DNA from: Microlunatus capsulatus
GTDB lineage: Bacteria > Actinomycetota > Actinomycetes > Propionibacteriales > Propionibacteriaceae
Assembly (NCBI RefSeq): GCF_017876495.1
Contig: NZ_JAGIOB010000001.1
Span: 2,542,001-2,606,000 of the forward strand
DNA: 64,000 nt
Direction: 5' to 3'
The notes under the pieces were generated by a model that was not told where the DNA came from, did no database searches, and was given only the letters and a program-made list of their open reading frames with translations. Shown here one piece after another: positions 1 to 64,000 of the stretch (its first letter is position 1; each line of letters opens with the position of its first letter). The position numbers and the translations under genes are program-made.

Positions 1-1080
1 ACCCTGCGGGTCCCGTGGGTCGGGCTGCCGGTGGTCTGGTTCCGCGAGCGGGCCTGGCTCCCGCTGGGGCTGGCCGCGCTGGCCCTGGCCGGGCTGACCG
101 CCGTCGCCGCGCAGGGCCGCCGGTTCGGCGCCGCCCCGCCCGGGCCGCCCGACGACGACCCCTCCGACGACCGGCCCGGCACGCCCAACGGCGTCGACCC
201 GGCCGACCCGGACCCACGTCCAGCCGCCGCCCGGCCGCCCGGCCCCGGCGGCGCCGTCCTGCGCCCCGCGGGGGCCCTCGCCGTCGCCGGGCTGCTCCTC
301 GGGCTCGCCGCCGTGCCCGCGGGGGCGGTGTTCACCGGCACCACCGCCAACGCCGGCAACCGGCTGGCCGCCTCGACCTACTTCCGCTGCGCGAGCGCGG
401 TGACGGCCACCTCGCCCTCGCTGTGGTTCCGGATGGACGAGACCTCCTCGACGACGACCGTCGCGCTGGACAGCTCGGCCGCCGCCCGCAACGGCGTCTA
501 CGGCGCGGCCGGGAAGACCAGCACCACCGACCGCGCCTGCCCCCGCGACACCGGCCGGGCGATGGTGTTCGACGGCAGCAGCGGCTACCTCTCCTCGGCG
601 GCCCTCAGCGGTGCCGCCCCCAACACCTTCACCGTGGGGATCTGGTTCCGCACGACCACCGCCCGGGGCGGCAAGCTCATCGGCCTCGGGAACGCCCAGA
701 CCGGCGCCTCGGGCATCTACGACCGCCACCTCTACCTCACCGACGCCGGTCGCGTCGTGTTCGGCGTCTACAACGGCGCCGTCCGCACGGTCACCTCGCC
801 GGCGGCCTACCGCGACGGCGGGTGGCACCAGGCCGTGGCGACGCTGTCGTCGGCCGGGATGCGCCTCTACCTCGACGGCGAGCTGGTCGCCTCCGACACC
901 GCCACCACGACGGCCGAGGCGGTCAGCGGCGGCTACCTGCGGATCGGCTTCGACAACCTGGACGGCTGGCCGAGCACGCCCACCAGCCGCTACTTCGCCG
1001 GCACCCTCGACGAGGCCACCTTCTCCACGACCGCGCTGACCGCGGCCCAGGTCGCGGCGCAGCACGAGGCCGGCACCTGA
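1..1080 (+). CDS. Signal peptidase I (SipW-type) C-terminus fused to a LamG domain, 5'-truncated
   Basis: The frame is open from the first base, so the gene begins upstream of the window. The first visible residues (VPWVGLPVVW followed by a hydrophobic stretch) look like the end of an actinobacterial/archaeal-type signal peptidase I. After a Pro/Asp-rich linker comes a second membrane segment, a FTGTTANAGN motif resembling the start of SipW-exported TasA/camelysin proteins, and a concanavalin-like LamG domain over about the last 220 residues (DSSAAARNG, FTVGIWFR, LYLDGELV). A GTG at position 31 is in frame but has no ribosome site and would cut through the first membrane helix, so I treat the gene as partial rather than starting there. 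A TasA-like gene follows at 1626-2258, which fits a SipW context. The peptidase assignment rests on a short segment. Confidence 0.6.
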   Translation, partial: TLRVPWVGLPVVWFRERAWLPLGLAALALAGLTAVAAQGRRFGAAPPGPPDDDPSDDRPGTPNGVDPADPDPRPAAARPPGPGGAVLRPAGALAVAGLLLGLAAVPAGAVFTGTTANAGNRLAASTYFRCASAVTATSPSLWFRMDETSSTTTVALDSSAAARNGVYGAAGKTSTTDRACPRDTGRAMVFDGSSGYLSSAALSGAAPNTFTVGIWFRTTTARGGKLIGLGNAQTGASGIYDRHLYLTDAGRVVFGVYNGAVRTVTSPAAYRDGGWHQAVATLSSAGMRLYLDGELVASDTATTTAEAVSGGYLRIGFDNLDGWPSTPTSRYFAGTLDEATFSTTALTAAQVAAQHEAGT

Positions 1081-1164
1081 CGCGCTGACGCCGGCGTCGC
1101 CGTGCGAGACGGCCGGCAGCGGGTAGGGGCCCGGGGACAGCACACCGAGAGAAGGAGCAACGTC

Positions 1165-1521
1165 ATGGCCACCTCCGTCGCCACCGTCTGGGTCCCCGTC
1201 GACGACATGGACCGCGCGGTCCGGTTCTACGCCGACACCCTCGCCCTCGATGTCAAGGACCAGGGGGAGGACTGGTCGGAGATCGACGCCGGCAATCTCA
1301 CCATCGGGCTGAACGCCCGGGAGGGGACGTCCGCCCACGCGGACGGCGGCGCCGTCATCACCTTCACCCCCGACGGCAGCATCGACGACGAGGTCGAGCG
1401 GCTCACCCGTGCCGGGGTCGCCTTCGCCGGCGGGATCAGCGACCACCCGTGGGGCCGGATCGCCCCGTTCAAGGACAGCGAGGGCAACGACCTGCAGCTG
1501 TACGGCCCGCCGCAGGGCTGA
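1165..1521 (+). CDS. VOC (glyoxalase/bleomycin-resistance) family protein
   Basis: A 118-residue single-domain protein of the vicinal-oxygen-chelate fold. The start is ATG at 1165, placed by a GAAGGAG ribosome site 8 bases upstream. The N-terminal half has the typical pattern of a beta strand followed by DMDRAVRFYADTLAL. The C-terminal half ends with the family signature FKDSEGNDLQLY, carrying the Glu that usually ligates metal. Substrate cannot be told from sequence; members range from glyoxalases to dioxygenases and antibiotic-binding proteins. It stands alone between the LamG gene and a hairpin terminator. Confidence 0.85.
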   Translation: MATSVATVWVPVDDMDRAVRFYADTLALDVKDQGEDWSEIDAGNLTIGLNAREGTSAHADGGAVITFTPDGSIDDEVERLTRAGVAFAGGISDHPWGRIAPFKDSEGNDLQLYGPPQG

Positions 1522-1537
1522 GCCCCGCCGGACGACC

Positions 1538-1583
1538 GACGAGCCGGGCCGCCAGCACCGCGGTGCTGGTGGCCCGGCTCGTC
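1538..1583. terminator. Long bidirectional hairpin between convergent genes
   Basis: A near-perfect inverted repeat of about 21 bp per arm with one G-U wobble (arms begin GACGAGCCGGGCC and end GGCCCGGCTCGTC). It lies between the VOC gene on the plus strand and the TasA-like gene on the minus strand. There is no U-tract, which is usual for high-GC actinobacteria. The position fits termination in both directions. Confidence 0.75.
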
Positions 1584-1625
1584 CCCGGTCTCCCCCGACG
1601 GGGCCGGGTGGTCAGGACGGGTGGG

Positions 1626-2258
1626 TCAGCTGTTCTGCGCCTCGAAGGTGAGGCCGACGGACGCGGTGCCGCCCTGGGTGCTGTCCGGCGCCTCGGTGCG
1701 GACGGCGTAGCTGATCTGGTAGGTCCGGGTCTCGTCGGCGGTGCCGGTGGGGGCCCAGGTGCCGAGGCCGCTGTGGAAGCCGGTGGCGGTGGAGGCGAAG
1801 CCCGCGACGGTGCCGGAGTAGAGCTCGGAGCCCGAGGCCAGCGGGGTGAAGCCGGCGCAGGAGCCGAACGAGCCGCCGGTGCCCTGGACGACCTTGAGGT
1901 TGAGGTTCGCGGCCAGGTCCTTGGTGGAGGTCGGGTTCGTGGCGTACAGCTTCACGTTCGAGGCCAGCGACCCCTTGGAGGTGACGGCGATGCACTTCTC
2001 GCCGGTCGACCCGGGCTTGAGGTTGGCGGCGGTGAAGGCGGCGGTGCTGTTGTCGTCGTCGGTGAGGGCGACGGTGCCGGTGGCCCAGTTGTTGGTGGGG
2101 TTGACGGTGGTCGCGGAGTAGGCGGAGTAGGAGGCCTGGGAGACGACGAGGCCGGAGACGGCGATGGCGGCCGGGACGGCGAGCAGGGTGGCGACCTTGG
2201 CGAGGCGGCGGGAGGGGCGGCCGGTGGCGGTGGCGGTGCGGGTGGTGGTGGTGGTCAT
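1626..2258 (-). CDS. TasA/camelysin-like secreted protein (SipW-type substrate)
   Basis: About 210 residues. The N-terminus is short, basic and Thr/Arg-rich, followed by a hydrophobic helix (LLAVPAAIAVSGLVV) and the segment SYSAYSATTVNPTNNWATG, which is the usual junction of SipW-dependent exported proteins in Actinobacteria. The remainder is a predicted beta-rich domain with one Cys pair. ATG at 2258 is chosen over an upstream in-frame start at 2327 because CCAGGAG lies just before it. In Bacillus the TasA family forms biofilm fibres and is processed by SipW; the fused peptidase-like gene at the left edge could be the processing enzyme, which is inference. Confidence 0.75.
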   Translation of the reverse strand: MTTTTTRTATATGRPSRRLAKVATLLAVPAAIAVSGLVVSQASYSAYSATTVNPTNNWATGTVALTDDDNSTAAFTAANLKPGSTGEKCIAVTSKGSLASNVKLYATNPTSTKDLAANLNLKVVQGTGGSFGSCAGFTPLASGSELYSGTVAGFASTATGFHSGLGTWAPTGTADETRTYQISYAVRTEAPDSTQGGTASVGLTFEAQNS

Positions 2259-2531
2259 GGTGGCTCCTGGCGGTGAGGGCTGGTCGGGGGAGTGGAGCGG
2301 CCCCCGGCGGCTCCCCGGCCCGGTCACCCGGGCTGGTGAGAAGAACTCTGGCCGCCCGACCTCGGGGCTCCCTCAGCTCCGACGGCCCCCTCCGCTCAGC
2401 ACTTCCCCAGGACGCCCTCGACCTCGCGGCGACCTCAGGACCGGCTCAGGGGCACCTCCGGTCCGGGGCCTCGGACCCGTCCCTCGCGCGGACCCCCTGA
2501 CGGGCGCGGACCGCGGTGCCATGATGTGGGC

Positions 2532-3395
2532 GTGCCCGAGATGCCCGAGGTCGAGTCGCTCGCGGTCTTCCTGCGCCAGCGGTGCGTGGGCCGCGTCATC
2601 GTCCGGGTCGAGCTGACCGCCTTCAGCGCGCTCAAGACCTACGACCCGCCGCTCTCGGCGCTCAACGGGCTGGAGATCGACGGCGTCGAGCGGCACGGCA
2701 AGTACCTCGACCTCTCCGCGCAGGGCCTCCACCTGGTGTTCCACCTGGCCCGCGCCGGGTGGCTGCGCTGGAAGGACCAGCTCCCCGAGACCCCGGCCAA
2801 GCCGGGCAAGGGCCCGCTCGCCCTCCGCGTGCGGCTGGACGACGGCTCCGGCTTCGACCTCACCGAGGCCGGCACCCAGCGCAAGCTCGCCGTGCACGTG
2901 GTCGCCGACCCGCAGGACATCGCCATGGTGGCCACGCTGGGGCCCGACCCGCTGGGCCCGGAGTTCGACGAGGACGCGCTGCGGGCGGTGCTGGCCGGGG
3001 CCGGGCGCGCGCAGCTCAAGGGCGTGCTCAAGGACCAGCGGACGATCGCCGGCATCGGCAACGCCTACTCCGACGAGATCCTCCACGCGGCCCGGCTGAG
3101 CCCCTTCAAGCCGGCGAGCTCGCTGACGCCGGAGGAGCTGAGCACGCTCTACCGGGCGCTGAAGGACGAGCTGGGCGGGGCGATCGCCCGCGCCGAGGGC
3201 CTGGCCGCCAAGGACCTGAAGGGCGAGAAGAAGTCGGGCCTGCGGGTGCACGGCCGCGCGGGGCAGCCCTGCGACGTCTGCGGCGACACCATCGCCGAGG
3301 TCTCCTTCGCCGACTCCTCGCTGCAGTACTGCCCCACCTGCCAGACCGGCGGCAAGAAGCTGGCCGACCGGCGGCTCTCCCGGCTGCTGAAGTAG
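2532..3395 (+). CDS. Fpg/Nei family DNA glycosylase/AP lyase
   Basis: Base-excision repair enzyme that removes oxidised bases and cleaves the abasic site. I choose GTG at 2532, giving MPEMPEVES with the catalytic Pro2-Glu3; an -10-like CATGAT lies 6 nt upstream, as for other leaderless genes here. GTG at 2526 and ATG at 2541 are alternatives. Features: N-terminal beta sandwich, helix-two-turn-helix with LKDQRTIAGIGNAYSDEIL, and a C-terminal zinc finger (CDVCG near residue 253, CPTC about 20 residues later). A second, divergent Nei-like paralogue lies at 31731. Subtype (MutM versus Nei) is not certain from sequence. Confidence 0.88.
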   Translation: MPEMPEVESLAVFLRQRCVGRVIVRVELTAFSALKTYDPPLSALNGLEIDGVERHGKYLDLSAQGLHLVFHLARAGWLRWKDQLPETPAKPGKGPLALRVRLDDGSGFDLTEAGTQRKLAVHVVADPQDIAMVATLGPDPLGPEFDEDALRAVLAGAGRAQLKGVLKDQRTIAGIGNAYSDEILHAARLSPFKPASSLTPEELSTLYRALKDELGGAIARAEGLAAKDLKGEKKSGLRVHGRAGQPCDVCGDTIAEVSFADSSLQYCPTCQTGGKKLADRRLSRLLK

Positions 3396-3445
3396 GCCGT
3401 CCGCCCACGTCACGGCGCTCGTCGGACGCCCCCCGGTGCGGTGGC

Positions 3446-3451
3446 TATCGT
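3446..3451 (+). promoter_or_regulatory. Leaderless -10 element of the rhodanese gene
   Basis: TATCGT followed by 6 nt and then the GTG at 3458; transcription would begin at or next to the start codon. Confidence 0.5.
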
Positions 3452-3457
3452 GGTCCG

Positions 3458-3766
3458 GTGACCTCTGAGGTACCGACCATCCACGCGGCCGACGTCGACG
3501 GCCTGCTCGCGCAGGGCTGGCGCCTCCTCGACGTGCGCACCGACGAGGAGTGGGCCAGCGGGCGCATCCCCGGCTCCCTGCACGTGCCGATGGACCAGGT
3601 GGTCGAGCGGCTGGCGGAGGTCGGCGACAAGACGCTCGTCGTCTGCGCCGTCGGCGGCCGCTCCGCGCGGGTCACCCAGTACCTGCGGGCCCAGGGCCGC
3701 GAGGCGCTCAACGTCGAGGGCGGCGTGCACGGCTGGGCCGCCGGCGGCGGACCCATCGAGGCCTGA
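3458..3766 (+). CDS. Single-domain rhodanese-like sulfurtransferase
   Basis: A 102-residue rhodanese domain. The active-site loop CAVGGRSARV (Cys near residue 65) has the Cys and Arg expected for persulfide chemistry. The family moves sulfane sulfur between donors and acceptors in the cytoplasm. Other marks are LLDVRTDEEWASGRIPGS at the start of the domain and GGVHGWAAGGGPIE at the end. The GTG at 3458 is supported by a -10 hexamer exactly 6 nt upstream and lack of a ribosome site. Partner unknown. Confidence 0.88.
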   Translation: MTSEVPTIHAADVDGLLAQGWRLLDVRTDEEWASGRIPGSLHVPMDQVVERLAEVGDKTLVVCAVGGRSARVTQYLRAQGREALNVEGGVHGWAAGGGPIEA

Positions 3767-3884
3767 CCGGCCCCCCGCCGGGGATGCCCGCACTGCTGGT
3801 GCTTGACTGCGGGGACACGCGGTCAAGAGGCTGAGCCGCTCCACGCGGTGCCCCCACGGGGGCACCCGGTCGTAGGAGCGAGCC

Positions 3885-4820
3885 ATGTACCTCCACACCC
3901 AGCGCCTCATCCACGAGATCGCCACCGACGAGCCCGACCCCGCTGCCGCCAACGCGCTGCAGGAGGGCCTCGGCGGCCAGTTCGGCGAGATGCGCACGAT
4001 GATGCAGTACCTCTTCCAGTCGATGAACTTCCGCGGCGACCCCGCGGCGCAGCCCTACAAGGACCTGCTGCAGGGCGTCGGCACCGAGGAGATCAGCCAC
4101 GTCGAGCTCATCGGCACCACCATCGCCCGGCTGCTCGACGGCGCCCCGGGCTACCACGGCAAGAAGAGCGACCCCGTCGACGCCCCGGGCGCGAAGGGCG
4201 CGACGCCGCTGAGCATCGCCAAGGACACCGGCAACATCCACCACTTCCTGGTGGGCGCCCAGGGCGCGATGCCGGTCGACGCCGTGGGCAACCCGTGGAG
4301 CGGGTCCTACGTCTACAACTCGGGCAACCTGGTCCTCGACCTGCTCTACAACCTCATGCTCGAGTCGACGGGCCGGCTGCAGAAGTGCCGGATCTACCAG
4401 ATGACCGACAACAAGGCGGCGCGCTCGACGATCGCCTACCTGATCGTCCGCGACCAGGCGCACGAGAACGCGTTCGCCAAGGCGCTGGAGAGCCTGGGCG
4501 TGAACTGGGGCAAGGTGCTGCCGATCCCGAAGACCAACGCCGAGGCCTTCCCGGAGGTCAAGAAGCTGGTCGACCAGGGGCTGCAGAGCGTGCAGTTCAC
4601 CTTCGACGCCGACAACGCGAGCCAGGCGGCCAAGCTGTACCGCGGGGCGTCGCCGTCGGGTGACGGGACCGAGCTGAGCACCGCGCAGATGCCGCAGGAC
4701 GGCCCGCCCATCACGATCGCGCCCGAGCGCCGCGAGGAGTTCTCGCCCGGCCTCGACGCCGAGCTGCTGAGCCTCATCCAGGCCACGGCCGAGATCGAGA
4801 TCGCGCACGAGTCGGCCTAG
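3885..4820 (+). CDS. Manganese (non-haem) catalase
   Basis: Dinuclear-Mn catalase that disproportionates hydrogen peroxide; cytoplasmic, 311 residues. Residues matching known metal ligands are seen: Glu35 in GQFGEMRTMMQY, and Glu69 and His72 in GTEEISHVEL, with the second Glu/His pair expected in the helices around residues 145-190. ATG at 3885 has a GTAGGAGC ribosome site. The C-terminal tail (STAQMPQDGPPITIAPERR) is typical of the family. It stands alone and is followed by a strong hairpin terminator. No regulator is adjacent. Confidence 0.93.
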   Translation: MYLHTQRLIHEIATDEPDPAAANALQEGLGGQFGEMRTMMQYLFQSMNFRGDPAAQPYKDLLQGVGTEEISHVELIGTTIARLLDGAPGYHGKKSDPVDAPGAKGATPLSIAKDTGNIHHFLVGAQGAMPVDAVGNPWSGSYVYNSGNLVLDLLYNLMLESTGRLQKCRIYQMTDNKAARSTIAYLIVRDQAHENAFAKALESLGVNWGKVLPIPKTNAEAFPEVKKLVDQGLQSVQFTFDADNASQAAKLYRGASPSGDGTELSTAQMPQDGPPITIAPERREEFSPGLDAELLSLIQATAEIEIAHESA

Positions 4821-4827
4821 GGCCGCA

Positions 4828-4855
4828 GGGGCCCGGCCGTTCCCGGCCGGGCCCC
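4828..4855 (+). terminator. Terminator hairpin after manganese catalase
   Basis: A perfect 12-bp GC stem (GGGGCCCGGCCG / CGGCCGGGCCCC) with a TTCC tetraloop, 7 bases after the catalase stop codon. There is no U-tract. Confidence 0.8.
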
Positions 4856-4969
4856 GCCCTACCCCTGCCGGGGGCCGCTGACACCGACCGCCCTGTGGCG
4901 TGCATCACAGTTGTCCGCGCACGGCGTTGAAACGTCACGTGCACGACGAGCGGGTGCAACGCTGGAGGC

Positions 4970-5761
4970 GTGTCAGCGATCTTCGCGCACCGGGGGTGGT
5001 CCGCGCGGCACCCGGAGATGACGCGGGCCGCCTACCGGGCGGCCATCGAGTGGGCGGCGTCGACGGGCGAGGAGCTCGGGCTGGAGTGCGACGTCCAGTT
5101 CAGCGCCGACGACCAGCTCGTCTGCCTCCACGACCAGAACCTCCAGCGGACGGCCGGGCTGCCCGACCGGCCCGTCGACCTCACCGTGGCCCAGCTCAAG
5201 CGGCTGGACTTCGGCTCGTGGGTCCGGGTGAGCCCGGAGCCCGAGGAGCGCGAGCTGGTCACCCTGGCCGAGCTGCTGGGGATGACGGCGCAGGCCCGCG
5301 CCGACGGCGTCGACGTGACGCTGGCCATCGAGACCAAGCACCCCAACCCGCGCGCGCTCGACGTCGAGGACCGGCTGGCCGCCATGCTGCGGGCCCTGGG
5401 CTGGCACCACGCCGGCTCCCCGGTGCGGCTCATCACCTTCGACCTGGACGGCGTCGAGCGGCTGGGCCGGCTGCTGCCGCACGTGCCCCGCACGCTGCTG
5501 CTGCGCCGCGACCTCACCCCCTGGTGGGACGCCGAGCTGCCGGCCGGTGTCCGCGCCGTCGGGGTGGACCTCACCCTGCTGCGCCGCGACCCGGGCTTCG
5601 TCGAGCACATGCTGCACCGCGGCTGCGAGGTGCACGCCTACACCGTCAACCACCCCGACGACGTCCGCTTCCTCCGCGACCTCGGCGTCACCGGGTTCAC
5701 CACCGACTGCCCCCCGGAGGTCTGCGAGGTGCTGGCCGAGCAGCGGCTGGCGGTGGCCTGA
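4970..5761 (+). CDS. Glycerophosphodiester phosphodiesterase family protein
   Basis: Hydrolyses glycerophosphodiesters to glycerol-3-phosphate and an alcohol. TIM-barrel GDPD features are present: FAHRGWSARHPEMT at the N-terminus with the catalytic His-Arg, LECDVQFSADDQLVCLHD carrying the Glu/Asp metal ligands and second His, and VHAYTVNHPDD near the C-terminus. There is no signal peptide, so a cytoplasmic enzyme is likely. Start GTG at 4970; AACGCT stands 6 nt upstream, and a partly overlapping GGAGG is too close to act as a normal ribosome site. Confidence 0.9.
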   Translation: MSAIFAHRGWSARHPEMTRAAYRAAIEWAASTGEELGLECDVQFSADDQLVCLHDQNLQRTAGLPDRPVDLTVAQLKRLDFGSWVRVSPEPEERELVTLAELLGMTAQARADGVDVTLAIETKHPNPRALDVEDRLAAMLRALGWHHAGSPVRLITFDLDGVERLGRLLPHVPRTLLLRRDLTPWWDAELPAGVRAVGVDLTLLRRDPGFVEHMLHRGCEVHAYTVNHPDDVRFLRDLGVTGFTTDCPPEVCEVLAEQRLAVA

Positions 5762-5779
5762 GGCCCGCCCGCCGGGGCG

Positions 5780-6982
5780 TCAGTCCCGGCTGATCGGGCA
5801 GGACATGCAGCGCGGGCCGCCCCGGCCCGAGCCCAGCTCGGAGCCCGCGATGGCCAGCACCTCGATGCCGGCCGCGGCCAGCCGGCTGTTCGTCTCCTCG
5901 TTGCGCTCGTAGGCCACGGCCACCTTCGGCTCCAGGGCGAGGGTGTTGTTGCCGTCGTCCCACTGCTCGCGCTCGGCCGTGACCGGGTCCAGGCCGGTGT
6001 CGATGAGCCGCAGCTGGTCGATGCCCATCGCCCGCGCCGCCGCCTCGAGGAACGGCACCGGCCCGTCGACCTCGAGCTCGCCGTCGTGCCCGGCCCGGAC
6101 GGCCAGCGCCGCGAGCCGGTGGGCGACGTTCGGGTACATCACCACCGCGTCGGTGTCGACCATGGTGCAGATGGTGTCCAGGTGCATCGTCGCCCGGTCC
6201 TGGTCGATCGGCACGGCCAGCACGGTGTGCGCCAGGCCCTCGGCGAACACCGTCCGGGCCAGCCGCTCGGCACCGGCCGGCGTCGTCCGCTCCCCGACGC
6301 CGACGGCCAGCACGCCGTCGGCCAGGGCCAGCACGTCCCCGCCCTCCAGGTGCTCCTTCTCCCAGCCGTGGATCCGCTCGACGCCGGCGAAGCGCGGGTG
6401 GAAGGTGTAGATCAGCTCGGTCAGCTGGGTCTCCCGGCGGCGGGCGTGCATGGCCAGCGAGGTGATCGTCACCCGGTCCTGGACCCAGACGCTGGAGTCG
6501 CGGGTGAACAGCAGGTTGGGCAGCGGGTTGACCAGGAACTCCTGGTCGGGCAGCAGGGCGGTGACGAGGCTGCCGGAGCCGTGCACCTCGTCGTTGCGCA
6601 GCCCCGCCATCAGCACCCCGGCCAGCTCGGCGGCGTCGAGGTCACCGGCCATCCCGCGCAGGTAGGCCCGCAGCCGGTCACCCAGGCCGAGGTCGGCCAG
6701 GGTCAGGGTGATCGCCCGCTCACGGGCGTCCGCGCCGCCGAGGGTCTCGGTCAGCAGCTCGCTGAGGTACAGCACCTCGACGCCCCGGCTGCGCAGCACC
6801 GCCGCGAAGGCGTCGTGCTCGGCCTGGGCCCGGTCCACCCAGGGCAGGCCGTCGAACAGCAGGGCGTCGTTGTTGCGCGGGGTCAGCCGCTTCAGCTCGG
6901 GGCCCGGGCGGTGCAGCATCACCGTGCGGAGCCGGCCGACCTCGGAGCGCACGCCGGGACGTGCGACAGCTGTCTCGCTCAT
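5780..6982 (-). CDS. arcA: Arginine deiminase
   Basis: Converts L-arginine to citrulline and ammonia. 400 residues, the usual length. Seen: [17 protein letters not shown] near the N-terminus, FTRDSSVWV, the HLEGGDVL motif, the [11 protein letters not shown] motif with catalytic His, and the C-terminal nucleophile Cys in GPRCMSCPI. No arcB, arcC or arcD is adjacent, so it may serve arginine use or acid tolerance on its own rather than a full fermentation operon. A TAGGGT -10 hexamer lies 6 nt before the ATG, so the message is probably leaderless. Confidence 0.95.
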
Positions 6983-6988
6983 GCCGGG

Positions 6989-6994
6989 ACCCTA
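6989..6994 (-). promoter_or_regulatory. Leaderless -10 element of arcA
   Basis: On the minus strand TAGGGT is followed by 6 nt and the arcA ATG at 6982. Confidence 0.5.
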
Positions 6995-7037
6995 TCGGCC
7001 CCGCCGCGAGGCCCCCCGGGCGCGCGGGCCGACCCTC

Positions 7038-7043
7038 TAGCAT
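7038..7043 (+). promoter_or_regulatory. Leaderless -10 element of the GT2-mptB pair
   Basis: TAGCAT, then 6 nt, then GTG at 7050. It is back to back with the arcA promoter in a 67-bp divergent gap. Confidence 0.5.
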
Positions 7044-7049
7044 GGCCGG

Positions 7050-7841
7050 GTGAGCCCAGCCCTGGCGCGCGTCGCGTGCATCATCCCCGCCAAGGATGAG
7101 CAGGAGCGGATCGCCGCCACCGTCACCGCGGCCCTCGCGCTGCCCCACGTCGACGTCGTGCTGGTCTGCGACGACGGCAGCACCGACGCCACCGGCCAGC
7201 ACGCGGCGGCCGCGGGGGCCGTCGTCGTCACCCACCGCCGCAACCGGGGCAAGGCTGCCGCCGTCGAGTCCGGCGTCAACGCCCTGGGCGTCCGCGAGCA
7301 GCGCGACGGCCGGCCCGAGTGCGGGACCCTGCTGCTGCTGGACGCCGACCTCGGCGGCACCGCCGCCGCGTGCGCCCCGCTCATCACCCCCGTGGTGGAG
7401 GGCCGGGCCGACCTCACGATCGCGGTGCTGCCCGAGCAGCAGACCGAGGACGGCGGCACCCCGGGCGGCTTCGGCCTGGTCATGGGCACGGCCGCCCGCG
7501 GCATCACCGAGCTCACCGGCTGGATGCCGCAGGCCCCGCTGTCGGGCCAGCGCTGCCTCACCCGGCGCGCCTTCGAGCTGGCCAGCCCGCTGGCCGCGGG
7601 CTGGGGCGTCGAGGTGGGGATGACCGTCGACGTGCTGCGGGCCGGACTGCGGGTGGAGGAGGTCCCCGTCGCGCTGAGGCACCGGGCCACCGGCCGCGAC
7701 CTCGCCGGCCAGCTGCACCGCGCCAAGCAGCTCCGCGACGTGACCCGGGCCCTCGCCGCGCGCGGGCTGGTCCAGTCCGGGATCGACCAGGTCCGGGCGA
7801 ACGGCCTCTCCTCGCTGCTCCGGCGGGACCGGGGCCGGTGA
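7050..7841 (+). CDS. Family 2 glycosyltransferase
   Basis: A 263-residue GT-A fold enzyme. ACIIPAKDEQERIAATV and VVLVCDDGSTDAT give the nucleotide-binding start, and LLLLDADLGG supplies the metal-binding DXD-like motif. It resembles glucosyl-3-phosphoglycerate synthase and dolichol-phosphate-type transferases, but the acceptor cannot be told. The start GTG lies 6 nt after a TAGCAT -10 hexamer. Its stop overlaps the start of the next gene (GTGA), so it is translationally coupled to the MptB-like mannosyltransferase. A role in supplying or extending a cell-envelope glycan is a reasonable inference. Confidence 0.88.
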   Translation: MSPALARVACIIPAKDEQERIAATVTAALALPHVDVVLVCDDGSTDATGQHAAAAGAVVVTHRRNRGKAAAVESGVNALGVREQRDGRPECGTLLLLDADLGGTAAACAPLITPVVEGRADLTIAVLPEQQTEDGGTPGGFGLVMGTAARGITELTGWMPQAPLSGQRCLTRRAFELASPLAAGWGVEVGMTVDVLRAGLRVEEVPVALRHRATGRDLAGQLHRAKQLRDVTRALAARGLVQSGIDQVRANGLSSLLRRDRGR

Positions 7842-9526
7842 GCGCGCGCCGCCGCCGCCGTCCCGGCAACCCCGCGAAGCCCCCCGCCCCCGTCTACCGG
7901 CCGCAGCACTGGCACCGCGACCACCGCTACGGCGTCGCCGGCATCGTCGGCGCGACCGCGCTGACCCTGCTGGCCGGCTTCCTCGGCCCGTCGGCGGTGA
8001 CGCTGACGCTGGGTCCCCGCCGCTCGCTGCTGCCGCCCTGGTACCTGCCGGCCGGGGTGGTGCGGCCGGACGAGTGGGTGGTCTCCGCGCTGGTCTGGCT
8101 GGCCATCGTCGTCGGCGCCGCCGGGCTCTTCGTGGCCATGCGGGCGCTGGCGGACGGCTGGAAGCCGCGGGTCCGGCGGCTCTTCGCCCTGGGCACCGGG
8201 CTGAGCCTGGTCACCATCACCGTCCCCCCGCTGACCTCGGCCGACGTGCTGATGTACGCGGCCTACGGGCGGCTGCAGGCCATCGGCCGCGACCCGTACG
8301 AGATCACCCCGGCCGAGGTCTTCCGCGGCCAGTTCGACCCGGTGCTGCGCTGGACCGAGCGGCCCTGGCAGGACACCCCGAGCGTCTACGGCCCCATCAC
8401 CTCCTGGCTCCAGCTGCTGGCCAACAAGCTGGGCGGGGAGAACATGCACGACATCGTCTTCTGGCTGCAGGTGTTCGCCGTCGTGCCGTTCGTCCTGGCC
8501 GGCGCCGGCGTCGTGATGCTGGCCCACGGCGACGCCCGCCGGCAGGCCCGGGCGGCCCTGCTGACGGTCGCCAACCCGGTGCTGATCTGGGCCGTCGTCG
8601 CGGGGGCGCACAACGAGGCGCTGTCGGTCGTGTTCGCCGTCGCCGGGCTGATGATGATGCGCAAGAGCCCCTTCGCGGCCGGCGTCGGCATCGGCCTGGC
8701 GGGCTGCGCCAAGGTGAGCATCGGCATCTGGGGGCTGGCGATGCTCTGGGCCTACCGCAAGGAGCCGAAGAAGGCGCTGCTGCTCTGCCTCGGCACCGCC
8801 CTGCCGATGGGCTGGGCCTACATCCTCTGGCAGCCGACGGCGTTCTTCCAGGCGCTCCGCAACGGCAGCTACGTCTCGGTGGGCTCCTGGGCCAACCCCG
8901 TCTTCCGCTTCCTCGACCTCTTCATGACCGGCTTCAACGCCAAGGTCGTCGTCGGCGTCATCTCCTACGGCGGGCTGTTCGTCATCGCCTGGATGCTGTC
9001 GCGCACGGTGCCCTGGACGGCCGTCCCCGGCCTGGCCCGCGGCGCCGACCTGCGCCAGGACCCGCTGACCATCGCCGTCCGCACCTCCCTGGTGCTCAGC
9101 GTCGCCTGGCTGGTCACCTCGATGTACACGCTCAGCTGGTACGACCTCATCGCCTGGATGCCGCTGGCGGTGCTCGCGGCGAACAAGCTGGACCGGATCA
9201 TGCTGCTGCGGATCACCCCGCTCTCGCTGGCCTACGTGCCGGGCCGGGCGATCGACGTCGGGCCGGCCCTGGACTTCACGGCCAACCGGGTCCGGGACAC
9301 GGTGTCGCCGGTCGTGCAGTTCGCGGTGCTGGCCGCCGTCGTGCTGTGGTGGCGCCGCCCCGAGCGGCCCGAGCTGTTCCCCGTCCGCGCCCCCGCCGCG
9401 ACGACCAGCGGCGACGCCACCACGCACACCGGCACGCCGCCGTCGGCCGTCGGCCCGGGCCGGCCCGCCCCCGCCGGTGGCCGCGGCGTCAGGCCGGTGG
9501 CGTCGTCCGGGCGGCGTAGGCGCTGA
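7838..9526 (+). CDS. mptB: MptB-like polyprenol-phosphomannose alpha-1,6-mannosyltransferase (GT-C)
   Basis: A 562-residue integral membrane protein with about 12 hydrophobic segments, a basic cytoplasmic N-terminus (ARRRRRPGN) and a Pro/Ala/Thr-rich C-terminal tail. The first extracytoplasmic loop carries SADVLMYAAYGRL with the acidic residue expected in GT-C enzymes; RDPYEITP and TPSVYGPITSW are also typical of the MptA/MptB group. In mycobacteria and corynebacteria these enzymes extend the mannan core of lipomannan. The GTG at 7838 overlaps the stop of the preceding GT2 gene. The 3' end overlaps by 38 bp the remnant of an adenosine deaminase on the other strand. Confidence 0.85.
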   Translation: MSARRRRRPGNPAKPPAPVYRPQHWHRDHRYGVAGIVGATALTLLAGFLGPSAVTLTLGPRRSLLPPWYLPAGVVRPDEWVVSALVWLAIVVGAAGLFVAMRALADGWKPRVRRLFALGTGLSLVTITVPPLTSADVLMYAAYGRLQAIGRDPYEITPAEVFRGQFDPVLRWTERPWQDTPSVYGPITSWLQLLANKLGGENMHDIVFWLQVFAVVPFVLAGAGVVMLAHGDARRQARAALLTVANPVLIWAVVAGAHNEALSVVFAVAGLMMMRKSPFAAGVGIGLAGCAKVSIGIWGLAMLWAYRKEPKKALLLCLGTALPMGWAYILWQPTAFFQALRNGSYVSVGSWANPVFRFLDLFMTGFNAKVVVGVISYGGLFVIAWMLSRTVPWTAVPGLARGADLRQDPLTIAVRTSLVLSVAWLVTSMYTLSWYDLIAWMPLAVLAANKLDRIMLLRITPLSLAYVPGRAIDVGPALDFTANRVRDTVSPVVQFAVLAAVVLWWRRPERPELFPVRAPAATTSGDATTHTGTPPSAVGPGRPAPAGGRGVRPVASSGRRRR

Positions 9527-10075
9527 TCTCGGCCCGGAGCGCCGCCTTCGTGGCGTCCGGGGCGAAGGAGGCGTCGACGGCGGACCGCGCCAGGTCCGCG
9601 AGCCCGGCCTCGTCGAGCCCCAGCAGGTCGGCGGCGATGGCGTACTCGCGGCCGAGGTCGGTGCCGAACATGGGCGGGTCGTCCGTGGCCACGGTGACCC
9701 GCACCCCGGCCGCGACCAGGGCGGGCAGCGGGTGCTCGGCCAGCGACGGCACGACGCCGAGGGCGACGTCGGAGGTGGGGCAGACGTCGAGGACGACGCC
9801 GTGCTCGACCAGGTGGGCCAGCAGCGCCGGGTCGCGGACGGCGGCGATGCCGTGCTCGACGCGCTCGGCCCCGAGGTCCCGCACCGCCTCCCAGACCGAC
9901 TCCGGCCCGGTCGTCTCACCGGCGTGCGGGACGCTGTGCAGCCCGGCGGCCCGGGCCCGGGGTGCCGGGCGGCGAGCTCGGCCACGATCCGCGGTGAGGC
10001 GGAGCCGACGTGGTGCACGTGCAGCTCGGCCTTGGGCAGCCCGGCGATGAACTCCTCGATGACGTCCTCGTCGGC
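9489..10075 (-). pseudogene. Adenosine deaminase remnant: start lost, large internal deletion, frameshift
   Basis: The downstream part (from RAAGLHSVPHAGETTG to the stop at 9489) is a clear C-terminal half of an adenosine/adenine deaminase, with HAGE, ERVEHGIAA, VCPTSDVALG and VATDDPPMFG in order. About 25 codons upstream, and in another frame, is the family N-terminus (IAGLPKAELHVHHVGSASP). The two parts meet near 9955-9970, so the roughly 120-residue middle of the barrel is missing and the frame changes. No ATG, GTG or TTG precedes the HVH metal motif; coding similarity starts directly after the MerR stop codon. This looks like a gene broken by deletion; an assembly error is the alternative. 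Confidence 0.8.
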
Positions 10076-10741
10076 TCAGCGGTCCCGTGTCGGCGGACCG
10101 GGGTGGTCCGGCGCCGGCCCGTCGCGGCCCGCGGACGTCCCGCCGAAGCGGCGCACCGACAGCTCCTGGTGCGCCATCCGGCGCAGGGCCAGCAGCAGGG
10201 GCTCGACCAGCACGGTACCCAGCACCACGTAGCGGACGGCGTCGGCCGGGGAGGAGGTGGGCACGCCGCCCACCTCGACCGCGGCGATCTCCTCCATGTG
10301 CCGGCGGTAGAGGTCGAGCGCGCCGGGCTCCAAGGCGTAGCCGGCGTCGTCGAGCGCCTGCAGCGCGGCGGCCAGCTGGTCGTGGCTGCGGCAGTCCTTC
10401 TCCTGCAGCTGCCAGCCCCAGCGCTCGAGCAGCGCGTGGACGGCGCGGTGGTCGCGGGCGGGGGAGGGCTCGTCGACGGCGGCGGTGGCCACCCCGAGGA
10501 GCTCGTTGACGTCGGCGGGCGGGTCCTCGATCGCGTCGACGACGCGGCGGACGGCGGCCAGCGACAGCCCGGCGGGTCCGGTCAGCGCCCGGACCAGCCG
10601 GAGCCGCTCCAGGTGGGCCTCGCCGTAGCGCGCCTGCGTCGCCGACGTCAGCTCCCCCTCGGGCAGCAGGCCCTCGCGCAAGTAGAACTTCACGGTGGCC
10701 ACCGGCACGTCGGCCGCGCGGGCCAGCTCCGAGATGCGCAT
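10076..10741 (-). CDS. MerR family transcriptional regulator
   Basis: About 221 residues. The winged helix starts at the N-terminus (MRISELARAADVPVATVKFY) followed by YLREGLLPEGELTSATQARYGEAHL, the normal MerR DNA-binding pattern, then a coiled-coil and an alpha-helical effector domain without a Cys cluster, so metal sensing is not indicated. ATG at 10741 is chosen over 10825 because the longer version adds 28 residues before the domain and runs through the operator. It diverges from a DUF4188 gene whose promoter has the 19-bp spacer typical of MerR activation. Its stop codon touches the remnant of an adenosine deaminase in the same frame. Confidence 0.88.
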   Translation of the reverse strand: MRISELARAADVPVATVKFYLREGLLPEGELTSATQARYGEAHLERLRLVRALTGPAGLSLAAVRRVVDAIEDPPADVNELLGVATAAVDEPSPARDHRAVHALLERWGWQLQEKDCRSHDQLAAALQALDDAGYALEPGALDLYRRHMEEIAAVEVGGVPTSSPADAVRYVVLGTVLVEPLLLALRRMAHQELSVRRFGGTSAGRDGPAPDHPGPPTRDR

Positions 10742-10772
10742 CCCCGTCCTCCCCGCTCGGCGTCCGCTGCCC

Positions 10773-10822
10773 TTGACATTGGATAGTGCTACTCCCCAAT
10801 AATGGGAACCACCACTATCCAA
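10773..10822 (+). promoter_or_regulatory. MerR-type promoter with 19-bp spacer and nested inverted repeats
   Basis: TTGACA at 10773-10778 and AATAAT at 10798-10803 are separated by 19 bp, longer than normal and characteristic of MerR-activated promoters. An imperfect dyad (ATTGG...CCAAT, 10778-10800) lies in the spacer. A second perfect pair, TTGGATAGTG at 10779-10788 and CACTATCCAA at 10813-10822, encloses the start region. The region sits between merR (minus) and the DUF4188 gene (plus), so joint control of both is likely. Confidence 0.75.
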
Positions 10823-10833
10823 CAAGGAGCATC

Positions 10834-11328
10834 ATGCCACCGATCGTCCCGAGCCGGATGACCCACGACCACGAGGGCGAGCTGGTGGTCTTCCTCATCG
10901 GCATGCGCTTCAACAAGCCCTGGCGCCCCGACCTCTGGCTGCCCGTCTTCGCCGCGATGCCGAAGATGCTGGCCGAGCTCTCCCGCGACCGCGAGTCGGG
11001 GCTGCTCGGCTTCCGGGTGCTGCTGGGGTCCGGGGGGCCGACGGTGGTCCAGTACTGGAGCTCGGCGGAGAAGCTCTACGCCTACGCCGCCCAGCCCGAC
11101 GCCGAGCACCGGCCCGCCTGGTCGGCCTTCAACCGGCGGGCCCGCGCCGTCCCCGGCGCCGTCGGCATCTGGCACGAGACCTACGTCGTCGAGCGCGCGG
11201 AGTCGGTGTACGTCGCCACGCCGCCGATGGGGCTGGCCGCCGCGACCGGGAGCGTCCCGGTGGGGCGCCGGGGTGAGACCGCCGCCGAGCGGCTGCGCGG
11301 CCGGGCGGGGAACGCGGCGGCCGCCTGA
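10834..11328 (+). CDS. DUF4188 (monooxygenase-like) protein
   Basis: 164 residues. Recognised by MRFNKPWRPDLWLPVFAAMPKML, GLLGFRVLLGSGGPTVVQYW and VGIWHETY, a pattern shared with DUF4188/antibiotic-monooxygenase-like dimeric alpha-beta barrels. No catalytic role has been firmly set for the family. The ATG at 10834 has an AAGGAG ribosome site and follows the MerR-type promoter, so it is most likely the target of the adjacent regulator. The C-terminal 30 residues are Ala/Arg/Gly-rich and low in complexity. Confidence 0.75.
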   Translation: MPPIVPSRMTHDHEGELVVFLIGMRFNKPWRPDLWLPVFAAMPKMLAELSRDRESGLLGFRVLLGSGGPTVVQYWSSAEKLYAYAAQPDAEHRPAWSAFNRRARAVPGAVGIWHETYVVERAESVYVATPPMGLAAATGSVPVGRRGETAAERLRGRAGNAAAA

Positions 11329-11387
11329 GCCGTCGGGCGCCGTGGTCCGGGTCGCCGTCGTGGGCCCGGTGCGGCCCGGGAGGCCCT

Positions 11388-11393
11388 TAGGGT
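11388..11393 (+). promoter_or_regulatory. Leaderless -10 element of the DUF2510 gene
   Basis: TAGGGT, then 6 nt, then GTG at 11400. Confidence 0.5.
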
Positions 11394-11399
11394 GGCCGG

Positions 11400-12323
11400 G
11401 TGAGCGCTCCGGACCCTGGGTGGTACGCCGACCCCAGCGGGTCGGCGGGCGCCTTCCGCTGGTGGGACGGCGCCGCCTGGACGCGCTGGCTCAGCCGCGA
11501 CCCCGACGTCGGCCCGCCCGAGCAGGCGCCCACGCTCAGCCCGCCCGCCGACCCGGCCGACGCCGTCGGCCCGCCCCCGCAGCCCGTGGCCGCGGAGCCC
11601 GCGGCGGCCGCGCTGCCGATCCCGCACGAGCCGCCCGGGGTCCGGCTGCCCGTCGCCGTGGCCCTCGTCGTGGCCGTGCTGGTCGTCGCCGTGGTCGCCG
11701 TCGGCGCGGTGGTCTCGGCCAGCGCCCAGCGGCTGCCGAGCGGTCCCGCGGTGGCCCCGCCCACCGGGGAGCCGGCCGGGCCGGCCGTGGTCTACGACGC
11801 GTCGTCGCGCACCGCCTCGATCGAGGAGCTGAGGCTGGTGCTGCCGGCCGCGCCGTACGTCTGCGACACCACCCCGCGGTCGGCGCTGCCCACGTTCCGC
11901 TCGCTGGTCGTCTGCAACGCGCCCGTGCACGAGGACTACGACGAGGACGGCAGCGACTGGTCGGCGACGACCGGCCTGGGCCTGGTGCCCGACTCCCTCG
12001 TCGTCGAGGACAGCCTCCAGCTGACCGCGGCCAAGGTCTTCGCCGCGCTCCGCGGCCAGTTCTTCGCCGGCCAGGAGACGACGGAGGAGAAGCCGCAGCG
12101 GCAGTCCTGGGACGGGGCTCCGGCCGGGGAGTCCGAGGCGCGGACGGCGGAGATCCACTACGCCGTCGACGGCGTCCCCAGCCGGTACGACCGGACGAGC
12201 GTGCTGGTGGTCGCGCTGGAGGACGGCGGCTACGGGATCTGGTTCTCCAGCCGGCCCGACGACACCCCGGAGGCGACGCTGGCCGCGCTCGACGCCTCGC
12301 TGGCCGGGATGACGACGCGCTGA
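11400..12323 (+). CDS. DUF2510 membrane-anchored protein
   Basis: 307 residues. The first 35 residues are a DUF2510 domain (PGWYADPSG, FRWWDGAAWTRW), a short motif common in actinobacterial membrane proteins. After a Pro/Ala-rich linker there is one membrane helix around residues 80-105 (VALVVAVLVVAVVAVGAVV), leaving about 200 residues outside if the N-terminus is cytoplasmic. The outer domain has a Cys pair (about residues 157 and 178) and no family I recognise. Start GTG sits 6 nt after TAGGGT. Function unknown. Confidence 0.75.
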   Translation: MSAPDPGWYADPSGSAGAFRWWDGAAWTRWLSRDPDVGPPEQAPTLSPPADPADAVGPPPQPVAAEPAAAALPIPHEPPGVRLPVAVALVVAVLVVAVVAVGAVVSASAQRLPSGPAVAPPTGEPAGPAVVYDASSRTASIEELRLVLPAAPYVCDTTPRSALPTFRSLVVCNAPVHEDYDEDGSDWSATTGLGLVPDSLVVEDSLQLTAAKVFAALRGQFFAGQETTEEKPQRQSWDGAPAGESEARTAEIHYAVDGVPSRYDRTSVLVVALEDGGYGIWFSSRPDDTPEATLAALDASLAGMTTR

Positions 12324-12337
12324 GGCCCGCCCGCGGC

Positions 12338-12343
12338 TAGCCT
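12338..12343 (+). promoter_or_regulatory. Leaderless -10 element of pheA
   Basis: TAGCCT, then 6 nt, then GTG at 12350. This spacing favours 12350 over the in-frame GTG at 12344. Confidence 0.5.
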
Positions 12344-12349
12344 GTGCCG

Positions 12350-13279
12350 GTGCCCGGAGTCCCGCCCGCCCAGTACGGCTACTTCGGACCCGCCGGGACC
12401 TTCACCCACCAGGCGCTGATGACGCTGCCCGCCCTGCACGGCGAGGCGATCCCCTTCGCCAGCGTCGGCCAGGGCCTGCAGGCCGTCCGCGACGGCGAGG
12501 TCACCGCCGTGCTGGTGCCGATCGAGAACTCCGTCGAGGGCGGGGTGACCGCCACCCTGGACAACCTGGCCTACGGCGACCCCCTGGTGATCACCCGCGA
12601 GGTCCTGCTCCCGGTCCAGTTCACCCTGTTCGCCCGGCCGGGGACGGCGCTCCGCGACGTCCGACAGGTGCTCACCCACCCGCACGCCGCGGCGCAGTGC
12701 CGCGACTGGCTGGCCGCCCACCTGCCCGGGGCGCTTGTCACCGAGGGCGGCTCGACGGCGGCCGCCGCGGCCGAGGTCGCCGACCCGGCCTCCCGCTACG
12801 ACGCCGCCGTCTGCGCCCGGGTGGCCGGGGAGATGTACCGGCTGACCCCGCTGGCCGAGGGCATCGCCGACAACGCCGAGGCGGTGACGCGCTTCGTGCT
12901 CGTCTCCCGGCCCGGCCCGGTCGCGCCCCCCACCGGGGCGGACAAGACGACGCTGGTGCTCTTCCTGCGCGAGGACCACCCCGGCGCGCTGCTGGAGATC
13001 CTCGAGCAGTTCGCCAGCCGGGGCGTGAACCTCTGCCGGATCGAGTCCCGGCCCACCAAGCGCACGCTGGGCGACTACTGCTTCTCCGTCGACGCCGAGG
13101 GCCACCTCGACGACGCCCGGCTGGCCGAGGCCCTGATGGGCCTGCACCGCGTCTGCGCCGACGTCGTCTTCCTGGGCAGCTACCCCCGCGCCGACCAGCA
13201 GCGCCCGGTCATCCGGGTCGGCACCACCAACGACGACTACGCCGCCGCCGCCTCCTGGCTGCGCCGCCTGCACGGCTGA
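12350..13279 (+). CDS. pheA: Prephenate dehydratase
   Basis: Converts prephenate to phenylpyruvate in phenylalanine biosynthesis. 309 residues, monofunctional (no chorismate mutase domain). The catalytic domain begins YGYFGPAGTFTHQAL and holds the AVTRFVLVSR segment with the Thr-Arg-Phe motif. A C-terminal ACT domain starts around residue 200 (TLVLFLREDHPGALLEIL) and carries the ESRPT motif used in feedback inhibition by phenylalanine. The start codon choice rests on a TAGCCT hexamer 6 nt upstream. The C-terminus extends about 35 residues past the ACT core. Confidence 0.93.
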   Translation: MPGVPPAQYGYFGPAGTFTHQALMTLPALHGEAIPFASVGQGLQAVRDGEVTAVLVPIENSVEGGVTATLDNLAYGDPLVITREVLLPVQFTLFARPGTALRDVRQVLTHPHAAAQCRDWLAAHLPGALVTEGGSTAAAAAEVADPASRYDAAVCARVAGEMYRLTPLAEGIADNAEAVTRFVLVSRPGPVAPPTGADKTTLVLFLREDHPGALLEILEQFASRGVNLCRIESRPTKRTLGDYCFSVDAEGHLDDARLAEALMGLHRVCADVVFLGSYPRADQQRPVIRVGTTNDDYAAAASWLRRLHG

Positions 13280-13312
13280 CCCCCGCTCCGCCCCCGCTCT
13301 GGAGCGCTCAGG

Positions 13313-13337
13313 CCTTCGACGAGCTCAGGCAGCGGTG
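13313..13337 (+). repeat. Single copy of the intergenic CCTTCGACGAGCTC element
   Basis: CCTTCGACGAGCTCAGG followed by CAGCGGTG, between convergent pheA and the PAP2-DAGK gene. The same unit occurs as a cluster at 33208-33346. Confidence 0.65.
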
Positions 13338-13343
13338 AGCCGC

Positions 13344-15011
13344 TCAGCCGCGGGCCTCCTCCAGGTGGTCCTCGGTGGACTGCTCCAGGGCGTCGGCGGG
13401 CTGGCCGGCGGAGGTGCCGCTGGTCCGCGGCACGCGCAGCACCAGGGCGCCGGGCTTGACCTCGGCGACCATCGTGCCGCACTCGCCGACGGTGTCGCCG
13501 TCCAGCTGGTACTGGTCGCGCTCCTCGACGGTGATGGTGACCTTCTTGCCGGTGATCCGGTCCAGCTGCTCGTCCGAGCGGCGCTGGCGGGTCAGCACCC
13601 GGGTGGTGATCCGCACCCAGTCGGCCGCGGTGCGGGGCGAGGCGACCATGACGTCCAGCAGGCCGTCGTCGTACTTGGCGTCGGGGATCAGCGGGATGTT
13701 GGCCTGCAGGTAGCCGACGTTGCCGACGACGATCACGTGCGCCCGGCGGCGCAGCGGCGGCGCGTCGTCGACCTGGATGGTCGTGTGCAGCGCCGGGTGG
13801 TTGGCGTTGCGGGCGGCCGAGACGAAGTAGGCGGCCGAGCCGACGGCCTTCTTCAGGTCGGGGTTGGTGCCCTCCATGATCACGGCGTCGATGCCGATCC
13901 CGCCCATCACCGCGAAGTGGTCGGGGGGGCCGTCGTCGACCCGGATCTCCACCAGGTCGACGCCCTTGTCGACGCCGTCCAGGGCCACCTCGAGCGCCGC
14001 GGCCCGGTCCAGCGGGATGCCGATGTTGCGGGCCAGCAGGTTGCCGGTGCCCGAGGGGATGAGGCCGAAGGGGATGCCGCTGCCGGCCAGGCCCGCGCAG
14101 ATCACCCGGATCGTGCCGTCGCCGCCGGCTCCCAGGACCAGGTCGACGCCGGCGTCGACGGCCTGCCGGGTCATCGCCCGGCCCGGGTCGTCGACGGTGG
14201 TCTCGATCCACAGCGGGTGGGTCCAGCCGCGCTCGGAGAGCTCGTACTCGACCTGCCGGCGGAAGGTCACCCAGTCCAGCACCTTCGACGGGTTGACGAT
14301 GACCGCCGCCCGCCGCGGCGGCCCGTCGGTCTCGGCGTCGGGCTGCCGGCTTCGGACCATCTCGGTGACGAGGTCGTGCGGCACGGGCACCCGGACGCCG
14401 GTGACGACCAGGCTCAGCACGGCGACCACGCCGCCCAGCAGCAGCCCGCCGACGAGGTCGCTGACGTGGTGGGCGCCGAGCAGCCAGCGGTCGACGGCGA
14501 CCAGCAGCACGACGCCCGTCGCCCCGGTCTGCCAGAGGAACCGGGCCCGGACGCTGCGCCGGGTGACGGCGAAGACGGCCCCCACCCCGATCGCGGTGAT
14601 GGTCGCGCTGACCAGGTGCGCCGCCGGGTAGGCGGAGTGCTGCACGGTGATGACGTCGAGGGCCTGGGCCGGGTGCGGCCGGTCCACCAGCAGCCGGAAC
14701 AGGGCGGTCGCGCCCCAGCCCAGCGCCGCCATCAGCAGCAGGGCCACCGACAGCTGGCGGAGCCGGCGGCGGGAGGCCCAGAAGGCCAGCGCCAGCAGGG
14801 CGAGGTACTGCAGCGTGGGCAGCGCCACCAGCGCGACGGCGGCCGCGACCTGCGCCAGCGCCGACCGCGGGTCCAGGGGCCGCGGCAGCAGCCGGTCGTC
14901 GAGGGCCCGGAACGCGGGCCAGGACAGGGTCATCGCGGTCCACGCGGCCAGCGCGGCGACGAGCACGGCGAGGATCACCACGGCGGCAGGGCGAGGAGGT
15001 CGTCGCGGCAT
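13344..15011 (-). CDS. PAP2 phosphatase-diacylglycerol kinase fusion
   Basis: 555 residues. The first 210 form a membrane PAP2 domain with about six helices; LLVDRPHP, SAYPAAHLVSA and LGAHHVSDLVGG give its three phosphatase motifs. From about residue 240 comes a soluble DAGK/sphingosine-kinase catalytic domain: AAVIVNPSKV, LVLGAGGDGTIRVIC (nucleotide-binding GGDGT) and GLIPSGTGNLLARN. The fusion would join lipid-phosphate dephosphorylation with lipid phosphorylation at the membrane, and is seen in other actinobacteria. ATG at 15011 is chosen over 15056 because the extra residues are hydrophilic and lack family character. Confidence 0.88.
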   Translation of the reverse strand: MPRRPPRPAAVVILAVLVAALAAWTAMTLSWPAFRALDDRLLPRPLDPRSALAQVAAAVALVALPTLQYLALLALAFWASRRRLRQLSVALLLMAALGWGATALFRLLVDRPHPAQALDVITVQHSAYPAAHLVSATITAIGVGAVFAVTRRSVRARFLWQTGATGVVLLVAVDRWLLGAHHVSDLVGGLLLGGVVAVLSLVVTGVRVPVPHDLVTEMVRSRQPDAETDGPPRRAAVIVNPSKVLDWVTFRRQVEYELSERGWTHPLWIETTVDDPGRAMTRQAVDAGVDLVLGAGGDGTIRVICAGLAGSGIPFGLIPSGTGNLLARNIGIPLDRAAALEVALDGVDKGVDLVEIRVDDGPPDHFAVMGGIGIDAVIMEGTNPDLKKAVGSAAYFVSAARNANHPALHTTIQVDDAPPLRRRAHVIVVGNVGYLQANIPLIPDAKYDDGLLDVMVASPRTAADWVRITTRVLTRQRRSDEQLDRITGKKVTITVEERDQYQLDGDTVGECGTMVAEVKPGALVLRVPRTSGTSAGQPADALEQSTEDHLEEARG

Positions 15012-15085
15012 GGGCTGATTGTCCCCTGCCCGGTGCCGCCCGCGGCACCGCCGCAACGCAGGTGCTGACGGCGGGGCCGGCTGGA

Positions 15086-15091
15086 TAGGGT
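15086..15091 (+). promoter_or_regulatory. Leaderless -10 element of serS
   Basis: TAGGGT, then 6 nt, then GTG at 15098. Confidence 0.5.
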
Positions 15092-15097
15092 GAGGCG

Positions 15098-16372
15098 GTG
15101 ATCGACGTCAAGGTGCTCCGCGCCGACCCCGACCGTGTCCGTGCCTCCCAGCGGGCGCGCGGGGAGTCGGTCGAGCTCGTCGACGACCTGCTGGCCGCCG
15201 ACGAGGCCCGCCGCACCGCGATCACCCGGTTCGAGGAGCTGCGGGCCGAGCAGAAGGGCCTCGGCAAGCAGGTGGCCCGGGCCGCCGGCGACGAGCGCGC
15301 CGCCCTGCTCGCCCGCACCCGCGAGCTGGCTGAGGAGGTCAAGAAGGCCGAGTCCGCCTCCGGCGAGGCGTCCGCGACCTTCGACGGACTGCTCAAGCAG
15401 GTCGGCAACCTCGTGTTCCCCGACGTCCCCGAGGGCGGCGAGGACGACTACGTCGTGCTGGAGACCCACGGCGAGCGCCGCGACTTCGCCGCCGAGGGCT
15501 TCACCCCCCGCGACCACCTCGAGCTGGGCCAGCTGCTGCAGGCCATCGACGTCGAGCGCGGCGCCAAGGTGTCCGGCTCCCGCTTCTACTACCTGACGGG
15601 GCAGGGCGCCGAGCTGGAGCTGGCCCTCATCAACCTCGCGATGAGCCTCGCGCTGCGCAACGGCTTCACCCCGATGATCCCGCCGGCGCTGGTCAAGTCC
15701 TCCGCCATGGAGGGCACCGGGTTCCTGGGCCAGGCGGCCCAGGACGTGTACCACCTGCCCGACGACGACCTCTACCTCGTCGGCACCGCCGAGGTGCCGC
15801 TGGCGGCCTACCACTCCGACGAGGTGCTGGACGCCGGGTCCCTGCCGCTGCGCTACGCCGGCTACAGCCCCAGCTACCGCCGCGAGGCCGGCTCCTACGG
15901 CAAGGACACCCGCGGCATCTTCCGCGTGCACTGGTTCGACAAGGTCGAGATGTTCGTCTTCTGCGCCCCCGAGGACGCCGAGGCCGAGCACCAGCGGCTG
16001 CTCGGCTGGGAGAAGGAGTTCATCGAGGCCCTCGAGATCCCCTACCAGGTGCTCGAGCTGGCCGGCGGCGACCTCGGCCTCAGCGCGGCTCGCAAGTACG
16101 ACTGCTACGGCTGGCTGCCCACCCAGGACCGCTACCGGGAGATCACCTCGACCTCCAACTGCACCGAGTTCCAGGCCCGGCGGCTCAACGTCCGCGCCCG
16201 GTTCGCGGGCGGCACCGGGCCCGTGGCGACGCTGAACGGGACGCTCTGCGCCATGACGCGGACGATCATCATGATCCTCGAGAACCACCAGCAGGCCGAC
16301 GGCTCGGTCCGGCTGCCGGCGGCGCTGCGGCCGTTCCTCGGCGGCCGCGAGGCCCTGGTCCCGCGCGGATGA
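15098..16372 (+). CDS. serS: Seryl-tRNA synthetase
   Basis: Charges serine onto tRNA-Ser and also onto tRNA-Sec, so it supplies the first step of selenocysteine formation by the sel genes at 27-31 kb. 424 residues, standard length. An N-terminal coiled-coil arm (roughly residues 30-105, Glu/Lys/Arg-rich) precedes the class II catalytic core with [11 protein letters not shown] (motif 1), [21 protein letters not shown] (motif 2 region, partly shown) and a C-terminal motif 3 around [11 protein letters not shown] at 15098 follows a -10 hexamer by 6 nt. A HAD gene overlaps its stop. Confidence 0.96.
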
Positions 16373-17187
16373 GCGACGCCGCTGCCCCCGGGCCCGCCGA
16401 CGACGGCTGGCGCCCGCGGCTGGTCGCGCTCGACGTGGACGGCACCGTCGTCGACCGGAACGGCGCCCTGCCCGGCGCGGTGAAGGACGCGATCGCCCTC
16501 GTCGTCGCCGCGGGGGTGCCCGTCGTCCTCTCCACCGGCCGCAGCTGGCACGGCACCCGCGACCTCGTCGACCTGCTGGGCCTGCCGCCCGGCCCCTCGG
16601 TCTGCTCGAACGGCGCGGTCATCGTCACCTACCCGCCGGAGGAGGTCGTCCAGGCCATCACCTTCGACCCGCGCGACGTCATCGACCGGGTGGAGGAGTT
16701 CGCGCCCGGCACGCTGATCGCCGTCGAGGAGGTCGGACGCGGCTACCGGCTCAACGGCCACTTCCCCGACGACGACCTGACCGGCGAGATGGTCATCCAG
16801 GACTCCCAGCAGCTCGGCGCTCAGCCGGTCACCCGGGTCATCCTGCGCGACCCGACGCGCTCGGCGGAGGACTTCATCTCCCTGGCCCAGCACCTCGGGC
16901 TCAACGGGGTGACCTACTTCGTCGGCTGGAGCGCCTGGCTCGACATCGCCCCCGAGGGCGTCAACAAGGCGACGGCGCTGGCCGAGGTGGCCGCCGGGTT
17001 CGGCCTGACCGCCGCCGACGTCATCGCCTTCGGCGACGGCCGCAACGACCTGGAGATGCTCCGCTGGGCCGGCCGCGGCGTCGCCATCGGCGATGCGCCG
17101 CCGGAGGTGCAGCAGGCGGCCGACGTCGTCACCGACACCTTCGCCGACGGCGGCCCGGTCGCCGAGCTCCGCCGCTGGTTCGGCTGA
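16369..17187 (+). CDS. HAD-superfamily hydrolase, Cof type
   Basis: 272 residues. Motif [15 protein letters not shown] holds the nucleophilic Asp and its partner; motif II is STGRSW; motif IV is [17 protein letters not shown] near the C-terminus; a C2-type cap lies between. Cof-type enzymes dephosphorylate sugar phosphates, flavin or pyridoxal phosphates; the substrate here is unknown. The ATG overlaps the serS stop (ATGA), so it is translated from the same message. Confidence 0.9.
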
Positions 17188-17191
17188 GCGC

Positions 17192-18739
17192 TCAGTCGTC
17201 CTCCGGCGCCGTCCCCCACGTCGGCCCCCGCGGGGCCAGGCCCGGACGCGCCGCCCAGCGCGGTGCTCCGTCCTCGTCGTCGATGTCGTCGTCGAGGTCG
17301 CGGTCCTCGTCGAGGTCGTCGTCCTCCGGGTCGTCGTCGCCGTAGGAGTGCCGCGCCCCGCCGAGCAGGCTGCGGGTGAGGGCCTCGGCGTCAGACAGCA
17401 TCTCCTCCAGCGCCCGGTCGAGGTCGGTGTCGACGGGTGCGCGGCCCTCCTGGGCGGCGACCAGCACGGTGCGCCGGACGGCCTCCTTCGCGAACGAGGC
17501 CGTCACCCCCTCGGTCCGCTCGGCCGCCGCATCGAGCGCCGTCGCGGTGACGCTGCCGGCCTCGACCAGCCCGGCGCCGTAGAGCCCGAACAGCCGCCGC
17601 CGGCCCTCCAGGTCGGGCTTGGCGATCTCGACGGCGAGGTCGACGCGGCCGGGCCGCTCCACCAGGGCGCGCTCCAGCAGGTCGGCCCGGTTCGTGGTGA
17701 GGACGAAGGTGATGTCCGCGTCGGGGGCCAGCCCGTCCATCGCCTCGAGCATCTCGAACAGGGCGGCACGGGTGTCCCCGCCGCGGTGCTCGGCGACGAG
17801 GTCGCAGTCCTCCAGCACGACGAGCGCGGGCTGCGCCGCCCGGGCGAGGTCGGTCGCCGTCCGCAGCAGCCCGAGGGTCTGGCCGGACAGCAGGACCGCG
17901 GTGGTGCCGGGCGTCCGGCTGAGCAGGTGGCGCACCAGGTGCGTCTTGCCGGTCCCGGGCGGCCCGTAGAGCAGGACGCCGCGCTTGAGGTGCTGGCCGG
18001 CGGCGCGCAGGGCGTCGCGGTGCTCGCCGAGGCCGACGACGTGCCGGGCCACCCGGTCCAGCACCCCCGGCGGCAGCACGACCTGCTCCGCCGGGAGGTC
18101 GGGCCGGACGCGGAAGGAGAGGGTGGCGCCCGGCGAGTGGTAGTCGAAGGCGTCGGCGGCGAAGGAGACCACCTGGCCGCGCAGGATGCTGCGCCGCGAC
18201 ATCTCGGCCCGGACGCGGAGCATGAACTCCTCGACCACCGAGGGGTCGGCGGCCAGCAGCTCGAGGGTGTAGCTCTGCCGGTCGTAGTCCTGGTTGGCGG
18301 CCCGCTGCAGCCAGACGAGCGGCCGACCCGCCAGCTCGACCAGGCCGATGCCGAGGACCACGACCCGGCGGTCGCTGGCCGGGCCGGTCGGCATCCGCCG
18401 GTAGCTGACGGCACCGGGGCTGAACGGGTAGTGGCTGCGGACCAGGTACTCGGTGAAGCCCTCGACGTGGCCCCGGTCGACGCCGTGGACGCCGATCCGC
18501 TCGCCGCCGAGGTCGGCCAGCAGGAACTCCAGGGCCAGGTCGAGGTCGACCACCTGGTGCTCGGGGACGGTCTCGACGACCGGCTCCACGGTGGTCGGGT
18601 CGGCGCCCAGGAAGTCCCGCACGCGGACCCCGAGCTCGGTCAGCTCCTCGGTCGCGGCCTCGTCCTCGTCGGCGATCTTCTCCATCGCCCGCACGAAGCG
18701 GGTGAAGGAGCGGGCGAAGGCGCGGGTCTCGTCGTCCAC
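17192..18739 (-). CDS. AAA family ATPase with acidic tail
   Basis: 515 residues. The N-terminal 230 residues carry no family I can name. The AAA module starts near residue 235: GVLLYGPPGTGKTHLVRHLL (Walker A), ALVVLEDCDLVAEHRGG (Walker B), FVLTTNRADLLERAL (sensor 1) and ERPGRVD (arginine finger region). After the lid comes a very acidic segment (GDDDPEDDDLDEDRDLDDD) and a short Pro/Arg tail. GTG at 18739 has a GAGGAGG ribosome site and a TACGGT -10 about 30 nt upstream. Substrate unknown; single-AAA proteins of this kind often remodel protein complexes. Confidence 0.85.
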   Translation of the reverse strand: MDDETRAFARSFTRFVRAMEKIADEDEAATEELTELGVRVRDFLGADPTTVEPVVETVPEHQVVDLDLALEFLLADLGGERIGVHGVDRGHVEGFTEYLVRSHYPFSPGAVSYRRMPTGPASDRRVVVLGIGLVELAGRPLVWLQRAANQDYDRQSYTLELLAADPSVVEEFMLRVRAEMSRRSILRGQVVSFAADAFDYHSPGATLSFRVRPDLPAEQVVLPPGVLDRVARHVVGLGEHRDALRAAGQHLKRGVLLYGPPGTGKTHLVRHLLSRTPGTTAVLLSGQTLGLLRTATDLARAAQPALVVLEDCDLVAEHRGGDTRAALFEMLEAMDGLAPDADITFVLTTNRADLLERALVERPGRVDLAVEIAKPDLEGRRRLFGLYGAGLVEAGSVTATALDAAAERTEGVTASFAKEAVRRTVLVAAQEGRAPVDTDLDRALEEMLSDAEALTRSLLGGARHSYGDDDPEDDDLDEDRDLDDDIDDEDGAPRWAARPGLAPRGPTWGTAPEDD

Positions 18740-18786
18740 GGGTCCTCCTCGTCGGGGACCCTCACCGTAGACCGTGCCGCGGGGGC

Positions 18787-19410
18787 TCAGGCGGCGTGCT
18801 GGTGGCCGCGCGGGGCGGGGCGGGTGACGGCGAGGGTGGCCTCGAGGACCTGGCGGCGGCTGGGCCGGACGGCGACGGGCCGGGGAGCGCTGGGCTGGTT
18901 GCGCTCGCGGCGCAGGTGACGCTTCACCGTCGACAGCGAGCAGCCGAGCCGGACGGCGAGGACCTCGAGCGTCTCGTCGGGGTGCGCGGCCCGGACCCGC
19001 AGCACCTCGTCGTGGTCGACGGGCCGGCTGCCGCCCAGCACGCCGGCGAGGGTGTCGAAGTCCTCCGGCTGGACGACGACGCCGAGCCGGCGGCGGATCT
19101 CGACGCGCTGGCGGGCGGTGGTGCCGCCGACGTAGCCGGCGACGTCGTGCTCGACGACCGCGCGGTAGAGGCAGTCGACCACGAGCGGGCAGGACTGGCA
19201 GGCGTCCTGCGCGTCGGCGACGAGGTCGGCGTAGCGGCGGCGGTCCTGCGCCGGGGCGCCCGTGGCGGGCGGCTCCTCCAGCAGCGGGTCCTGGAACACC
19301 CGGGGCGACGAGGCGCAGACGGGTGCGGCGGCGCGGGCGGGGGCGGCGGGAGCGGCGGTGCCCGGGCGGGGGAGCGGGGAGGTGCGGCGAGGGGCGAGCG
19401 TGGTGGTCAT
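18787..19410 (-). CDS. WhiB-family Fe-S regulator with C-terminal helix-turn-helix
   Basis: 207 residues. Four Cys (32, 71, 74, 80; CX38CX2CX5C) and GYVGGTTARQRVEIR match the WhiB cluster and the G-(V/I)-G-G turn. After it, residues 115-165 form an extra HTH-like segment (DEVLRVRAAHPDETLEVLAV, then LGCSLSTVKRHLRR), which standard 80-120-residue WhiB proteins lack. The tail is basic. ATG at 19410 has GGGAG upstream. WhiB proteins bind sigma-A and sense redox or nitric oxide; the added HTH suggests independent DNA contact, which is inference. Confidence 0.82.
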   Translation of the reverse strand: MTTTLAPRRTSPLPRPGTAAPAAPARAAAPVCASSPRVFQDPLLEEPPATGAPAQDRRRYADLVADAQDACQSCPLVVDCLYRAVVEHDVAGYVGGTTARQRVEIRRRLGVVVQPEDFDTLAGVLGGSRPVDHDEVLRVRAAHPDETLEVLAVRLGCSLSTVKRHLRRERNQPSAPRPVAVRPSRRQVLEATLAVTRPAPRGHQHAA

Positions 19411-19497
19411 GGACGGCTCCCGAGGTGTCGTGGTTGTTCGGCCTCGGGTGGGACGGGGTGCCGCGGCGTCCGGTTCCGTCCGCGCGCAGGTTTTCTC

Positions 19498-20631
19498 CTA
19501 GCGCGGCGCGCGGGCGGCGGCGATGGCCCGCACCGCCTTGGAGATCGGGACGGGCGGGCGGCCGGCCAGGATCCGGAACTGGTCGGAGCGGGTGGACCGC
19601 GCGGCGTAGAAGCGCTGCACCAGGGCCGGGTCCAGGCGGTAGAAGCGCTGCAGCACCTGGTAGCGCTCGGTGGGCTCGGCGGCGCCGAACAGCATGGTGT
19701 CGAGCAACCGGTAGAAGCCGCGCTCGCGCCAGGTGCGGGCGGCGTGCTCGTGGGTCAGACGCAGCAGGGCCGGGTGCGAGAGGTCGTCGGCCGCGGCCAC
19801 CAGGCCGGCCAGCCGGATCGCGTCGGGCAGGGAGTAGCCGGTGGTGGGGTGGAACAGGCCGGCCCGCATGCCCGCCTTGGCCAGCTCGATGCCGGTCGAG
19901 GCCCAGTAGCGCTCGAAGTCCCCGCTGACGACGACGGGCAGCACGCCGCTCTCGGTGCGGCTGGTGCGCTCGACCGGCCAGCCCTTCGCCGCGGCGTACG
20001 CCGCGATCCGGCGCTGCAGGTCGCGGACGTCGAGGTCGGGGGAGTCGCTGTAGTAGGTGTCCTCGACGAACAGCTCGTGCGGCCCGAACGGCAGCAGGTA
20101 GACGAACCGGTAGCCGTCGCGCTGCTCCACCGTCGCGTCCATGACGACCGGGTGGGCGACGCCGTGCGGCGCGGTGGTGTGCAGGACCTGGCCGACGAAC
20201 TTCTGGTAGCCGAGCCGCAGCAGGCCGAGGTCGCCGGGCCCCCGGGCGTCCAGCACGGCGCCGGTGCGCAGGGTCCGGCCGTCGTGCAGCCGGACCCGGT
20301 CGGGCCGGGCCTCGGCGACCCGGCCGCGGACGACGGCGCCCGCCGGCAGCCGGGCGTGCACGACCTCGGCCAGCCGCTCGGAGGTGATGCTGCGGTACGG
20401 CGCGTGCAGCTCGCGGGCGAAGCCGGGGAAGGAGACGTCGTAGGCGTCCCAGCGGTGGCTGATCAGCGGCTCGACGAGCCACTCGTCCCCGTCGTCGACG
20501 TCGGCGGCGAAGTGCGACCAGACGTGGTTGCCGCCGACCCGGTCCTGCTCGACGACGGCCAGCCGCAGGTCCGGGTGCCGGGCGGCCACCGCGAGCGCGA
20601 CCAGCCCGCCCGCCAGGCCGCCGCCCAGCAC
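19498..20631 (-). CDS. crtY: Lycopene beta-cyclase (CrtY type), start uncertain
   Basis: Flavoprotein that cyclises the ends of lycopene in carotenoid synthesis. 377 residues from GTG 20631. Seen: LGGGLAGGLVAL (FAD Rossmann turn), VVEQDRVGGNHVWSHF, LLPFGPHELFVEDTYYSD and GLFHPTTGYSLPDAIRLAG, all characteristic of CrtY. The GTG start cuts into the first beta strand; the reading frame upstream reads EVDLAV in frame, which completes it, but no ATG, GTG or TTG exists between there and the preceding stop region. A rare start or a small sequence error is possible. No other carotenoid genes are in the window. Confidence 0.85.
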   Translation of the reverse strand: MLGGGLAGGLVALAVAARHPDLRLAVVEQDRVGGNHVWSHFAADVDDGDEWLVEPLISHRWDAYDVSFPGFARELHAPYRSITSERLAEVVHARLPAGAVVRGRVAEARPDRVRLHDGRTLRTGAVLDARGPGDLGLLRLGYQKFVGQVLHTTAPHGVAHPVVMDATVEQRDGYRFVYLLPFGPHELFVEDTYYSDSPDLDVRDLQRRIAAYAAAKGWPVERTSRTESGVLPVVVSGDFERYWASTGIELAKAGMRAGLFHPTTGYSLPDAIRLAGLVAAADDLSHPALLRLTHEHAARTWRERGFYRLLDTMLFGAAEPTERYQVLQRFYRLDPALVQRFYAARSTRSDQFRILAGRPPVPISKAVRAIAAARAPR

Positions 20632-20683
20632 GGCGAGGTCGACCTCGCGGTCCTCGTGCCCGTCCTCCCCGCGGCGCTCGGGG

Positions 20684-21283
20684 TCAGAGATACATGCCCC
20701 CGCTGCCGCCCCCGGCCGGTCCCTCGGGGCCGACCGGTCCGCGACCCGCGGGCAGGGCGCGGCGCATCTGCTCCAGCTGGGCGCGCGCGGCCATCTGCTG
20801 GGCGAACAGCGCGGTCTGGATGCCGTGGAAGAGGCCCTCGAGCCAGCCGACCAGCTGCGCCTGGGCGATCCGGAGCTCGGCCTCGGTCGGGGTCTCCTCG
20901 GCGCTGAAGGGCAGCGCGATCCGGTCCAGCTCCTCCACGAGCTCGGGCGCGAGGCCCTCCTTGAGTTCGGCGATGGACGCCGTGTGGATGGTGGCCAGGC
21001 GCGAGCGGCTGGCCTCGTCCAGCGGCGCGGCCTTCACCTCGTCGAGCAGCTGGCGGATCATGTTGCCGATCCGCATCACCTTGGCGGGCTGCTCCACCAT
21101 GTCGGTCACCGACGTGGGCGAGTGCTCGGCCGGGGCGCCGGCGCGCTCCGCCGGCGGGCCCTCGACGGCCATCGCCTGGGGCGTCACGACGAAGACGCGG
21201 CCGTCCTCGGTGGCCCCCGCCACGGCCTGCCCGCCCGGTCCGCCGTCGCCGTCCTGGCCGTCCTCGCTCTGCTGGCTGGTCAT
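20684..21283 (-). CDS. bpa: Bacterial proteasome activator (Bpa/PafE)
   Basis: 199 residues. The central helical region (VTDMVEQPAKVMRIGNMIRQ to about residue 170) is the four-helix-bundle core of the Bpa family, which forms a dodecameric ring that opens the 20S proteasome without ATP. The extreme C-terminus, GGMYL, is an HbYX-like motif whose Tyr is next to last, as needed for docking into the proteasome alpha ring; a flexible Gly/Pro linker precedes it. A TAGGAT hexamer lies 6 nt before the ATG. The proteasome genes themselves are not in this window. Confidence 0.9.
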   Translation of the reverse strand: MTSQQSEDGQDGDGGPGGQAVAGATEDGRVFVVTPQAMAVEGPPAERAGAPAEHSPTSVTDMVEQPAKVMRIGNMIRQLLDEVKAAPLDEASRSRLATIHTASIAELKEGLAPELVEELDRIALPFSAEETPTEAELRIAQAQLVGWLEGLFHGIQTALFAQQMAARAQLEQMRRALPAGRGPVGPEGPAGGGSGGMYL

Positions 21284-21289
21284 GGGTCG

Positions 21290-21295
21290 ATCCTA
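21290..21295 (-). promoter_or_regulatory. Leaderless -10 element of bpa
   Basis: On the minus strand TAGGAT, then 6 nt, then ATG at 21283. Confidence 0.5.
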
Positions 21296-21392
21296 GGTGC
21301 GGCCGCTGACAGCGCGGCGGCCACCCGGAGCCCGCGCGGCCGCGCGAAACCGGGTGGAGACTGTCAGGGGCGCACCCTAGGCTGAGCCGGTC

Positions 21393-23354
21393 ATGCAAGA
21401 CTTCCCGCCGGTCGTCCCGGACTTCGAGGACACGGCGGCCACCCCCACCCCGCGGGCCCTGGCCGACGTGCGTCCCCGCGCACCCCGTCCCGCGCGCAGC
21501 CGCGGTGACTTCTCCCACCCCGACACCCGCAGCCCCAGCCGCTTCCTGCTCTGGCTGCTGCGCCAGCAGCGCTCGGCGGTCGTCGTCCTCACCGGGGTGA
21601 CGGTGCTCCAGTGGCTGCCCGGCGCCGTCGGGCCCTACGTCGTCGGGCGGATCATCGACGACGGCATCACCGCCCGGGACCTCGACGTCGTCGTCCGGCT
21701 CTGCCTGGTGCTGCTGGGCCTGGTCCTGGTCGGCGCCGCCTCCGGCGTCCTCAGCCACACCCTCATCGTCCGCACCTGGCTGGTGGCGATGTACGGCAGC
21801 ATCAAGCTGGTCACCCGCAAGGTCGCGCAGATGGGGCACGTGCTGCCCCAGCGGACGCCGACGGGCGAGGTGCTCAGCGTGGCCTCCGGCGACGCCGACC
21901 AGTTCGGCGGCCTCAACGAGCTGCTGGCCAACCTGGCCGGCGCCGTCGTCGCCTACCTGGTCATCGCGGGCCTGGTGCTCTCGACCTCCTGGCAGCTCGG
22001 CGTGGTCGTGCTGGTCGCGGCCCCGCTGATCGTCGTCTTCGCCCTGCCGCTGCTCAAGCCGCTGCAGCGCCGGCAGGAGGCCGAGCGCTCGCGCTCCTCC
22101 GACCTCACCTCGCTGGCCACCGACATCGTCGCCGGCCTGCGGATCCTGCGGGGGATCGGCGGCGAGCAGACGTTCGCCCGCAACTACGCCGCGCAGTCCC
22201 AGCTCACCCGCGCCGCCGGGCTGTCGGCCGGGCGCTGGCAGGCCGCCGTCGACGCCACCAGCGTCCTGTTCTCGGGCCTGTTCCTCGTCGCGCTCACCTG
22301 GCTGGGCGCCCGGCAGGTCGTCTCCGGCCAGCTGAGCGTCGGCCAGCTCGTCAGCTTCTTCGGCTACGCCGTGTTCATGGTGTGGCCCATCCAGACCTTC
22401 TTCCAGTCGACGCAGAAGTGGGTCCGCTGCCTGGTCTCGGCGCGCAAGGCCATCGCCGTCTTCGAGCAGCAGCCGCCGTGGACGCCGCCGGCCGAGCCGC
22501 TGCGGCTGCCGGCCGACGGCGCGCTGCACGACCGCCGCTCCGGGTTCACCGCCCGCCCGGGCGAGCTGACGCTGGTCGTGTCCGCGCTGCCGGACGACTC
22601 CGCCGCCCTGGCCGACCGGCTGGGCCGGTACCTGCCCGCCGAGTACGAGCCGGTCGGCCTCGACGTCGAGGGCGTCAAGGGCCGGGCCGCCAAGCGGGCC
22701 CGCGCGCAGCAGCAGGCCGACCGGGCCCGGCTGGCCGAGCGCGACCGCGTGCTGGCCTCGGGCAGCTGGGGCGTCAGCCTCGGCCCCGTCGACCTGGCCG
22801 ACGTACCGCTGGCCGAGGTCCGCCGCACCGTCCTGGTCAGCGACGCCGCCAGCCAGGTCTTCGCCGGCACCCTGCAGGAGCTCGTCGACCCGCACGACCG
22901 GCTGACCCGCGAGCAGGCCGAGGCCGTGCTGCACGCCGCGGCGGCCGAGGACGTGTTCGAGGGGCTCCCCGGCGGCTGGCAGGGCACGATCGACGAGCGC
23001 GGCCGCGGCCTGTCCGGCGGCCAGCGCCAGCGGCTGGTGCTGGCCCGGGCGCTGGGCCTCGACCCCGCCGTCCTCGTCCTGGTCGAGCCGACGTCCGCCG
23101 TCGACGCGCACACCGAGGCGCTGATCGCCAGCCGGCTGGCGGCGCACCGCCGCGGCCGGACCACCGTCGTCACCAGCGTCTCCCCGCTGCTGCTGCACCA
23201 CGCCGACCGGGTCGCCTACCTGGAGGACGGCGTCGTCGCGGCCAGCGGCACCCACGAGGAGCTGCTGGACGGCTCGCCCGGCTACCGCTCCGTGGTGGCC
23301 CGGGCCCTGGACGAGGCCGCCGAGCAGGCCTCCGGCGTGGGGGAGGGACGATGA
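21393..23354 (+). CDS. ABC exporter half-transporter with degenerate Walker A
   Basis: 653 residues: an about 50-residue soluble start, a six-helix ABC exporter membrane domain (residues 50-330) and a nucleotide-binding domain. The Walker A loop is missing: the position after FTARPGELTLVV reads SALPDDSAALAD instead of GXXGXGKST. The signature LSGGQRQRLVLARALG and Walker B VLVLVEPTSAVD are intact. A charged insert (KGRAAKRARAQQQADRARLA) sits in the NBD. It overlaps the next gene (ATGA), which has the complementary defect, so the two form a heterodimer with one competent ATP site. Substrate unknown. Confidence 0.88.
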   Translation: MQDFPPVVPDFEDTAATPTPRALADVRPRAPRPARSRGDFSHPDTRSPSRFLLWLLRQQRSAVVVLTGVTVLQWLPGAVGPYVVGRIIDDGITARDLDVVVRLCLVLLGLVLVGAASGVLSHTLIVRTWLVAMYGSIKLVTRKVAQMGHVLPQRTPTGEVLSVASGDADQFGGLNELLANLAGAVVAYLVIAGLVLSTSWQLGVVVLVAAPLIVVFALPLLKPLQRRQEAERSRSSDLTSLATDIVAGLRILRGIGGEQTFARNYAAQSQLTRAAGLSAGRWQAAVDATSVLFSGLFLVALTWLGARQVVSGQLSVGQLVSFFGYAVFMVWPIQTFFQSTQKWVRCLVSARKAIAVFEQQPPWTPPAEPLRLPADGALHDRRSGFTARPGELTLVVSALPDDSAALADRLGRYLPAEYEPVGLDVEGVKGRAAKRARAQQQADRARLAERDRVLASGSWGVSLGPVDLADVPLAEVRRTVLVSDAASQVFAGTLQELVDPHDRLTREQAEAVLHAAAAEDVFEGLPGGWQGTIDERGRGLSGGQRQRLVLARALGLDPAVLVLVEPTSAVDAHTEALIASRLAAHRRGRTTVVTSVSPLLLHHADRVAYLEDGVVAASGTHEELLDGSPGYRSVVARALDEAAEQASGVGEGR

Positions 23355-25279
23355 CCGACCTGACCACCCAGCTCGAGGGCTCGGCCGAGACGTGGCGGAC
23401 CGGCACCCCGGCGCCCGTCGTCCCGCCCGTGCTGGAGCCGCCGTACCGCGGCGCCCCGCGCGAGCGGCTGCGGGCCTGGCGCGCCCGGCACCTGGCCCGC
23501 GAGGAGCGGGCGGAGGAGTACTACCGCGGCTCCCGCCGGCCGGCCCGCGCGCTGCCGGTGGCCGGCAGCTCCGACGTCGTCGCCTTCCTCCGCGACCTGT
23601 TCACCAGCCGGCGGTTCCTCGTCGTCGCGCTGCTCGTGCTGCACGCCCTGGCCGCCCTCGCCGGGCTGGTGGTGCCGCGGATCCTCGGCACGCTCGTCGA
23701 CGCCGCCGGGGCCGGCGGCTCGCTGGCCGACCGGCTGGACGGGCTGGCGCTCGCCGTCGTCGCCGTCGTGCTCACCCAGGCCCTCCTGACCTTCCTGGCC
23801 CTGCGCACCTCGGTCCGCTTCGGCCAGGACCTGCTGGCCGAGGCGCGCGAGTACGTGGTCCGGACCGTCCTGCGGCTGCCGCTGGGCCGGGTCGAGAGCG
23901 CGAGCTCGGGCGACCTCGTCACCCGCGTCACCCGCGACGTGCACACGATGAGCGAGTCGGTCCGCTTCGGCCTGCCCGAGGCGATCATCGCGGCGATGAC
24001 GACGGTGCTGACCGTCGTGGCCATGGTGCTGAACTCGTGGCTGCTGGCCCTGCCGCTGCTGGTGAGCATGCCGCTGCTGTGGTTCTCCACCCGGCGCTAC
24101 CTGGCCCGCGCGCCGAAGGGCTACATCACCGAGGGCGGCACCTACTCCCGGATCAACACCACCCTCACCGAGACGGTCGAGGGCGCCCGGACCGTCGAGT
24201 CGCTGGGCCTGCAGGAGGGCCGGACCCGGCGGGGCGACGACGACATCGCCGTCTCCTCCCAGGCCGAGCGCTACACGATGGCGCTGCGCAACCTGCTGTT
24301 CGGCGTGCTCGGCATCGCCTTCGACACCCCGCAGGTGCTGGTGCTGCTCGTCGGTGCCGTCGGCTACGTCAACGGGCTGGTCAGCCTCGGCCAGATCACC
24401 ACCGCCGTGCTCTACGTCCAGGCCCTCATCGAGCCGTTGGAGCGGCTGATCCGCAACGTCGACCGCCTCCAGGTGGGCGTCGCCTCGACGGCCCGCCTGC
24501 TCGGCATCGCGACAGTGCCGCAGGACCGCGAGCCCGGCGACGAGCTGCCGCTGGGCAACCACCTCGTCGGCCGCGACCTGCGCTTCGCCTACCGCGAGGG
24601 CCACGACGTGCTGCACGGCGTCGACCTCGACCTGCGGCCGGGGGAGCGGCTCGCCGTCGTCGGCCCCAGCGGCTCGGGCAAGTCGACGCTGGGCCGGCTG
24701 CTGGCCGGCATCAACGGCCCGCGGACCGGCTCGGTCACCGTCGGCGACGTCGAGCTGACGGCGCTGCCGCTGGACGTCATGCGCACCCAGGTGGCCCTGG
24801 TCACCCAGGAGCACCACGTCTTCGTCGGCACCGTCCGGGACAACATCATCCTGGCCCGCGAGACCTCGACCGACGAGACCGTGGTCGAGGCCCTGCGCAC
24901 CGTCGACGCCTGGGACTGGGTGGAGCGGCTGCCGCGCGGCCTCGACACCCTGCTGGGGGCCGGGCACCAGAAGCTGACGCCGGCGCAGGCGCAGCAGATC
25001 GCGCTGGCCCGGCTGGTGGTGGCCGACCCGCACACCCTGGTGCTGGACGAGGCTACGTCGCTGATCGACCCGCGGACGGCGCGGCACCTCGAGGGATCGA
25101 TGGCGGCGCTGCTCGACGACCGCACCGTCGTGGCCATCGCGCACCGGCTGCACACCGCGCACGACGCCGACCGGATCGCCGTGGTCATCGACGGCCGGAT
25201 CGCCGAGCTGGGCAGCCACGACGAGCTGGTCGAGGCCGACGGCGAGTACGCGCGGCTGTGGCGGGCCTGGACGTCCTGA
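23351..25279 (+). CDS. ABC exporter half-transporter with degenerate signature motif
   Basis: 642 residues, same architecture as its upstream partner: an about 85-residue soluble N-terminus with many Arg/Glu, six membrane helices, then an NBD from about residue 400. Walker A (VVGPSGSGKSTLGRLLAG), Q-loop and Walker B (TLVLDEATSLID) are intact. The signature is KLTPAQAQQIALAR instead of LSGGQ. The usable site would pair this Walker A with the LSGGQ of the partner. Start ATG overlaps the upstream stop, so the subunits are translationally coupled in equal amounts. Confidence 0.9.
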   Translation: MTDLTTQLEGSAETWRTGTPAPVVPPVLEPPYRGAPRERLRAWRARHLAREERAEEYYRGSRRPARALPVAGSSDVVAFLRDLFTSRRFLVVALLVLHALAALAGLVVPRILGTLVDAAGAGGSLADRLDGLALAVVAVVLTQALLTFLALRTSVRFGQDLLAEAREYVVRTVLRLPLGRVESASSGDLVTRVTRDVHTMSESVRFGLPEAIIAAMTTVLTVVAMVLNSWLLALPLLVSMPLLWFSTRRYLARAPKGYITEGGTYSRINTTLTETVEGARTVESLGLQEGRTRRGDDDIAVSSQAERYTMALRNLLFGVLGIAFDTPQVLVLLVGAVGYVNGLVSLGQITTAVLYVQALIEPLERLIRNVDRLQVGVASTARLLGIATVPQDREPGDELPLGNHLVGRDLRFAYREGHDVLHGVDLDLRPGERLAVVGPSGSGKSTLGRLLAGINGPRTGSVTVGDVELTALPLDVMRTQVALVTQEHHVFVGTVRDNIILARETSTDETVVEALRTVDAWDWVERLPRGLDTLLGAGHQKLTPAQAQQIALARLVVADPHTLVLDEATSLIDPRTARHLEGSMAALLDDRTVVAIAHRLHTAHDADRIAVVIDGRIAELGSHDELVEADGEYARLWRAWTS

Positions 25280-25354
25280 CCGCGGCGGTTTGAGCGGCGT
25301 CCCGGCCGGGCACTGGTGCTCCCCGGGACAGCAGGCGTGAGTGGGAGGCGACGG

Positions 25355-26434
25355 ATGAGCACCACGGTCGACAGGGGCGCGGGGACGGGACGGCTGCGGC
25401 CGCTGGTGCTGACGGCGCTGGCCCTCGCCCTCGGGGTGGTCGGGCTGACCTGGGCCAAGTGGCTGCCCTATACCGACCGGGTGCTCGGGCTCGTCGGCTC
25501 CGCGGCCTGGGAGGGCACCTCGGTCCTGCTGGCCGGCGAGGGCCGGCCCCCGCTGGAACGGGCCTGGGACTTCACCCTGGTCTACAGCGGGGCCGTCTGG
25601 AAGGCCCTGGCCGTCGCGCTCGTCGTGGCCGCGTCGGTCGACGTGCTCGTCCCGCGGAGCTGGCTGCTGCGGGTGCTGGGCCGGCGGACCCCGCTCGGCG
25701 GCTCGGTGGCGGGCGGGCTCGCGGCCCTGCCGGGGATGATGTGCACCTGCTGCACCGCACCGCTGGCCGTGACGATGCGCCGGGCCGGGGTGCCGACGTC
25801 GGCCGCGCTGGCCTTCTGGCTGGGCAACCCGGTGCTCAACCCCGCCGTGCTCGTGTTCCTGGCCCTGCTGGCGCCCTGGCCGTGGGTGCTGGTCCGCGTG
25901 GTGCTGGGGCTGGTCCTCGTCGTCGGCGTCAGCGCGCTGCTGGGCGTCCTCGTCGAGCGGCGGGCCGCCCGGCTGCCGGCCGGGGCCGACCGGGCCGTCG
26001 AGCAGGCGCTGGCCGACCCCGAGCCGACGCCGGGCCTCCGTGAGCTGCCCGGCCGGTGGCTGCGCAGCTTCGGCGGGCTCGCCCTGGTGCTGGTGCCGGA
26101 GTACTTCGTCGTCGTCTTCCTCGTGGGCCTCGTCGGCGCACCGCTCAGCCGGCTGTTCGGCCACGGGGGCCTGCTGACGGTGCTGGTCGCGGCGGCCGTC
26201 GCCGCGCTGCTGGTGCTGCCGACGGGCGGGGAGATCCCCATCCTGCTGGGGCTCGCCGCGGCGGGGGCGAGCGCCGGCGTGCTCGGCGCGCTGCTCATCG
26301 CCCTGCCCGCGCTGAGCCTGCCGTCGATGATCATGGTGGGCCGGGCGCTGACCTGGCGGGTCACGCTGGCCGCCGGGGCCGCGACGGTCGTCGTCGCCCT
26401 GCTGGCCGGCGGGCTGCTGACCGCGATCCGCTGA
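25355..26434 (+). CDS. DUF318/YraQ-family permease
   Basis: 359 residues with about 10 hydrophobic segments arranged in two halves, as in permeases of the DUF318 (ArsP-like) family. The first half has GMMCTCCTAPLAVTMRRAG and LAFWLGNPVLNPAV, the second LVLPTGGEIPILLGLA; these conserved segments face each other in the two inverted repeats. The Cys pair in CTCC may bind a soft metal(loid) or thiol, which is inference. ATG at 25355 has GGGAGG upstream; the in-frame 25316 start lacks one. It follows the ABC pair by 75 bp and may be separately expressed. Confidence 0.8.
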   Translation: MSTTVDRGAGTGRLRPLVLTALALALGVVGLTWAKWLPYTDRVLGLVGSAAWEGTSVLLAGEGRPPLERAWDFTLVYSGAVWKALAVALVVAASVDVLVPRSWLLRVLGRRTPLGGSVAGGLAALPGMMCTCCTAPLAVTMRRAGVPTSAALAFWLGNPVLNPAVLVFLALLAPWPWVLVRVVLGLVLVVGVSALLGVLVERRAARLPAGADRAVEQALADPEPTPGLRELPGRWLRSFGGLALVLVPEYFVVVFLVGLVGAPLSRLFGHGGLLTVLVAAAVAALLVLPTGGEIPILLGLAAAGASAGVLGALLIALPALSLPSMIMVGRALTWRVTLAAGAATVVVALLAGGLLTAIR

Positions 26435-26485
26435 CCCCGGAGCCGCGTCGCCCCGCACCACGTGGTCTCCGGCGAAGCCCACTAG

Positions 26486-26514
26486 TTGACATCGCCGAAT
26501 ACCGGGCCTAGCCT
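26486..26514 (+). promoter_or_regulatory. Promoter of padR, leaderless
   Basis: TTGACA at 26486-26491, 17 bp, then TAGCCT at 26509-26514; the ATG follows 6 nt later with no ribosome site. It is one of the few promoters here with a consensus -35. Confidence 0.7.
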
Positions 26515-26520
26515 CCCAGC

Positions 26521-26874
26521 ATGGACGTCGCCGAGGTGGTCGCACGAGACCCCCAGCTGCTCAAGGGGGTGCTGCCGATGCTCGTGCTCACCCTCCTCCA
26601 GCAAGAGGAGTCCTACGGCTACGAGCTGGTCACCCGCCTGCAGGACGGCGGGCTGGACGGCATCGCCACCGGCACCGTCTACCCGGTGCTCACCCGGCTG
26701 GAGCGGGAGGGCCGGCTCAGCTCGCGGCTGGTCCCCTCCGCCGCCGGGCCGGCCCGCAAGTACTACCGCCCCACCCCGTCCGGCCTCATCCTGCTCGCCG
26801 ACGCCCGGCGCGCGTGGGACGCCCTGGCCGACGTCGTCCACCGCCTCGTCCCCCCTCCTGAGGAGTCTCGATGA
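26521..26874 (+). CDS. PadR family transcriptional regulator
   Basis: 117 residues. Winged-helix PadR features: LPMLVLTLLQQEESYGYELVTRL at the N-terminus, IATGTVYPVLTRLEREGRL as recognition helix, and GPARKYYRPTPSG in the wing, then a short dimerisation helix. These repress their own operon and a partner membrane gene. The message is probably leaderless. Its stop overlaps the ATG of the next gene (ATGA), a pairing common for PadR and its HAAS-type membrane partner. Confidence 0.92.
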   Translation: MDVAEVVARDPQLLKGVLPMLVLTLLQQEESYGYELVTRLQDGGLDGIATGTVYPVLTRLEREGRLSSRLVPSAAGPARKYYRPTPSGLILLADARRAWDALADVVHRLVPPPEESR

Positions 26875-27401
26875 ACCGCACGTCGTCCCTGGCCGACCGC
26901 TGGCGCCGCTCCTGGTACCTCGAGCGGGTGGAGCTGTGGCTGGACCCGATGCCGCGCCGCCGTCGCCGCGCCGTCCTCGGCGAGCTGCGGGCCAACCTCG
27001 ACGAGGCGACGGCCGACGTCGGTCTCGCCCGGGCCCTCGCGGACCTCGGCGCCCCGCGCGAGCTCGCCCGCACCTACCTCGACGCCGAGCCGGCCGACCG
27101 GCCGCGCTGGCACCAGGGCGCCGTCGCCGCGGCCCTGCTGCTGGCGGCCTGGGTCTACGCGACCTTCTTCTACGCGGTCGGGATGCTCGACGCGCTCACC
27201 GCCACCGGCACGACGGCCCCGGCCCGCGGCAGCTTCCTGGGCACCCGGGTGGAGGCCGTGTCCAGCCCGGCCGAGCTCTCCGCGGCCTTCAGCGGGGTGC
27301 CCTGGCTGCCGCTGCTGGCCGTGCTGGTGGTGTTCCTCCTGGTCGGGCGCGCCTGGCGCGTCCTGCCCCGCCGGTCGCGGGTGGCGGTCAGCGCCCCCTG
27401 A
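26871..27401 (+). CDS. HAAS/DUF1700-like membrane protein partnered with PadR
   Basis: 176 residues. The soluble N-terminal 75 residues (WLDPMPRRRRRAVLGELRAN, then LADLGAPRELARTYL) match the helical HAAS/DUF1700 signalling domain. Two membrane helices follow, around residues 83-103 and 143-162, with a loop between. Family members are co-encoded with PadR and thought to signal envelope state to it. The 3' end overlaps selB on the other strand by 14 bp. Confidence 0.75.
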   Translation: MNRTSSLADRWRRSWYLERVELWLDPMPRRRRRAVLGELRANLDEATADVGLARALADLGAPRELARTYLDAEPADRPRWHQGAVAAALLLAAWVYATFFYAVGMLDALTATGTTAPARGSFLGTRVEAVSSPAELSAAFSGVPWLPLLAVLVVFLLVGRAWRVLPRRSRVAVSAP

Positions 27402-29178
27402 CGCGGCGGAGCTGGCCGTCCACCCGGACGGTCCAGCCGCGCCGGTCGAGGTGCTCCAGCAGCGGGACGGCCACCCGGCGGGTGGTGCCCAGCGCCTGCC
27501 GGGCCCCGCTGAGCGTGAAGGGCTGCTCCAGGCCGGACAGGACGCGCATCGCCCGCGCCGGGCCGGCCGGCAGCAGCACGACGTCGGGTGTCAGCCGGAC
27601 CACCCGACCCACCCGCTCGGCGGCCGCCAGCTCGGCCACGCCGAGACCCCAGCGCTCCAGGTCGCCCTTCTCGGGGGCGAGGAACGGCTCGGCCTCGAGG
27701 TGGGCGACCAGCCGGGCCAGCCCCGCCTCGGCCGGGCCCAGGTCGTCACCGGTGCCCGGCCGGGCGAGCCGGCCGTCGACGTGCTCCAGCCCGGCGGCCG
27801 CGGCGAGGGCGACCAGCAGCTCCCGGTCCGGCACGTCGAGGGCCCGCCGGGCCGCCTCGACGGCCAGCCGAGGGTCCAGCGGGTGCGCGCCCGCGTGCGC
27901 GTCGACGGCCGTCGTCAGGTCCCGCTGCCAGCGCTCCCAGACGGCCGGGTCGACGAGCCAGTCGCCGCTGGCCCGGACGTGGCTGAGATCGTCGACCGGG
28001 ATCCCGAGGGCGAGCAGCTCGGCTCGGCGGACGGCGCCCCGGCGCTGCACCTGCGCGGCCAGCTGGGCGGCGGGGTCGGCCGTGGCGGCCCGCTCCAGCG
28101 CCACAGCCCGGGCGGCGGCCGCCCCCCGGCGGCGCAGGGCGGGCGGGTCGGCGTCGAGGACCAGCGCCCCCGCGGCGACGGCGTGCCGTCCCGGGTCGCG
28201 GAGCACCAGCCGGTCGCCCGGCTCCAGCGGCAGCGGTGCCGGCAGGGTCAGCCGGGCCGTGCTGCCGCCCAGCGGCCGGACCCGGACGGGCACGGCAGCG
28301 GTGCCGGCGTGCAGGACCAGCTCGGCGGGCAGGTCGGCGACCGCGCCGGCGGCCGGGGCCAGCCGGACGTCGACGGCGCCGGTGGTCGGCCAGGCGTCGG
28401 GGGTGAGCAGGGCGTCGCCCCGGCCGACCTCGTCGACCTCGACGCCGCGCAGGTTCACCGCGACCCGGGCGACGGCTCCGACGGCGTCGGCCGGTTCGCC
28501 GAGGCTCTGCAGGCCGCGGACCCGGACCCGGCGCCCGCCCAGCTGCAGCGTGTCGCCGACGGCCAGCCGGCCGGCCCCGAGCGTCCCGGTGACCACGGTG
28601 CCCGCGCCGCGGATGGTGAAGGAGCGGTCGACCCACAGCCGGACCCGGCCGTCGGTGCGCGGCGCGGGCAGGCCGGCGACCAGGTCGGCGAGCGCGGAGC
28701 GCAGCCGCGGCAGGCCCGCGCCGGTCCGGCCGGAGACGGCGACGGCGGGCACCCGGCCGAGGCTGGACGCGGCGAGGTGGTCGAGGGCCTCCGCCGTCGC
28801 GGCGGCCGGGTCGGCGAGGTCGGAGCGGGTGACGACGAGCAGCCCCGCGGTCAGCCCCAGGGCGTCGACGGCGGCCAGGTGCTCACCGGACTGGCGCCGC
28901 CAGCCCTCGTCGGCGGCGACGACGAAGAGCACCGCGGGCGCCGGGCCGAGCCCGGCGAGCATGGTGCCGATGAAGCGCTCGTGGCCCGGGACGTCGACGA
29001 AGGCCAGCGTCCGGTCCGCCCCGGGCGGGCCGTCGAGGCTGGTCCAGGCGTAGCCGAGGTCGATGGTCATCCCGCGGCGCTGCTCCTCGGCGAAGCGGTC
29101 GGGCTCCATCCCGGTCAGGGCGCGGACCAGCGTCGACTTGCCGTGGTCGACGTGCCCCGCGGTGGCGACGACGTGCAC
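27388..29178 (-). CDS. selB: Selenocysteine-specific elongation factor SelB
   Basis: Carries Sec-tRNA-Sec to ribosomes stalled at a UGA marked by a SECIS hairpin. 596 residues. GTPase G1 is TAGHVDHGKSTLVRALTG, G3 is VDVPGHERFIGTML, G4 is VTRSDLADP. EF-Tu-like domains II and III follow, then the C-terminal winged-helix repeats that bind the SECIS RNA (about residues 340-596; for example RRVAVPLLEHLDRRGWTVR at the end). GTG at 29178 immediately follows the selA stop with no gap. Its likely client is the UGA-containing formate dehydrogenase at 36982-40416. Confidence 0.95.
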   Translation of the reverse strand: MHVVATAGHVDHGKSTLVRALTGMEPDRFAEEQRRGMTIDLGYAWTSLDGPPGADRTLAFVDVPGHERFIGTMLAGLGPAPAVLFVVAADEGWRRQSGEHLAAVDALGLTAGLLVVTRSDLADPAAATAEALDHLAASSLGRVPAVAVSGRTGAGLPRLRSALADLVAGLPAPRTDGRVRLWVDRSFTIRGAGTVVTGTLGAGRLAVGDTLQLGGRRVRVRGLQSLGEPADAVGAVARVAVNLRGVEVDEVGRGDALLTPDAWPTTGAVDVRLAPAAGAVADLPAELVLHAGTAAVPVRVRPLGGSTARLTLPAPLPLEPGDRLVLRDPGRHAVAAGALVLDADPPALRRRGAAAARAVALERAATADPAAQLAAQVQRRGAVRRAELLALGIPVDDLSHVRASGDWLVDPAVWERWQRDLTTAVDAHAGAHPLDPRLAVEAARRALDVPDRELLVALAAAAGLEHVDGRLARPGTGDDLGPAEAGLARLVAHLEAEPFLAPEKGDLERWGLGVAELAAAERVGRVVRLTPDVVLLPAGPARAMRVLSGLEQPFTLSGARQALGTTRRVAVPLLEHLDRRGWTVRVDGQLRRVRGR

Positions 29179-30510
29179 TCAGCCCTCGTCCCGCGCGGGC
29201 GCGGCGCCCGCGGCGGCGGCCCGGACGGCGGCGAGCAGCCAGGGGTCGTCGTCGGCCGGCACGCAGCGCAGGTCCAGCAGGCAGCGGCCGCGCTCCACCC
29301 GGCCGACGACGGCGGGCCGGCCGGTCCGCAGCGCGGCGGCGTAGTCCTCGGGCAGGGCGACGGCCCAGCCGGGCAGCTCCAGCCCGGGCGCTCCGCCGCC
29401 GCCGACGGCTCCGGCCGAGGCCACCACCGCGGCCGCGACGCCGCCCTCGGCCAGCGCCGTCGCCAGGGCCGCGGCGCGGGCGCGCAGCTGGTCGGGGTCG
29501 GCGCGGAGGGCGGCCCAGGTCGGCGTGACCGGTCCCCGGAGCGTCGCCTCCAGCGCGGCCAGGGTGAGCTTGTCGACCCGCAGCGCGCGGGCCAGCGGGT
29601 GCCGGCGGAGCCGCTCGACGACGTCGGCACGACCCAGCAGCAGGCCGGCCTGCGGCCCGCCGAGGAGCTTGTCGCCGCTCGCGGTGACCACGTCGGCGCC
29701 CGCGCGCAGGGCGGTGGCGGCGTCGGGTTCCTCGGGCAGCAGCGGGTCGGGGGCCAGCAGGCCGCTGCCGATGTCGACGACGACCGGCACGCCCAGGCTG
29801 GCGAGCTCGGCCACCGACGCGGCGGAGGTGAAGCCCTCGACGCGGAAGTTGCTGGGGTGCACCTTGAGGATGCAGCCGGTCGCGGGGCCGAGCGCAGCGG
29901 CGTAGTCGGCCGCCGTCGTCCGGTTCGTCGTCCCCACCTCCCGCAGCACGGCCCCGGTGGAGGCGATGAGGTCGGGCAGCCGGAAGCCGTCGCCGATCTC
30001 CACCATCTCGCCCCGGCTGATGACCACCTCGCGGCCGGCGGCCAGCGCCGTCGTGGCCAGTACGAGCGCGGCGGCGCCGTTGTTCACGGCCAGCACCCCG
30101 CCGGCGTCCGGGACGGCGGCGGCGAGGGCCTCCAGGGCACCGCGACCCCGGCGGGCCCGGCGGCCGGTGGCGAGATCGAACTCGACGTCGGCGTAGCCGG
30201 CCGCGTCGGCGACGGCGGCCACCGCGGCGCCGGACAGCGGGGCGCGCCCCAGGTTGGTGTGCAGGACGACGCCGGTGGCGTTGAGCACGGCCGCCGTGCT
30301 GTGCAGGGTGCGGGGCAGGGCCGCGACGGCGGCGTCGGCCACGTCCTCGGGCGCCAGCTCGCCGGCGCGGGCGCGGGCCTGGGCGGCCACCACCTGCTGC
30401 TTGACGGCGTCGCGGCCCAGCCGCTCCGCCGCCGCGACCAGCCGCGGGTCGGCCAGCACGGCGTCGGTCCGGGGCACCCGCCGCCGGGGGTCCGTCTCCG
30501 CCGTCGTCAC
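29179..30510 (-). CDS. selA: L-seryl-tRNA(Sec) selenium transferase SelA
   Basis: PLP enzyme converting Ser-tRNA-Sec to Sec-tRNA-Sec with selenophosphate. 443 residues. The PLP-binding Lys is in TASGDKLLGGPQAG, about residue 280; NATGVVLHTNLGRAPLS, VNNGAAALVL and SRGEMVEIGDGFRLPD are family motifs. GTG at 30510 has TAGGAT 7 nt upstream and no ribosome site. tRNA-Sec lies 78 bp upstream on the same strand and selB follows directly. Confidence 0.95.
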   Translation of the reverse strand: MTTAETDPRRRVPRTDAVLADPRLVAAAERLGRDAVKQQVVAAQARARAGELAPEDVADAAVAALPRTLHSTAAVLNATGVVLHTNLGRAPLSGAAVAAVADAAGYADVEFDLATGRRARRGRGALEALAAAVPDAGGVLAVNNGAAALVLATTALAAGREVVISRGEMVEIGDGFRLPDLIASTGAVLREVGTTNRTTAADYAAALGPATGCILKVHPSNFRVEGFTSAASVAELASLGVPVVVDIGSGLLAPDPLLPEEPDAATALRAGADVVTASGDKLLGGPQAGLLLGRADVVERLRRHPLARALRVDKLTLAALEATLRGPVTPTWAALRADPDQLRARAAALATALAEGGVAAAVVASAGAVGGGGAPGLELPGWAVALPEDYAAALRTGRPAVVGRVERGRCLLDLRCVPADDDPWLLAAVRAAAAGAAPARDEG

Positions 30511-30588
30511 GGGGGCGATCCTAGGTGCGGCACCGCGGCGGTCCGGGTCGGGCCCGGCGGCGCCGACGCGCCGGGGACGGGTCAGGAC

Positions 30589-30684
30589 TGGCGGAGGCGG
30601 ACGGGAATCGAACCCGCCAAGCCGAGATGCTCGACTTCACCGGTTTTGAAGACCGGGAGGGCCACCAGGCACCTGTACGCCTCC
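30589..30684 (-). tRNA. selC: tRNA-Sec (anticodon UCA)
   Basis: A 96-nt tRNA including an encoded CCA. The acceptor stem is GGAGGCG / CGCCTCC with G discriminator, the anticodon loop is CTTCAAA within GGT...ACC (anticodon TCA), the variable arm is long (GTCGAGCATCTCGGC) and the T-loop is GGTTCGATTCC. The extra length and UCA anticodon identify it as selenocysteine tRNA rather than tRNA-Ser. On the minus strand a TACGCT -10 (30692-30697) ends 7 nt before its 5' end. selA and selB lie downstream. Confidence 0.95.
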
Positions 30685-30691
30685 ACGCAGG

Positions 30692-30714
30692 AGCGTAACG
30701 GGCCCTCCTAGAGT
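30692..30714. promoter_or_regulatory. Divergent promoters of selC and selD
   Basis: Within 36 bp, TACGCT on the minus strand (30692-30697) serves tRNA-Sec and TAGAGT on the plus strand (30709-30714) sits 6 nt before the selD ATG. The short gap couples expression of both directions. Confidence 0.6.
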
Positions 30715-30720
30715 GGCCCC

Positions 30721-31716
30721 ATGAGCTCCGCGACCCAGCAGACGTACCGGTTGACCCAGTACGCCCACGGCGGCGGCTGCGCCTGCAAGATCCCGCCCGG
30801 CGAGCTGGAGGAGACGCTGGCCGGGCTCACGCCGTGGACCTCGCCCGACCTCGTCGTCGGCCTCGAGACGGGGGACGACGCGGCCGTCGTGCGGATCGAG
30901 GGCGGCCGCGCGGTGGTCAGCACCACCGACTTCTTCACCGCCGTCGTCGACGACGCCTACGACTTCGGCCGGATCGCCGCCGCCAACGCGCTGTCCGACA
31001 TCTACGCCATGGGCGCCACCCCGCTGGTCGCGCTCAACCTCGTCGGCTGGCCGCGCGACGTGCTGCCGATGGAGCTGCTGGGCGAGGTGCTGCGGGGTGG
31101 GATGGACGTCTGCCGCGAGGCGCAGGTGCACCTGGCCGGCGGGCAGAGCATCGACGACCCCGAGCCCAAGTACGGGATGGCCGTGACCGGCCTGGCCGAC
31201 CCCGACCGGCTGCTGCGCAACGACGCCGCGGTGGCGGGGCTGCCCGTCAGCCTCACCAAGCCGCTGGGCATCGGCGTCCTCAACAACCGGCACAAGGCCA
31301 CCGGCGAGGTGTTCCCCGAGGCGGTCGCGACGATGACCCGGCTCAACCGGGCCGCGTCGGAGGCCGCGCTGGCCGCCGGCGTCCGGGCCGCGACCGACGT
31401 CACCGGCTTCGGGCTGCTCGGCCACGCCTACAAGATGGCGCGCGCGTCCGGGGTGACGATCCGGCTCGACGCCGCGGCCGTCCCCTACCTCGACGGCGCC
31501 CGGCAGGCCCTGGCCGACGGCTTCGTCAGCGGCGGCACCCGGCGCAACCTGGACTGGGTCCGCCCGTTCCTCGACGCCGGGGTCGACGAGGACGAGCTGC
31601 TGCTGCTGGCCGACGCGCAGACCAGCGGCGGCCTGCTCGTCGTCGGCGAGGTGCCCGGCGCCCCCGTCGTCGGCGAGGTGCTGGCCGCGGGCCCGCACCC
31701 GCTGGTCGTCCGCTGA
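30721..31716 (+). CDS. selD: Selenophosphate synthase SelD (Cys form)
   Basis: Makes selenophosphate, the selenium donor for SelA, from selenide and ATP. 331 residues. The active site is HGGGCACKIPPGEL, with Cys20 and Lys23 at the positions equivalent to E. coli Cys17/Lys20; it is a Cys, not a Sec, enzyme. VGLETGDDAAVVRI and DFFTAVVDDAYDFGRIAAAN hold the Mg-ATP-binding Asp residues. ATG at 30721 is leaderless by its -10 spacing. It diverges from tRNA-Sec. Confidence 0.96.
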   Translation: MSSATQQTYRLTQYAHGGGCACKIPPGELEETLAGLTPWTSPDLVVGLETGDDAAVVRIEGGRAVVSTTDFFTAVVDDAYDFGRIAAANALSDIYAMGATPLVALNLVGWPRDVLPMELLGEVLRGGMDVCREAQVHLAGGQSIDDPEPKYGMAVTGLADPDRLLRNDAAVAGLPVSLTKPLGIGVLNNRHKATGEVFPEAVATMTRLNRAASEAALAAGVRAATDVTGFGLLGHAYKMARASGVTIRLDAAAVPYLDGARQALADGFVSGGTRRNLDWVRPFLDAGVDEDELLLLADAQTSGGLLVVGEVPGAPVVGEVLAAGPHPLVVR

Positions 31717-31730
31717 CGGCGGGCTGAGCC

Positions 31731-32510
31731 GTGCCCGAGGGCCACACCCTCCACCGGCTGGCCGGTGAGCTGCAGGAGCTGGTGGGGGAGCGCGTCGCCG
31801 CGTCCTCCCCGCAGGGGCGGTTCGCCGCCGACGCGGTCGACGGCGCCGTCGTCGCCGGCGTCGAGGCGTACGGCAAGCACCTGCTGGTCGACCTGGTCGA
31901 CGTCCCGGGCGTGCACGTCCACCTTGGGATGCGTGGCAAGCTGCTGCGGTTCGCGCCGGTCACCGGGGCGCCGATGCCGCAGGTCCGGCTGCGGCTGGCG
32001 ACGCCGGACGTGGCCTGGGACCTCATCGCCCCGAGCACCTGCGAGCTGCTGGACGCGGCCGGGCGGGCGCGGCTGCTCGCCGGCCTGGGACCCGACCCGC
32101 TCCGGGCCGACGCCGACCCGGCCGAGGCCCGCCGCCGGCTGCAGGGGTTCCCGGGCAGCGTCGGCGCGGCCCTCATGGACCAGTCGGTGCTGGCTGGGGT
32201 GGGCAACGTCTTCCGCGCCGAGATCCTGCACGCGCTCCGGATCGCCCCCGACCGACCGGCCTCCCGGCTGACCGACGCCGAGGTCGACGCCCTGTGGTCC
32301 GGGCTCGCGGCGATGATGGGCCAGGGCGTCGCCGACGGCCGGATCATCACCGTCGACGTCCCGCCGGGCCAGGACCGGGCCGACGTGCCCGAGGCCGTCG
32401 CCCGCCGGGTCTACAAGCGCGACGCCTGCGCCGACTGCGGGACCCCCGTGGTCACCAGCACCCTGCAGGGCCGGACGGTCTACGCCTGCCCCCGCTGCCA
32501 ACCCGCCTGA
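31731..32510 (+). CDS. nei: Endonuclease VIII-like DNA glycosylase (Nei2 type)
   Basis: 259 residues. MPEGHTLHRLA gives the catalytic Pro2/Glu3 of the Nei branch (Fpg would show MPELPEV). HLGMRGKLLRF and VLAGVGNVFRAEILHALRI (helix-two-turn-helix) follow, and a zinc finger ends the protein (CADCGTP ... CPRCQ). It acts on oxidised pyrimidines and cleaves the backbone. GTG at 31731 lies 14 bp after selD, so it probably shares the selD message. Confidence 0.93.
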   Translation: MPEGHTLHRLAGELQELVGERVAASSPQGRFAADAVDGAVVAGVEAYGKHLLVDLVDVPGVHVHLGMRGKLLRFAPVTGAPMPQVRLRLATPDVAWDLIAPSTCELLDAAGRARLLAGLGPDPLRADADPAEARRRLQGFPGSVGAALMDQSVLAGVGNVFRAEILHALRIAPDRPASRLTDAEVDALWSGLAAMMGQGVADGRIITVDVPPGQDRADVPEAVARRVYKRDACADCGTPVVTSTLQGRTVYACPRCQPA

Positions 32511-32550
32511 GCGCACCCGCGCCCCGCCCGCCACGCTCCCGAGGACCCCG

Positions 32551-33183
32551 ATGCAGACCTTCGTCCCCTTCGTCTCCTTCGAGGCGTCCGCCCGCGCGCT
32601 GGACGCCAAGCGGCTGGGCAAGCAGCGGGTGGAGGTGATCCAGATCGTCCGGGCCCTCACCGTGCCCGGCTACGCGTGGAAGTCGCACCCCGCCGTCCTC
32701 ATGTGGAAGGGCTACGAGGAGGCGCTCGGCCGCTACGGCCTGGTGATGTGCGAGGTGTGGCTGGAGCTCGGCTTCGGCGACACCTGCGCGGCGACCATCC
32801 AGGCCGACCTGGCCGCCTACGGCGTCCCGCACCTGCGCACCGAGGCCGAGCTGGCCGACGCCGGCGCCCTGCCGCCGTGGCTGTTCGACGAGGCCGTCCG
32901 GGAGAGCCACCAGTCGGCGCTGGTGCGCAAGGACCCGGGGTTCTACCGCGCGAGGTTCCCCGACGTCCGGCCCGACCTGGAGTACGTCTGGCCGGTCCGC
33001 TCCCCCGCCGTCATCGAGCGGGAGGAGCGGCAGCGAGAGAACGCGCGCAGGCGGCAGGAGCGGGCCGAGCAGAAGATCCTCGCCGAGCTGGCCGCGGCCA
33101 AGCGGAAGCGGAGCGCCGCGGCGAAGAAGGCGGCCAAGACCCGGGCCGCCAACGCGGCGGCGAAGAAGCGCGCGGGCTCCTGA
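32551..33183 (+). CDS. MSMEG_6728-family / pyrimidine-dimer DNA glycosylase-like protein
   Basis: 210 residues. The first 150 (MQTFVPFVSFEASARALDAK, RLGKQRVEVIQIVRALT, KSHPAVLMWKGYEEALGRYG, ESHQSALVRKDPGFY) match an actinobacterial family related to T4 endonuclease V. Residues 155-210 form a Lys/Arg/Ala-rich tail (AAKRKRSAAAKKAAKTRAA) that could bind nucleic acid. A GAGGA site precedes the ATG. Position after nei suggests a small DNA-repair group; activity is inferred from the family only. Confidence 0.75.
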   Translation: MQTFVPFVSFEASARALDAKRLGKQRVEVIQIVRALTVPGYAWKSHPAVLMWKGYEEALGRYGLVMCEVWLELGFGDTCAATIQADLAAYGVPHLRTEAELADAGALPPWLFDEAVRESHQSALVRKDPGFYRARFPDVRPDLEYVWPVRSPAVIEREERQRENARRRQERAEQKILAELAAAKRKRSAAAKKAAKTRAANAAAKKRAGS

Positions 33184-33207
33184 GCCGCCCCGTCCCCTGA
33201 GCCGATC

Positions 33208-33346
33208 CGTTCCCGGAGCTCGTCGAAGGGCCCTTCGCCAGGCTCAGGGAGCGGTGCCCTTCGCCAGGCTCATGGCGCGGTGCAGTGCAGTGCAGGCTCA
33301 AGGGCCCTTCGACGAGCCCAGGGAGCGGTGGGCTCAGCGAGCGGTG
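33208..33346 (+). repeat. Cluster of 26-bp CCCTTCG...GAGCGGTG intergenic repeats
   Basis: At least four related units: an inverted copy at 33208-33230 (CCGTTCCCGGAGCTCGTCGAAGGG), then direct copies at 33231-33256 and 33257-33282 (CCCTTCGCCAGGCTCA...GCGGTG) and 33305-33330 (CCCTTCGACGAGCCCA...GCGGTG), plus a partial GGCTCAGCGAGCGGTG at 33331-33346 that enters the end of the MFS gene. The first two are head to head and can pair. The same element stands alone at 13313. Probably a mobile palindromic (REP/MITE-like) element that also ends convergent transcripts. Confidence 0.75.
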
Positions 33347-34632
33347 CCGAGACTGCCCTCAGCGGCGTCGGTCCGCGTGCGGGGGAGCCGGGTGACCAGC
33401 GGCAGCACGATGGCGACCAGGGCGATGATGCCGATGGTCGTGTAGGCCGTCGTGTAGTCCTTGTCCTCGCCGATCAGGGCGGCGGCGATCAGCGGTCCGA
33501 CGACGCCGCCGAGGCTCCAGCCGATGAGCATCAGGCCGTAGATGCCGCCCGCGTTCTTCACCCCGAAGAAGTCGCCGGCCGTGGCGGGCATGGTGCCGAA
33601 GGCGCCGCCGTAGCAGAGGTAGACCACCGCGCAGAGGACGAAGAACAGGACGGCGTTCTGCACGTGCGGGATGAGCAGCAGGCAGACGCCCTCCAGGGCC
33701 AGGATGGCGACGAAGGTGGGCATCCGGCCGAGCCGCCCGGAGACGGCCGCCCAGACGATCCGGCCGGCCCCGTTGAACAGCCCGAGGAAGCCGACGGCGC
33801 TGGCGGCCGCGACCGCCGTGTAGCCGGAGATGTCGGTGAAGCTGGCCGCGGCCTGGGAGATGAAGGAGATCCCGGCCAGCACGGCGAGGGTGAGGATCGC
33901 CGCCAGCGAGTACCACTGCCAGGTCTTGAGGGCCTCGCCCTGGGTGTAGTCCCGTCCGCTGTCGACGACCTTGCCCGTGGTCGCCGGCACGTAGCCCGGG
34001 ACCTCGTAGCCCTGCGGCGGGTCCCGGAAGAGCAGGGCGCCGGCCACCGAGAACACCAGGTAGGCGATCCCCAGCGGCAGGAAGGCCGCGGTCGGCTCGT
34101 CCGGGTTCCCGCGGACCAGGACCTGCGCGATCGGCGCGGTGACGACGGCGCCGAAGCCGAAGCCGCCGACGGCGAGGCCGGTGATGAGACCGCGCTTGTC
34201 GGGGAACCACTTCTGCAGCATGGCGATGGGCACGATGTAGGCCAGCCCCAGCCCGAAGCCGGCCAGGACGCCGTAGCCGACGACGAGCAGCCACAGCTGG
34301 TCGGAGCTGCGCGCGAACGAGGCGACGATGACGCCGAGCCCGTAGACCACCGCCCCGATGACGGCGACGGTGCGCGGCCCGCGGCGGTCCTGGATGCGGC
34401 CGCCGAGGAAGGTCCCGATGAAGATCATGCCGATCGCCACCTCGAACGGGACGGTGGCCTCGGGCTTGCTCAGCTGCCAGGGCTCGGCCTTCTGCAGCGC
34501 GGAGCTGAAGACGCTCCACGCGTAGACGGCGCCCAGCGAGAGCTGCAGCAGCAGGGCGGCGACGACCAGGCCCCACCGACCCTTCGTCGGGTTGCTCCCA
34601 GTGCTGGTCCTCGCGGCGGTGGTGCTGCTCAT
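33334..34632 (-). CDS. MFS transporter, OFA (oxalate/formate antiporter-like) family
   Basis: 432 residues with 12 predicted membrane helices. GRWGLVVAALLLQLSLGAVYAWSVF at the start and GLGLAYIVPIAMLQKWFPDKRG in the loop after helix 4 are typical of OFA carriers (partly quoted). It follows the formate dehydrogenase subunits with a 1-nt overlap (TGATG), so it is translated in the same operon; uptake or exchange of formate or a related carboxylate is the natural inference, not shown by sequence. The stop codon lies inside the repeat cluster at 33208-33346. Confidence 0.88.
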   Translation of the reverse strand: MSSTTAARTSTGSNPTKGRWGLVVAALLLQLSLGAVYAWSVFSSALQKAEPWQLSKPEATVPFEVAIGMIFIGTFLGGRIQDRRGPRTVAVIGAVVYGLGVIVASFARSSDQLWLLVVGYGVLAGFGLGLAYIVPIAMLQKWFPDKRGLITGLAVGGFGFGAVVTAPIAQVLVRGNPDEPTAAFLPLGIAYLVFSVAGALLFRDPPQGYEVPGYVPATTGKVVDSGRDYTQGEALKTWQWYSLAAILTLAVLAGISFISQAAASFTDISGYTAVAAASAVGFLGLFNGAGRIVWAAVSGRLGRMPTFVAILALEGVCLLLIPHVQNAVLFFVLCAVVYLCYGGAFGTMPATAGDFFGVKNAGGIYGLMLIGWSLGGVVGPLIAAALIGEDKDYTTAYTTIGIIALVAIVLPLVTRLPRTRTDAAEGSLGTAR

Positions 34633-35861
34633 CAGGTCTCCTGGGCCGGTGGGGACGCCTCGCCCGTCGGGGGCTGGCCGGCGGCGGCCTCGGCCGCCCG
34701 GCGCCGGTTCAGCCGCTCCCGCTGGGGGACGATCGTGTACTTGGGGTCGTGCACCGAGGCGGGCCCGGCCTCGAAGACGCCGAACCGCGTGCAGGCCGAG
34801 CCGGCCAGCAGGGCGAGCCCGGACAGGGCGGCGCCGACGCGGCTGCGCCGGCCGACGAGCAGGGTGCCCAGGGCACCGGCGGCGGTGAGGGCCTTGCTGG
34901 CCCGCATCAGCCGACCCGGGGTGCCCGCGTGCAGCACCTCGGCCGAGAGGCCCATCGAGCGCTCCATCCGGTGCTCGACGGCCAGCTCGGCCGCCGCGCC
35001 GGCGACGGCGAACAGCCGGGCCGGGCCGGCCTCGTGGACGGGGGCGAGCAGCATGCCGAGCCCGCCCGAGGCCGCGGCCGCGGAGCCGACGAAGACGAAC
35101 GGCAGCTCGCGGTGGGCGTCGTGCCACGCGGGCGTCGAGGTGTTGGTCAGCAGGACCGCGGTGTAGGAGGCGACGCCGGGGGCGATCGCAGCCGCGGCCA
35201 GCCCGGCGGGGCGGGCGGCCCAGTCGAGCAGGGTGCTGAGGACCCCGAACCGGACCGGCAGCAGCTTCGCCACCTCGGCGGCCCCGGCGACGACCGCGCC
35301 CGGCCCGTAGGCGGTGAGGATCCAGGTGCCGACCGACATCGGTGAGGTGGGCTTGAACACCCGCAGCATGTTGAGGAAGCGCTCGGGCCGGCCGAGGTCG
35401 GCCACCAGGGCGGCGAGGCTGATGGTGATGGCGCCGGTGGCCCCGATCCGGGCGCCGCGGCGCAGGGCGGGTCGACCGGTCAGGTCGGCGCCGGCGGCCA
35501 GCAGCGACGAGCCGCCGGCGATGCCGCCCATGAAGAGGTAGAGCGGGATCGCCGCCTCCCACGGGGCGGCCTTGACGACGGGACGGCCGTAGTAGGAGGT
35601 GAAGGTCGCGTCGGGGACCATCTGCTCCTCGGCGCGCCGGCGCTTGCGCCGCCCACCGCGCCCGCCGCGCCCGTCCCCACGGCCCTCGGAGCGGCCCCCG
35701 CCGGCGGTGCGCTGGGCGGTGGCCGCCGCGCTGCCGCCGCCCTGGGTGCCGGGGATGGCGCCGATGTCGTCGGTGGTGTTCTTCGGGCCGGCCTCGTTGA
35801 TGTCGGGGTTGGCGGCCTTCCCGACCTCCTGCTGGCCGCGCTCGTAGCCGCCCTCGGTCAC
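34632..35861 (-). CDS. nrfD: NrfD/PsrC-like membrane subunit of formate dehydrogenase
   Basis: 409 residues. A soluble, Gly/Arg-rich N-terminal part of about 90 residues (RSEGRGDGRGGRGGRRKRRR) precedes a conserved segment TFTSYYGRPVVKAAPWEAAI and 8-9 membrane helices of the NrfD fold, including YLFMGGIAGGSSLLA and DLGRPERFLNMLRVFKP. NrfD subunits pass electrons between an Fe-S partner and quinone. GTG at 35861 overlaps the beta-subunit stop (GTGA), which fixes the start. C-terminal residues 360-409 are hydrophilic. Confidence 0.88.
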   Translation of the reverse strand: MTEGGYERGQQEVGKAANPDINEAGPKNTTDDIGAIPGTQGGGSAAATAQRTAGGGRSEGRGDGRGGRGGRRKRRRAEEQMVPDATFTSYYGRPVVKAAPWEAAIPLYLFMGGIAGGSSLLAAGADLTGRPALRRGARIGATGAITISLAALVADLGRPERFLNMLRVFKPTSPMSVGTWILTAYGPGAVVAGAAEVAKLLPVRFGVLSTLLDWAARPAGLAAAAIAPGVASYTAVLLTNTSTPAWHDAHRELPFVFVGSAAAASGGLGMLLAPVHEAGPARLFAVAGAAAELAVEHRMERSMGLSAEVLHAGTPGRLMRASKALTAAGALGTLLVGRRSRVGAALSGLALLAGSACTRFGVFEAGPASVHDPKYTIVPQRERLNRRRAAEAAAGQPPTGEASPPAQET

Positions 35862-36985
35862 CGCCGGCCCCCGAGGAAGGCGGCGGCCGCGGCCGCCAGC
35901 AGGCCCGCGGCGGCGAGCCCCGCGTGCTTCCACATCCGGGGCAGGTCGGCGGTGGTGACGATCGGGTCGGGCGGGAAGCCGTAGACCTCCGGCTCGTCGA
36001 GCAGCAGGAAGAACGCCCCGGCCCCGCCGACCCCGCCCTCGGGGTCCTCGGCGTAGAGCTGCGCGCCCATGACGCCCGCGGCCTGGAGGTCGGCCACCCG
36101 CTTCTCGGCGCGCTCGCGGAGCTCGTCGACGTCGCCGAACTGGATCGACTGCGTCGGGCAGGCCTTGGCGCACGCCGGGGTCAGGTCGTCCAGCAGCCGG
36201 TCGTAGCAGAGCGTGCACTTCTGGGCTACGCCGGCGTTCTTCGTCACGGGCTTGTCGGAGTGGCCGACCAGCGGCGCCTTCTGGCCGATCCGGCGGTCGA
36301 TGACGCCGAAGGGGCAGCCGGCGACGCAGTAGCCGCAGCCGTTGCAGATGTCGTCCTGGACGACGACGGTGCCGAACTCGGTGCGGAACAGCGCGCCGGT
36401 CGGGCAGACGTCGAGGCAGCCGGCGTTGGTGCAGTGCTTGCAGACGTTGGACGCCATCAGCCAGCGGAACTCGGTCCGCTCCCCGGCGTCGGGGGAGGCG
36501 CTGGGCAGGTCGAACGCGGGCATCCCCAGGTCGACGAGGGGCTTGTCGTGCACCGAGCGGGCCATCGACCCCAGGATGTCCTCGCTGACCAGGACGTCCG
36601 GGCCGACGGCGGTCTCGGGCACCCCGATGGTGATGCCGGTGTCGAGGCCGGCCATCGGCGTGCGCTGCTCGATGAACTCGACGTGGCGCCAGGTGTTCGC
36701 CCCCAGTGCCCCGGTGTTGTCGTAGGAGCTGCCGAGCAGCTCGTAGATGCCGTCCTGCGGCACCCCGTTCCACTCCTTGCAGGCCACCTCGCAGGCCTTG
36801 CAGCCGATGCAGATCGAGGTGTCGGTGAAGAAGCCCTTGCGCGACGGCGGCGCCTCCCAGCCGGCGTGCGCCGCCGGTCCCGCCGGGCCGGCGGAGGTGA
36901 ACGCCTGGTCCAGGCCCAGGTGGCCGTCACCCGCGTCGACGCGGGCGTGGCCGCCGCCCTGGTGCGCCGGGTCGCCGTGGGTCAT
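35858..36985 (-). CDS. fdhB: Formate dehydrogenase iron-sulfur (beta) subunit
   Basis: 375 residues carrying four [4Fe-4S] cluster motifs: CIGCKACEVACKEW near residue 59, CKHCTNAGCLDVCP near 185, CNGCGYCVAGCPFG near 217 and CTLCYDRL...CAKACP near 260. It relays electrons from the alpha subunit. One hydrophobic C-terminal helix (AGLAAAGLLAAAAAAFLGG) can anchor it to the membrane, as in FdnH-type proteins. The ATG overlaps the alpha-subunit stop (ATGA). The His/Gly-rich first 40 residues are specific to this lineage. Confidence 0.94.
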   Translation of the reverse strand: MTHGDPAHQGGGHARVDAGDGHLGLDQAFTSAGPAGPAAHAGWEAPPSRKGFFTDTSICIGCKACEVACKEWNGVPQDGIYELLGSSYDNTGALGANTWRHVEFIEQRTPMAGLDTGITIGVPETAVGPDVLVSEDILGSMARSVHDKPLVDLGMPAFDLPSASPDAGERTEFRWLMASNVCKHCTNAGCLDVCPTGALFRTEFGTVVVQDDICNGCGYCVAGCPFGVIDRRIGQKAPLVGHSDKPVTKNAGVAQKCTLCYDRLLDDLTPACAKACPTQSIQFGDVDELRERAEKRVADLQAAGVMGAQLYAEDPEGGVGGAGAFFLLLDEPEVYGFPPDPIVTTADLPRMWKHAGLAAAGLLAAAAAAFLGGRR

Positions 36986-39900
36986 GAGGTGCCTCCGTCA
37001 GGTCCTGCGTCGGTGTCCCGGCCGGCGGGGGCGTGCCCCTCGCCGACCTGGCCCTGGGTCGAGTGCCCGAGGCTGCCCGCGTCGCTGGGGTGCCGGCCGT
37101 CGGGGCCCTCGGGGGGCGTGCGCTGCTGGTTGCCGGTGGCCACCGTGACGTGCGCCCGCTCGCGGTGCGCGGCCACGTAGTCCAGCAGGGCGGGGCCGCG
37201 GGGACGCCGGCCCGGCTGGATGTCGCACGAGGCGACCTTGGTCTCCTGGATGTGCACGTTGGCGTCCAAGGTCACCCCGAACAGGTCGTTGGCCGAGTCG
37301 CCGCTGACCAGGGCGTCGTTCCCGACCCCCCAGTGGTACGGCAGGCCGATCTGGTGCACGGTGCGGCCGGCGACCCGCAGCGGGGCCATCCGCTCGGTGA
37401 CCATCACCCGGGCCTCGATCGCGGTCCGGGCGCTGATGATCGTCGCCCAGCCGTTGTTCTCCAGGCCGCGCTCGCGGGCCAGCTCGGGCGAGACCTCGCA
37501 GAAGAACTCGGGCTGCAGCTCGGCCAGCACCGACTGCCAGCGGCTCATCCCGCCGGCGGTGTGGTGCTCGGTCAGCCGGTAGGTGGTGAACACGTAGGGG
37601 TAGAGCTCGGCGCCCGGCTCGTCGCCCGAGGGGTTCTGCAGGTTGTCCTCCCGCGGGAAGACCTCCCGCGTCGGGTTGGACTGCTGCCGCGACATCGGGT
37701 TGCTGACCGGGGACTCCTGCGGCTCGTAGTGCACCGGCAGCGGGCCGTCGAGCAGCCCGGCCGGCGCGTAGAGCCAGCCCTTCCCGTCCGCCTGCATGAT
37801 GAAGGGGTCGTCACCGGCCAGGCCGGCGGGTCCGGAGGCGCCCTCCTCGGGCCGGTAGGACGGCGCCTTGCCCACCTCGAAGTCGGGGACGTCGTGCCCG
37901 GTCCACTTCTGCTGCTCCTCGTCCCACCAGACCAGCGCCTTGCGCTCGCTCCAGGGCTTGCCGTCGGGGTCGGCAGCGGCCCGGTTGTAGAGGACGCGGC
38001 GGTTCATCGGCCACGCCCAGCCCCACTCGGGCGCCACCCAGGACTGCTCGCGCCCGGGCTTGCGCCGGGCGGCCTGGTTGACGCCGTCGGCGTAGACGCC
38101 GGTGTAGATCCAGCAGCCGCCGCTGGTCGAGCCGTCGGGCTGCATCTCGTTGAACGTGTTGAGCGGCTGGCCCGCCTTCTCCCCGGTGAGGAAGGAGCCG
38201 TTGATCTCGCGCAGCACCGCCTCCGGGTCGATCTCCCCGTCCTCGAGCAGCGGGTAGTCCCAGGTGAGGTCCAGCACGGGCCGGTCGCGGGGGTCGTCGG
38301 AGCCCGCGAGCCGCTGGCGCACCTTCTGGCCGAGCTTGTAGAAGAACTCGAGGTCGCTCTGGCAGTCCCCGGGCGGGCTGACCGCCTTGTGGTGCCACTG
38401 CAGCATCCGGTGGGTCTGGGTGAACGTGCCGCCCTTCTCCACGTGCGCCGCGGCGGGGAAGAAGAACACCTCGGTGTCGATGTCCTCGGTGCGCAGCTCG
38501 CCCGTCTCGATCTCGGGGGCGTCCTTCCAGAACGTCGCCGACTCGATCATGTTGAGGTCGCGGACCACCAGCCACTTGAGGTGGGACAGGCCCATCCGCT
38601 GCATCTTGCCGTGGGCCGAGCCGACGGCCGGGTTCTGGCCCAGCAGGAAGTAGCCGTCGATCTCGTCGCGCAGCATCGACATGACGGTGGCGTAGGTGCC
38701 GTGGTCGCCGGTGAGCTTGGGCAGGTACTGGAAGGCGAAGTCGTTCTCCGCCGTCGCCGCGTCACCCCACCAGGCCTTGAGCAGGTTGACCGAGTAGCTC
38801 TTCGCGTTGGTCCAGAAGCCCTTCTGGTCGGGGCTCGCGATCTCCTTGACGTACTCGTCGAGGGAGTCGTGCTCGCCCGCCTTCGGCATCGGCAGGTAGC
38901 CCGGCAGCAGGTTGAACAGCGTCGGGATGTCGGTCGAGCCCTGGATGCTCGCGTGCCCGCGGAGCGCCATGATGCCGCCGCCGGGGCGGCCCATGTTGCC
39001 GAGCAGCAGCTGGATGATCGCCGAGGTCCGGATCATCTGGACGCCGACGGTGTGGTGTGTCCAGCCCACCGAGTACACCCAGCAGGTGGTGCGGTCGCGG
39101 CCGCTGTTGGCCGTCACCGCCTCGCAGACCTCGAGGAACTGCTCGGGGCTGATGCCGCAGGTCTCCTGCACCATCTCCGGGGTGTAGCGGGCGTAGTGCC
39201 GCTTGAGCACCTGGAACACCGACCGCGGGTGCTGCAGCGTCTCGTCGCGCTGGATCTCGGAGTGGTCGAGCGCGGCCCCGTGCCCGCCGAGCTCGTGGCC
39301 GGCGCCGCGGCTGGACTCGCTCTCCTCGTCCTCGTCGCCCGAGCCCTCGGCCCCGCTCCCGGGGTCGGAGGCCGGACCGCCGCCGGCCGAGTGCTCGGCC
39401 ATGCCCTCGTAGGCCCAGCTGGAGGTGTCGTACGTGCCGGTCTCGGGGTCGTAGCCGGAGAAGACGCCGTCGAGCTCGTCGACGTCGCGGAAGTCCTCGC
39501 TCACCAGCATCGGGGCGTTGGTGTAGCGGCGGACGTACTCGTCGAAGTACTTCTCGTTGCCGAGGATGTAGTTGACCACCGCGCCGAGGAAGACGATGTC
39601 GCTGCCGGCCCGGATGGGCAGGTGCGCGTCGGCGACCGCGGACGTCCGGGTGAACCGGGGGTCGATGTGGATGACCTTGGCGCCGCGCGCCTTGGCCTCC
39701 ATCACCCACTGGAACCCGACCGGGTGGCACTCGGCCATGTTCGAGCCCTGGATGACGATGCAGTCAGAGTTCTGCAGGTCCTGCAGGAAGCCGGTGGCAC
39801 CGCCACGGCCGAACGAGGCTCCCAGACTGGGAACCGTGGCACTGTGTCAAATACGGGCCTGGTTCTCGATCTGGATGGCGCCCATCGCGGTGAAGAGCTT

Positions 39901-40416
39901 CTTGATCAGGTAGTTCTCTTCGTTGTCCAGGGTGGCCCCGCCGAGCGCCGCGAAGCCCATGGTGCGGCGGAGGGGGCGGCCCTCCTCGTCGGTGTCCTGC
40001 CAGTGCCGGCGGCGCGAGGCGACGACGCGGTCCGCGATCATGTCGGTCGCTTGCTCGACGCCGATCTTCTCCCAGGTGGTGCTGCCGGGGCGCCGGTACA
40101 GCATCGTCGTGGCGCGGCCGGCCGAGTTGACCAGCTGCTCGCTGGCCGAGCCCTTGGGGCACAGCCGCCCGCGGGAGACGGGGGAGTCCGGGTCGCCCTC
40201 GATCTGCACGACGCGCTCGTCCTTGACGTACACCTTCTGCCCGCAGCCGACGGCGCAGTAGGGGCAGATGCTCTGCACGACGCGGTCTGCGGTCCGGGTG
40301 CGCGGCGCCAGGTCGCGCGTGCGCTGCGACTGCACGGCGGAGCCCCGACCCAGCGGGTCCTTGCCCGTGAGCTGCCGGAGCACCGGCCACTCGAGGAACG
40401 TCTTGCGGATGTCCAT
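36982..40416 (-). CDS. fdhA: Selenocysteine-containing formate dehydrogenase alpha subunit (UGA = Sec190)
   Basis: 1144 residues if the in-frame TGA at 39847-39849 is read as selenocysteine. Translation on both sides is continuous in one frame: IQIENQARI-Sec-HSATVPSLGASFGRGGA, the conserved Sec site of molybdenum/tungsten formate dehydrogenases. The N-terminal [4Fe-4S] motif is Cys51, 54, 58, 86. A low-complexity acidic insert (about residues 345-390) precedes the second molybdopterin-binding region. ATG at 40416 has GGGAGG 5 nt upstream. No twin-arginine signal is present, so the catalytic side may be cytoplasmic. Oxidises formate to CO2 or runs the reverse. Confidence 0.95.
39817..39849 (-). 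promoter_or_regulatory. Bacterial SECIS element and UGA selenocysteine codon
   Basis: On the minus strand UGA is followed by 11 nt and then an 8-bp hairpin, GGUUCCCA / UGGGAGCC, with a small GUC loop (39817-39835). The 11-nt spacing, the GGUU foot and the GU of the apical loop match what I recall of E. coli fdhF, where SelB binds. It is the signal that lets SelB decode this UGA. Confidence 0.88.
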
Positions 40417-40563
40417 CTCGCCTCCCAGGTGCACCATAACCCCGCCCGTCCCTGCTGAAACGGCGGGCGGGTCGAGCGTGCCGAGCAGCGGGCCGGCGGC
40501 TGCCTCCGGGAGCCCCGACGGCCTTGGCAGGATGGGCGCACATCGACCAGGAGGAGGCCGTCC

Positions 40564-40713
40564 GTGGCTGACAAGAAGGGCAAGGGCAGCGACACCGCCA
40601 AGAAGGCGAACGCGAAGGCCTCGAAGGAGGGCAAGAAGAACCCGCGCACCTCCTCGGCCGCACAGGCCGAGCTGGGCAAGAAGGGCGGCGGGAGCAAGAA
40701 GAAGAAGAAGTAG
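40564..40713 (+). CDS. Small Lys-rich protein (49 residues)
   Basis: GTG start with an AGGAGGAGG ribosome site 8 nt upstream. The product (MADKKGKGSDTAKKANAKAS, later GKKNPRTSSAAQAELGKKGG and a KKKKK tail) is about one-third Lys and has no hydrophobic core, so it is probably disordered and nucleic-acid or ribosome binding. No family recognised. The strong ribosome site and a clean stop argue for a real gene. Confidence 0.55.
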   Translation: MADKKGKGSDTAKKANAKASKEGKKNPRTSSAAQAELGKKGGGSKKKKK

Positions 40714-40842
40714 GTCCGGGCTCCCGCGACATGCGGGTCGGGCCGGTGCGGGTCCCCGGTCGCGGGAGGCGGCGTGGGGCCCGGAGGCGGCCGTGGCACC
40801 CTGGTGCGGCGCTCCCGCCCGGGAGCCGCAGGAGGGGGCGCC

Positions 40843-41094
40843 GTGCTGATCTTCGGACTGAGCACCAAGCAGGTGCTGCTGGCGACGCTGTTCTACGTGT
40901 GCGACGTCTGCGGCAACCAGGCCGCGCACCAGCTGATCAAGCGCACGCGGCGGTTCACGCTGTTCTTCATCCCGCTGTTCCCGGTGGGCACCCGCTACCT
41001 GGACACCTGCACCTACTGCGCGCGGACCCTCGACGTCCCGCGCGACCGGGCCGAGGCCGCCGTCGCCGCCCAGGGCTCGCCCGAGCTGCGCTGA
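40843..41094 (+). CDS. Small zinc-ribbon protein
   Basis: 83 residues. GTG at 40843 is chosen because GGAGGGGG stands directly upstream; longer in-frame starts add only Arg/Gly-rich sequence. Two CXXC pairs (CDVCG near residue 19 and CTYC near residue 56) form a zinc ribbon; between them is a hydrophobic segment FTLFFIPLFPVGTRYL typical of the zinc-ribbon 15-type family found near electron-transfer or membrane proteins. Function unknown. Confidence 0.75.
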   Translation: MLIFGLSTKQVLLATLFYVCDVCGNQAAHQLIKRTRRFTLFFIPLFPVGTRYLDTCTYCARTLDVPRDRAEAAVAAQGSPELR

Positions 41095-41116
41095 CGGCAG
41101 CCGTCCGCGCCGCGGC

Positions 41117-41842
41117 TCAGAGCCGGCGGGTGTCCAGCCGCGTCTCGACGGCGGCCTCCTCCCCGGCCTCCACGCGGTAGGCGGCCTTGTCGTCCTCCTC
41201 GGCCAGCGCCTCGACCATCGTCGTGCCCCGGTAGAGCAGGCCCACCCCGTCGTCGGTGGCGTAGCCGGTGGGCAGGGTCCCGTCCTGCACCAGGGACTGG
41301 AAGAGCGGCCGGCGCTGCTCCTCGCTGTCGTAGTGCACGCCGTTGCTGAAGGGCAGCAGCCCGAGCCCGTTCGTCACCGGCTGCAGGTCGGGGCCGAAGG
41401 AGTCCGTCGTCCCGCCCTCGTGCCAGCAGATCGAGCCGGCCGACACCCCGGTGAGCACGACGCCGGCCCGCCAGGCCTGCTCCAGCGCCCGGTCGTAGCC
41501 GTGCAGCCGCCACAGCGCCAGCAACCCGGCGACGCTGCCGCCCAGCACCCAGACGACGTCCTGCTCGAGCAGGTGCGCGGCCGGGTCCTCGACGTTCGGC
41601 ATCCCGAAGGACGTCAGGTGGGAGGCGTGCAGCCCGCGCAGGATGGCCGCCTCGTAGAGGCCGGTCAGCGCGGCCGGGTTGTCCCCCGACGCCGTGGCCA
41701 GGAAGCAGATCCTCGGGGCGCGCCCGGACACCCCGGCCAGCTCGAGGGCGTGCTCGGTCAGCGCGGAGAACTCCCAACGGGTGCGGCGGCCGGGCCGCAG
41801 CCCGCCCGAGGTCGCCAGGATGGTGGGGCCGTCGGCAGTCAT
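41117..41842 (-). CDS. Peptidase family S51 (dipeptidase E/cyanophycinase-like)
   Basis: 241 residues. The nucleophile elbow GVSAGSICWHEGG carries the catalytic Ser; WVLGGSVAGLLALW and FGMPNVEDPAAHL match the family that cleaves Asp-containing dipeptides. ATG at 41842 is preceded by TACGCT with a 6-nt gap, so the message is probably leaderless. Lies downstream of the broken DUF222 gene but with its own promoter. Confidence 0.88.
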   Translation of the reverse strand: MTADGPTILATSGGLRPGRRTRWEFSALTEHALELAGVSGRAPRICFLATASGDNPAALTGLYEAAILRGLHASHLTSFGMPNVEDPAAHLLEQDVVWVLGGSVAGLLALWRLHGYDRALEQAWRAGVVLTGVSAGSICWHEGGTTDSFGPDLQPVTNGLGLLPFSNGVHYDSEEQRRPLFQSLVQDGTLPTGYATDDGVGLLYRGTTMVEALAEEDDKAAYRVEAGEEAAVETRLDTRRL

Positions 41843-41848
41843 CCGGTG

Positions 41849-41854
41849 AGCGTA
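41849..41854 (-). promoter_or_regulatory. Leaderless -10 element of the S51 peptidase
   Basis: Minus strand TACGCT, then 6 nt, then ATG at 41842. Confidence 0.45.
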
Positions 41855-41867
41855 AGACCGGGCTCGC

Positions 41868-43205
41868 TCACCGCCCGACCCGGCCGCGGCGCGGAGAGGC
41901 GCGCGTTGCGCAGGGGGTCCGGGTCCTGTCGACGTGCGGCGGCGGGACCCAGTCCGGGAGCCGGTCCTCGCCCATCCGGCAGGTCCAGCCGCGCGCCGCG
42001 TCGTTGTGGTGGTGGTAGCGGCACAGCAGCGTGAGGTTGTCGAGGTCGGTGCGCCCGCCGTCGACCCAGGCGGTGATGTGGTGGCGCTCGCACCACGGGA
42101 GGGGGCAGGTCGCAGCCGGGGAAGCTGCAGCCGCCGTCGCGGACGGCGAGGGCGAGCGTCTGGCTACGCGAGGCGATCCGGCGGGACCGGCCGAGCGTCA
42201 GGACCGCCCCTGCACGGTCCAGCACCGTCGGGATGATCTCCGCTTCGGCCGCCAGCTCGAGGAGCTGGGCGGTCGGGATCGCGTGGCCGTCGACGGTGGT
42301 GCCGTAACCGGTGCCCCGCAGCAGGCTCTCGTGCTCGATGGTCACCAGCACGGTGCTGGGGACGCCGGCTGGTCGCCGGCGCGCAGGACGCGGTCGCAGA
42401 CGTCCTCCAGGGCGTCGTGCAGCCGCTGGCCGTGCGTCCGTCCGTCCGGGACCTCCACCAGCCCCCCGCGGGGACCCGGGACGACGTCGGTGCGCGGCAG
42501 GCTCAGCGGCAGCAGGACGGCACGGAGCTTGGCGCCCAGGGTCCCGGTGAGACGCAGCTCGCCCCGCCAGCTCCCGTCGCGGCCGCGCCGCAGCTCGAGG
42601 TGTCGCCGGTCGGACACCAGTTGCTCCTGGGGCCGGCTGCCGTCGGGGTCGAGGTGCTCGACGAACCGCTCGGTGCAGACCTGCAGGTCACGCGGCCCGA
42701 GCACCGTGGCCAGCCGGGTGAGCTCGCGCTCGCCCTCGGTGACCGCGGCGGCGTCGTAGCCCGGCAGGTCGACGTGGGCGAGCCCGCGGCAGACGACGTC
42801 GACCTGCTCGGGCGTCACCTCACCGGCGCGCTGGGCGGCGGCGAGGGCGGGCCGGATCGGCGGTGCGGGCTGGCCGAGCGCGGTGACCCGCAGCCCGACC
42901 TGCTCGGACGCCCGGACCCGGCGGTGCGCCTCGCCGGCGGAGATCCGCAGCGCCGCGGTGAGCAGCCGGGTGAGCCGGCCCTGGCCGAGCGCCCCTGCCA
43001 CATCACGGTCGGCGGCGTCGCGCAGGGCTCGGTGGTCGACCAGCGGCAGCCGGTTGCGGACGGTCTCGAGGTCCTGCAGGAAGGCGACCAGGCCCGCAGC
43101 GTCGAGGTGGTCCAGCCCGCCGCCCTCGACCTCGTCGACCAGCCCGGCCAGCGCGTCGGCCAGCGCCGCCAGCCGCCGCCCCACCGGGGTCTCGTCCTCG
43201 TCCAC
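41868..43205 (-). pseudogene. DUF222-HNH endonuclease gene with two frameshifts
   Basis: The N-terminal DUF222 domain reads from GTG 43205 (MDEDETPVGRRLAALAD) to about 42355, then the frame shifts; the next segment starts VLVTIEHESLLRGTGYG. It shifts again near 42100 after CSFPGCDLP, in a C-run; the third frame then encodes WCERHHITAWVDGG, DLDNLTLLCRYHHND, the intact HNH core, and ends at 41868. Restoring both shifts gives a standard protein of about 445 residues. Such DUF222/HNH genes are multi-copy in actinobacteria and often decay. Sequencing error at GC-rich runs is the alternative. Confidence 0.8.
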
Positions 43206-43211
43206 GCCACC

Positions 43212-43217
43212 ACGCTA
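43212..43217 (-). promoter_or_regulatory. Leaderless -10 element of the DUF222-HNH pseudogene
   Basis: Minus strand TAGCGT, then 6 nt, then GTG at 43205; expression signals remain although the gene is broken. Confidence 0.45.
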
Positions 43218-43308
43218 GGAGAACAGGTGTTCGATTACCAGACGTCCAGCTGCACGGACAACACCGACGCCGGACGGACAACACCCCGCCCGGGCGGACG
43301 GCACCGGC

Positions 43309-44283
43309 TCAGCCGCGGACGACCAGGACCACCTTGCCGAGGTTGTCGCCGGACTCGAGGTGGGCGTGCGCGGAAGCCGCCTCGGCCAGCGGGAACGTCG
43401 TCTGCGGGGTGGGCGTGATCGTGCCGTCGGCCAGCAGCGGCCAGACGCGCTCCACCACCCGACGGCAGATCGCCGCCTTCTCCGCCGGCGGCCGCGGCCG
43501 CAGCGAGGTGGCAGTCACCAGTCCGCGCCGGGCCAGCAGCGCGCCCAGGTCGAGGGTGCCGCGGCTGCCGCCCTGCATCCCGATGACCACCAGCCGGCCC
43601 TCGGTCGCCATCAGCTGCTGGTGCGCCTCCAGGTACTTCGCGCCCATGCTGTCCAGCACCACGTCGACCCCGTCCGCGGCCGCCGACCGGACCTGCGCGG
43701 CCCAGTCGTCGCGGTAGGAGAAGGCGTGGTGGGCGCCGACGGAGCGGCAGTAGGCCAGCTTGTCCTCGCTGCCGGCGGTGGCCAGCACCGTCGCGCCCAG
43801 TGCGCGGGCGTACTGGATCGCGAAGGAGCCGATCCCGCCGGCGCCACCGTGCACGAGGAAGACCTCCCCGGCCCCCAGGTGGGCCAGGTCGAGGTTGGAG
43901 ACCACCGTCGCCGCGACCTCGACGACCCCGGCCGCCTCGACCAGGCTCAAGCCGGGCGGGGGCGCGACCACCTGGCCGGACGGGACGACGACCTGCTCGG
44001 CGTAGCCGCCGCCGGCCAGCAGCGCGACGCAGGGGTCGCCCACCGCCCAGCCCTCGACGCCCTCCCCGAGCGCCGCCACGTGCCCCGAGACCTCGAGCCC
44101 GATCAGCGGGCTCGCGGCGGGCGGGGGCGGGTAGTGCCCCTGCCGCTGCAGGAGGTCGGCCCGGTTGACCCCCGCGGCGGTGACGTCGACCAGCAGCTCG
44201 CCCGGACCGGCGCTCAGGTCGTCGACCTCGGTGAGCCCGAGCACCTCCGGGCCGCCCGCCTCGCGGGCCACGATCGCCTTCAT
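43309..44283 (-). CDS. NAD(P)H quinone oxidoreductase, MDR family (PIG3-like)
   Basis: 324 residues, zinc-independent medium-chain dehydrogenase. GVNRADLLQRQGHYPPPP at about residues 38-55 and SPLIGLEVSGHVAALGEGV are typical of the PIG3/QOR branch; VHGGAGGIGSFAIQYARALG is the NADPH-binding Rossmann motif. The zinc ligands of alcohol dehydrogenases are absent. Reduces quinones or reactive carbonyls in the cytoplasm. It stands alone, divergent from tRNA-Ser. Confidence 0.92.
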   Translation of the reverse strand: MKAIVAREAGGPEVLGLTEVDDLSAGPGELLVDVTAAGVNRADLLQRQGHYPPPPAASPLIGLEVSGHVAALGEGVEGWAVGDPCVALLAGGGYAEQVVVPSGQVVAPPPGLSLVEAAGVVEVAATVVSNLDLAHLGAGEVFLVHGGAGGIGSFAIQYARALGATVLATAGSEDKLAYCRSVGAHHAFSYRDDWAAQVRSAAADGVDVVLDSMGAKYLEAHQQLMATEGRLVVIGMQGGSRGTLDLGALLARRGLVTATSLRPRPPAEKAAICRRVVERVWPLLADGTITPTPQTTFPLAEAASAHAHLESGDNLGKVVLVVRG

Positions 44284-44358
44284 GACGGCGAGCCTGCCAC
44301 GCGGGCGGTCGGCTACGCTGCGGTGGTCCCGGGGCCGGGCGCTCGACGGCCACGTGCG

Positions 44359-44448
44359 GGCGAGGTCGCATAGTGGACTAGTGCAGGCGCCTTGAAAGCG
44401 CCCGAGCGGGAGACCGTTCCGTGGGTTCGAATCCCACCCTCGCCGCCA
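44359..44448 (+). tRNA. tRNA-Ser (anticodon UGA)
   Basis: 90 nt including encoded CCA. Acceptor GGCGAGG / CCTCGCC with G discriminator, anticodon loop CTTGAAA in GGCGC...GCGCC (TGA), long variable arm CGAGCGGGAGACCGTTCCG typical of class II serine tRNAs, and T-arm GTGGGTTCGAATCCCAC. Confidence 0.95.
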
Positions 44449-44485
44449 GACGTCGGCACCGCCGGACAGGAGTCAGCAGCGCACC

Positions 44486-46321
44486 ATGGTGTCCACCACC
44501 ACCACCCCTCCCGACGCCGGCACCCCCCTCGAGGTGCTGCGGACCGTCTTCGGCTACGACAGCTTCCGCGGGCAGCAGGCCGAGGTCGTCGACACCGTCG
44601 TCGGGGGCGGCGACGCGCTCGTGCTGATGCCGACGGGCGCCGGGAAGTCGCTCTGCTACCAGGTGCCAGCGCTGGTCCGCCCCGGCACCGGCGTCGTCAT
44701 CTCCCCGCTGATCGCGCTGATGCAGGACCAGGTGGACGCCCTCGCCGCCCTCGGCGTCCGCGCGGCGTTCCTCAACTCCTCCCAGCGCCTCGACGAGCGC
44801 CGCGACGTCGAGGCCGCCTACCTGGCCGGTGAGCTCGACCTGCTCTACCTGGCGCCCGAGCGGCTCAACGTCCCCGACACCGTGCGGCTCCTCGAGCGCG
44901 GCCGGATCGCCCTGTTCGCGATCGACGAGGCGCACTGCGTCTCGGCCTGGGGCCACGACTTCCGGCCCGACTACCTGACCCTGGCCATGCTCGGGCACCG
45001 CTGGCCCGACGTGCCCCGCATCGCGCTCACCGCCACGGCCACCGAGGCGACCGCCGCGGAGATCGTCACCCGGCTCGAGCTCCAGGACGCGACCCAGTTC
45101 GTCGCCAGCTTCGACCGGCCCAACATCGAGTACCGGATCGTCGGCAAGGACAGCCCGCGCCAGCAGCTGCTGACCCTGCTGCGCACCGAGCACGCGGGCG
45201 ACGCGGGCATCGTCTACTGCCTCTCGCGGAAGTCGGTCGACGAGACCGCGGTGTTCCTCAACCGGGAGGGGATCACCGCCCTGCCGTACCACGCGGGTCT
45301 CGACGGCGCGGTCCGCGCGCGGAACCAGGCGCGGTTCCTGCGCGAGCCCGGCCTGGTGATGGTGGCCACCATCGCGTTCGGCATGGGCATCGACAAGCCT
45401 GACGTCCGCTTCGTCGCCCACCTCGACCTGCCGAAGTCGGTGGAGGGCTACTACCAGGAGACCGGTCGAGCGGGGCGCGACGGCCAGCCGGCGACCGCCT
45501 GGCTCGCCTACGGGCTCGCCGACGTCGTGTCCCAGCGCAAGATGATCGACTCCTCCGACGGCGACGCCGCCCACCGCCGCCGGCTCGCTGCGCACCTCGA
45601 CGCGATGCTCGCCCTCTGCGAGACCGTCGAGTGCCGCCGCGTCCAGCTCCTCGCCTACTTCGGGCAGCAGGCGGAGCCCTGCGGGAACTGCGACACCTGC
45701 ACCAGCCCGCCGCAGACCTGGGACGGGACCGTGCCCGCGCAGAAGCTGCTGTCCGCGGTGTGGCGGCTGGCCGACCGCCGGCAGCGCTACGGCGCCGGGC
45801 ACGTCGTCGACATCCTGCTGGGCAACACCACGCCCCGGGTCACCCAGCTGGGGCACACGGACCTGACCGTCTTCGGCATCGGGACCGAGCTCGACGCGAA
45901 CGAGTGGCGCGGCGTCGTCCGGCAGCTGCTCGCCCAGCAGCTGCTGTCCGTCGCCGACGGGTACGGCACCCTGACCCTCACCGAGGCCTCCGGGGCGGTG
46001 CTGCGCGGGGAGCGGACCGTCGCTCTGCGCCGGGAGGCCCCGAAGGCCGCCGGGACCCGGACGCGGAAGAAGTCGTCGGCGGCCGGTGCCGTCCCGCTGG
46101 ACGCGACCGGTGAGGAGCTGTTCGAGCGGCTCCGCGGCTGGCGCTCGGCGACGGCGAAGGAGGCCGGCGTCCCGCCCTACGTCGTCTTCCACGACGCGAC
46201 GCTGCGCCAGGTCGCCCTGGTGGCGCCGACGGCGCTGGACCAGCTCGCCGCCATCTCCGGCATCGGGGCTGGCAAGCTGGAGAAGTGGGGACCGGCCCTG
46301 CTGGAGGTCGTCGGCGGCTGA
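44486..46321 (+). CDS. recQ: ATP-dependent DNA helicase RecQ
   Basis: 611 residues. Helicase motifs in order: FRGQQAEVV (motif 0), [17 protein letters not shown] (Walker A), [18 protein letters not shown] (motif II with the RecQ aromatic loop), and [15 protein letters not shown] (motif VI). A zinc-binding domain follows ([12 protein letters not shown] ... CGNCDTC), then winged-helix RQC and, at the C-terminus, an HRDC domain ([20 protein letters not shown]). Unwinds DNA 3' to 5' in recombination and fork repair. Starts 37 bp after tRNA-Ser with no obvious promoter of its own, so it may be read from the tRNA transcript. Confidence 0.95.
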
Positions 46322-46387
46322 GCCGGTTGCCGCGGTCCTCGCGCACCGGCGGCCCCGCACGCGCCCGGCCCGGTCGTCGCCGCTCGC

Positions 46388-46393
46388 TAGGGT
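46388..46393 (+). promoter_or_regulatory. Leaderless -10 element of the PH-like membrane protein
   Basis: TAGGGT, then 6 nt, then GTG at 46400. Confidence 0.5.
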
Positions 46394-46399
46394 TCCCGG

Positions 46400-46876
46400 G
46401 TGAGCCCGCACCCCGTCGTCCAGCCCCCGGTCCAGCGCTTCGACCTCGTCGCCACCCCGCCGGTCCGCGCCCTGGCCATCGCCGCTGGCGCCGAGGTGCT
46501 GGGGGCGCTGCTGCTGGTCGGCTGGGGGGCGCTGGACCTGCCGCTGGTCGTCGCCGTCCTCGGGGGCCTGCTCCTCGCCGCGGGCCTGGCGCTGGTGGTG
46601 GCCGCGGTCGTGCTCAGCGGGCGGCTGCGCACCCGCGTGGAGCTGGCCCCGGACGCGGTGCGCGTGACGCGCGCCGGGCAGTCGCGCTCGGTGGCCTGGG
46701 AGGACGTGCAGGAGGTGACGCTGCACCACCCGCAGCTGCAGGTGGTCACCGAGGACCCGGCCGACGGCCTCGTCGTGACCAACCCGCGTGGCCCGGCCGA
46801 CCCGCGGTTCGCCGCGCTGCTCGACGCCCTGCGCCAGCGCCTCGACGACCACCGGGGCTACCGCCCGCTGGAGTGA
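46400..46876 (+). CDS. Two-helix membrane protein with PH-like C-terminal domain
   Basis: 158 residues. Two adjacent membrane helices (about residues 23-45 and 50-73) are followed by a soluble domain of about 80 residues (LAPDAVRVTRAGQSRSVAWE, HHPQLQVVTEDPADG) with the strand pattern of bacterial PH/DUF3093-like domains. The exact family is uncertain. Start GTG follows TAGGGT by 6 nt. Probably sits on the cytoplasmic face of the membrane; function unknown. Confidence 0.7.
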   Translation: MSPHPVVQPPVQRFDLVATPPVRALAIAAGAEVLGALLLVGWGALDLPLVVAVLGGLLLAAGLALVVAAVVLSGRLRTRVELAPDAVRVTRAGQSRSVAWEDVQEVTLHHPQLQVVTEDPADGLVVTNPRGPADPRFAALLDALRQRLDDHRGYRPLE

Positions 46877-46904
46877 GCCCGCCGGAGCGGGTCAGCCCGA
46901 CGCG

Positions 46905-48488
46905 TCAGCCGCGGTACGGCGTCGCGGTGGCGGCCATCTCCGGGTCGTAGGCGCAGGAGTCCGCGACGTCCTCGCTCTCGGTCTTCTTCGGCTTCGCCGT
47001 CTTCGAGGCGCTGCCCGAGGGGGACGGCTTCTTCGACGTCGAGCCGCCCGACGGCTTGGCCGCCTTGGTCTCGCCCAGCGCGACCTTGACCCGCTGCCGC
47101 ATCCGGTCGAAGTCCGGGTTCGGGCTGAGGAACCCGTCCTCGCCGTGCTTGAACACGATGCTGCGGACGCTGCCGTCCTTGACCCGCAGGCTGAGGTCCA
47201 CCATCAGCGGCAGCACCTCCTGCGGCATGTCGGTGAGGACGATCTGCTTGCCCGCCTTGGCGACGTCCTCGTAGCGGGCCAGCATGTTGGCCGGGTTGGC
47301 CTGCTTGATGATCGCGTCGATCACGCAGCGCTGGCGGTCCATCCGGGCGAAGTCGTCGGAGCCGAACCGGCCGCGGGCGTACCAGAGGGCGCCGCGGCCG
47401 TCGAGCTTGCGGTTCGGCCCGGGCTCGAGGAACTCCTTCGGCGGGATGCCGAGATCGGTGTTGCCGCCGATCGGGATGTAGCTGTTGATGTTGAGCGTGA
47501 TGCCGCCCAGGGCGTTGATCATCTTGCTGAAGCCCTGCAGGTTGATCAGCACGTAGTAGTCGACCTCGAGCCCCAGGGCCGTGCCGACCGAGAGCTTGAG
47601 CGCGTCCGCGCCCAGGTTGTCGGTCTCGCCCAGCACGTCCTTCGGGACCGTGTTCGGCACGTTGTCGTACATGGCGTTGAGGAAGTGCTCGGGGTCGTCC
47701 CCGTCGCCGGTGGTGAACCCGTCCGGGTAGTAGCGGCTGAGCGCCGACTTCTTCGGGAACGGCATCCGGCCGGTGTTGCGCGGCAGGCTGAACAGCGTGG
47801 TGTCGCCGGTCGCGGTGTCGATGCTGGCCAGGATGACGGTGTCGGTCCGGGTGCCGGTGCGGCCGTCGCCCGCGTCGCCGCCCAGCAGCAGCACGTTGAG
47901 CCGGGGCTTGTCCGCCCAGGGGTCGGCCGCGGCCGTCGCGCCCTTGGTCGGCTTGCCGCCCAGCGTCGGCCGGGTGGCGCTGCGGCTGTCGTCCTGGCTC
48001 TTGAAGACGCCCTGCACCGACGAGGCGGTGTCGTAGCTGTAGCGCGCGGCCACCGCCATCGGGGCCGCGACCGCGAAAGCCAGCACGGCGACCAGCAGCC
48101 CGCCGGCCACCCGCTGCGGACGCGTCGTCCGGCCGCGGAGGCTGAGGTGGCTGGCGACGACCACGCCCACCCAGGCCAGCGCCAGCACGACCAGCACCGA
48201 GCTGGTGGCGTAGAGGACCGACGGCTTGACGAACTGGGCCAGCAGGCCCTGCCAGTCCAGGGCCGCCCAGAGCCCGAGGACCACCAGCGCGACCGCGAAC
48301 AGCCCCAGCACGACGCCGCCGACCACCCGCCGGCGGGCGGCGATGAGCCCCAGGCCGGGCAGCACGGTGCCGGCGACGGTGAGCGCGGCCGTCCGCCGGA
48401 AGCTGCGGCCGGGGGTCGGGATCGCCGTCGCCCCGGAGGAGGGGAGGTCCCAGCTCCACGGGCCCTGCTCGGGCGGCTGGTCGGTCAC
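46905..48488 (-). CDS. LytR-CpsA-Psr (LCP) family cell-wall ligase
   Basis: 527 residues. The first 150 residues hold four or five membrane helices, more than the usual single one. The LCP domain starts near residue 185 (NVLLLGGDAGDGRTGTRTDT) with the Arg/Asp residues that hold the polyprenyl pyrophosphate; FSLPRNTG, NAMYDNVPN and YARGRFGSDDFARMDRQRCV are further motifs. The C-terminus is Ser/Lys/Pro-rich. LCP enzymes attach polymers such as teichoic acid or arabinogalactan to peptidoglycan. GTG at 48488 is preferred over 48500 because GGGAG lies at proper distance. Confidence 0.9.
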   Translation of the reverse strand: MTDQPPEQGPWSWDLPSSGATAIPTPGRSFRRTAALTVAGTVLPGLGLIAARRRVVGGVVLGLFAVALVVLGLWAALDWQGLLAQFVKPSVLYATSSVLVVLALAWVGVVVASHLSLRGRTTRPQRVAGGLLVAVLAFAVAAPMAVAARYSYDTASSVQGVFKSQDDSRSATRPTLGGKPTKGATAAADPWADKPRLNVLLLGGDAGDGRTGTRTDTVILASIDTATGDTTLFSLPRNTGRMPFPKKSALSRYYPDGFTTGDGDDPEHFLNAMYDNVPNTVPKDVLGETDNLGADALKLSVGTALGLEVDYYVLINLQGFSKMINALGGITLNINSYIPIGGNTDLGIPPKEFLEPGPNRKLDGRGALWYARGRFGSDDFARMDRQRCVIDAIIKQANPANMLARYEDVAKAGKQIVLTDMPQEVLPLMVDLSLRVKDGSVRSIVFKHGEDGFLSPNPDFDRMRQRVKVALGETKAAKPSGGSTSKKPSPSGSASKTAKPKKTESEDVADSCAYDPEMAATATPYRG

Positions 48489-48599
48489 GGGTGCTCCCAC
48501 AAGGCGTTTCGACGACGGGGCGGGCGGGACGGGCGAGGCCCACTGTACGTGGCCGCCGGAGCCCGCGGGCCGGCGCGCGGAGGCTCTCCGGGGTGGCTT

Positions 48600-48629
48600 T
48601 TGCCTCCCGGCGCGGTCGGTCGGTAGTCT
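48600..48629 (+). promoter_or_regulatory. Probable promoter of tRNA-Ser(GCU)
   Basis: TTGCCT at 48600-48605 and TAGTCT at 48624-48629 with an 18-bp spacer, about 35 bp before the tRNA. Confidence 0.45.
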
Positions 48630-48663
48630 TGCCGGGCGCTCGCCCCGGTGGGCGCTCAGTGTG

Positions 48664-48757
48664 GGAGGCGTCGCCTAGTCCGGTCTATGGCGCCCGCCTG
48701 CTAAGCGGGTTTGGGTCTTAAAGCCCATCGCGAGTTCAAATCTCGCCGCCTCCGCCA
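48664..48757 (+). tRNA. tRNA-Ser (anticodon GCU)
   Basis: 94 nt including CCA. Acceptor GGAGGCG / CGCCTCC (the same seven bases as tRNA-Sec here), anticodon loop CTGCTAA within CCCGC...GCGGG (GCT), long variable arm TTGGGTCTTAAAGCCCAT, T-arm GCGAGTTCAAATCTCGC. Confidence 0.95.
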
Positions 48758-48773
48758 CACGAGCCAGCTGGTC

Positions 48774-48806
48774 AGACCCCGTCCGACGCCTGTTCGGCCG
48801 GGGTCT
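48774..48806 (+). terminator. Terminator hairpin after tRNA-Ser(GCU)
   Basis: AGACCCCG at 48774 pairs with CGGGGTCT at 48799, with an inner CCGA/TCGG extension; 17 bp after the tRNA end. It separates the tRNA from the D-amino-acid operon. Confidence 0.7.
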
Positions 48807-48882
48807 TCCCATCCCCGGAGCCGGTCGGCCGGGCCGCCCTCGCTACGCTGCGGGCGACCCCTCACCCCCTCGGGAGACGACC

Positions 48883-49287
48883 ATGCGGCAGGCCTTCACC
48901 TCCGACTCCGCGCCCCAGCCGCGCGGCAGCTACTCCCAGGTCATCCAGGCCGGCTCGCTGGTGTTCACCGCCGGCTTCGGCCCGGTCGACCCGGCCACCG
49001 AGCGCAACGTCGGCGACACGATCGAGGAGCAGACCGCCCGCGTCCTCGACAACCTCGAGGCGGCCCTGGCCGCGGCCGGCTGCGGGCTCCGCGACGTCGT
49101 CAAGGTCACCACCCACCTGGCCGACCTCAAACGGGACTTCGCCGGCTACGACGCCGTCTACCGGAGCCGGATGGTGGAGCCCTACCCGGTGCGCACGACC
49201 GTCGGCTCGCAGCTGATGGACATCCTCGTCGAGATCGACGTCGTGGCGGTGCTGCCTGACGCCGTCGAGCCGTCCGGGACCGCCTGA
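48883..49287 (+). CDS. RidA family enamine/imine deaminase
   Basis: 134 residues, RidA/YjgF/YER057c fold. PRGSYSQVIQAGSLVFTAG holds the substrate pocket Tyr/Ser region; the Arg that binds the carboxylate is expected in YPVRTTVGS. RidA hydrolyses reactive enamines and imines released by PLP dehydratases. A CGGGAGACG ribosome site precedes the ATG. It is the first gene of a tight four-gene operon with a D-amino-acid dehydratase-like enzyme starting 1 bp after its stop, so clearing that enzyme's imine products is its probable job. Confidence 0.92.
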   Translation: MRQAFTSDSAPQPRGSYSQVIQAGSLVFTAGFGPVDPATERNVGDTIEEQTARVLDNLEAALAAAGCGLRDVVKVTTHLADLKRDFAGYDAVYRSRMVEPYPVRTTVGSQLMDILVEIDVVAVLPDAVEPSGTA

Positions 49288-49288
49288 C

Positions 49289-50650
49289 GTGCCCGACAGG
49301 CCCGCCCAGGACCACTCAGCCCAGGACCGTCGCGCCCCGGACCGGCACGCGCTGCTGCGCACCTTCGTCGACGCGCTGGCGGCCGAGCCGCTGGACTGGC
49401 GGCACCAGGGCTTCGCCGGCCTCGAGGGCCGGTTCGCGGCGCGCGACCTGGCGGGCGCCGGCCTGCGGGTGTCCGAGCTCGGCTCGCCGCTGATGACCCT
49501 GGACGCCGGCGCCGTCGCGGCCAACCTGGCCGCCATGGCGTCCTGGTGCGCGGACCGCGGCGTCGCGCTGGCCCCGCACGGCAAGACGACGATGGCGCCG
49601 GCCCTCTGGCTGGCCCAGCTGGACGCCGGTGCCCGCGCGATCACCGTGGCCAACGCCGCGCAGCTGCGCGCCGCGCACGCGTTCGGGGTCCGCTCCCTCG
49701 TGGTGGCCAACGAACTGGTCGCCACGGCCGAGCTGCGCTGGCTCGCCGCCGCCCGCGACGCCGACCCCGCGCTGGAGGTCCTGCACTGGGTCGACTCCGT
49801 GGCCGCCGTCGAGCGGATCGACGCGGCGCTGGCCGGCGTGCCGCCCCGGCGCCCGCTGACCGTCTGCGTCGAGCTGGGCGCCCCCGGCGGCCGCACCGGG
49901 GCCCGGACCGACGCCGAGGTGGACGCCGTCGCCGCGCGGGTCGTCGCGTCCCCGGCCTGCGTGCTGGCCGGCGTCAGCGGCTACGAGGGCGCCGTCGTCG
50001 GCGCGGGCGGCACCGCCGAGGGCCTGGCCGCCGTCGAGGCCTTCCTGCAGCGGCTGGCGGACGCGCACGGCCGGCTGGCGGACCGCTTCGAGACGCCGGT
50101 GGTCACCCTGACGGCCGGCGGCAGCGCGCACTTCGACGCCGTCGTCGACGTCCTCGGCCCGCTGGCCGGGGAGCGGGAGGGCCACCGCGTCGAGGTCCTG
50201 CTGCGCTCCGGGGCCTACGTCGTCCACGACGACGTGCACTACGCGCAGGTCACCCCCAGCACCCGCGGCGGCGGCCCGGCCCTCCGCCCGGCCATCCACG
50301 TCCGGGCCCAGGTGCTCTCCCGACCGGAGCCCGGGCTCGTCGTCCTCGACGCCGGCAAGCGCGACCTGCCCTTCGACCTCGACCTGCCCGTCCTGCTCGA
50401 CGCCGTCCGCCGGCGCCCGCTGGGCGAGCCGGAGCCGGTGGAGATCGGCCCGGCCACGCTCACCCGGCTCAACGACCAGCACGCCTACGTCGACGTCGAG
50501 CCGGCCAGCGCGCTGGCCGTGGGCGACGTCGTCCGGCTCGGGCTCTCGCACCCCTGCACCGCGTTCGACAAGTGGCGGGCGATCGCCGTGGTGGACGACG
50601 CCGCCCATCCCGACCCCGCCGTCCTGGACGCCGTGCACACGTTCTTCTGA
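49289..50650 (+). CDS. D-serine dehydratase/D-threonine aldolase-like PLP enzyme (DSD1 family)
   Basis: 453 residues, fold-type III PLP protein. LGSPLMTLDAGAVAANLAAM then LAPHGKTTMAPALW, whose Lys (about residue 98) binds PLP, mark the alanine-racemase-like barrel. The C-terminal beta domain carries RAQVLSRPEPGLVVLDAGKR and SHPCTAFDKWRAI, where His and Cys are placed as in the metal-binding pair of DSD1-type D-serine dehydratases. Expected to deaminate or cleave D-amino acids. The GTG lies 1 bp after the RidA stop. Exact substrate not known. Confidence 0.87.
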   Translation: MPDRPAQDHSAQDRRAPDRHALLRTFVDALAAEPLDWRHQGFAGLEGRFAARDLAGAGLRVSELGSPLMTLDAGAVAANLAAMASWCADRGVALAPHGKTTMAPALWLAQLDAGARAITVANAAQLRAAHAFGVRSLVVANELVATAELRWLAAARDADPALEVLHWVDSVAAVERIDAALAGVPPRRPLTVCVELGAPGGRTGARTDAEVDAVAARVVASPACVLAGVSGYEGAVVGAGGTAEGLAAVEAFLQRLADAHGRLADRFETPVVTLTAGGSAHFDAVVDVLGPLAGEREGHRVEVLLRSGAYVVHDDVHYAQVTPSTRGGGPALRPAIHVRAQVLSRPEPGLVVLDAGKRDLPFDLDLPVLLDAVRRRPLGEPEPVEIGPATLTRLNDQHAYVDVEPASALAVGDVVRLGLSHPCTAFDKWRAIAVVDDAAHPDPAVLDAVHTFF

Positions 50651-50711
50651 CTCCCCGCCTCCCCTGACCCCCGCTCCCTCTGACCCCGCCCCGACCAGCA
50701 GGAGGATCCCG

Positions 50712-51491
50712 ATGCGTTTCGCCGAGCAGGTGGTGCTGGTCACCGGGGCCGGGTCGGGGATCGGCCGCGCGGCGGCCGGGCTCTTCGCCGCCGAGGGCGC
50801 GCAGGTCGTCGTCCTGGACGTCGACGGCGACAGCGCCGTCGAGACGGCCGAGGCCCTCGACGGGGCCGTGGCCATGACCCTCGACATCCGCGACCTCTCC
50901 GCCGCGGCCGCCGTCCTCGACCAGCTGCAGGCCGACTTCGGCCGGGTGGACGTGCTGGTCAACAACGCCATGCGGATCTCGGCCGGCGAGCTGGACGAGC
51001 GCGACGACGACGCCGACATGCTCGACGAGCTCGACGTCGACCTGCTCGGCGCCGTCCGGATGATCCGGGTCTGCCTGCCCGCCATGCGCCGCCAGCGCCG
51101 CGGCGCGATCGTCAACGTGGCCTCGGTCAACGGCCTCGGCTACTTCGGCAACGACGTCTACTCCGCGGCCAAGGCCGGCCTGGTCAGCCTCACCCGTTCT
51201 GTCGCCGCCCGGCACGGCCGCGACGGCATCCGCTGCAACGCCGTCGCCCCCGGCACCATCGCCACGCCCACCTGGAACGAGCGCGCCGCCGCCGAGCCGG
51301 GCTTCCTCGAGCGGATGGGCAGCTACTACCCGCTCGGCCGCGTGGGTCAGCCCGACGAGGTGGCGCAGGCCATCGCCTTTCTCGCCTCCGACCAGGCCTC
51401 CTGGATCACCGGGGTGACCCTGCCCGTCGATGGGGGTCTGCTCACCGGCCAGGTCGCCATGGCCCGGGACCTCACCACGGGCCCGGTGTGA
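50712..51491 (+). CDS. Short-chain dehydrogenase/reductase
   Basis: 259 residues. Cofactor motif VTGAGSGIGRAAAGLF at the N-terminus, VLDVDGD just after (Asp favours NAD), VNNAM as the NNAG-like motif, and YSAAKAGL with the catalytic Tyr and Lys. ATG at 50712 has a strong AGGAGG site. Its end overlaps the next gene by 4 bp (GTGA). It may reduce or oxidise the keto or hydroxy product of the upstream D-amino-acid enzyme; substrate unknown. Confidence 0.9.
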   Translation: MRFAEQVVLVTGAGSGIGRAAAGLFAAEGAQVVVLDVDGDSAVETAEALDGAVAMTLDIRDLSAAAAVLDQLQADFGRVDVLVNNAMRISAGELDERDDDADMLDELDVDLLGAVRMIRVCLPAMRRQRRGAIVNVASVNGLGYFGNDVYSAAKAGLVSLTRSVAARHGRDGIRCNAVAPGTIATPTWNERAAAEPGFLERMGSYYPLGRVGQPDEVAQAIAFLASDQASWITGVTLPVDGGLLTGQVAMARDLTTGPV

Positions 51492-53059
51492 CGGCGGCGG
51501 CCGCGCCGGTCCTCACGGCGCTGCGCGGCGGCACCCTCGTCGACGCCGACGGGGAGCGCCCGGGCGACCTCCTGCTGGCCGAGGGCCGCGTCGTCGACGG
51601 GGACCCGGCCGGGGCCGACGTCGTCGTCGACGTCACGGGCCGGCTGGTGCTGCCCGGACTGGTGGACGCGCACAGCCACGCCGACGCCGCCGTCCTCGAC
51701 CCGGCGGTGGCGCTGGCGCTGCTCCGGCAGGGCGTGACCACCGTCGTCGCCGGCCAGGACGGGGTCTCCTTCGCCCCCGGCGACGGGAGCTTCGCCACCC
51801 GCTACTTCGCCGCCCTCAACGGCTCCCACCCCACCTACCGCGGACCGGGTGTGGCCGCGCTGCTGGCCGGCTACGACGGTGCGTCGCCGGTGAACGTCGG
51901 CTACCTCGTCCCCGCCGGCACGGTGCGCGAGCAGGTCTGCGGGCTGCGTCCCGGTCCGGCGACGGCGGCCGAGGTCGCGGCCATGCAGGAGCTGGTGGCC
52001 GCCGGCCTCGCCGACGGCGCGCTGGGCCTGTCGACGGGGCTCGACTACGTGCCCGGGCTGTTCGCCGGCACCGAGGAGATCACGGCCCTCTGCCGGCCGC
52101 TGGCGCCCGTCGACGGGCTCTACGTCACCCACATGCGGGGCGGCTACGAGGACAACGCGGCGGCCGGGCTGGACGAGGTCGTGGCCATCTGCCGCGACGC
52201 CGGCGTGCGCGGGCACGTCTCGCACCTGCACGCCCGCTCGGCGCTGGTCCGCGAGCTGGTGGACCGGGCCCGGACGCAGGTGGACCTGACCTTCGACTCC
52301 TACCCCTACTCGCGCGGGTCCTCCCTGCTGAGCATGCTGCTGCTCCCGCCGACGCTGCTCGCGGAGGGCGTCGGCGCCGGCGCCGCCGCCCTGGCCGACC
52401 CGGCCGTCCGCGCCGAGGTGCTCGACGCCTGGGTGCCGGTGCTCGCGGCCCGCGCGGACATGGGCCCGCGGTGGGCCGAGCAGGTCCGCTACGCCCACGT
52501 CGCGGCCCCCGGCTACGAGGAGCTGCCCGGGCTGACGCTGGCCGAGGCGGGGGAGCGGGCCGGGACGTCAGCCGCGGAGCTCGGGCTGCGGGTGCTGGCC
52601 GCGTCCGACCTCGAGGTGGGGGTGGTGATGCGGACCCCCGTCGAGCGCGACGACGCCGAGCTGGCCGTGGCCTTCACCCACCCGGCGCACGTCGGCGGCT
52701 CGGACGGCATCTTCCGGGGCGCGGTGCCGCACCCGCGGGCCTACGGCACCTTCGCCCGCTACCTGCAGGTGTTCGCCGCCGAGCGCGGCGACCTCGGCTG
52801 GGCCGACGTCGTCCGGCACCACAGCGCGCTGCCGGCGGAACGCTTCGGGCTGGCGGGTCGCGGCTCGTTGCGGCCGGGGGCGGTGGCCGACGTCGTCCTG
52901 GTGGACCCCGCCGCCGTGGCCGCGCGGGCCACCTACGACGAGCCGCGGGCGCTGGCCGAGGGCGTCGACGACGTCTGGGTCGCCGGGGTACGGGTGCTGG
53001 CTGACGGCGCCCTCACCGGCGCGCTGGCCGGCCGGGGGCTGCGTCGCGGCGTCCGGTGA
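51488..53059 (+). CDS. N-acyl-D-amino-acid deacylase (amidohydrolase superfamily)
   Basis: 523 residues. Urease-type amidohydrolase barrel: LPGLVDAHSHADAAV gives the HXH metal site, then a metal Cys/His region around THMRGGYEDNAAAGLDE and GHVSHLHARSA, and C-terminal AERFGLAGRGSLRPGAVADV. These fit D-aminoacylases, which release D-amino acids from N-acyl forms. GTG at 51488 overlaps the SDR stop. Last gene of the RidA-DSD1-SDR-deacylase operon. Confidence 0.88.
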   Translation: MTAAAAPVLTALRGGTLVDADGERPGDLLLAEGRVVDGDPAGADVVVDVTGRLVLPGLVDAHSHADAAVLDPAVALALLRQGVTTVVAGQDGVSFAPGDGSFATRYFAALNGSHPTYRGPGVAALLAGYDGASPVNVGYLVPAGTVREQVCGLRPGPATAAEVAAMQELVAAGLADGALGLSTGLDYVPGLFAGTEEITALCRPLAPVDGLYVTHMRGGYEDNAAAGLDEVVAICRDAGVRGHVSHLHARSALVRELVDRARTQVDLTFDSYPYSRGSSLLSMLLLPPTLLAEGVGAGAAALADPAVRAEVLDAWVPVLAARADMGPRWAEQVRYAHVAAPGYEELPGLTLAEAGERAGTSAAELGLRVLAASDLEVGVVMRTPVERDDAELAVAFTHPAHVGGSDGIFRGAVPHPRAYGTFARYLQVFAAERGDLGWADVVRHHSALPAERFGLAGRGSLRPGAVADVVLVDPAAVAARATYDEPRALAEGVDDVWVAGVRVLADGALTGALAGRGLRRGVR

Positions 53060-53101
53060 CCGGAGGAGTGGGCGGAACCGGGGGTCAGCGGAACCGGTTA
53101 G

Positions 53102-53323
53102 TCAGTGGAACTGCGGGACGATGAGGTAGATCCCGAAGAGCACGAGCAGCCCGGCCAGGCCGAGCAGCGCGTAGCCGCCGGACAGCGCGACGGCCGCGCC
53201 GCTGCTGCGGCCGCGGGCGGCGACCACCAGCCGGATGCCCGCCGAGAGCAGGATCACGAAGAGCACGGACATGCCGATCGAGACCAGCGCCACCAGCACC
53301 AGGGCCCACCAGTCGATGCTCAC
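53102..53323 (-). CDS. Small two-helix membrane protein
   Basis: 73 residues with helices at about 7-30 and 46-68 and a basic loop (VVAARGRSS) between. The ATG overlaps the stop of the PiT phosphate transporter (ATGA), so it is made with it. No family recognised; conserved small partners of transporters with this layout are common in actinobacteria. Confidence 0.7.
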   Translation of the reverse strand: MSIDWWALVLVALVSIGMSVLFVILLSAGIRLVVAARGRSSGAAVALSGGYALLGLAGLLVLFGIYLIVPQFH

Positions 53324-54474
53324 CGCGAGCCCGCTCCGGTGCGCCGCGTCGTCGAGCCCTGGCCGTGGTCGTCACCCTCGACCGGGTGACCCGGGAAGGT
53401 GCGGGCGCTGGCGAAGACCATCACCTCGGCGCTGTCGGTGACGTTCTCGTGGTCGACCTTGTTCCGGCGGGAGAAGGCCCAGATGACGGCGCAGGCGACG
53501 GCCAGCAGCACCAGCAGGATGATGACGCCGGCGGTGCCCTGCTCGGCCACCAGGGCCGAGAGCCCGCCGACGAGGCCGGCGGCCGGCAGGGTCAGCACCC
53601 AGGCGAAGACCATCCGGCGGGCCACCGACCAGCGCACCTCCGCGCCCTCGCGGCCGACGCCCGAGCCGAGGATGCTGCCGGTGCTGACGTGGGTGGTGGA
53701 GAGGCCGAAGCCGAGGTGGGACGAGGCGAGGATGGTCGCCGTGGTGGCCGCGCCCGAGGCCGCGCCCTGCGGCGTCTCGATCTCGACGATGCCCTTGCCC
53801 ATCGTGCGCATGATCCGCCAGCCGCCGGAGTACGTGCCCAGGCCGATGGCCAGGCCGGCGGCGATGAGCACGAGGGTGATGACGCCCATCGTCTTCTGGC
53901 CGTCGGAGGTGCCGTGCGCCAGGGCGACGAGGGAGGCCGTGAAGGCCTGGCCGTACTTGAACCCGGCGTCGGTCTGCGAGCGGTCGGCGCGGGCGGTGAT
54001 CCGGTAGGCGATCCGCGTCGCCACGGCCGCGGCGACGCCGGCGACCAGCGGGGCGACCAGCGCGGGCAGCAGGACCTTGGACACGATCACCGAGCCGTGC
54101 ACCGTGCTGATCCCGGCGCCGACGATGACGGCGCCGATGAGGCCGCCGAACAGGGCGTGGGAGGAGCTGGACGGCAGCCCGAGCAGCCAGGTCAGCAGGT
54201 TCCAGATGATGGCCCCGACCAGTCCGGCCAGGATGATCGGCGCGGTGATCAGCGACTCGTCGAAGAAGCCGCCGGAGATCGTCTTGGCCACCTCGGTGGA
54301 CAGCAGGGCGCCGACGAGGTTGAGCACCGCCGCGATGACCACCGCCGTGCGGGGGCGCAGCGCGCCGGTGGCGATGGGGCCGGCCATCGCGTTCGCGCTG
54401 TCGTGGAAACCGTTGGTGAAGTCGAAGACCAGGGCCACGACGACGACGGCGATCACGACGAACAGCACTGTCAC
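53320..54474 (-). CDS. pit: Inorganic phosphate transporter, PiT family
   Basis: 384 residues with about ten helices. Both PiT signature halves are visible: FDFTNGFHDSANAMAGPI at the N-terminus and GFGLSTTHVSTGSILGSGVG in the second half; the Asp/Asn residues bind phosphate and cation. Transports metal-phosphate or H+-coupled phosphate. The C-terminal 40 residues are hydrophilic and specific to close relatives. GTG start at 54474; TAGGAA lies 6 nt upstream, a weaker -10. Confidence 0.92.
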   Translation of the reverse strand: MTVLFVVIAVVVVALVFDFTNGFHDSANAMAGPIATGALRPRTAVVIAAVLNLVGALLSTEVAKTISGGFFDESLITAPIILAGLVGAIIWNLLTWLLGLPSSSSHALFGGLIGAVIVGAGISTVHGSVIVSKVLLPALVAPLVAGVAAAVATRIAYRITARADRSQTDAGFKYGQAFTASLVALAHGTSDGQKTMGVITLVLIAAGLAIGLGTYSGGWRIMRTMGKGIVEIETPQGAASGAATTATILASSHLGFGLSTTHVSTGSILGSGVGREGAEVRWSVARRMVFAWVLTLPAAGLVGGLSALVAEQGTAGVIILLVLLAVACAVIWAFSRRNKVDHENVTDSAEVMVFASARTFPGHPVEGDDHGQGSTTRRTGAGSR

Positions 54475-54637
54475 GTCGCTTTCCTATCTGCGCTCGGAGG
54501 GCGCCCGTGCTCCAGTGGTGACGCTGGAGGCAGCCGTCGGATGAACTCTAGGAGAACACCGGACGATGTCAAACGTGCCGCCGGGGCCGTGCGGCGCGCC
54601 GGTGGGACGGGGGTCGGGGAGGCGCGCGGAGGGCCGG

Positions 54638-54667
54638 TTCGCGTCCGGGCGCTGCCATCGGTATAGT
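54638..54667 (+). promoter_or_regulatory. Probable promoter of tRNA-Arg(ACG)
   Basis: TATAGT at 54662-54667 is a good -10; TTCGCG at 54638-54643 (18-bp spacer) is a weak -35. The tRNA starts 35 bp downstream. Confidence 0.5.
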
Positions 54668-54702
54668 GATCAACCGTTGTCCGCGGCGTGCTGCGGCGAC
54701 GA

Positions 54703-54778
54703 GCACCCGTAGCTCAACGGATAGAGCATCTGACTACGGATCAGAAGGTTGGGAGTTCGAGTCTCTCCGGGTGCGCCA
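54703..54778 (+). tRNA. tRNA-Arg (anticodon ACG)
   Basis: 76 nt including CCA. Acceptor GCACCCG / CGGGTGC with G discriminator, anticodon stem CTGAC...ATCAG with loop CTACGGA (ACG, read as inosine after deamination), T-arm GGGAGTTCGAGTCTCTC. Confidence 0.95.
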
Positions 54779-55052
54779 GCAAAATCCCTCGCCAGCGCAG
54801 TCCTGCTGACCACCTCGGCCGCCATCCCGCTCCTACTCGTCGCTGGGAGCCGATGGGTCCACGGTCAAGACACCGTCACACCTCTGAACAGGATCCTGCG
54901 TTCTTCCGCTCGTGCGGGCGCAGCGGCGGTTCCGCGGCCCTGGTCGACTCGTGCACACGCTCCTGGAGGACGACTCCGGTCCGCAGCACCACCACGGGTG
55001 CTAGCGTCCGCCGGTGCGAGGCAGGGCCGCGCTCGCCGGACCGAGGAGAACC

Positions 55053-56108
55053 ATGCGCAGGTTGGTCGCCGTCGTCGTCAGCGTCCTGACCGGGCTGGTG
55101 CTGCTCGCTCCCACGGCGGGTCCCGCCGCCGCGGCCGGGACCTCCTACGTGGCGCTGGGAGACTCCTACTCCTCCGGCACGGGCACTCGCAGCTACCTCA
55201 GCGACGGCACCACCTGCCAGCGGTCGGCGTACGCCTACCCGTCCCTGATCGCCACCCGCAGCAGCCTCGCCCTGAACTTCCGGGCCTGCTCGGGCGCCAA
55301 GGTCGCTGACGTCAGCAGTCTTCAGCTGCCCGCGCTGAGCAGCACCACGTCCTACGTGACCCTGACCGTGGGCGGCAACGACGCCGGGTTCGCCAGCGTC
55401 CTCACCGAGTGCGCCAAGCCCTCCTGGGCCAGCAACTGCAACGCGGCGGTCGACCGGGCTCAGTCGATCATCAGGACGCAGCTGCCGGCCGGCCTCACCG
55501 CCCTCTACAAGGCGATCAGGACGCGCGCTCCGCAGGCCAGAGTGGTCGTCGCCGGCTACCCGCGGATCTTCAACGGCGAGGACTGCAACCTGCTCACCTG
55601 GTTCTCCCCGACCGAGGAGGCCCGCCTGAACGCGACCGCCGACCTGCTCAACAGCACCATCCAGGCGGCCGTGGCGGGGTCCGGGGCCGGGCTGACCTAC
55701 AGCAGCCCCACGGCCCGGTTCGTCAGCCATGCCGTCTGCGACGACGTGGAGTGGCTCAACGGGCTGGCCAGCCCGACGTCGGAGTCCTTCCACCCGAACC
55801 GCAGCGGTCACGCCTCCGGGTACTACCCGCTGGTCAGCACGGCACTCACGGGCTCGGCGCCCGCGACGACGCTGTCGGCCAGCCAGGCCGCCGTCGTGTC
55901 GGAGCAGCTGGCGGTGCAGCAGCGCCGCTACGCCGACCGTGACCGGGCCATCCAGCCCGCGGTCGTCACGATCCCCGACCTGCGGAGCCCCGAGATCGAG
56001 CGGGCGGCTGCCCGGGCCGGCGTCGACCTCCGCAGCCGCGCCAGCATCGACGCGGCCGACCGCCGGTACGCCTGGAAGCAGGCGCAGGAGCACGCGGCAC
56101 GGTCCTAG
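55053..56108 (+). CDS. Secreted SGNH/GDSL-type lipase or esterase
   Basis: 351 residues. A signal peptide (MRRLVAVVVSVLTGLVLLAP, cleaved after about AAAAG) precedes an SGNH hydrolase: block I GDSYSSGTG with the nucleophile Ser, block III VGGNDAGF and block V SFHPNRSGHASGY with Asp/His. Six Cys suggest disulfides outside the cell. The last 70 residues, Arg/Ala-rich, lie past the catalytic domain. ATG at 55053 with CGAGGAG is chosen over 55014. The stop overlaps the convergent gene at a shared CTAG. Confidence 0.9.
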   Translation: MRRLVAVVVSVLTGLVLLAPTAGPAAAAGTSYVALGDSYSSGTGTRSYLSDGTTCQRSAYAYPSLIATRSSLALNFRACSGAKVADVSSLQLPALSSTTSYVTLTVGGNDAGFASVLTECAKPSWASNCNAAVDRAQSIIRTQLPAGLTALYKAIRTRAPQARVVVAGYPRIFNGEDCNLLTWFSPTEEARLNATADLLNSTIQAAVAGSGAGLTYSSPTARFVSHAVCDDVEWLNGLASPTSESFHPNRSGHASGYYPLVSTALTGSAPATTLSASQAAVVSEQLAVQQRRYADRDRAIQPAVVTIPDLRSPEIERAAARAGVDLRSRASIDAADRRYAWKQAQEHAARS

Positions 56109-56497
56109 CCGCCGCCGGGGCCGCCCACGCAGGTGAGGGTGCCCGGCGCGAAGTCCTCGGCACCCGCCCTGGCGCGGGTCTGACCGGACGGGCAGCCGTC
56201 GGGGCCCAGGCCCAGCAGGGCCATCGCCAGCACGGCGCCGACGACGCCGGCGACCAACTCGGCAGCCACCCGCTCCAGGTGCGGCCGGCCGCCGAGCAGG
56301 TGGACCGCCAAGGGCACCAGCAGCGCACCGCAGACCACGAGACCGATCTGGCCCTGGACCGGCGCGTACGCCGGCCCGAACCCGGCGCCGCTGCAGCCCG
56401 ACACGCCGCACGCGAGGAACCCGGTGACCACCACGGCCGCGGCGAAGGCGGCGGCCGTCACCAGGGTGATGCCGAGGATCCGCAGTCCGGGGGGCAT
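56105..56497 (-). CDS. Hypothetical membrane protein
   Basis: 130 residues with three or four hydrophobic segments (for example AAAFAAAVVVTGFLACGV and LAMALLGLGPDGCPS) and four Cys. The C-terminus ends TLTCVGGPGGG. No family recognised and no clear ribosome site, but the frame is open and membrane-like over its full length. Its stop codon overlaps that of the SGNH gene (CTAG). Confidence 0.55.
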   Translation of the reverse strand: MPPGLRILGITLVTAAAFAAAVVVTGFLACGVSGCSGAGFGPAYAPVQGQIGLVVCGALLVPLAVHLLGGRPHLERVAAELVAGVVGAVLAMALLGLGPDGCPSGQTRARAGAEDFAPGTLTCVGGPGGG

Positions 56498-56848
56498 CTG
56501 GTTGAGGCTAGCGCTCGCAGGGCCTCATCGGCGGCAGAGCCGGATCGGGTCCGGACCGGGAGCAGGCGCTCGACCGTGCGTGCGCCGGCTCACGGCAGCA
56601 GTCCGGTCAGCGCGCGCCAGCGCCCGATCTCGCACCCGTAGGTCCGCGACGACCGCGCGTCGACCAGCTGACCCGCCCAGGCCCGTCGATCCGGGCGGGT
56701 CCCCCCAGGGAACAGCTCCCGGGAGAGCGCTGGTGGTGGCCGGCCCTGTGCGGAGCGCGTCAGCGACCGACCCTCGTGCGAGGCGGACCGAAGTGGTCGA
56801 GCCCTGGTGGGTGCAGACCTTTGGCCCGCCGATCACGGCCGATGGCTC
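56498..56848. other. Intergenic region without a supported gene
   Basis: About 350 bp. One minus-strand frame is open (56525-56836, 103 codons) but its product has no recognisable domain, a biased Arg/Gly/Pro composition and no ribosome site. I see no tRNA, repeat or strong hairpin here. Confidence 0.5.
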
Positions 56849-57157
56849 CTACAGGTCCTTGGCGACGTGGGCTGCGAAACGTCGCAGTACGTCCTCGTTG
56901 CGGCGGTAGTGCGTCCACTGTCCCAGGCGGTGGCTCTGGACCAGGTCGGCGCGTTCGAGCGCGGCCATGTGCTGCGAGGTCATCGACTGGGACGTGCCCG
57001 CGCGGTGCTGGATGCTGCTGAGACAGATCCCGTACACCGCCGAGTCAGGATGCTCCTGGGGCTCGAACCCCTCCGGACTGCGCAGCCAGGTGAGGATCTG
57101 TCGTCGCACCGGGTGGGCGAGCGCCTTGAAGATCAGCGACGTGTCGAGATCGACCAT
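56849..57157 (-). CDS. ArsR family transcriptional regulator
   Basis: 102 residues, winged helix. FKALAHPVRRQILTWLRSPE opens the domain, and AGTSQSMTSQHMAALERADL is the recognition helix region; QWTHYRRNEDVLRRF ends it. No metal-binding CXC motif typical of ArsR/SmtB metal sensors is visible; a longer loop (EPQEHPDSAVYGICLSS) contains one Cys. TATGCT lies 6 nt before the ATG. It diverges from an old-yellow-enzyme gene, the probable target. Confidence 0.88.
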   Translation of the reverse strand: MVDLDTSLIFKALAHPVRRQILTWLRSPEGFEPQEHPDSAVYGICLSSIQHRAGTSQSMTSQHMAALERADLVQSHRLGQWTHYRRNEDVLRRFAAHVAKDL

Positions 57158-57163
57158 GGGTAA

Positions 57164-57218
57164 AGCATATCGCGGTTTCCTGATACATTAGATTATCGCG
57201 ATCCGCTGATCCTAGGAG
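57164..57218. promoter_or_regulatory. Divergent arsR/OYE promoter with inverted repeat
   Basis: An AT-rich 68-bp gap. ATCGCG at 57169-57174 and CGCGAT at 57197-57202 form an inverted repeat; TATGCT (minus, 57164-57169) serves arsR and TAGATT (57189-57194) may be the -10 of the OYE gene, which also has an AGGAG site at 57214. Binding by ArsR would block both. Confidence 0.6.
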
Positions 57219-57225
57219 TGCCGCT

Positions 57226-58329
57226 GTGACCGTTGACGTCTCGCCGCTGTTCACCCCCTTCCGGCTGGGGAGCCTGCAGCTGGCCAACCGCTTCGTGATG
57301 GCCCCGATGACGCGCGAGTTCTCCCCAGGAGGGATCCCGGGTCCGGACGTGGCCGCCTACTACGCCCGCCGGGCCGCGGGCGACGTCGGGCTCATCGTCA
57401 CCGAGGGGACCTTCATCGACCACGCGGCCGCCGGCGACAGGACCGATGTGCCGCAGTTCTACGGCGATCAGGCCCTGCAGGCCTGGCAGGAGGTGGCCCG
57501 GGCGGTGCACGCGGCCGGCGGTCGGATCGTGCCGCAGCTGTGGCACCGCGGGGCCCAGCGCCCACCCGGCAGCGGCCCCCACCCGGAGACGAGCTCCATC
57601 AGCCCCTCGGGTCGCTACCCGGGTCTGACCGGGTCCGAGGCCATGTCCGTCGCGGACATCGACGAGGTCGTCTCCTCCTACGCCCGAGCCGCCGCCGACG
57701 CCCAGCGCCTGGGCTTCGACGGCATCGAGCTGCACGGAGCGCACGGCTACCTCCTCGACCAGTTCCTCTGGTCGGGCACCAACCTCCGCACCGACCTCTA
57801 CGGCGGTGGACCCGCGGGGCGGGCGCGCTTCGCCGCCGAGGTCGTCGCTGCCTGCCGAGCCGCGACCAGCCCTGCCTTCCCGATCATCTTCCGTCTCTCG
57901 AACTGGAAAGCTGGTGACTACCACGCCCGCCTGGCCCAGACGCCGCACGAGCTGGAAGCAGTGCTGGCACCTCTGCTCACCGCCGGGGTGGACGTCTTCC
58001 ACGTCTCCACCCGACGCCACGTCGAGGCCGCCTTCCCGGACTCATCCCTCGGCTTGGCCGGCTGGGTCAAGAAGATCACCGCCACACCCACTATCACCGT
58101 CGGAGGGGTGGGCCTCGACGGCGACCTCATGACCGCCTACACCGCCGGAGGCCGCGCCCGCACGGTGCCGCTGGACCAGCTGCTGGATCAGTTCGAGGAG
58201 GGCCAGTTCGATCTCGTCGCTGTCGGACGAGCCCTGCTCAGCGACCCCGAGTGGGTCCTCAAGGTCCAGCAGGGCCGGTTCGAGGACCTGCGCTCCTTCG
58301 ACGCCGCCGATCGGGAGAAGCTCGCCTGA
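57226..58329 (+). CDS. Old-yellow-enzyme family flavin oxidoreductase
   Basis: 367 residues. FMN-dependent ene-reductase of the OYE/NADH:flavin oxidoreductase family. MAPMTREF near residue 26 carries the FMN-contacting Thr; VPQLWHRGAQRPPG, GIELHGAHGYLLDQFLW and TNLRTDLYGG are family motifs (ELHGAHG with the His pair); ITVGGVG and VGRALLSDPEWV bind phosphate of FMN. Reduces activated C=C bonds. GTG at 57226 has AGGAG upstream. Controlled most likely by the divergent ArsR protein. Confidence 0.93.
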   Translation: MTVDVSPLFTPFRLGSLQLANRFVMAPMTREFSPGGIPGPDVAAYYARRAAGDVGLIVTEGTFIDHAAAGDRTDVPQFYGDQALQAWQEVARAVHAAGGRIVPQLWHRGAQRPPGSGPHPETSSISPSGRYPGLTGSEAMSVADIDEVVSSYARAAADAQRLGFDGIELHGAHGYLLDQFLWSGTNLRTDLYGGGPAGRARFAAEVVAACRAATSPAFPIIFRLSNWKAGDYHARLAQTPHELEAVLAPLLTAGVDVFHVSTRRHVEAAFPDSSLGLAGWVKKITATPTITVGGVGLDGDLMTAYTAGGRARTVPLDQLLDQFEEGQFDLVAVGRALLSDPEWVLKVQQGRFEDLRSFDAADREKLA

Positions 58330-58599
58330 CCTGACCACCCGCTCGCTCACATCTCCGGGGTGTGATCAAGCCAGCGATGTCGCATGCCGCTCGACGCAGT
58401 GGCAACGGAGCCCGGGTACGGGACGCACGGCAGGGGCCGACCCTCGTGTGGTCGGCCTTGGACGGACGACCAGGTCGAGGCGTCGTGGTGACCAGCCGCC
58501 ACGGTGACGTCGACGACGACTGGTTCGCGCAGCCCGGTCGACCACCGGGGCCCGGCGACCGGCGAGGGGACCGGGACATCACCCGGCCAGGGCCGGCGG

Positions 58600-58605
58600 T
58601 AGGTT
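58600..58605 (+). promoter_or_regulatory. Leaderless -10 element of the aldo/keto reductase
   Basis: TAGGTT, then 6 nt, then GTG at 58612. The rest of the 58330-58611 gap shows no supported gene. Confidence 0.5.
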
Positions 58606-58611
58606 CGCGTC

Positions 58612-59433
58612 GTGCCCATCCTCACCGAGACGTTCTCCCTCTCCTCCGGCCACGCCATCCCGAAGATCGGGTTCGGCACCTGGCAGATCCCAGAAGGCGC
58701 CGAGGCCTACGACGCGGTGGCCGAGGCCCTGAGGGTCGGCTACCGGCACATCGACTCGGCGCTGGCCTACGGGAACGAGCGGAGCGTGGGACGGGCCATC
58801 CGCGACTCGGGCGTGCCGCGGGAGGAGGTCTACATCACGACCAAGCTCCCGGCCGAGATCAAGGACGCCAAGGGTGCCCGCGAGGCGTTCGAGACGTCGG
58901 CGGCCAACCTCGACCTGGGCGTCGTCGACCTGTGGCTGATCCACGCCCCGTGGCCCTGGCAGGACATGGGCTCGGACCACCGGGCGGGCAACATCGAGGT
59001 CTGGAAGGTCTTCGAGGAGCTGCACGCGGCCGGTCGGGTGCGCTCGATCGGTGTCTCCAACTTCGACGTCGAGGACCTCGAGTCGCTGGCCTCCGGCACC
59101 GAGGTGACCCCGCACGTCAACCAGATCCGGTGGTTCATCGGCAACACCCAGCCCGAGACGACCGCCTACTGCCAGGACCACGCCATCCTCGTCGAGGGGT
59201 ACTCCCCGTTGGCCACCGGCAAGCTGCTCGAGGACGACCGGCTGGCCGGCATCGCCGGGAAGTACGGCAAGAGCGTGGCCCAGCTGTCGATCCGCTACCT
59301 GCTGGAGAAGGACGTCCTGCCGCTGCCCAAGTCGGTGACCCCGGAGCGGATCGCGGCCAACGCGCAGCTCGACTTCGACCTGGACACCGACGACGTGGCC
59401 GTTCTCGACCAGCTGTCCAACGCCGTCGACTGA
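58612..59433 (+). CDS. Aldo/keto reductase (2,5-diketogluconate reductase-like)
   Basis: 273 residues, AKR TIM barrel. The catalytic tetrad is Asp and Tyr in HIDSALAYGNE, Lys in TTKLPAE and His in LIHAP. GFGTWQIPEG opens the barrel and LPLPKSVTPERIAAN binds NADPH near the end. Reduces aldehydes or ketones. A TAGGTT -10 hexamer is 6 nt before the GTG. Confidence 0.94.
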   Translation: MPILTETFSLSSGHAIPKIGFGTWQIPEGAEAYDAVAEALRVGYRHIDSALAYGNERSVGRAIRDSGVPREEVYITTKLPAEIKDAKGAREAFETSAANLDLGVVDLWLIHAPWPWQDMGSDHRAGNIEVWKVFEELHAAGRVRSIGVSNFDVEDLESLASGTEVTPHVNQIRWFIGNTQPETTAYCQDHAILVEGYSPLATGKLLEDDRLAGIAGKYGKSVAQLSIRYLLEKDVLPLPKSVTPERIAANAQLDFDLDTDDVAVLDQLSNAVD

Positions 59434-59478
59434 CGCGCTGCCGTTGCCGTCCGCCCGGGCGGCTGGGATGATCCGGCC

Positions 59479-59859
59479 ATGGGTCGCCAGCTGATCAGCA
59501 CGGACCGCGCCCCCCGCTCGGCGCTGTGGAGCCAGGGCGTGCGCGTCGGCGACCACGTCCACGTGGCCGGCATGACGGGCGTGGACCCGGCGACCGGAGC
59601 GCTGGCCGGCCCCACCATCCAGGAGCAGACCCGGCGGGCCGTCCTCAACTGCCTCGCCGTCCTCGATGCCGCGGGCGCGGGGTACGACGACATCGTCGAG
59701 GTCGGCGTCCTGCTCGCCGACCCCGCCGACTTCGAGGGCCTGAACGAGGAGTACGCGCGCGCCTTCCCCGACCGACCGCCCACCCGCTACGTGGCCAGGC
59801 TCGGCGTCGAGCTGCCCGGGGTCCTCGTCTCCCTGAGGATGACGGCGATCACGTCCTGA
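59479..59859 (+). CDS. RidA family protein
   Basis: 126 residues; second RidA in the window, and not in an operon with a PLP enzyme. APRSALWSQGVRVGDHVHVAG and GPTIQEQTRRAVLNCLAVLD match the fold; the substrate-binding Arg is in PPTRYVARLGVEL. GATGAT stands 6 nt before the ATG. It belongs to a different branch from the copy at 48883. Confidence 0.9.
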   Translation: MGRQLISTDRAPRSALWSQGVRVGDHVHVAGMTGVDPATGALAGPTIQEQTRRAVLNCLAVLDAAGAGYDDIVEVGVLLADPADFEGLNEEYARAFPDRPPTRYVARLGVELPGVLVSLRMTAITS

Positions 59860-59888
59860 CGGACGGGCCCGCCCGGTGTCTGCCCGGA

Positions 59889-60113
59889 CTAGACCGTCGG
59901 GGGCCGGGTGTCGTCGCGACGCTCGACGTAGCTGGTGTGGCTCGTCCGGCGGCGCTGCTGCTGGAGGACCAGGGTCAGCACGATGGCCAGCACCCCGGCG
60001 GCCATGCACACGTAGCCGATCGCGGTGAGGTCGAAGGCGTCGAACTGGTCGCGGACACCGAAGGCCAGGATGCCGCCGACGACGAGGAGGAAGATTCCCA
60101 GGCCAAGGCTCAT
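59889..60113 (-). CDS. Small membrane protein, DUF6458-like
   Basis: 74 residues. Two helices (LGIFLLVVGGILAFGV and IGYVCMAAGVLAIVLTLVL) around DQFDAFDLTAIG, then a hydrophilic tail of about 22 residues. This layout is shared by a widespread actinobacterial family of unknown function (DUF6458). GAGGAT lies 6 nt before the ATG. Upstream 60114-60393 holds no supported gene. Confidence 0.75.
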   Translation of the reverse strand: MSLGLGIFLLVVGGILAFGVRDQFDAFDLTAIGYVCMAAGVLAIVLTLVLQQQRRRTSHTSYVERRDDTRPPTV

Positions 60114-60393
60114 GGGGTGATCCTCACACGCCCGCGGCCGGTTGGTGGGCGATCGCGTGCCGGACGTCCCCGCGTCGCGTCAGGTCGTGGTCTCCCCGTT
60201 ACCGGCAGCCCTCCGAGCTGATCGGCAGACGTGGTGGTCGCGCGACCCACGACCTCGGTCGTGCGCCGCTCGGAGTCGACGTACGGGACCCCCGGTGACC
60301 TTCCTGCTCCGGGCGACGTACCGGGCGTGCCCGTGCCCCCCTCCGTGATCTGGTGCGAGTGGTCGTGGGTGACGGTCGGGGAGCTGATCCCGG

Positions 60394-61212
60394 TCAGCAC
60401 CGGGGGGCCGGCGATGCCGCCGCCCCGCCGGTGACCACCTCCGTCGTCCCGTCGGACCACACGATCAGGCCCGTCCGCCCCGCCCGTCCGCGGAGCCACC
60501 GCGCGGCGTCGGGCCCGAGGGCGAAGGCGGCGGTGGCGTCGACGTCGACGCCGGCGAGGTCGTCGCCGATGACCGTGACCGAGGCGATGCCCGCAGGAGG
60601 AGTGCCGGTCCGGGCGTCGACGAGGTGCGCGCCGCGGCGCGCGGTGCCGGAGGTGGCTACCGCGCCGGTGCGGACGGGCACGGTGGCGACCAGCCTGCGC
60701 ACGTCGTGCGGGTGCTCGATCCCGATCCGCCAGGCGGGGGCGGCGTCGTCCAGCGTCCGGCAGACCAGGTCGCCGCCGACGGAGAGGCAGAAGTCGGTGT
60801 CGTCGAGCACCGCGAGGGCGGCGGCGGCGCGGTCGGCGGCCCAGCCCTTGACGACGCCGCTGGGGTCGAGCCGCGGCCTCCCCGAGACGTCGGGGCGCCA
60901 GACGGCGAAGGCGCCGCCGGAGTCGCGGTGCGCCCGCTCGGCCAGGGCCAGCACCTCCTGCACCTCGGCGGGGCAGGCGGGCAGCGCCAGCTCGCCGCGG
61001 TCGACGCGGCTGACGACGGAGTCCGCCCGGTAGGTGCTGAACAGGGCGTCGGCATGACGGAGCCGGGCCATCGCCTCCTGCCACGCCGCCTCACCGGCGG
61101 TGCTGCCGGCGTGCCGGCCGCGCAGCGCGAGGCTGACGACGGTGCCCATCACCGTGCCCACGCGGCGTGCGGGGGACTCCCCGACCTCGGGTGCGCGGAC
61201 GTCGGCCGTCAT
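60394..61212 (-). CDS. apbE: FAD:protein FMN transferase (ApbE)
   Basis: 272 residues. Transfers FMN from FAD onto a Ser/Thr of a target protein. VGTVMGTVVSLAL opens the domain, SVGGDLVCRTL and the C-terminal VDVDATAAFALGPDAARWL, including the Mg-binding Asp/Thr, are typical. No signal peptide is visible, unlike many ApbE lipoproteins. ATG at 61212 overlaps by 1 nt the stop of the FMN-binding protein upstream, its obvious substrate. Confidence 0.92.
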   Translation of the reverse strand: MTADVRAPEVGESPARRVGTVMGTVVSLALRGRHAGSTAGEAAWQEAMARLRHADALFSTYRADSVVSRVDRGELALPACPAEVQEVLALAERAHRDSGGAFAVWRPDVSGRPRLDPSGVVKGWAADRAAAALAVLDDTDFCLSVGGDLVCRTLDDAAPAWRIGIEHPHDVRRLVATVPVRTGAVATSGTARRGAHLVDARTGTPPAGIASVTVIGDDLAGVDVDATAAFALGPDAARWLRGRAGRTGLIVWSDGTTEVVTGGAAASPAPRC

Positions 61213-61730
61213 CAGATCCCGGCCTGGTCCAGGGCGGACTGCAGGGACTGCAGGTACCCCTCGCTGGTCACGGTGGCGCCGCTGACCATGTCGATCTCCG
61301 CGCTCTGGGCCGAGAGCGTCTCGTCGACCAGGGTGGGGATGGCGCGCGCGTTGATCTCCTGGTCCCGCGGGTTCTCCGTCGGGTACTCGACGACCTGCAC
61401 CGCGGTCAGCCGGCCGTCGGCCGCGGTGATCTCGACCTGGACCGGTCCCCAGCGGGTCTGCGCGACGTCGCCGGTGTAGGTGCCGCCGCCGCCGCTCGCC
61501 GTCGACGGCGATCCGGACGCCGGCGGGGAGCTCGGTGCGGTCGTGGTCGGGCTGGTGCCGGGTGCCGGGGGTGCGCCGGCGCCCGCCGTCGCGCTGGAGG
61601 AGCCGCCCGGCGTGCTGCTCGCCGTGGCCGCGGGCGGCGTCGCGGCCGGAGCGTCGGTCGAGGTGTGGTAGCTGAACAGCAGGACCACGACGGTGACGGT
61701 CGCGGCCAGCCAGAGGACGATCCTTCTCAT
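61212..61730 (-). CDS. Secreted FMN-binding domain protein (flavinylation target)
   Basis: 172 residues. ATG at 61730; one N-terminal hydrophobic helix (IVLWLAATVTVVVLLFSY) acts as signal or anchor, then a Ser/Thr/Pro-rich linker of about 60 residues and an FMN-binding domain. The motif DMVSGATVTSEGY near the C-terminus contains SGATVT, the site where ApbE attaches FMN to Thr. Expected outside the membrane as a single-electron carrier. Encoded between the ferric-reductase-like protein and ApbE. Confidence 0.9.
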   Translation of the reverse strand: MRRIVLWLAATVTVVVLLFSYHTSTDAPAATPPAATASSTPGGSSSATAGAGAPPAPGTSPTTTAPSSPPASGSPSTASGGGGTYTGDVAQTRWGPVQVEITAADGRLTAVQVVEYPTENPRDQEINARAIPTLVDETLSAQSAEIDMVSGATVTSEGYLQSLQSALDQAGI

Positions 61731-61734
61731 CGGT

Positions 61735-63147
61735 TCACCATGCGAAGCTCTCGGTGTGGAGGTGGTCGCGCGGCACACCTGCCGCGTGCAGGAGGCGCTC
61801 GACGCCGTCGGTCCAGGCGGTCGGGCCGCAGAGGAAGACGTCGCGCTCGGCCACGTCGGGCACCCAGGCCCGCAGCGCGGCCAGCTCGTCGGGCCCGGCC
61901 GCGGCGCCCAGCACCGCGCCAGGATGCGATCGTGGGCCGGGCAGCGGGTGCAGCAGGAGGCCGCGCTCGGCGGCGAGCACGGTCAGCTCGCGGGCGAAGA
62001 GCGGCTCGCCCGTGTAGCGGTGGAGCACCGTGATGTCGCCCGGTGCGGCCGCCAGGTCCTCGGCGAGCGCCCGGATCGGGGTGATGCCCACCCCGGCCCC
62101 GACCAGCAGCACGCGCGGCCGGGTGCGGGCCCGGCTGCTGAGCCGGCCGTAGGGGCCCTCGAAGAGCACCCGGGTGCCGGGCCGGAGGGAGGCGAGCCGG
62201 GCGCTGCCGGCACCCAGCGCCTTGGCCGTGATGCGGATGCTCCGGCCGTCCGGGGCAGCCGACACGGAGAACGGGTTGCTCCGGCTGGACCCGGGGCCGT
62301 CCAGGAAGCGGGCGGAGATGAACTGCCCGGACCGCAGCGGCAGCCGGTCCAGCCGCCGTCCGGACATGTGGACCGAGACGACGTCGCTGGCCTCCCGGAC
62401 CACCGAGGTGACCCGCAAGCCGTGCCGGAGGCTGCGGACGAGCGGCAGGCCCACCCGCCAGACCAGCACGGCGCCCGCGGCGCCGGCCCAGAGGGTCCAC
62501 CAGTAGACGGTCCGGCCGGGGGAGCTGAGGAACTCGGTGCCCGTCCAGAGCTGGTGCGGCAGCGCGAGCCCCACGCCCAGGTAGGCGTAGAGGTGGAGCA
62601 GGTGCCACGACTCGTAGCGGAGGACCCGGCGGGCGGCCCGGACGCTGGTGGCGACCACCGCGACCAGGCACGCCGTCCCGGCCACGGACAGCAGGATCCC
62701 GGGCTCGTCGCGGACGAGCGCCCAGGTGGTGCCCGGCAGGGCCGACCAGCGGCCGGAGGCGTAGCCGAGCAGGATCGCCGCGACGTGCAGCAGCATGAGG
62801 TCGAAGGACGCGAACCCCACGACGCGGTGGACCCGGGCCAGCCGGTCCCGCCCGAAGGCGTGCTCCAGCGGTGGCAGCCGGGACATCAGCAGGACCTGGA
62901 CCAGGAGGAGGTCCGCGGACCACAGGCCCGCCAGCCGCCCCACCGAGGTCAGCCCGTCGCCCCAGCGGGCCAGCTCCTGGACGCCGCCGGCGGCGGTCCA
63001 CCAGGAGGTGACGAGCACGAGGCCCAGCCACAGCACGAGGGCGGAGGCCGTCCGCACCGTCGCGTCCAGCCGGCTCGACGCGTGCCCGGGGAGGGGAGCG
63101 CGCGACGCGGGCGGCGTCACCGCGCGGGCCGGGGCGAGGGCGGTCAC
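61735..63147 (-). CDS. Ferric-reductase-like transmembrane flavoprotein
   Basis: 470 residues. The N-terminal 240 form six helices of the ferric-reductase-like haem domain, with His residues at HRVVGFASFDLMLLHVAAIL and WHLLHLYAYLGVGLALPHQL for two haems. The C-terminal 230 form a ferredoxin-NADP reductase module: RSGQFISARFL and SNPFSVSAAP (FAD) and LLVGAGVGITPIRAL (NADPH). It would pass cytoplasmic electrons across the membrane to the FMN-binding protein. GTG at 63147 has GGGGAGG upstream and overlaps the previous small gene. Confidence 0.9.
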   Translation of the reverse strand: MTALAPARAVTPPASRAPLPGHASSRLDATVRTASALVLWLGLVLVTSWWTAAGGVQELARWGDGLTSVGRLAGLWSADLLLVQVLLMSRLPPLEHAFGRDRLARVHRVVGFASFDLMLLHVAAILLGYASGRWSALPGTTWALVRDEPGILLSVAGTACLVAVVATSVRAARRVLRYESWHLLHLYAYLGVGLALPHQLWTGTEFLSSPGRTVYWWTLWAGAAGAVLVWRVGLPLVRSLRHGLRVTSVVREASDVVSVHMSGRRLDRLPLRSGQFISARFLDGPGSSRSNPFSVSAAPDGRSIRITAKALGAGSARLASLRPGTRVLFEGPYGRLSSRARTRPRVLLVGAGVGITPIRALAEDLAAAPGDITVLHRYTGEPLFARELTVLAAERGLLLHPLPGPRSHPGAVLGAAAGPDELAALRAWVPDVAERDVFLCGPTAWTDGVERLLHAAGVPRDHLHTESFAW

Positions 63148-63356
63148 GTGCCCTCCCCGCCGGTCCGCTCACCCGCGCGGCCCCGGGGCACGGCGCCGCC
63201 ACCGCCGGAGACCAGCCAGACCGCCGTGCGCGACCGGCGGCGCGCCGGGTCCGGCGGCCGTGCCGGGTCCGGCGGGGCCGCTGGCGGCTCGGAACGGGGG
63301 TCGGCGGGCGGCTCCCACCGCGAGCCGCTCCGACGGGGGATCGCGGTGCTCGTCAC
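63144..63356 (-). CDS. Small Pro/Arg-rich protein at the head of the flavin cassette
   Basis: 70 residues, GTG start with AGGAG 6 nt upstream, and its stop overlaps the start of the ferric-reductase gene (GTGA). The sequence is Pro/Arg/Gly-rich with the segment SRTAVWLVSGGGGAVPRG and no domain I recognise. The ribosome site and coupling suggest it is translated, perhaps only to couple expression. Confidence 0.5.
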   Translation of the reverse strand: MTSTAIPRRSGSRWEPPADPRSEPPAAPPDPARPPDPARRRSRTAVWLVSGGGGAVPRGRAGERTGGEGT

Positions 63357-63567
63357 GGGTTCTCCTGGCACACCCCAGATCCTGCGGGCCGTCCCTCGCG
63401 GCCACCGGTGAGCCGGCTGTGGGACTGCTGTGGACCCGCGCTCCGCCGGACGCGCTGACCGCCGCCCGGACGAGCCCGGGGACCACCGGCGGTAGGAAGG
63501 CCTTCCTGAGCGGTGCCGCCCTGTGGTCTGATGCAGAGGTCTGCCCCCGACCGTCAGGACATCCCCC

Positions 63568-64000
63568 GTGCACCGACGTGCTGACGCCGCCCCCCGGCGT
63601 CCCCTGGCCCCCCGCGCCGCGGCCACCCTGCTCGCGACCGGCCTGGTGCTGGTCGGGGCCGCCCTCCCGGCGCAGGCGGCGCCGGCCGGCTATGCCCGCT
63701 GGGCACCCCTGACCGGAACGTCGGGGAACCTGGTCACGACGATGACCCAGCGCCCGGCCGGCTTCCCGGTCGCCGCCGTGCGCAGCACCGGCGTCGCCGG
63801 CAGCGGCGTCGGCGTGCAGTCCGGCGCCTCGACCTTCCTCGCGCCGCAGACCCCGCCCGGGGCGGTCTACGGCTCCAGCCGTGACCAGGGCTACCTCAAC
63901 CTCCGGCCGGCCGGCCTGAACGCCGGACCGCCCTCGGTCACCACCTACACCTTCGAGCGGCCCACCCCGGCGAGCGGGTGGACCTTCGTCCTCGGCGACG
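63568..64000 (+). CDS. Secreted protein, 3'-truncated by the window edge
   Basis: GTG at 63568 begins a basic N-terminus, then a signal-peptide core (AAATLLATGLVLVGAALPAQA) with cleavage expected after AQA. The mature part seen so far (ARWAPLTGTSGNLVTTMTQR, later PSVTTYTFERPTPASGWTFV) is beta-rich and Thr/Gly-rich and resembles cell-surface proteins with SdrD-B or anchor-type domains. The frame is open to the last base. The GTG has only a weak AGGA upstream; function unknown. The 63357-63567 gap holds no supported gene. Confidence 0.65.
   Translation, partial: MHRRADAAPRRPLAPRAAATLLATGLVLVGAALPAQAAPAGYARWAPLTGTSGNLVTTMTQRPAGFPVAAVRSTGVAGSGVGVQSGASTFLAPQTPPGAVYGSSRDQGYLNLRPAGLNAGPPSVTTYTFERPTPASGWTFVLGD

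Follow-up and report, generated by a model that had tools for sequence, protein, structure and literature searches.

The formate dehydrogenase gene fdhA of Microlunatus capsulatus carries an in-frame TGA at codon 190 in the 64,000-nucleotide stretch analysed here (the window), which raises the question of whether this codon ends translation or is read as selenocysteine (Sec). The analysis described below indicates that the locus very probably holds a genuine gene for a selenium-containing formate dehydrogenase, lying beside the genes for reading its stop as selenocysteine. The features discussed are collected in Table 1.

Table 1. Positions of the features in the window and the basis of each assignment
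Feature	Positions	Strand	Basis
fdhA, formate dehydrogenase alpha (catalytic) subunit	36982..40416	-	1144 residues, predicted Sec at 190
In-frame UGA, codon 190, putatively read as Sec	39847..39849	-	Translation, PDB alignment, homologous sites
Putative SECIS hairpin, 8 bp, loop GUC, 11 nt 3' of UGA	39817..39835	-	Fold, covariation, site counts
fdhB, iron-sulphur (ferredoxin-type) subunit	35858..36985	-	Pfam Fer4_11, 70.9 bits
fdhC, NrfD-type membrane subunit	34632..35861	-	Pfam NrfD, 56.2 bits (cut-off 25.8), match from part 34635-35531
MFS transporter, monocarboxylate / oxalate-formate type	33334..34632	-	NF049980 SfMCT; start inferred from ORF translation
selD, selenide, water dikinase	30721..31716	+	TIGR00476, 396.5 bits (cut-off 125); no internal stop
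selC, tRNA-Sec, anticodon UCA	30589..30684	-	ARAGORN; Rfam RF01852, 79.2 bits (gathering score 47)
selA, L-seryl-tRNA(Sec) selenium transferase	29179..30510	-	TIGR00474, 415.9 bits (cut-off 267.9)
selB, selenocysteine-specific elongation factor	27388..29178	-	TIGR00475, 263.4 bits (cut-off 242.25); Pfam SelB-wing_3, C-terminal

The fdhA frame and its internal UGA

The frame is observed directly on the minus strand, running from an ATG at 40414-40416 to a TGA at 36982-36984, and its translation with TGA as U meets no other internal stop, in agreement with an earlier note on this DNA, which had described a frame continuous on both sides of codon 190. GC3 is 0.968 before this codon and 0.980 after it, and both sides look coding. 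The protein matches the NCBIfam model NF041513 formate_DH_Act (formate dehydrogenase, actinobacterial type; a model of kind 'exception') at 1953.7 bits (cut-off 1400) over profile positions 2-1067 of 1067, differing from that family in no tested feature, although at 1144 residues it is longer. It also passes TIGR01553 (formate dehydrogenase-N alpha) with 974.3 bits (cut-off 814.2), and it displays the Pfam domains Molybdop_Fe4S4, Molybdopterin and Molydop_binding. An acidic Gly/Ser/Glu-rich stretch at about residues 338-387 is absent from its PDB relatives. In alignments to formate dehydrogenases of known structure, UGA-190 falls on the selenocysteine position, where 1h0h_A and 1kqf_A have X and 9qm0_A has C, and which is the metal ligand in those enzymes.

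The expectation that simple gene callers would split the gene holds for a plain table-11 ORF list, which breaks it into 39847-40929 (360 aa) and 36982-39738 (918 aa) on the minus strand, but not for two annotated public relatives, which already read through the stop. The locus offers a clean case of UGA recoding. Because an ORF list taken at face value would split the gene, the annotation of this genome should read through codon 190.

Codon and hairpin at homologous sites

The homologous sites were taken from 103 loci (L001, L003-L022 and L032-L113), less two fragments that end short of the site (L020 and L021), giving 101 sites with our own included; weak matches to other molybdoenzymes (L002 and L023-L031) had been left out beforehand. 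The scan of genome contigs contributed the best 80 of the 583 matches that were confirmed; the set therefore leans to close relatives, and forms with Cys may be more frequent among distant ones. Among the matches listed, the codon is TGA at 97 of the 101 sites, TAG at three and TGC (Cys) at one, with the frame continuing beyond. Homologues without any residue here, which the earlier note had named as the opposing outcome, were not seen in this set, and the family-conserved Sec context that it had recognised is borne out by these counts as well as by the alignment to the solved enzymes.

The two ORFs of the plain list are what speaks for a decayed gene in which the TGA is a true stop, be it a pseudogene, an unlucky mutation or a sequencing error. 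Against this stand the recurrence of the TGA at this position in 97 of the 101 sites (matches listed) with the frame open beyond it, the full-length relatives that carry one or two TGA, the equally high GC3 on either side, the covariation of the hairpin described below and the complete Sec machinery nearby; we regard a true stop as having a practically negligible chance.

The hairpin GGUUCCCA-GUC-UGGGAGCC was found as the earlier note had drawn it, with eight base pairs, the expected spacing and a GU-containing loop, and it is part of the minimum-energy structure. The folding energy of the region is ordinary (z = -0.30): when the 60-nt stretch was shuffled 200 times, 78 of the shuffled sequences had a fold as good or better. 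What places the hairpin beyond chance is its conservation at the same spacing and its covariation among the homologous sites. The seven inner pairs occur at the same spacing in 99 of the 101 sites and all eight in 66 (matches listed). Covariation was evaluated on 80 distinct 45-mers obtained from the 101 sites, own site included (A3), 24 of which lack the outermost pair (matches listed). In these distinct sites (matches listed) 95.8% of the cells are paired, against 92.5% in shuffles, and 30 cells are changed on both sides of the stem, against 10.8; none of 500 shuffles reached as high on either measure, and slid controls pair 27.8-67.0% of the cells.

The comparative set contains natural controls, three hairpin-keeping TAG sites and one hairpin-damaging Cys site. 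Among the matches listed, the TAG sites retain both the hairpin and the loop GU, while the single Cys site no longer forms two of the inner pairs and has no U in its loop; it is one of the two sites without the seven inner pairs and the only one of the 101 where the loop GU is missing. This pattern links the hairpin with Sec and not with the UGA codon as such. A tRNA-Sec was looked for in the loci of the three TAG sites and not found within them.

No SECIS was found in the window by Rfam at the gathering threshold; a looser search gave a SECIS_3 match at 39796-39852 (E = 2.1e-6) whose 35.6 bits lie below the gathering score of 63. Our own model R1, built from the 80 sites, scores 64.6 bits at 39805-39849, a sequence that was used to build it. 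Across the whole genome R1 gave one strong match, the fdhA site, the next having E = 0.326 and 18.7 bits. Since R1 failed to detect the SECIS elements of E. coli, the single match does not establish FdhA as the sole selenoprotein of this genome. The AhpC-type proteins of the genome have no internal stop (5 of 5 matches).

Selenocysteine genes and the fdh cluster

The presence of selA, selB, selC and selD is likewise observed directly, all within 12 kb of fdhA, with SelA, SelB and SelD above their curated cut-offs and selC the sole RF01852 match above cut-off in the genome. Across 97 genomes of the family, tRNA-Sec occurs in 19 of the 21 with FdhA and in none of the 76 without it (Fisher p = 3e-18, the genomes not being independent). 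The two FdhA-bearing genomes in which tRNA-Sec was not found are 59% complete (G062) and divided into 470 contigs with a gene fragment (G045). Of 56 named loci that span 22,000 bases or more, 48 contain one or more of selA, selB, selD and tRNA-Sec, and eight have none beside fdhA.

Site conservation, hairpin covariation and the co-occurrence of FdhA with tRNA-Sec make decoding of the UGA as Sec most likely on sequence grounds, the interpretation given in the earlier note, which the Sec-site alignment and the presence of SelA, SelB and SelD also favour. Insertion of Trp, Cys or Arg at residue 190 by near-cognate suppression, or the synthesis of two polypeptides with a hairpin serving another purpose, would find nothing direct in their favour; there is a short ORF downstream that has an ATG (36982-39738). 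They would have to accommodate tRNA-Sec and SelA/B/D that are present and co-occur with fdhA, a hairpin that persists at TAG and is damaged in one Cys homologue, and the role of the position as the metal ligand in solved enzymes; we hold this explanation to be very improbable. The conserved TGA, the hairpin pattern and the Sec machinery together led us to reject a true stop, ordinary suppression and two proteins alike.

The ATG of fdhB overlaps the fdhA stop (ATGA). FdhB did not reach the cut-off of TIGR01582 FDH-beta (164.1 bits against 334.7); by Pfam it is still a four-cluster-type ferredoxin protein. The start of fdhC is uncertain, being either the GTG at 35861, which overlaps the stop of fdhB, or an ATG near 35621. 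Between the fdh and sel genes lie an Fpg/Nei-type glycosylase gene and an MSMEG_6728-family gene, which look unrelated, and the transporter, which (searched as 33337-34614) scores 407 bits with NF049980 SfMCT (L-lactate MFS transporter; cut-off 320) and 225.9 bits with the oxalate/formate family TIGR00890, below the cut-off of 374.85. An FdhD homologue is encoded elsewhere in the genome.

Related clusters and proposed mechanism

This fdhA belongs to a well-known bacterial family and is not new, given the dedicated model NF041513, the similar clusters in print and two plasmid records that already read through the stop; it leaves the knowledge of selenocysteine unchanged. In the report on Actinomycetospora chiangmaiensis DSM 45062, whose genome has three Sec-FDH systems, FDH1 is listed as a membrane-bound Sec FdhA (1078 aa) together with FdhB, FdhC, a permease, SelA and SelB; its SECIS was found by bSECISearch and formate removal needs selenite (PMC7176365). 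The FDH1 listing there (PMC7176365) is without SelD, whereas selD adjoins tRNA-Sec in the window. In Corynebacterium aurimucosum ATCC 700975, the cluster fdnG-fdxH-selABD-selC is reported to join an fdnG with an internal UGA to sel genes and tRNA-Sec (PMC2830990), as in the window, which differs in having the glycosylase gene, the MSMEG_6728-family gene and the transporter between fdh and sel. Tsukamurella tyrosinosolvens plasmid 17 and Arthrobacter sp. YA7-1 plasmid pYA7-1a carry fdhA, a 4Fe-4S gene, nrfD, selD, selA, selB and tRNA-Sec, like the window, and both records annotate fdhA through the internal stop; their set is compact and plasmid-borne, whereas that of the window lies on a 4.4-Mb single-contig genome.

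In E. coli the fdhF and fdnG hairpins act as SECIS. The fdhF arrangement named in the earlier note agrees with the K-12 record, where 11 nt separate the UGA at codon 140 from GGTTGCAGGTCTGCACC; fdhF and fdnG share with the window the UGA, the 11 nt and the G-U-loop hairpin, with a stem sequence unlike that of the window. The closer homologue of the window fdhA is fdnG (PDB 1kqf_A); FdnI and NrfD differ in kind.

We put at about 97% the probability that the product of fdhA is the catalytic subunit of a Mo or W formate dehydrogenase with Sec-190 as metal ligand, its UGA recoded through SelB and the hairpin and its electrons passing via FdhB to the NrfD-type subunit. We infer Sec insertion itself as follows: SelA and SelD would make Sec on serine-charged tRNA-Sec, and SelB would bring the Sec-tRNA to the ribosome and bind the hairpin just past the UGA, which would be read as Sec while translation continues. 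The metal, the direction of catalysis and the electron acceptor are likewise inferred: formate electrons would pass to the Fe-S subunit FdhB, on to the NrfD-type membrane subunit and then probably to quinone.

E. coli FdnG has a twin-arginine export signal and a periplasmic active site. Inspection by eye of the first 27 residues of FdhA and of the start of a nine-sequence consensus revealed no twin arginine. As a tentative proposal, to which we give somewhat less than even odds, the enzyme would face the cytoplasm, anchored by the NrfD-type subunit, with formate oxidised inside the cell and electrons reaching quinone via NrfD, in contrast to FDH-N of E. coli, which is exported; the recoding signal would also extend slightly beyond the 19-nt hairpin. 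Codons 191-202 end in A or T in 4 of 12 cases, against 21 of 1131 elsewhere in the gene; this signal is weak by itself, because equally many such codons occur in another stretch of 12 codons at the extreme C-terminal end. Codons of this kind are spread over codons 188 to 206, a hint that the recoding signal may reach past the hairpin.

The probable selenocysteine codon of fdhA

When TGA is read as U, the fdhA frame starts with ATG (40414-40416), ends with TGA (36982-36984) and gives 1144 residues, with codon 190 as its only internal TGA and no internal TAA or TAG. The GC3 is 0.968 in the 189 codons before the UGA and 0.980 in those after it, so both halves appear equally coding, and the table-11 ORF list holds two ORFs in place of the single gene; the open frame and its split at the UGA are as the earlier note had described them. 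The protein scores 1953.7 bits against NF041513 (formate_DH_Act, cut-off 1400), covering profile positions 2-1067 of 1067, and 974.3 bits against TIGR01553 (cut-off 814.2). The formate dehydrogenase family is already carried by NCBIfam (NF041513), and fdhA adds one more member to it. PDB chains of 47 distinct sequences match at E <= 0.001, headed by 1h0h_A (E = 8.2e-218), 1kqf_A and 9qm0_A, the last named in the PDB as selenocysteine-containing. Residue 190 is aligned with C in 9qm0_A and with X in the other two, which we take to be Sec, presumably a ligand of Mo or W at this position. Sec insertion at codon 190 is inferred, as are the electron acceptor and membrane side of the enzyme.

Features of the window and of homologous loci
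Feature	Position	Strand	Remark
fdhA	36982-40416	minus	in-frame UGA at codon 190 (39847-39849)
Hairpin	39817-39835	minus	GGUUCCCA-GUC-UGGGAGCC; part of minimum-energy fold
tRNA-Sec	30593-30684	minus	anticodon UCA; sole match over Rfam cut-off in whole genome
selD	30721-31716	plus	beyond transporter; TIGR/NCBIfam cut-off passed
selA		minus	beyond transporter; NCBIfam cut-off passed
selB		minus	beyond transporter; NCBIfam cut-off passed
TAG site	L064:10556-10558		Modestobacter sp. VKM Ac-2985
TAG site	L112:10556-10558		Blastococcus
TAG site	L113:10556-10558		Blastococcus
Cys site (TGC)	L111:10547-10591		Actinoalloteichus caeruleus

The hairpin and its conservation

The hairpin lies 11 nt past the UGA, and the likeness to E. 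coli fdhF drawn in the earlier note is borne out: the same spacing separates the UGA from the hairpin-opening GGT in fdhF (codon 140) and fdnG (codon 196), whose hairpins we take to be SECIS elements. The folding energy of the 60-nt hairpin stretch is unremarkable (z = -0.30; 78 of 200 shuffles as stable or more), and Rfam SECIS_3 matches with E = 2.1e-6 but reaches 35.6 bits where the gathering score is 63. Codon choice is a further sign, with 4 of the 12 codons after the UGA ending in A/T vs 21 of 1131 elsewhere in the gene (binomial p = 5e-5), a sign weakened by a second 12-codon stretch at the C-terminus that likewise has four.

Using FdhA to scan wider contigs, we retained the best 80 of 583 loci; together with the family matches and two plasmids, these made a homologue set of 103 loci, and the site was reached in 101. 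Across these 101 sites, best 80 of 583 matches included, the codon is TGA in 97, TAG in three and TGC in one, the seven inner pairs are kept in 99 and all eight in 66, and the loop opens with GU in 100. The same sites reduce to 80 distinct 45-mers, aligned gap-free, in which 95.8% of cells are paired vs 92.5% in shuffles, and 30 cells show two-sided changes vs 10.8 (0 of 500 shuffles as high in either case); sliding the partner by 1-3 columns lowers pairing to 27.8-67.0%. Two pair swaps are telling single cases: Corynebacterium pollutisoli (L090), by using the codons CCT and CTA, has U-A in place of C-G, while the U-A pair of most sites is G-C in Blastococcus L112. The TGA site of Brevibacterium jeotgali (L082), with one inner pair broken (U-U), is a small exception.

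All eight pairs are kept at the three TAG sites, and the Cys homologue, likely a Sec-to-Cys change, lacks two of the inner pairs as well as the U of the loop; because the Cys site is damaged and the TAG sites are intact, the hairpin tracks Sec rather than the UGA codon as such. Both what the earlier note observed and its Sec interpretation were right. tRNA-Sec was not found inside the three TAG loci, nor sel genes within the 23-kb locus of the Cys homologue. PMC5330540 describes UAG-coded Sec with a CUA tRNA-Sec in Geodermatophilaceae.

Selenocysteine genes in the window and family

fdhB overlaps the fdhA stop (ATGA) and is followed by an NrfD gene, whose possible GTG start overlaps the fdhB stop, and a monocarboxylate-type MFS transporter. 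Between the fdh and sel sets lie two genes with no evident link, one for a DNA glycosylase of the Fpg/Nei type and one of the MSMEG_6728 family, and an FdhD homologue is encoded elsewhere in the genome. The window SelD has Cys rather than Sec in its N-terminal GGGCACK stretch, presumably the Sec/Cys site.

Among the 97 family genomes, own included, 21 match the window FdhA at E < 1e-150 and 19 carry tRNA-Sec at E <= 1e-8, all of them FdhA carriers (Fisher p = 3e-18, for genomes that are related and hence not independent). At that threshold tRNA-Sec was not found in two carriers, G062 (59% complete) and G045 (470 contigs, partial gene). In genome G068, which keeps tRNA-Sec, fdhA matches (L022, G068:C1:336947-338569) are limited to residues 5-338, 356-420 and 1031-1109, a pattern that would fit the loss of a large internal segment. 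Distant FdhA-like matches with one internal TGA each occur at G087:C111:4953-5657 and G028:C1:2105726-2106523 (32% and 37%); tRNA-Sec was not found in G087 at E <= 1e-8.

Gene order elsewhere and plasmid-borne sets

Relatives of the window proteins were sought in the 56 loci that span 22,000 bases or more. Matches were obtained for FdhB and NrfD in 54 each, SelD in 48, tRNA-Sec in 45, SelA and SelB in 44 each and the transporter in 8. Any sel gene or tRNA-Sec was present in 48 of the 56; neither was found in the other eight, among them all three loci with TAG and the one with Cys. Comparable arrangements appear in published accounts: Actinomycetospora chiangmaiensis has three Sec-containing FDH systems, one of which groups fdhA-B-C and a permease with selA and selB, and its formate removal depends on selenite (PMC7176365), and a Corynebacterium aurimucosum region holds fdnG with an internal UGA, fdxH, selABD and selC (PMC2830990). 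In a survey of bacterial selenoproteins, every selenoproteome had FdhA or SelD (PMC1794560).

Complete fdhABC with selD, tRNA-Sec, selA and selB is carried by Arthrobacter sp. YA7-1 plasmid pYA7-1a (L033, 9788-19661) and Tsukamurella plasmid 17 (L032, 11788-21340), one of which is typed as conjugative. Such self-contained sets could bring Sec decoding to a new host. In both public plasmid records the homologous CDS is already annotated through the UGA.
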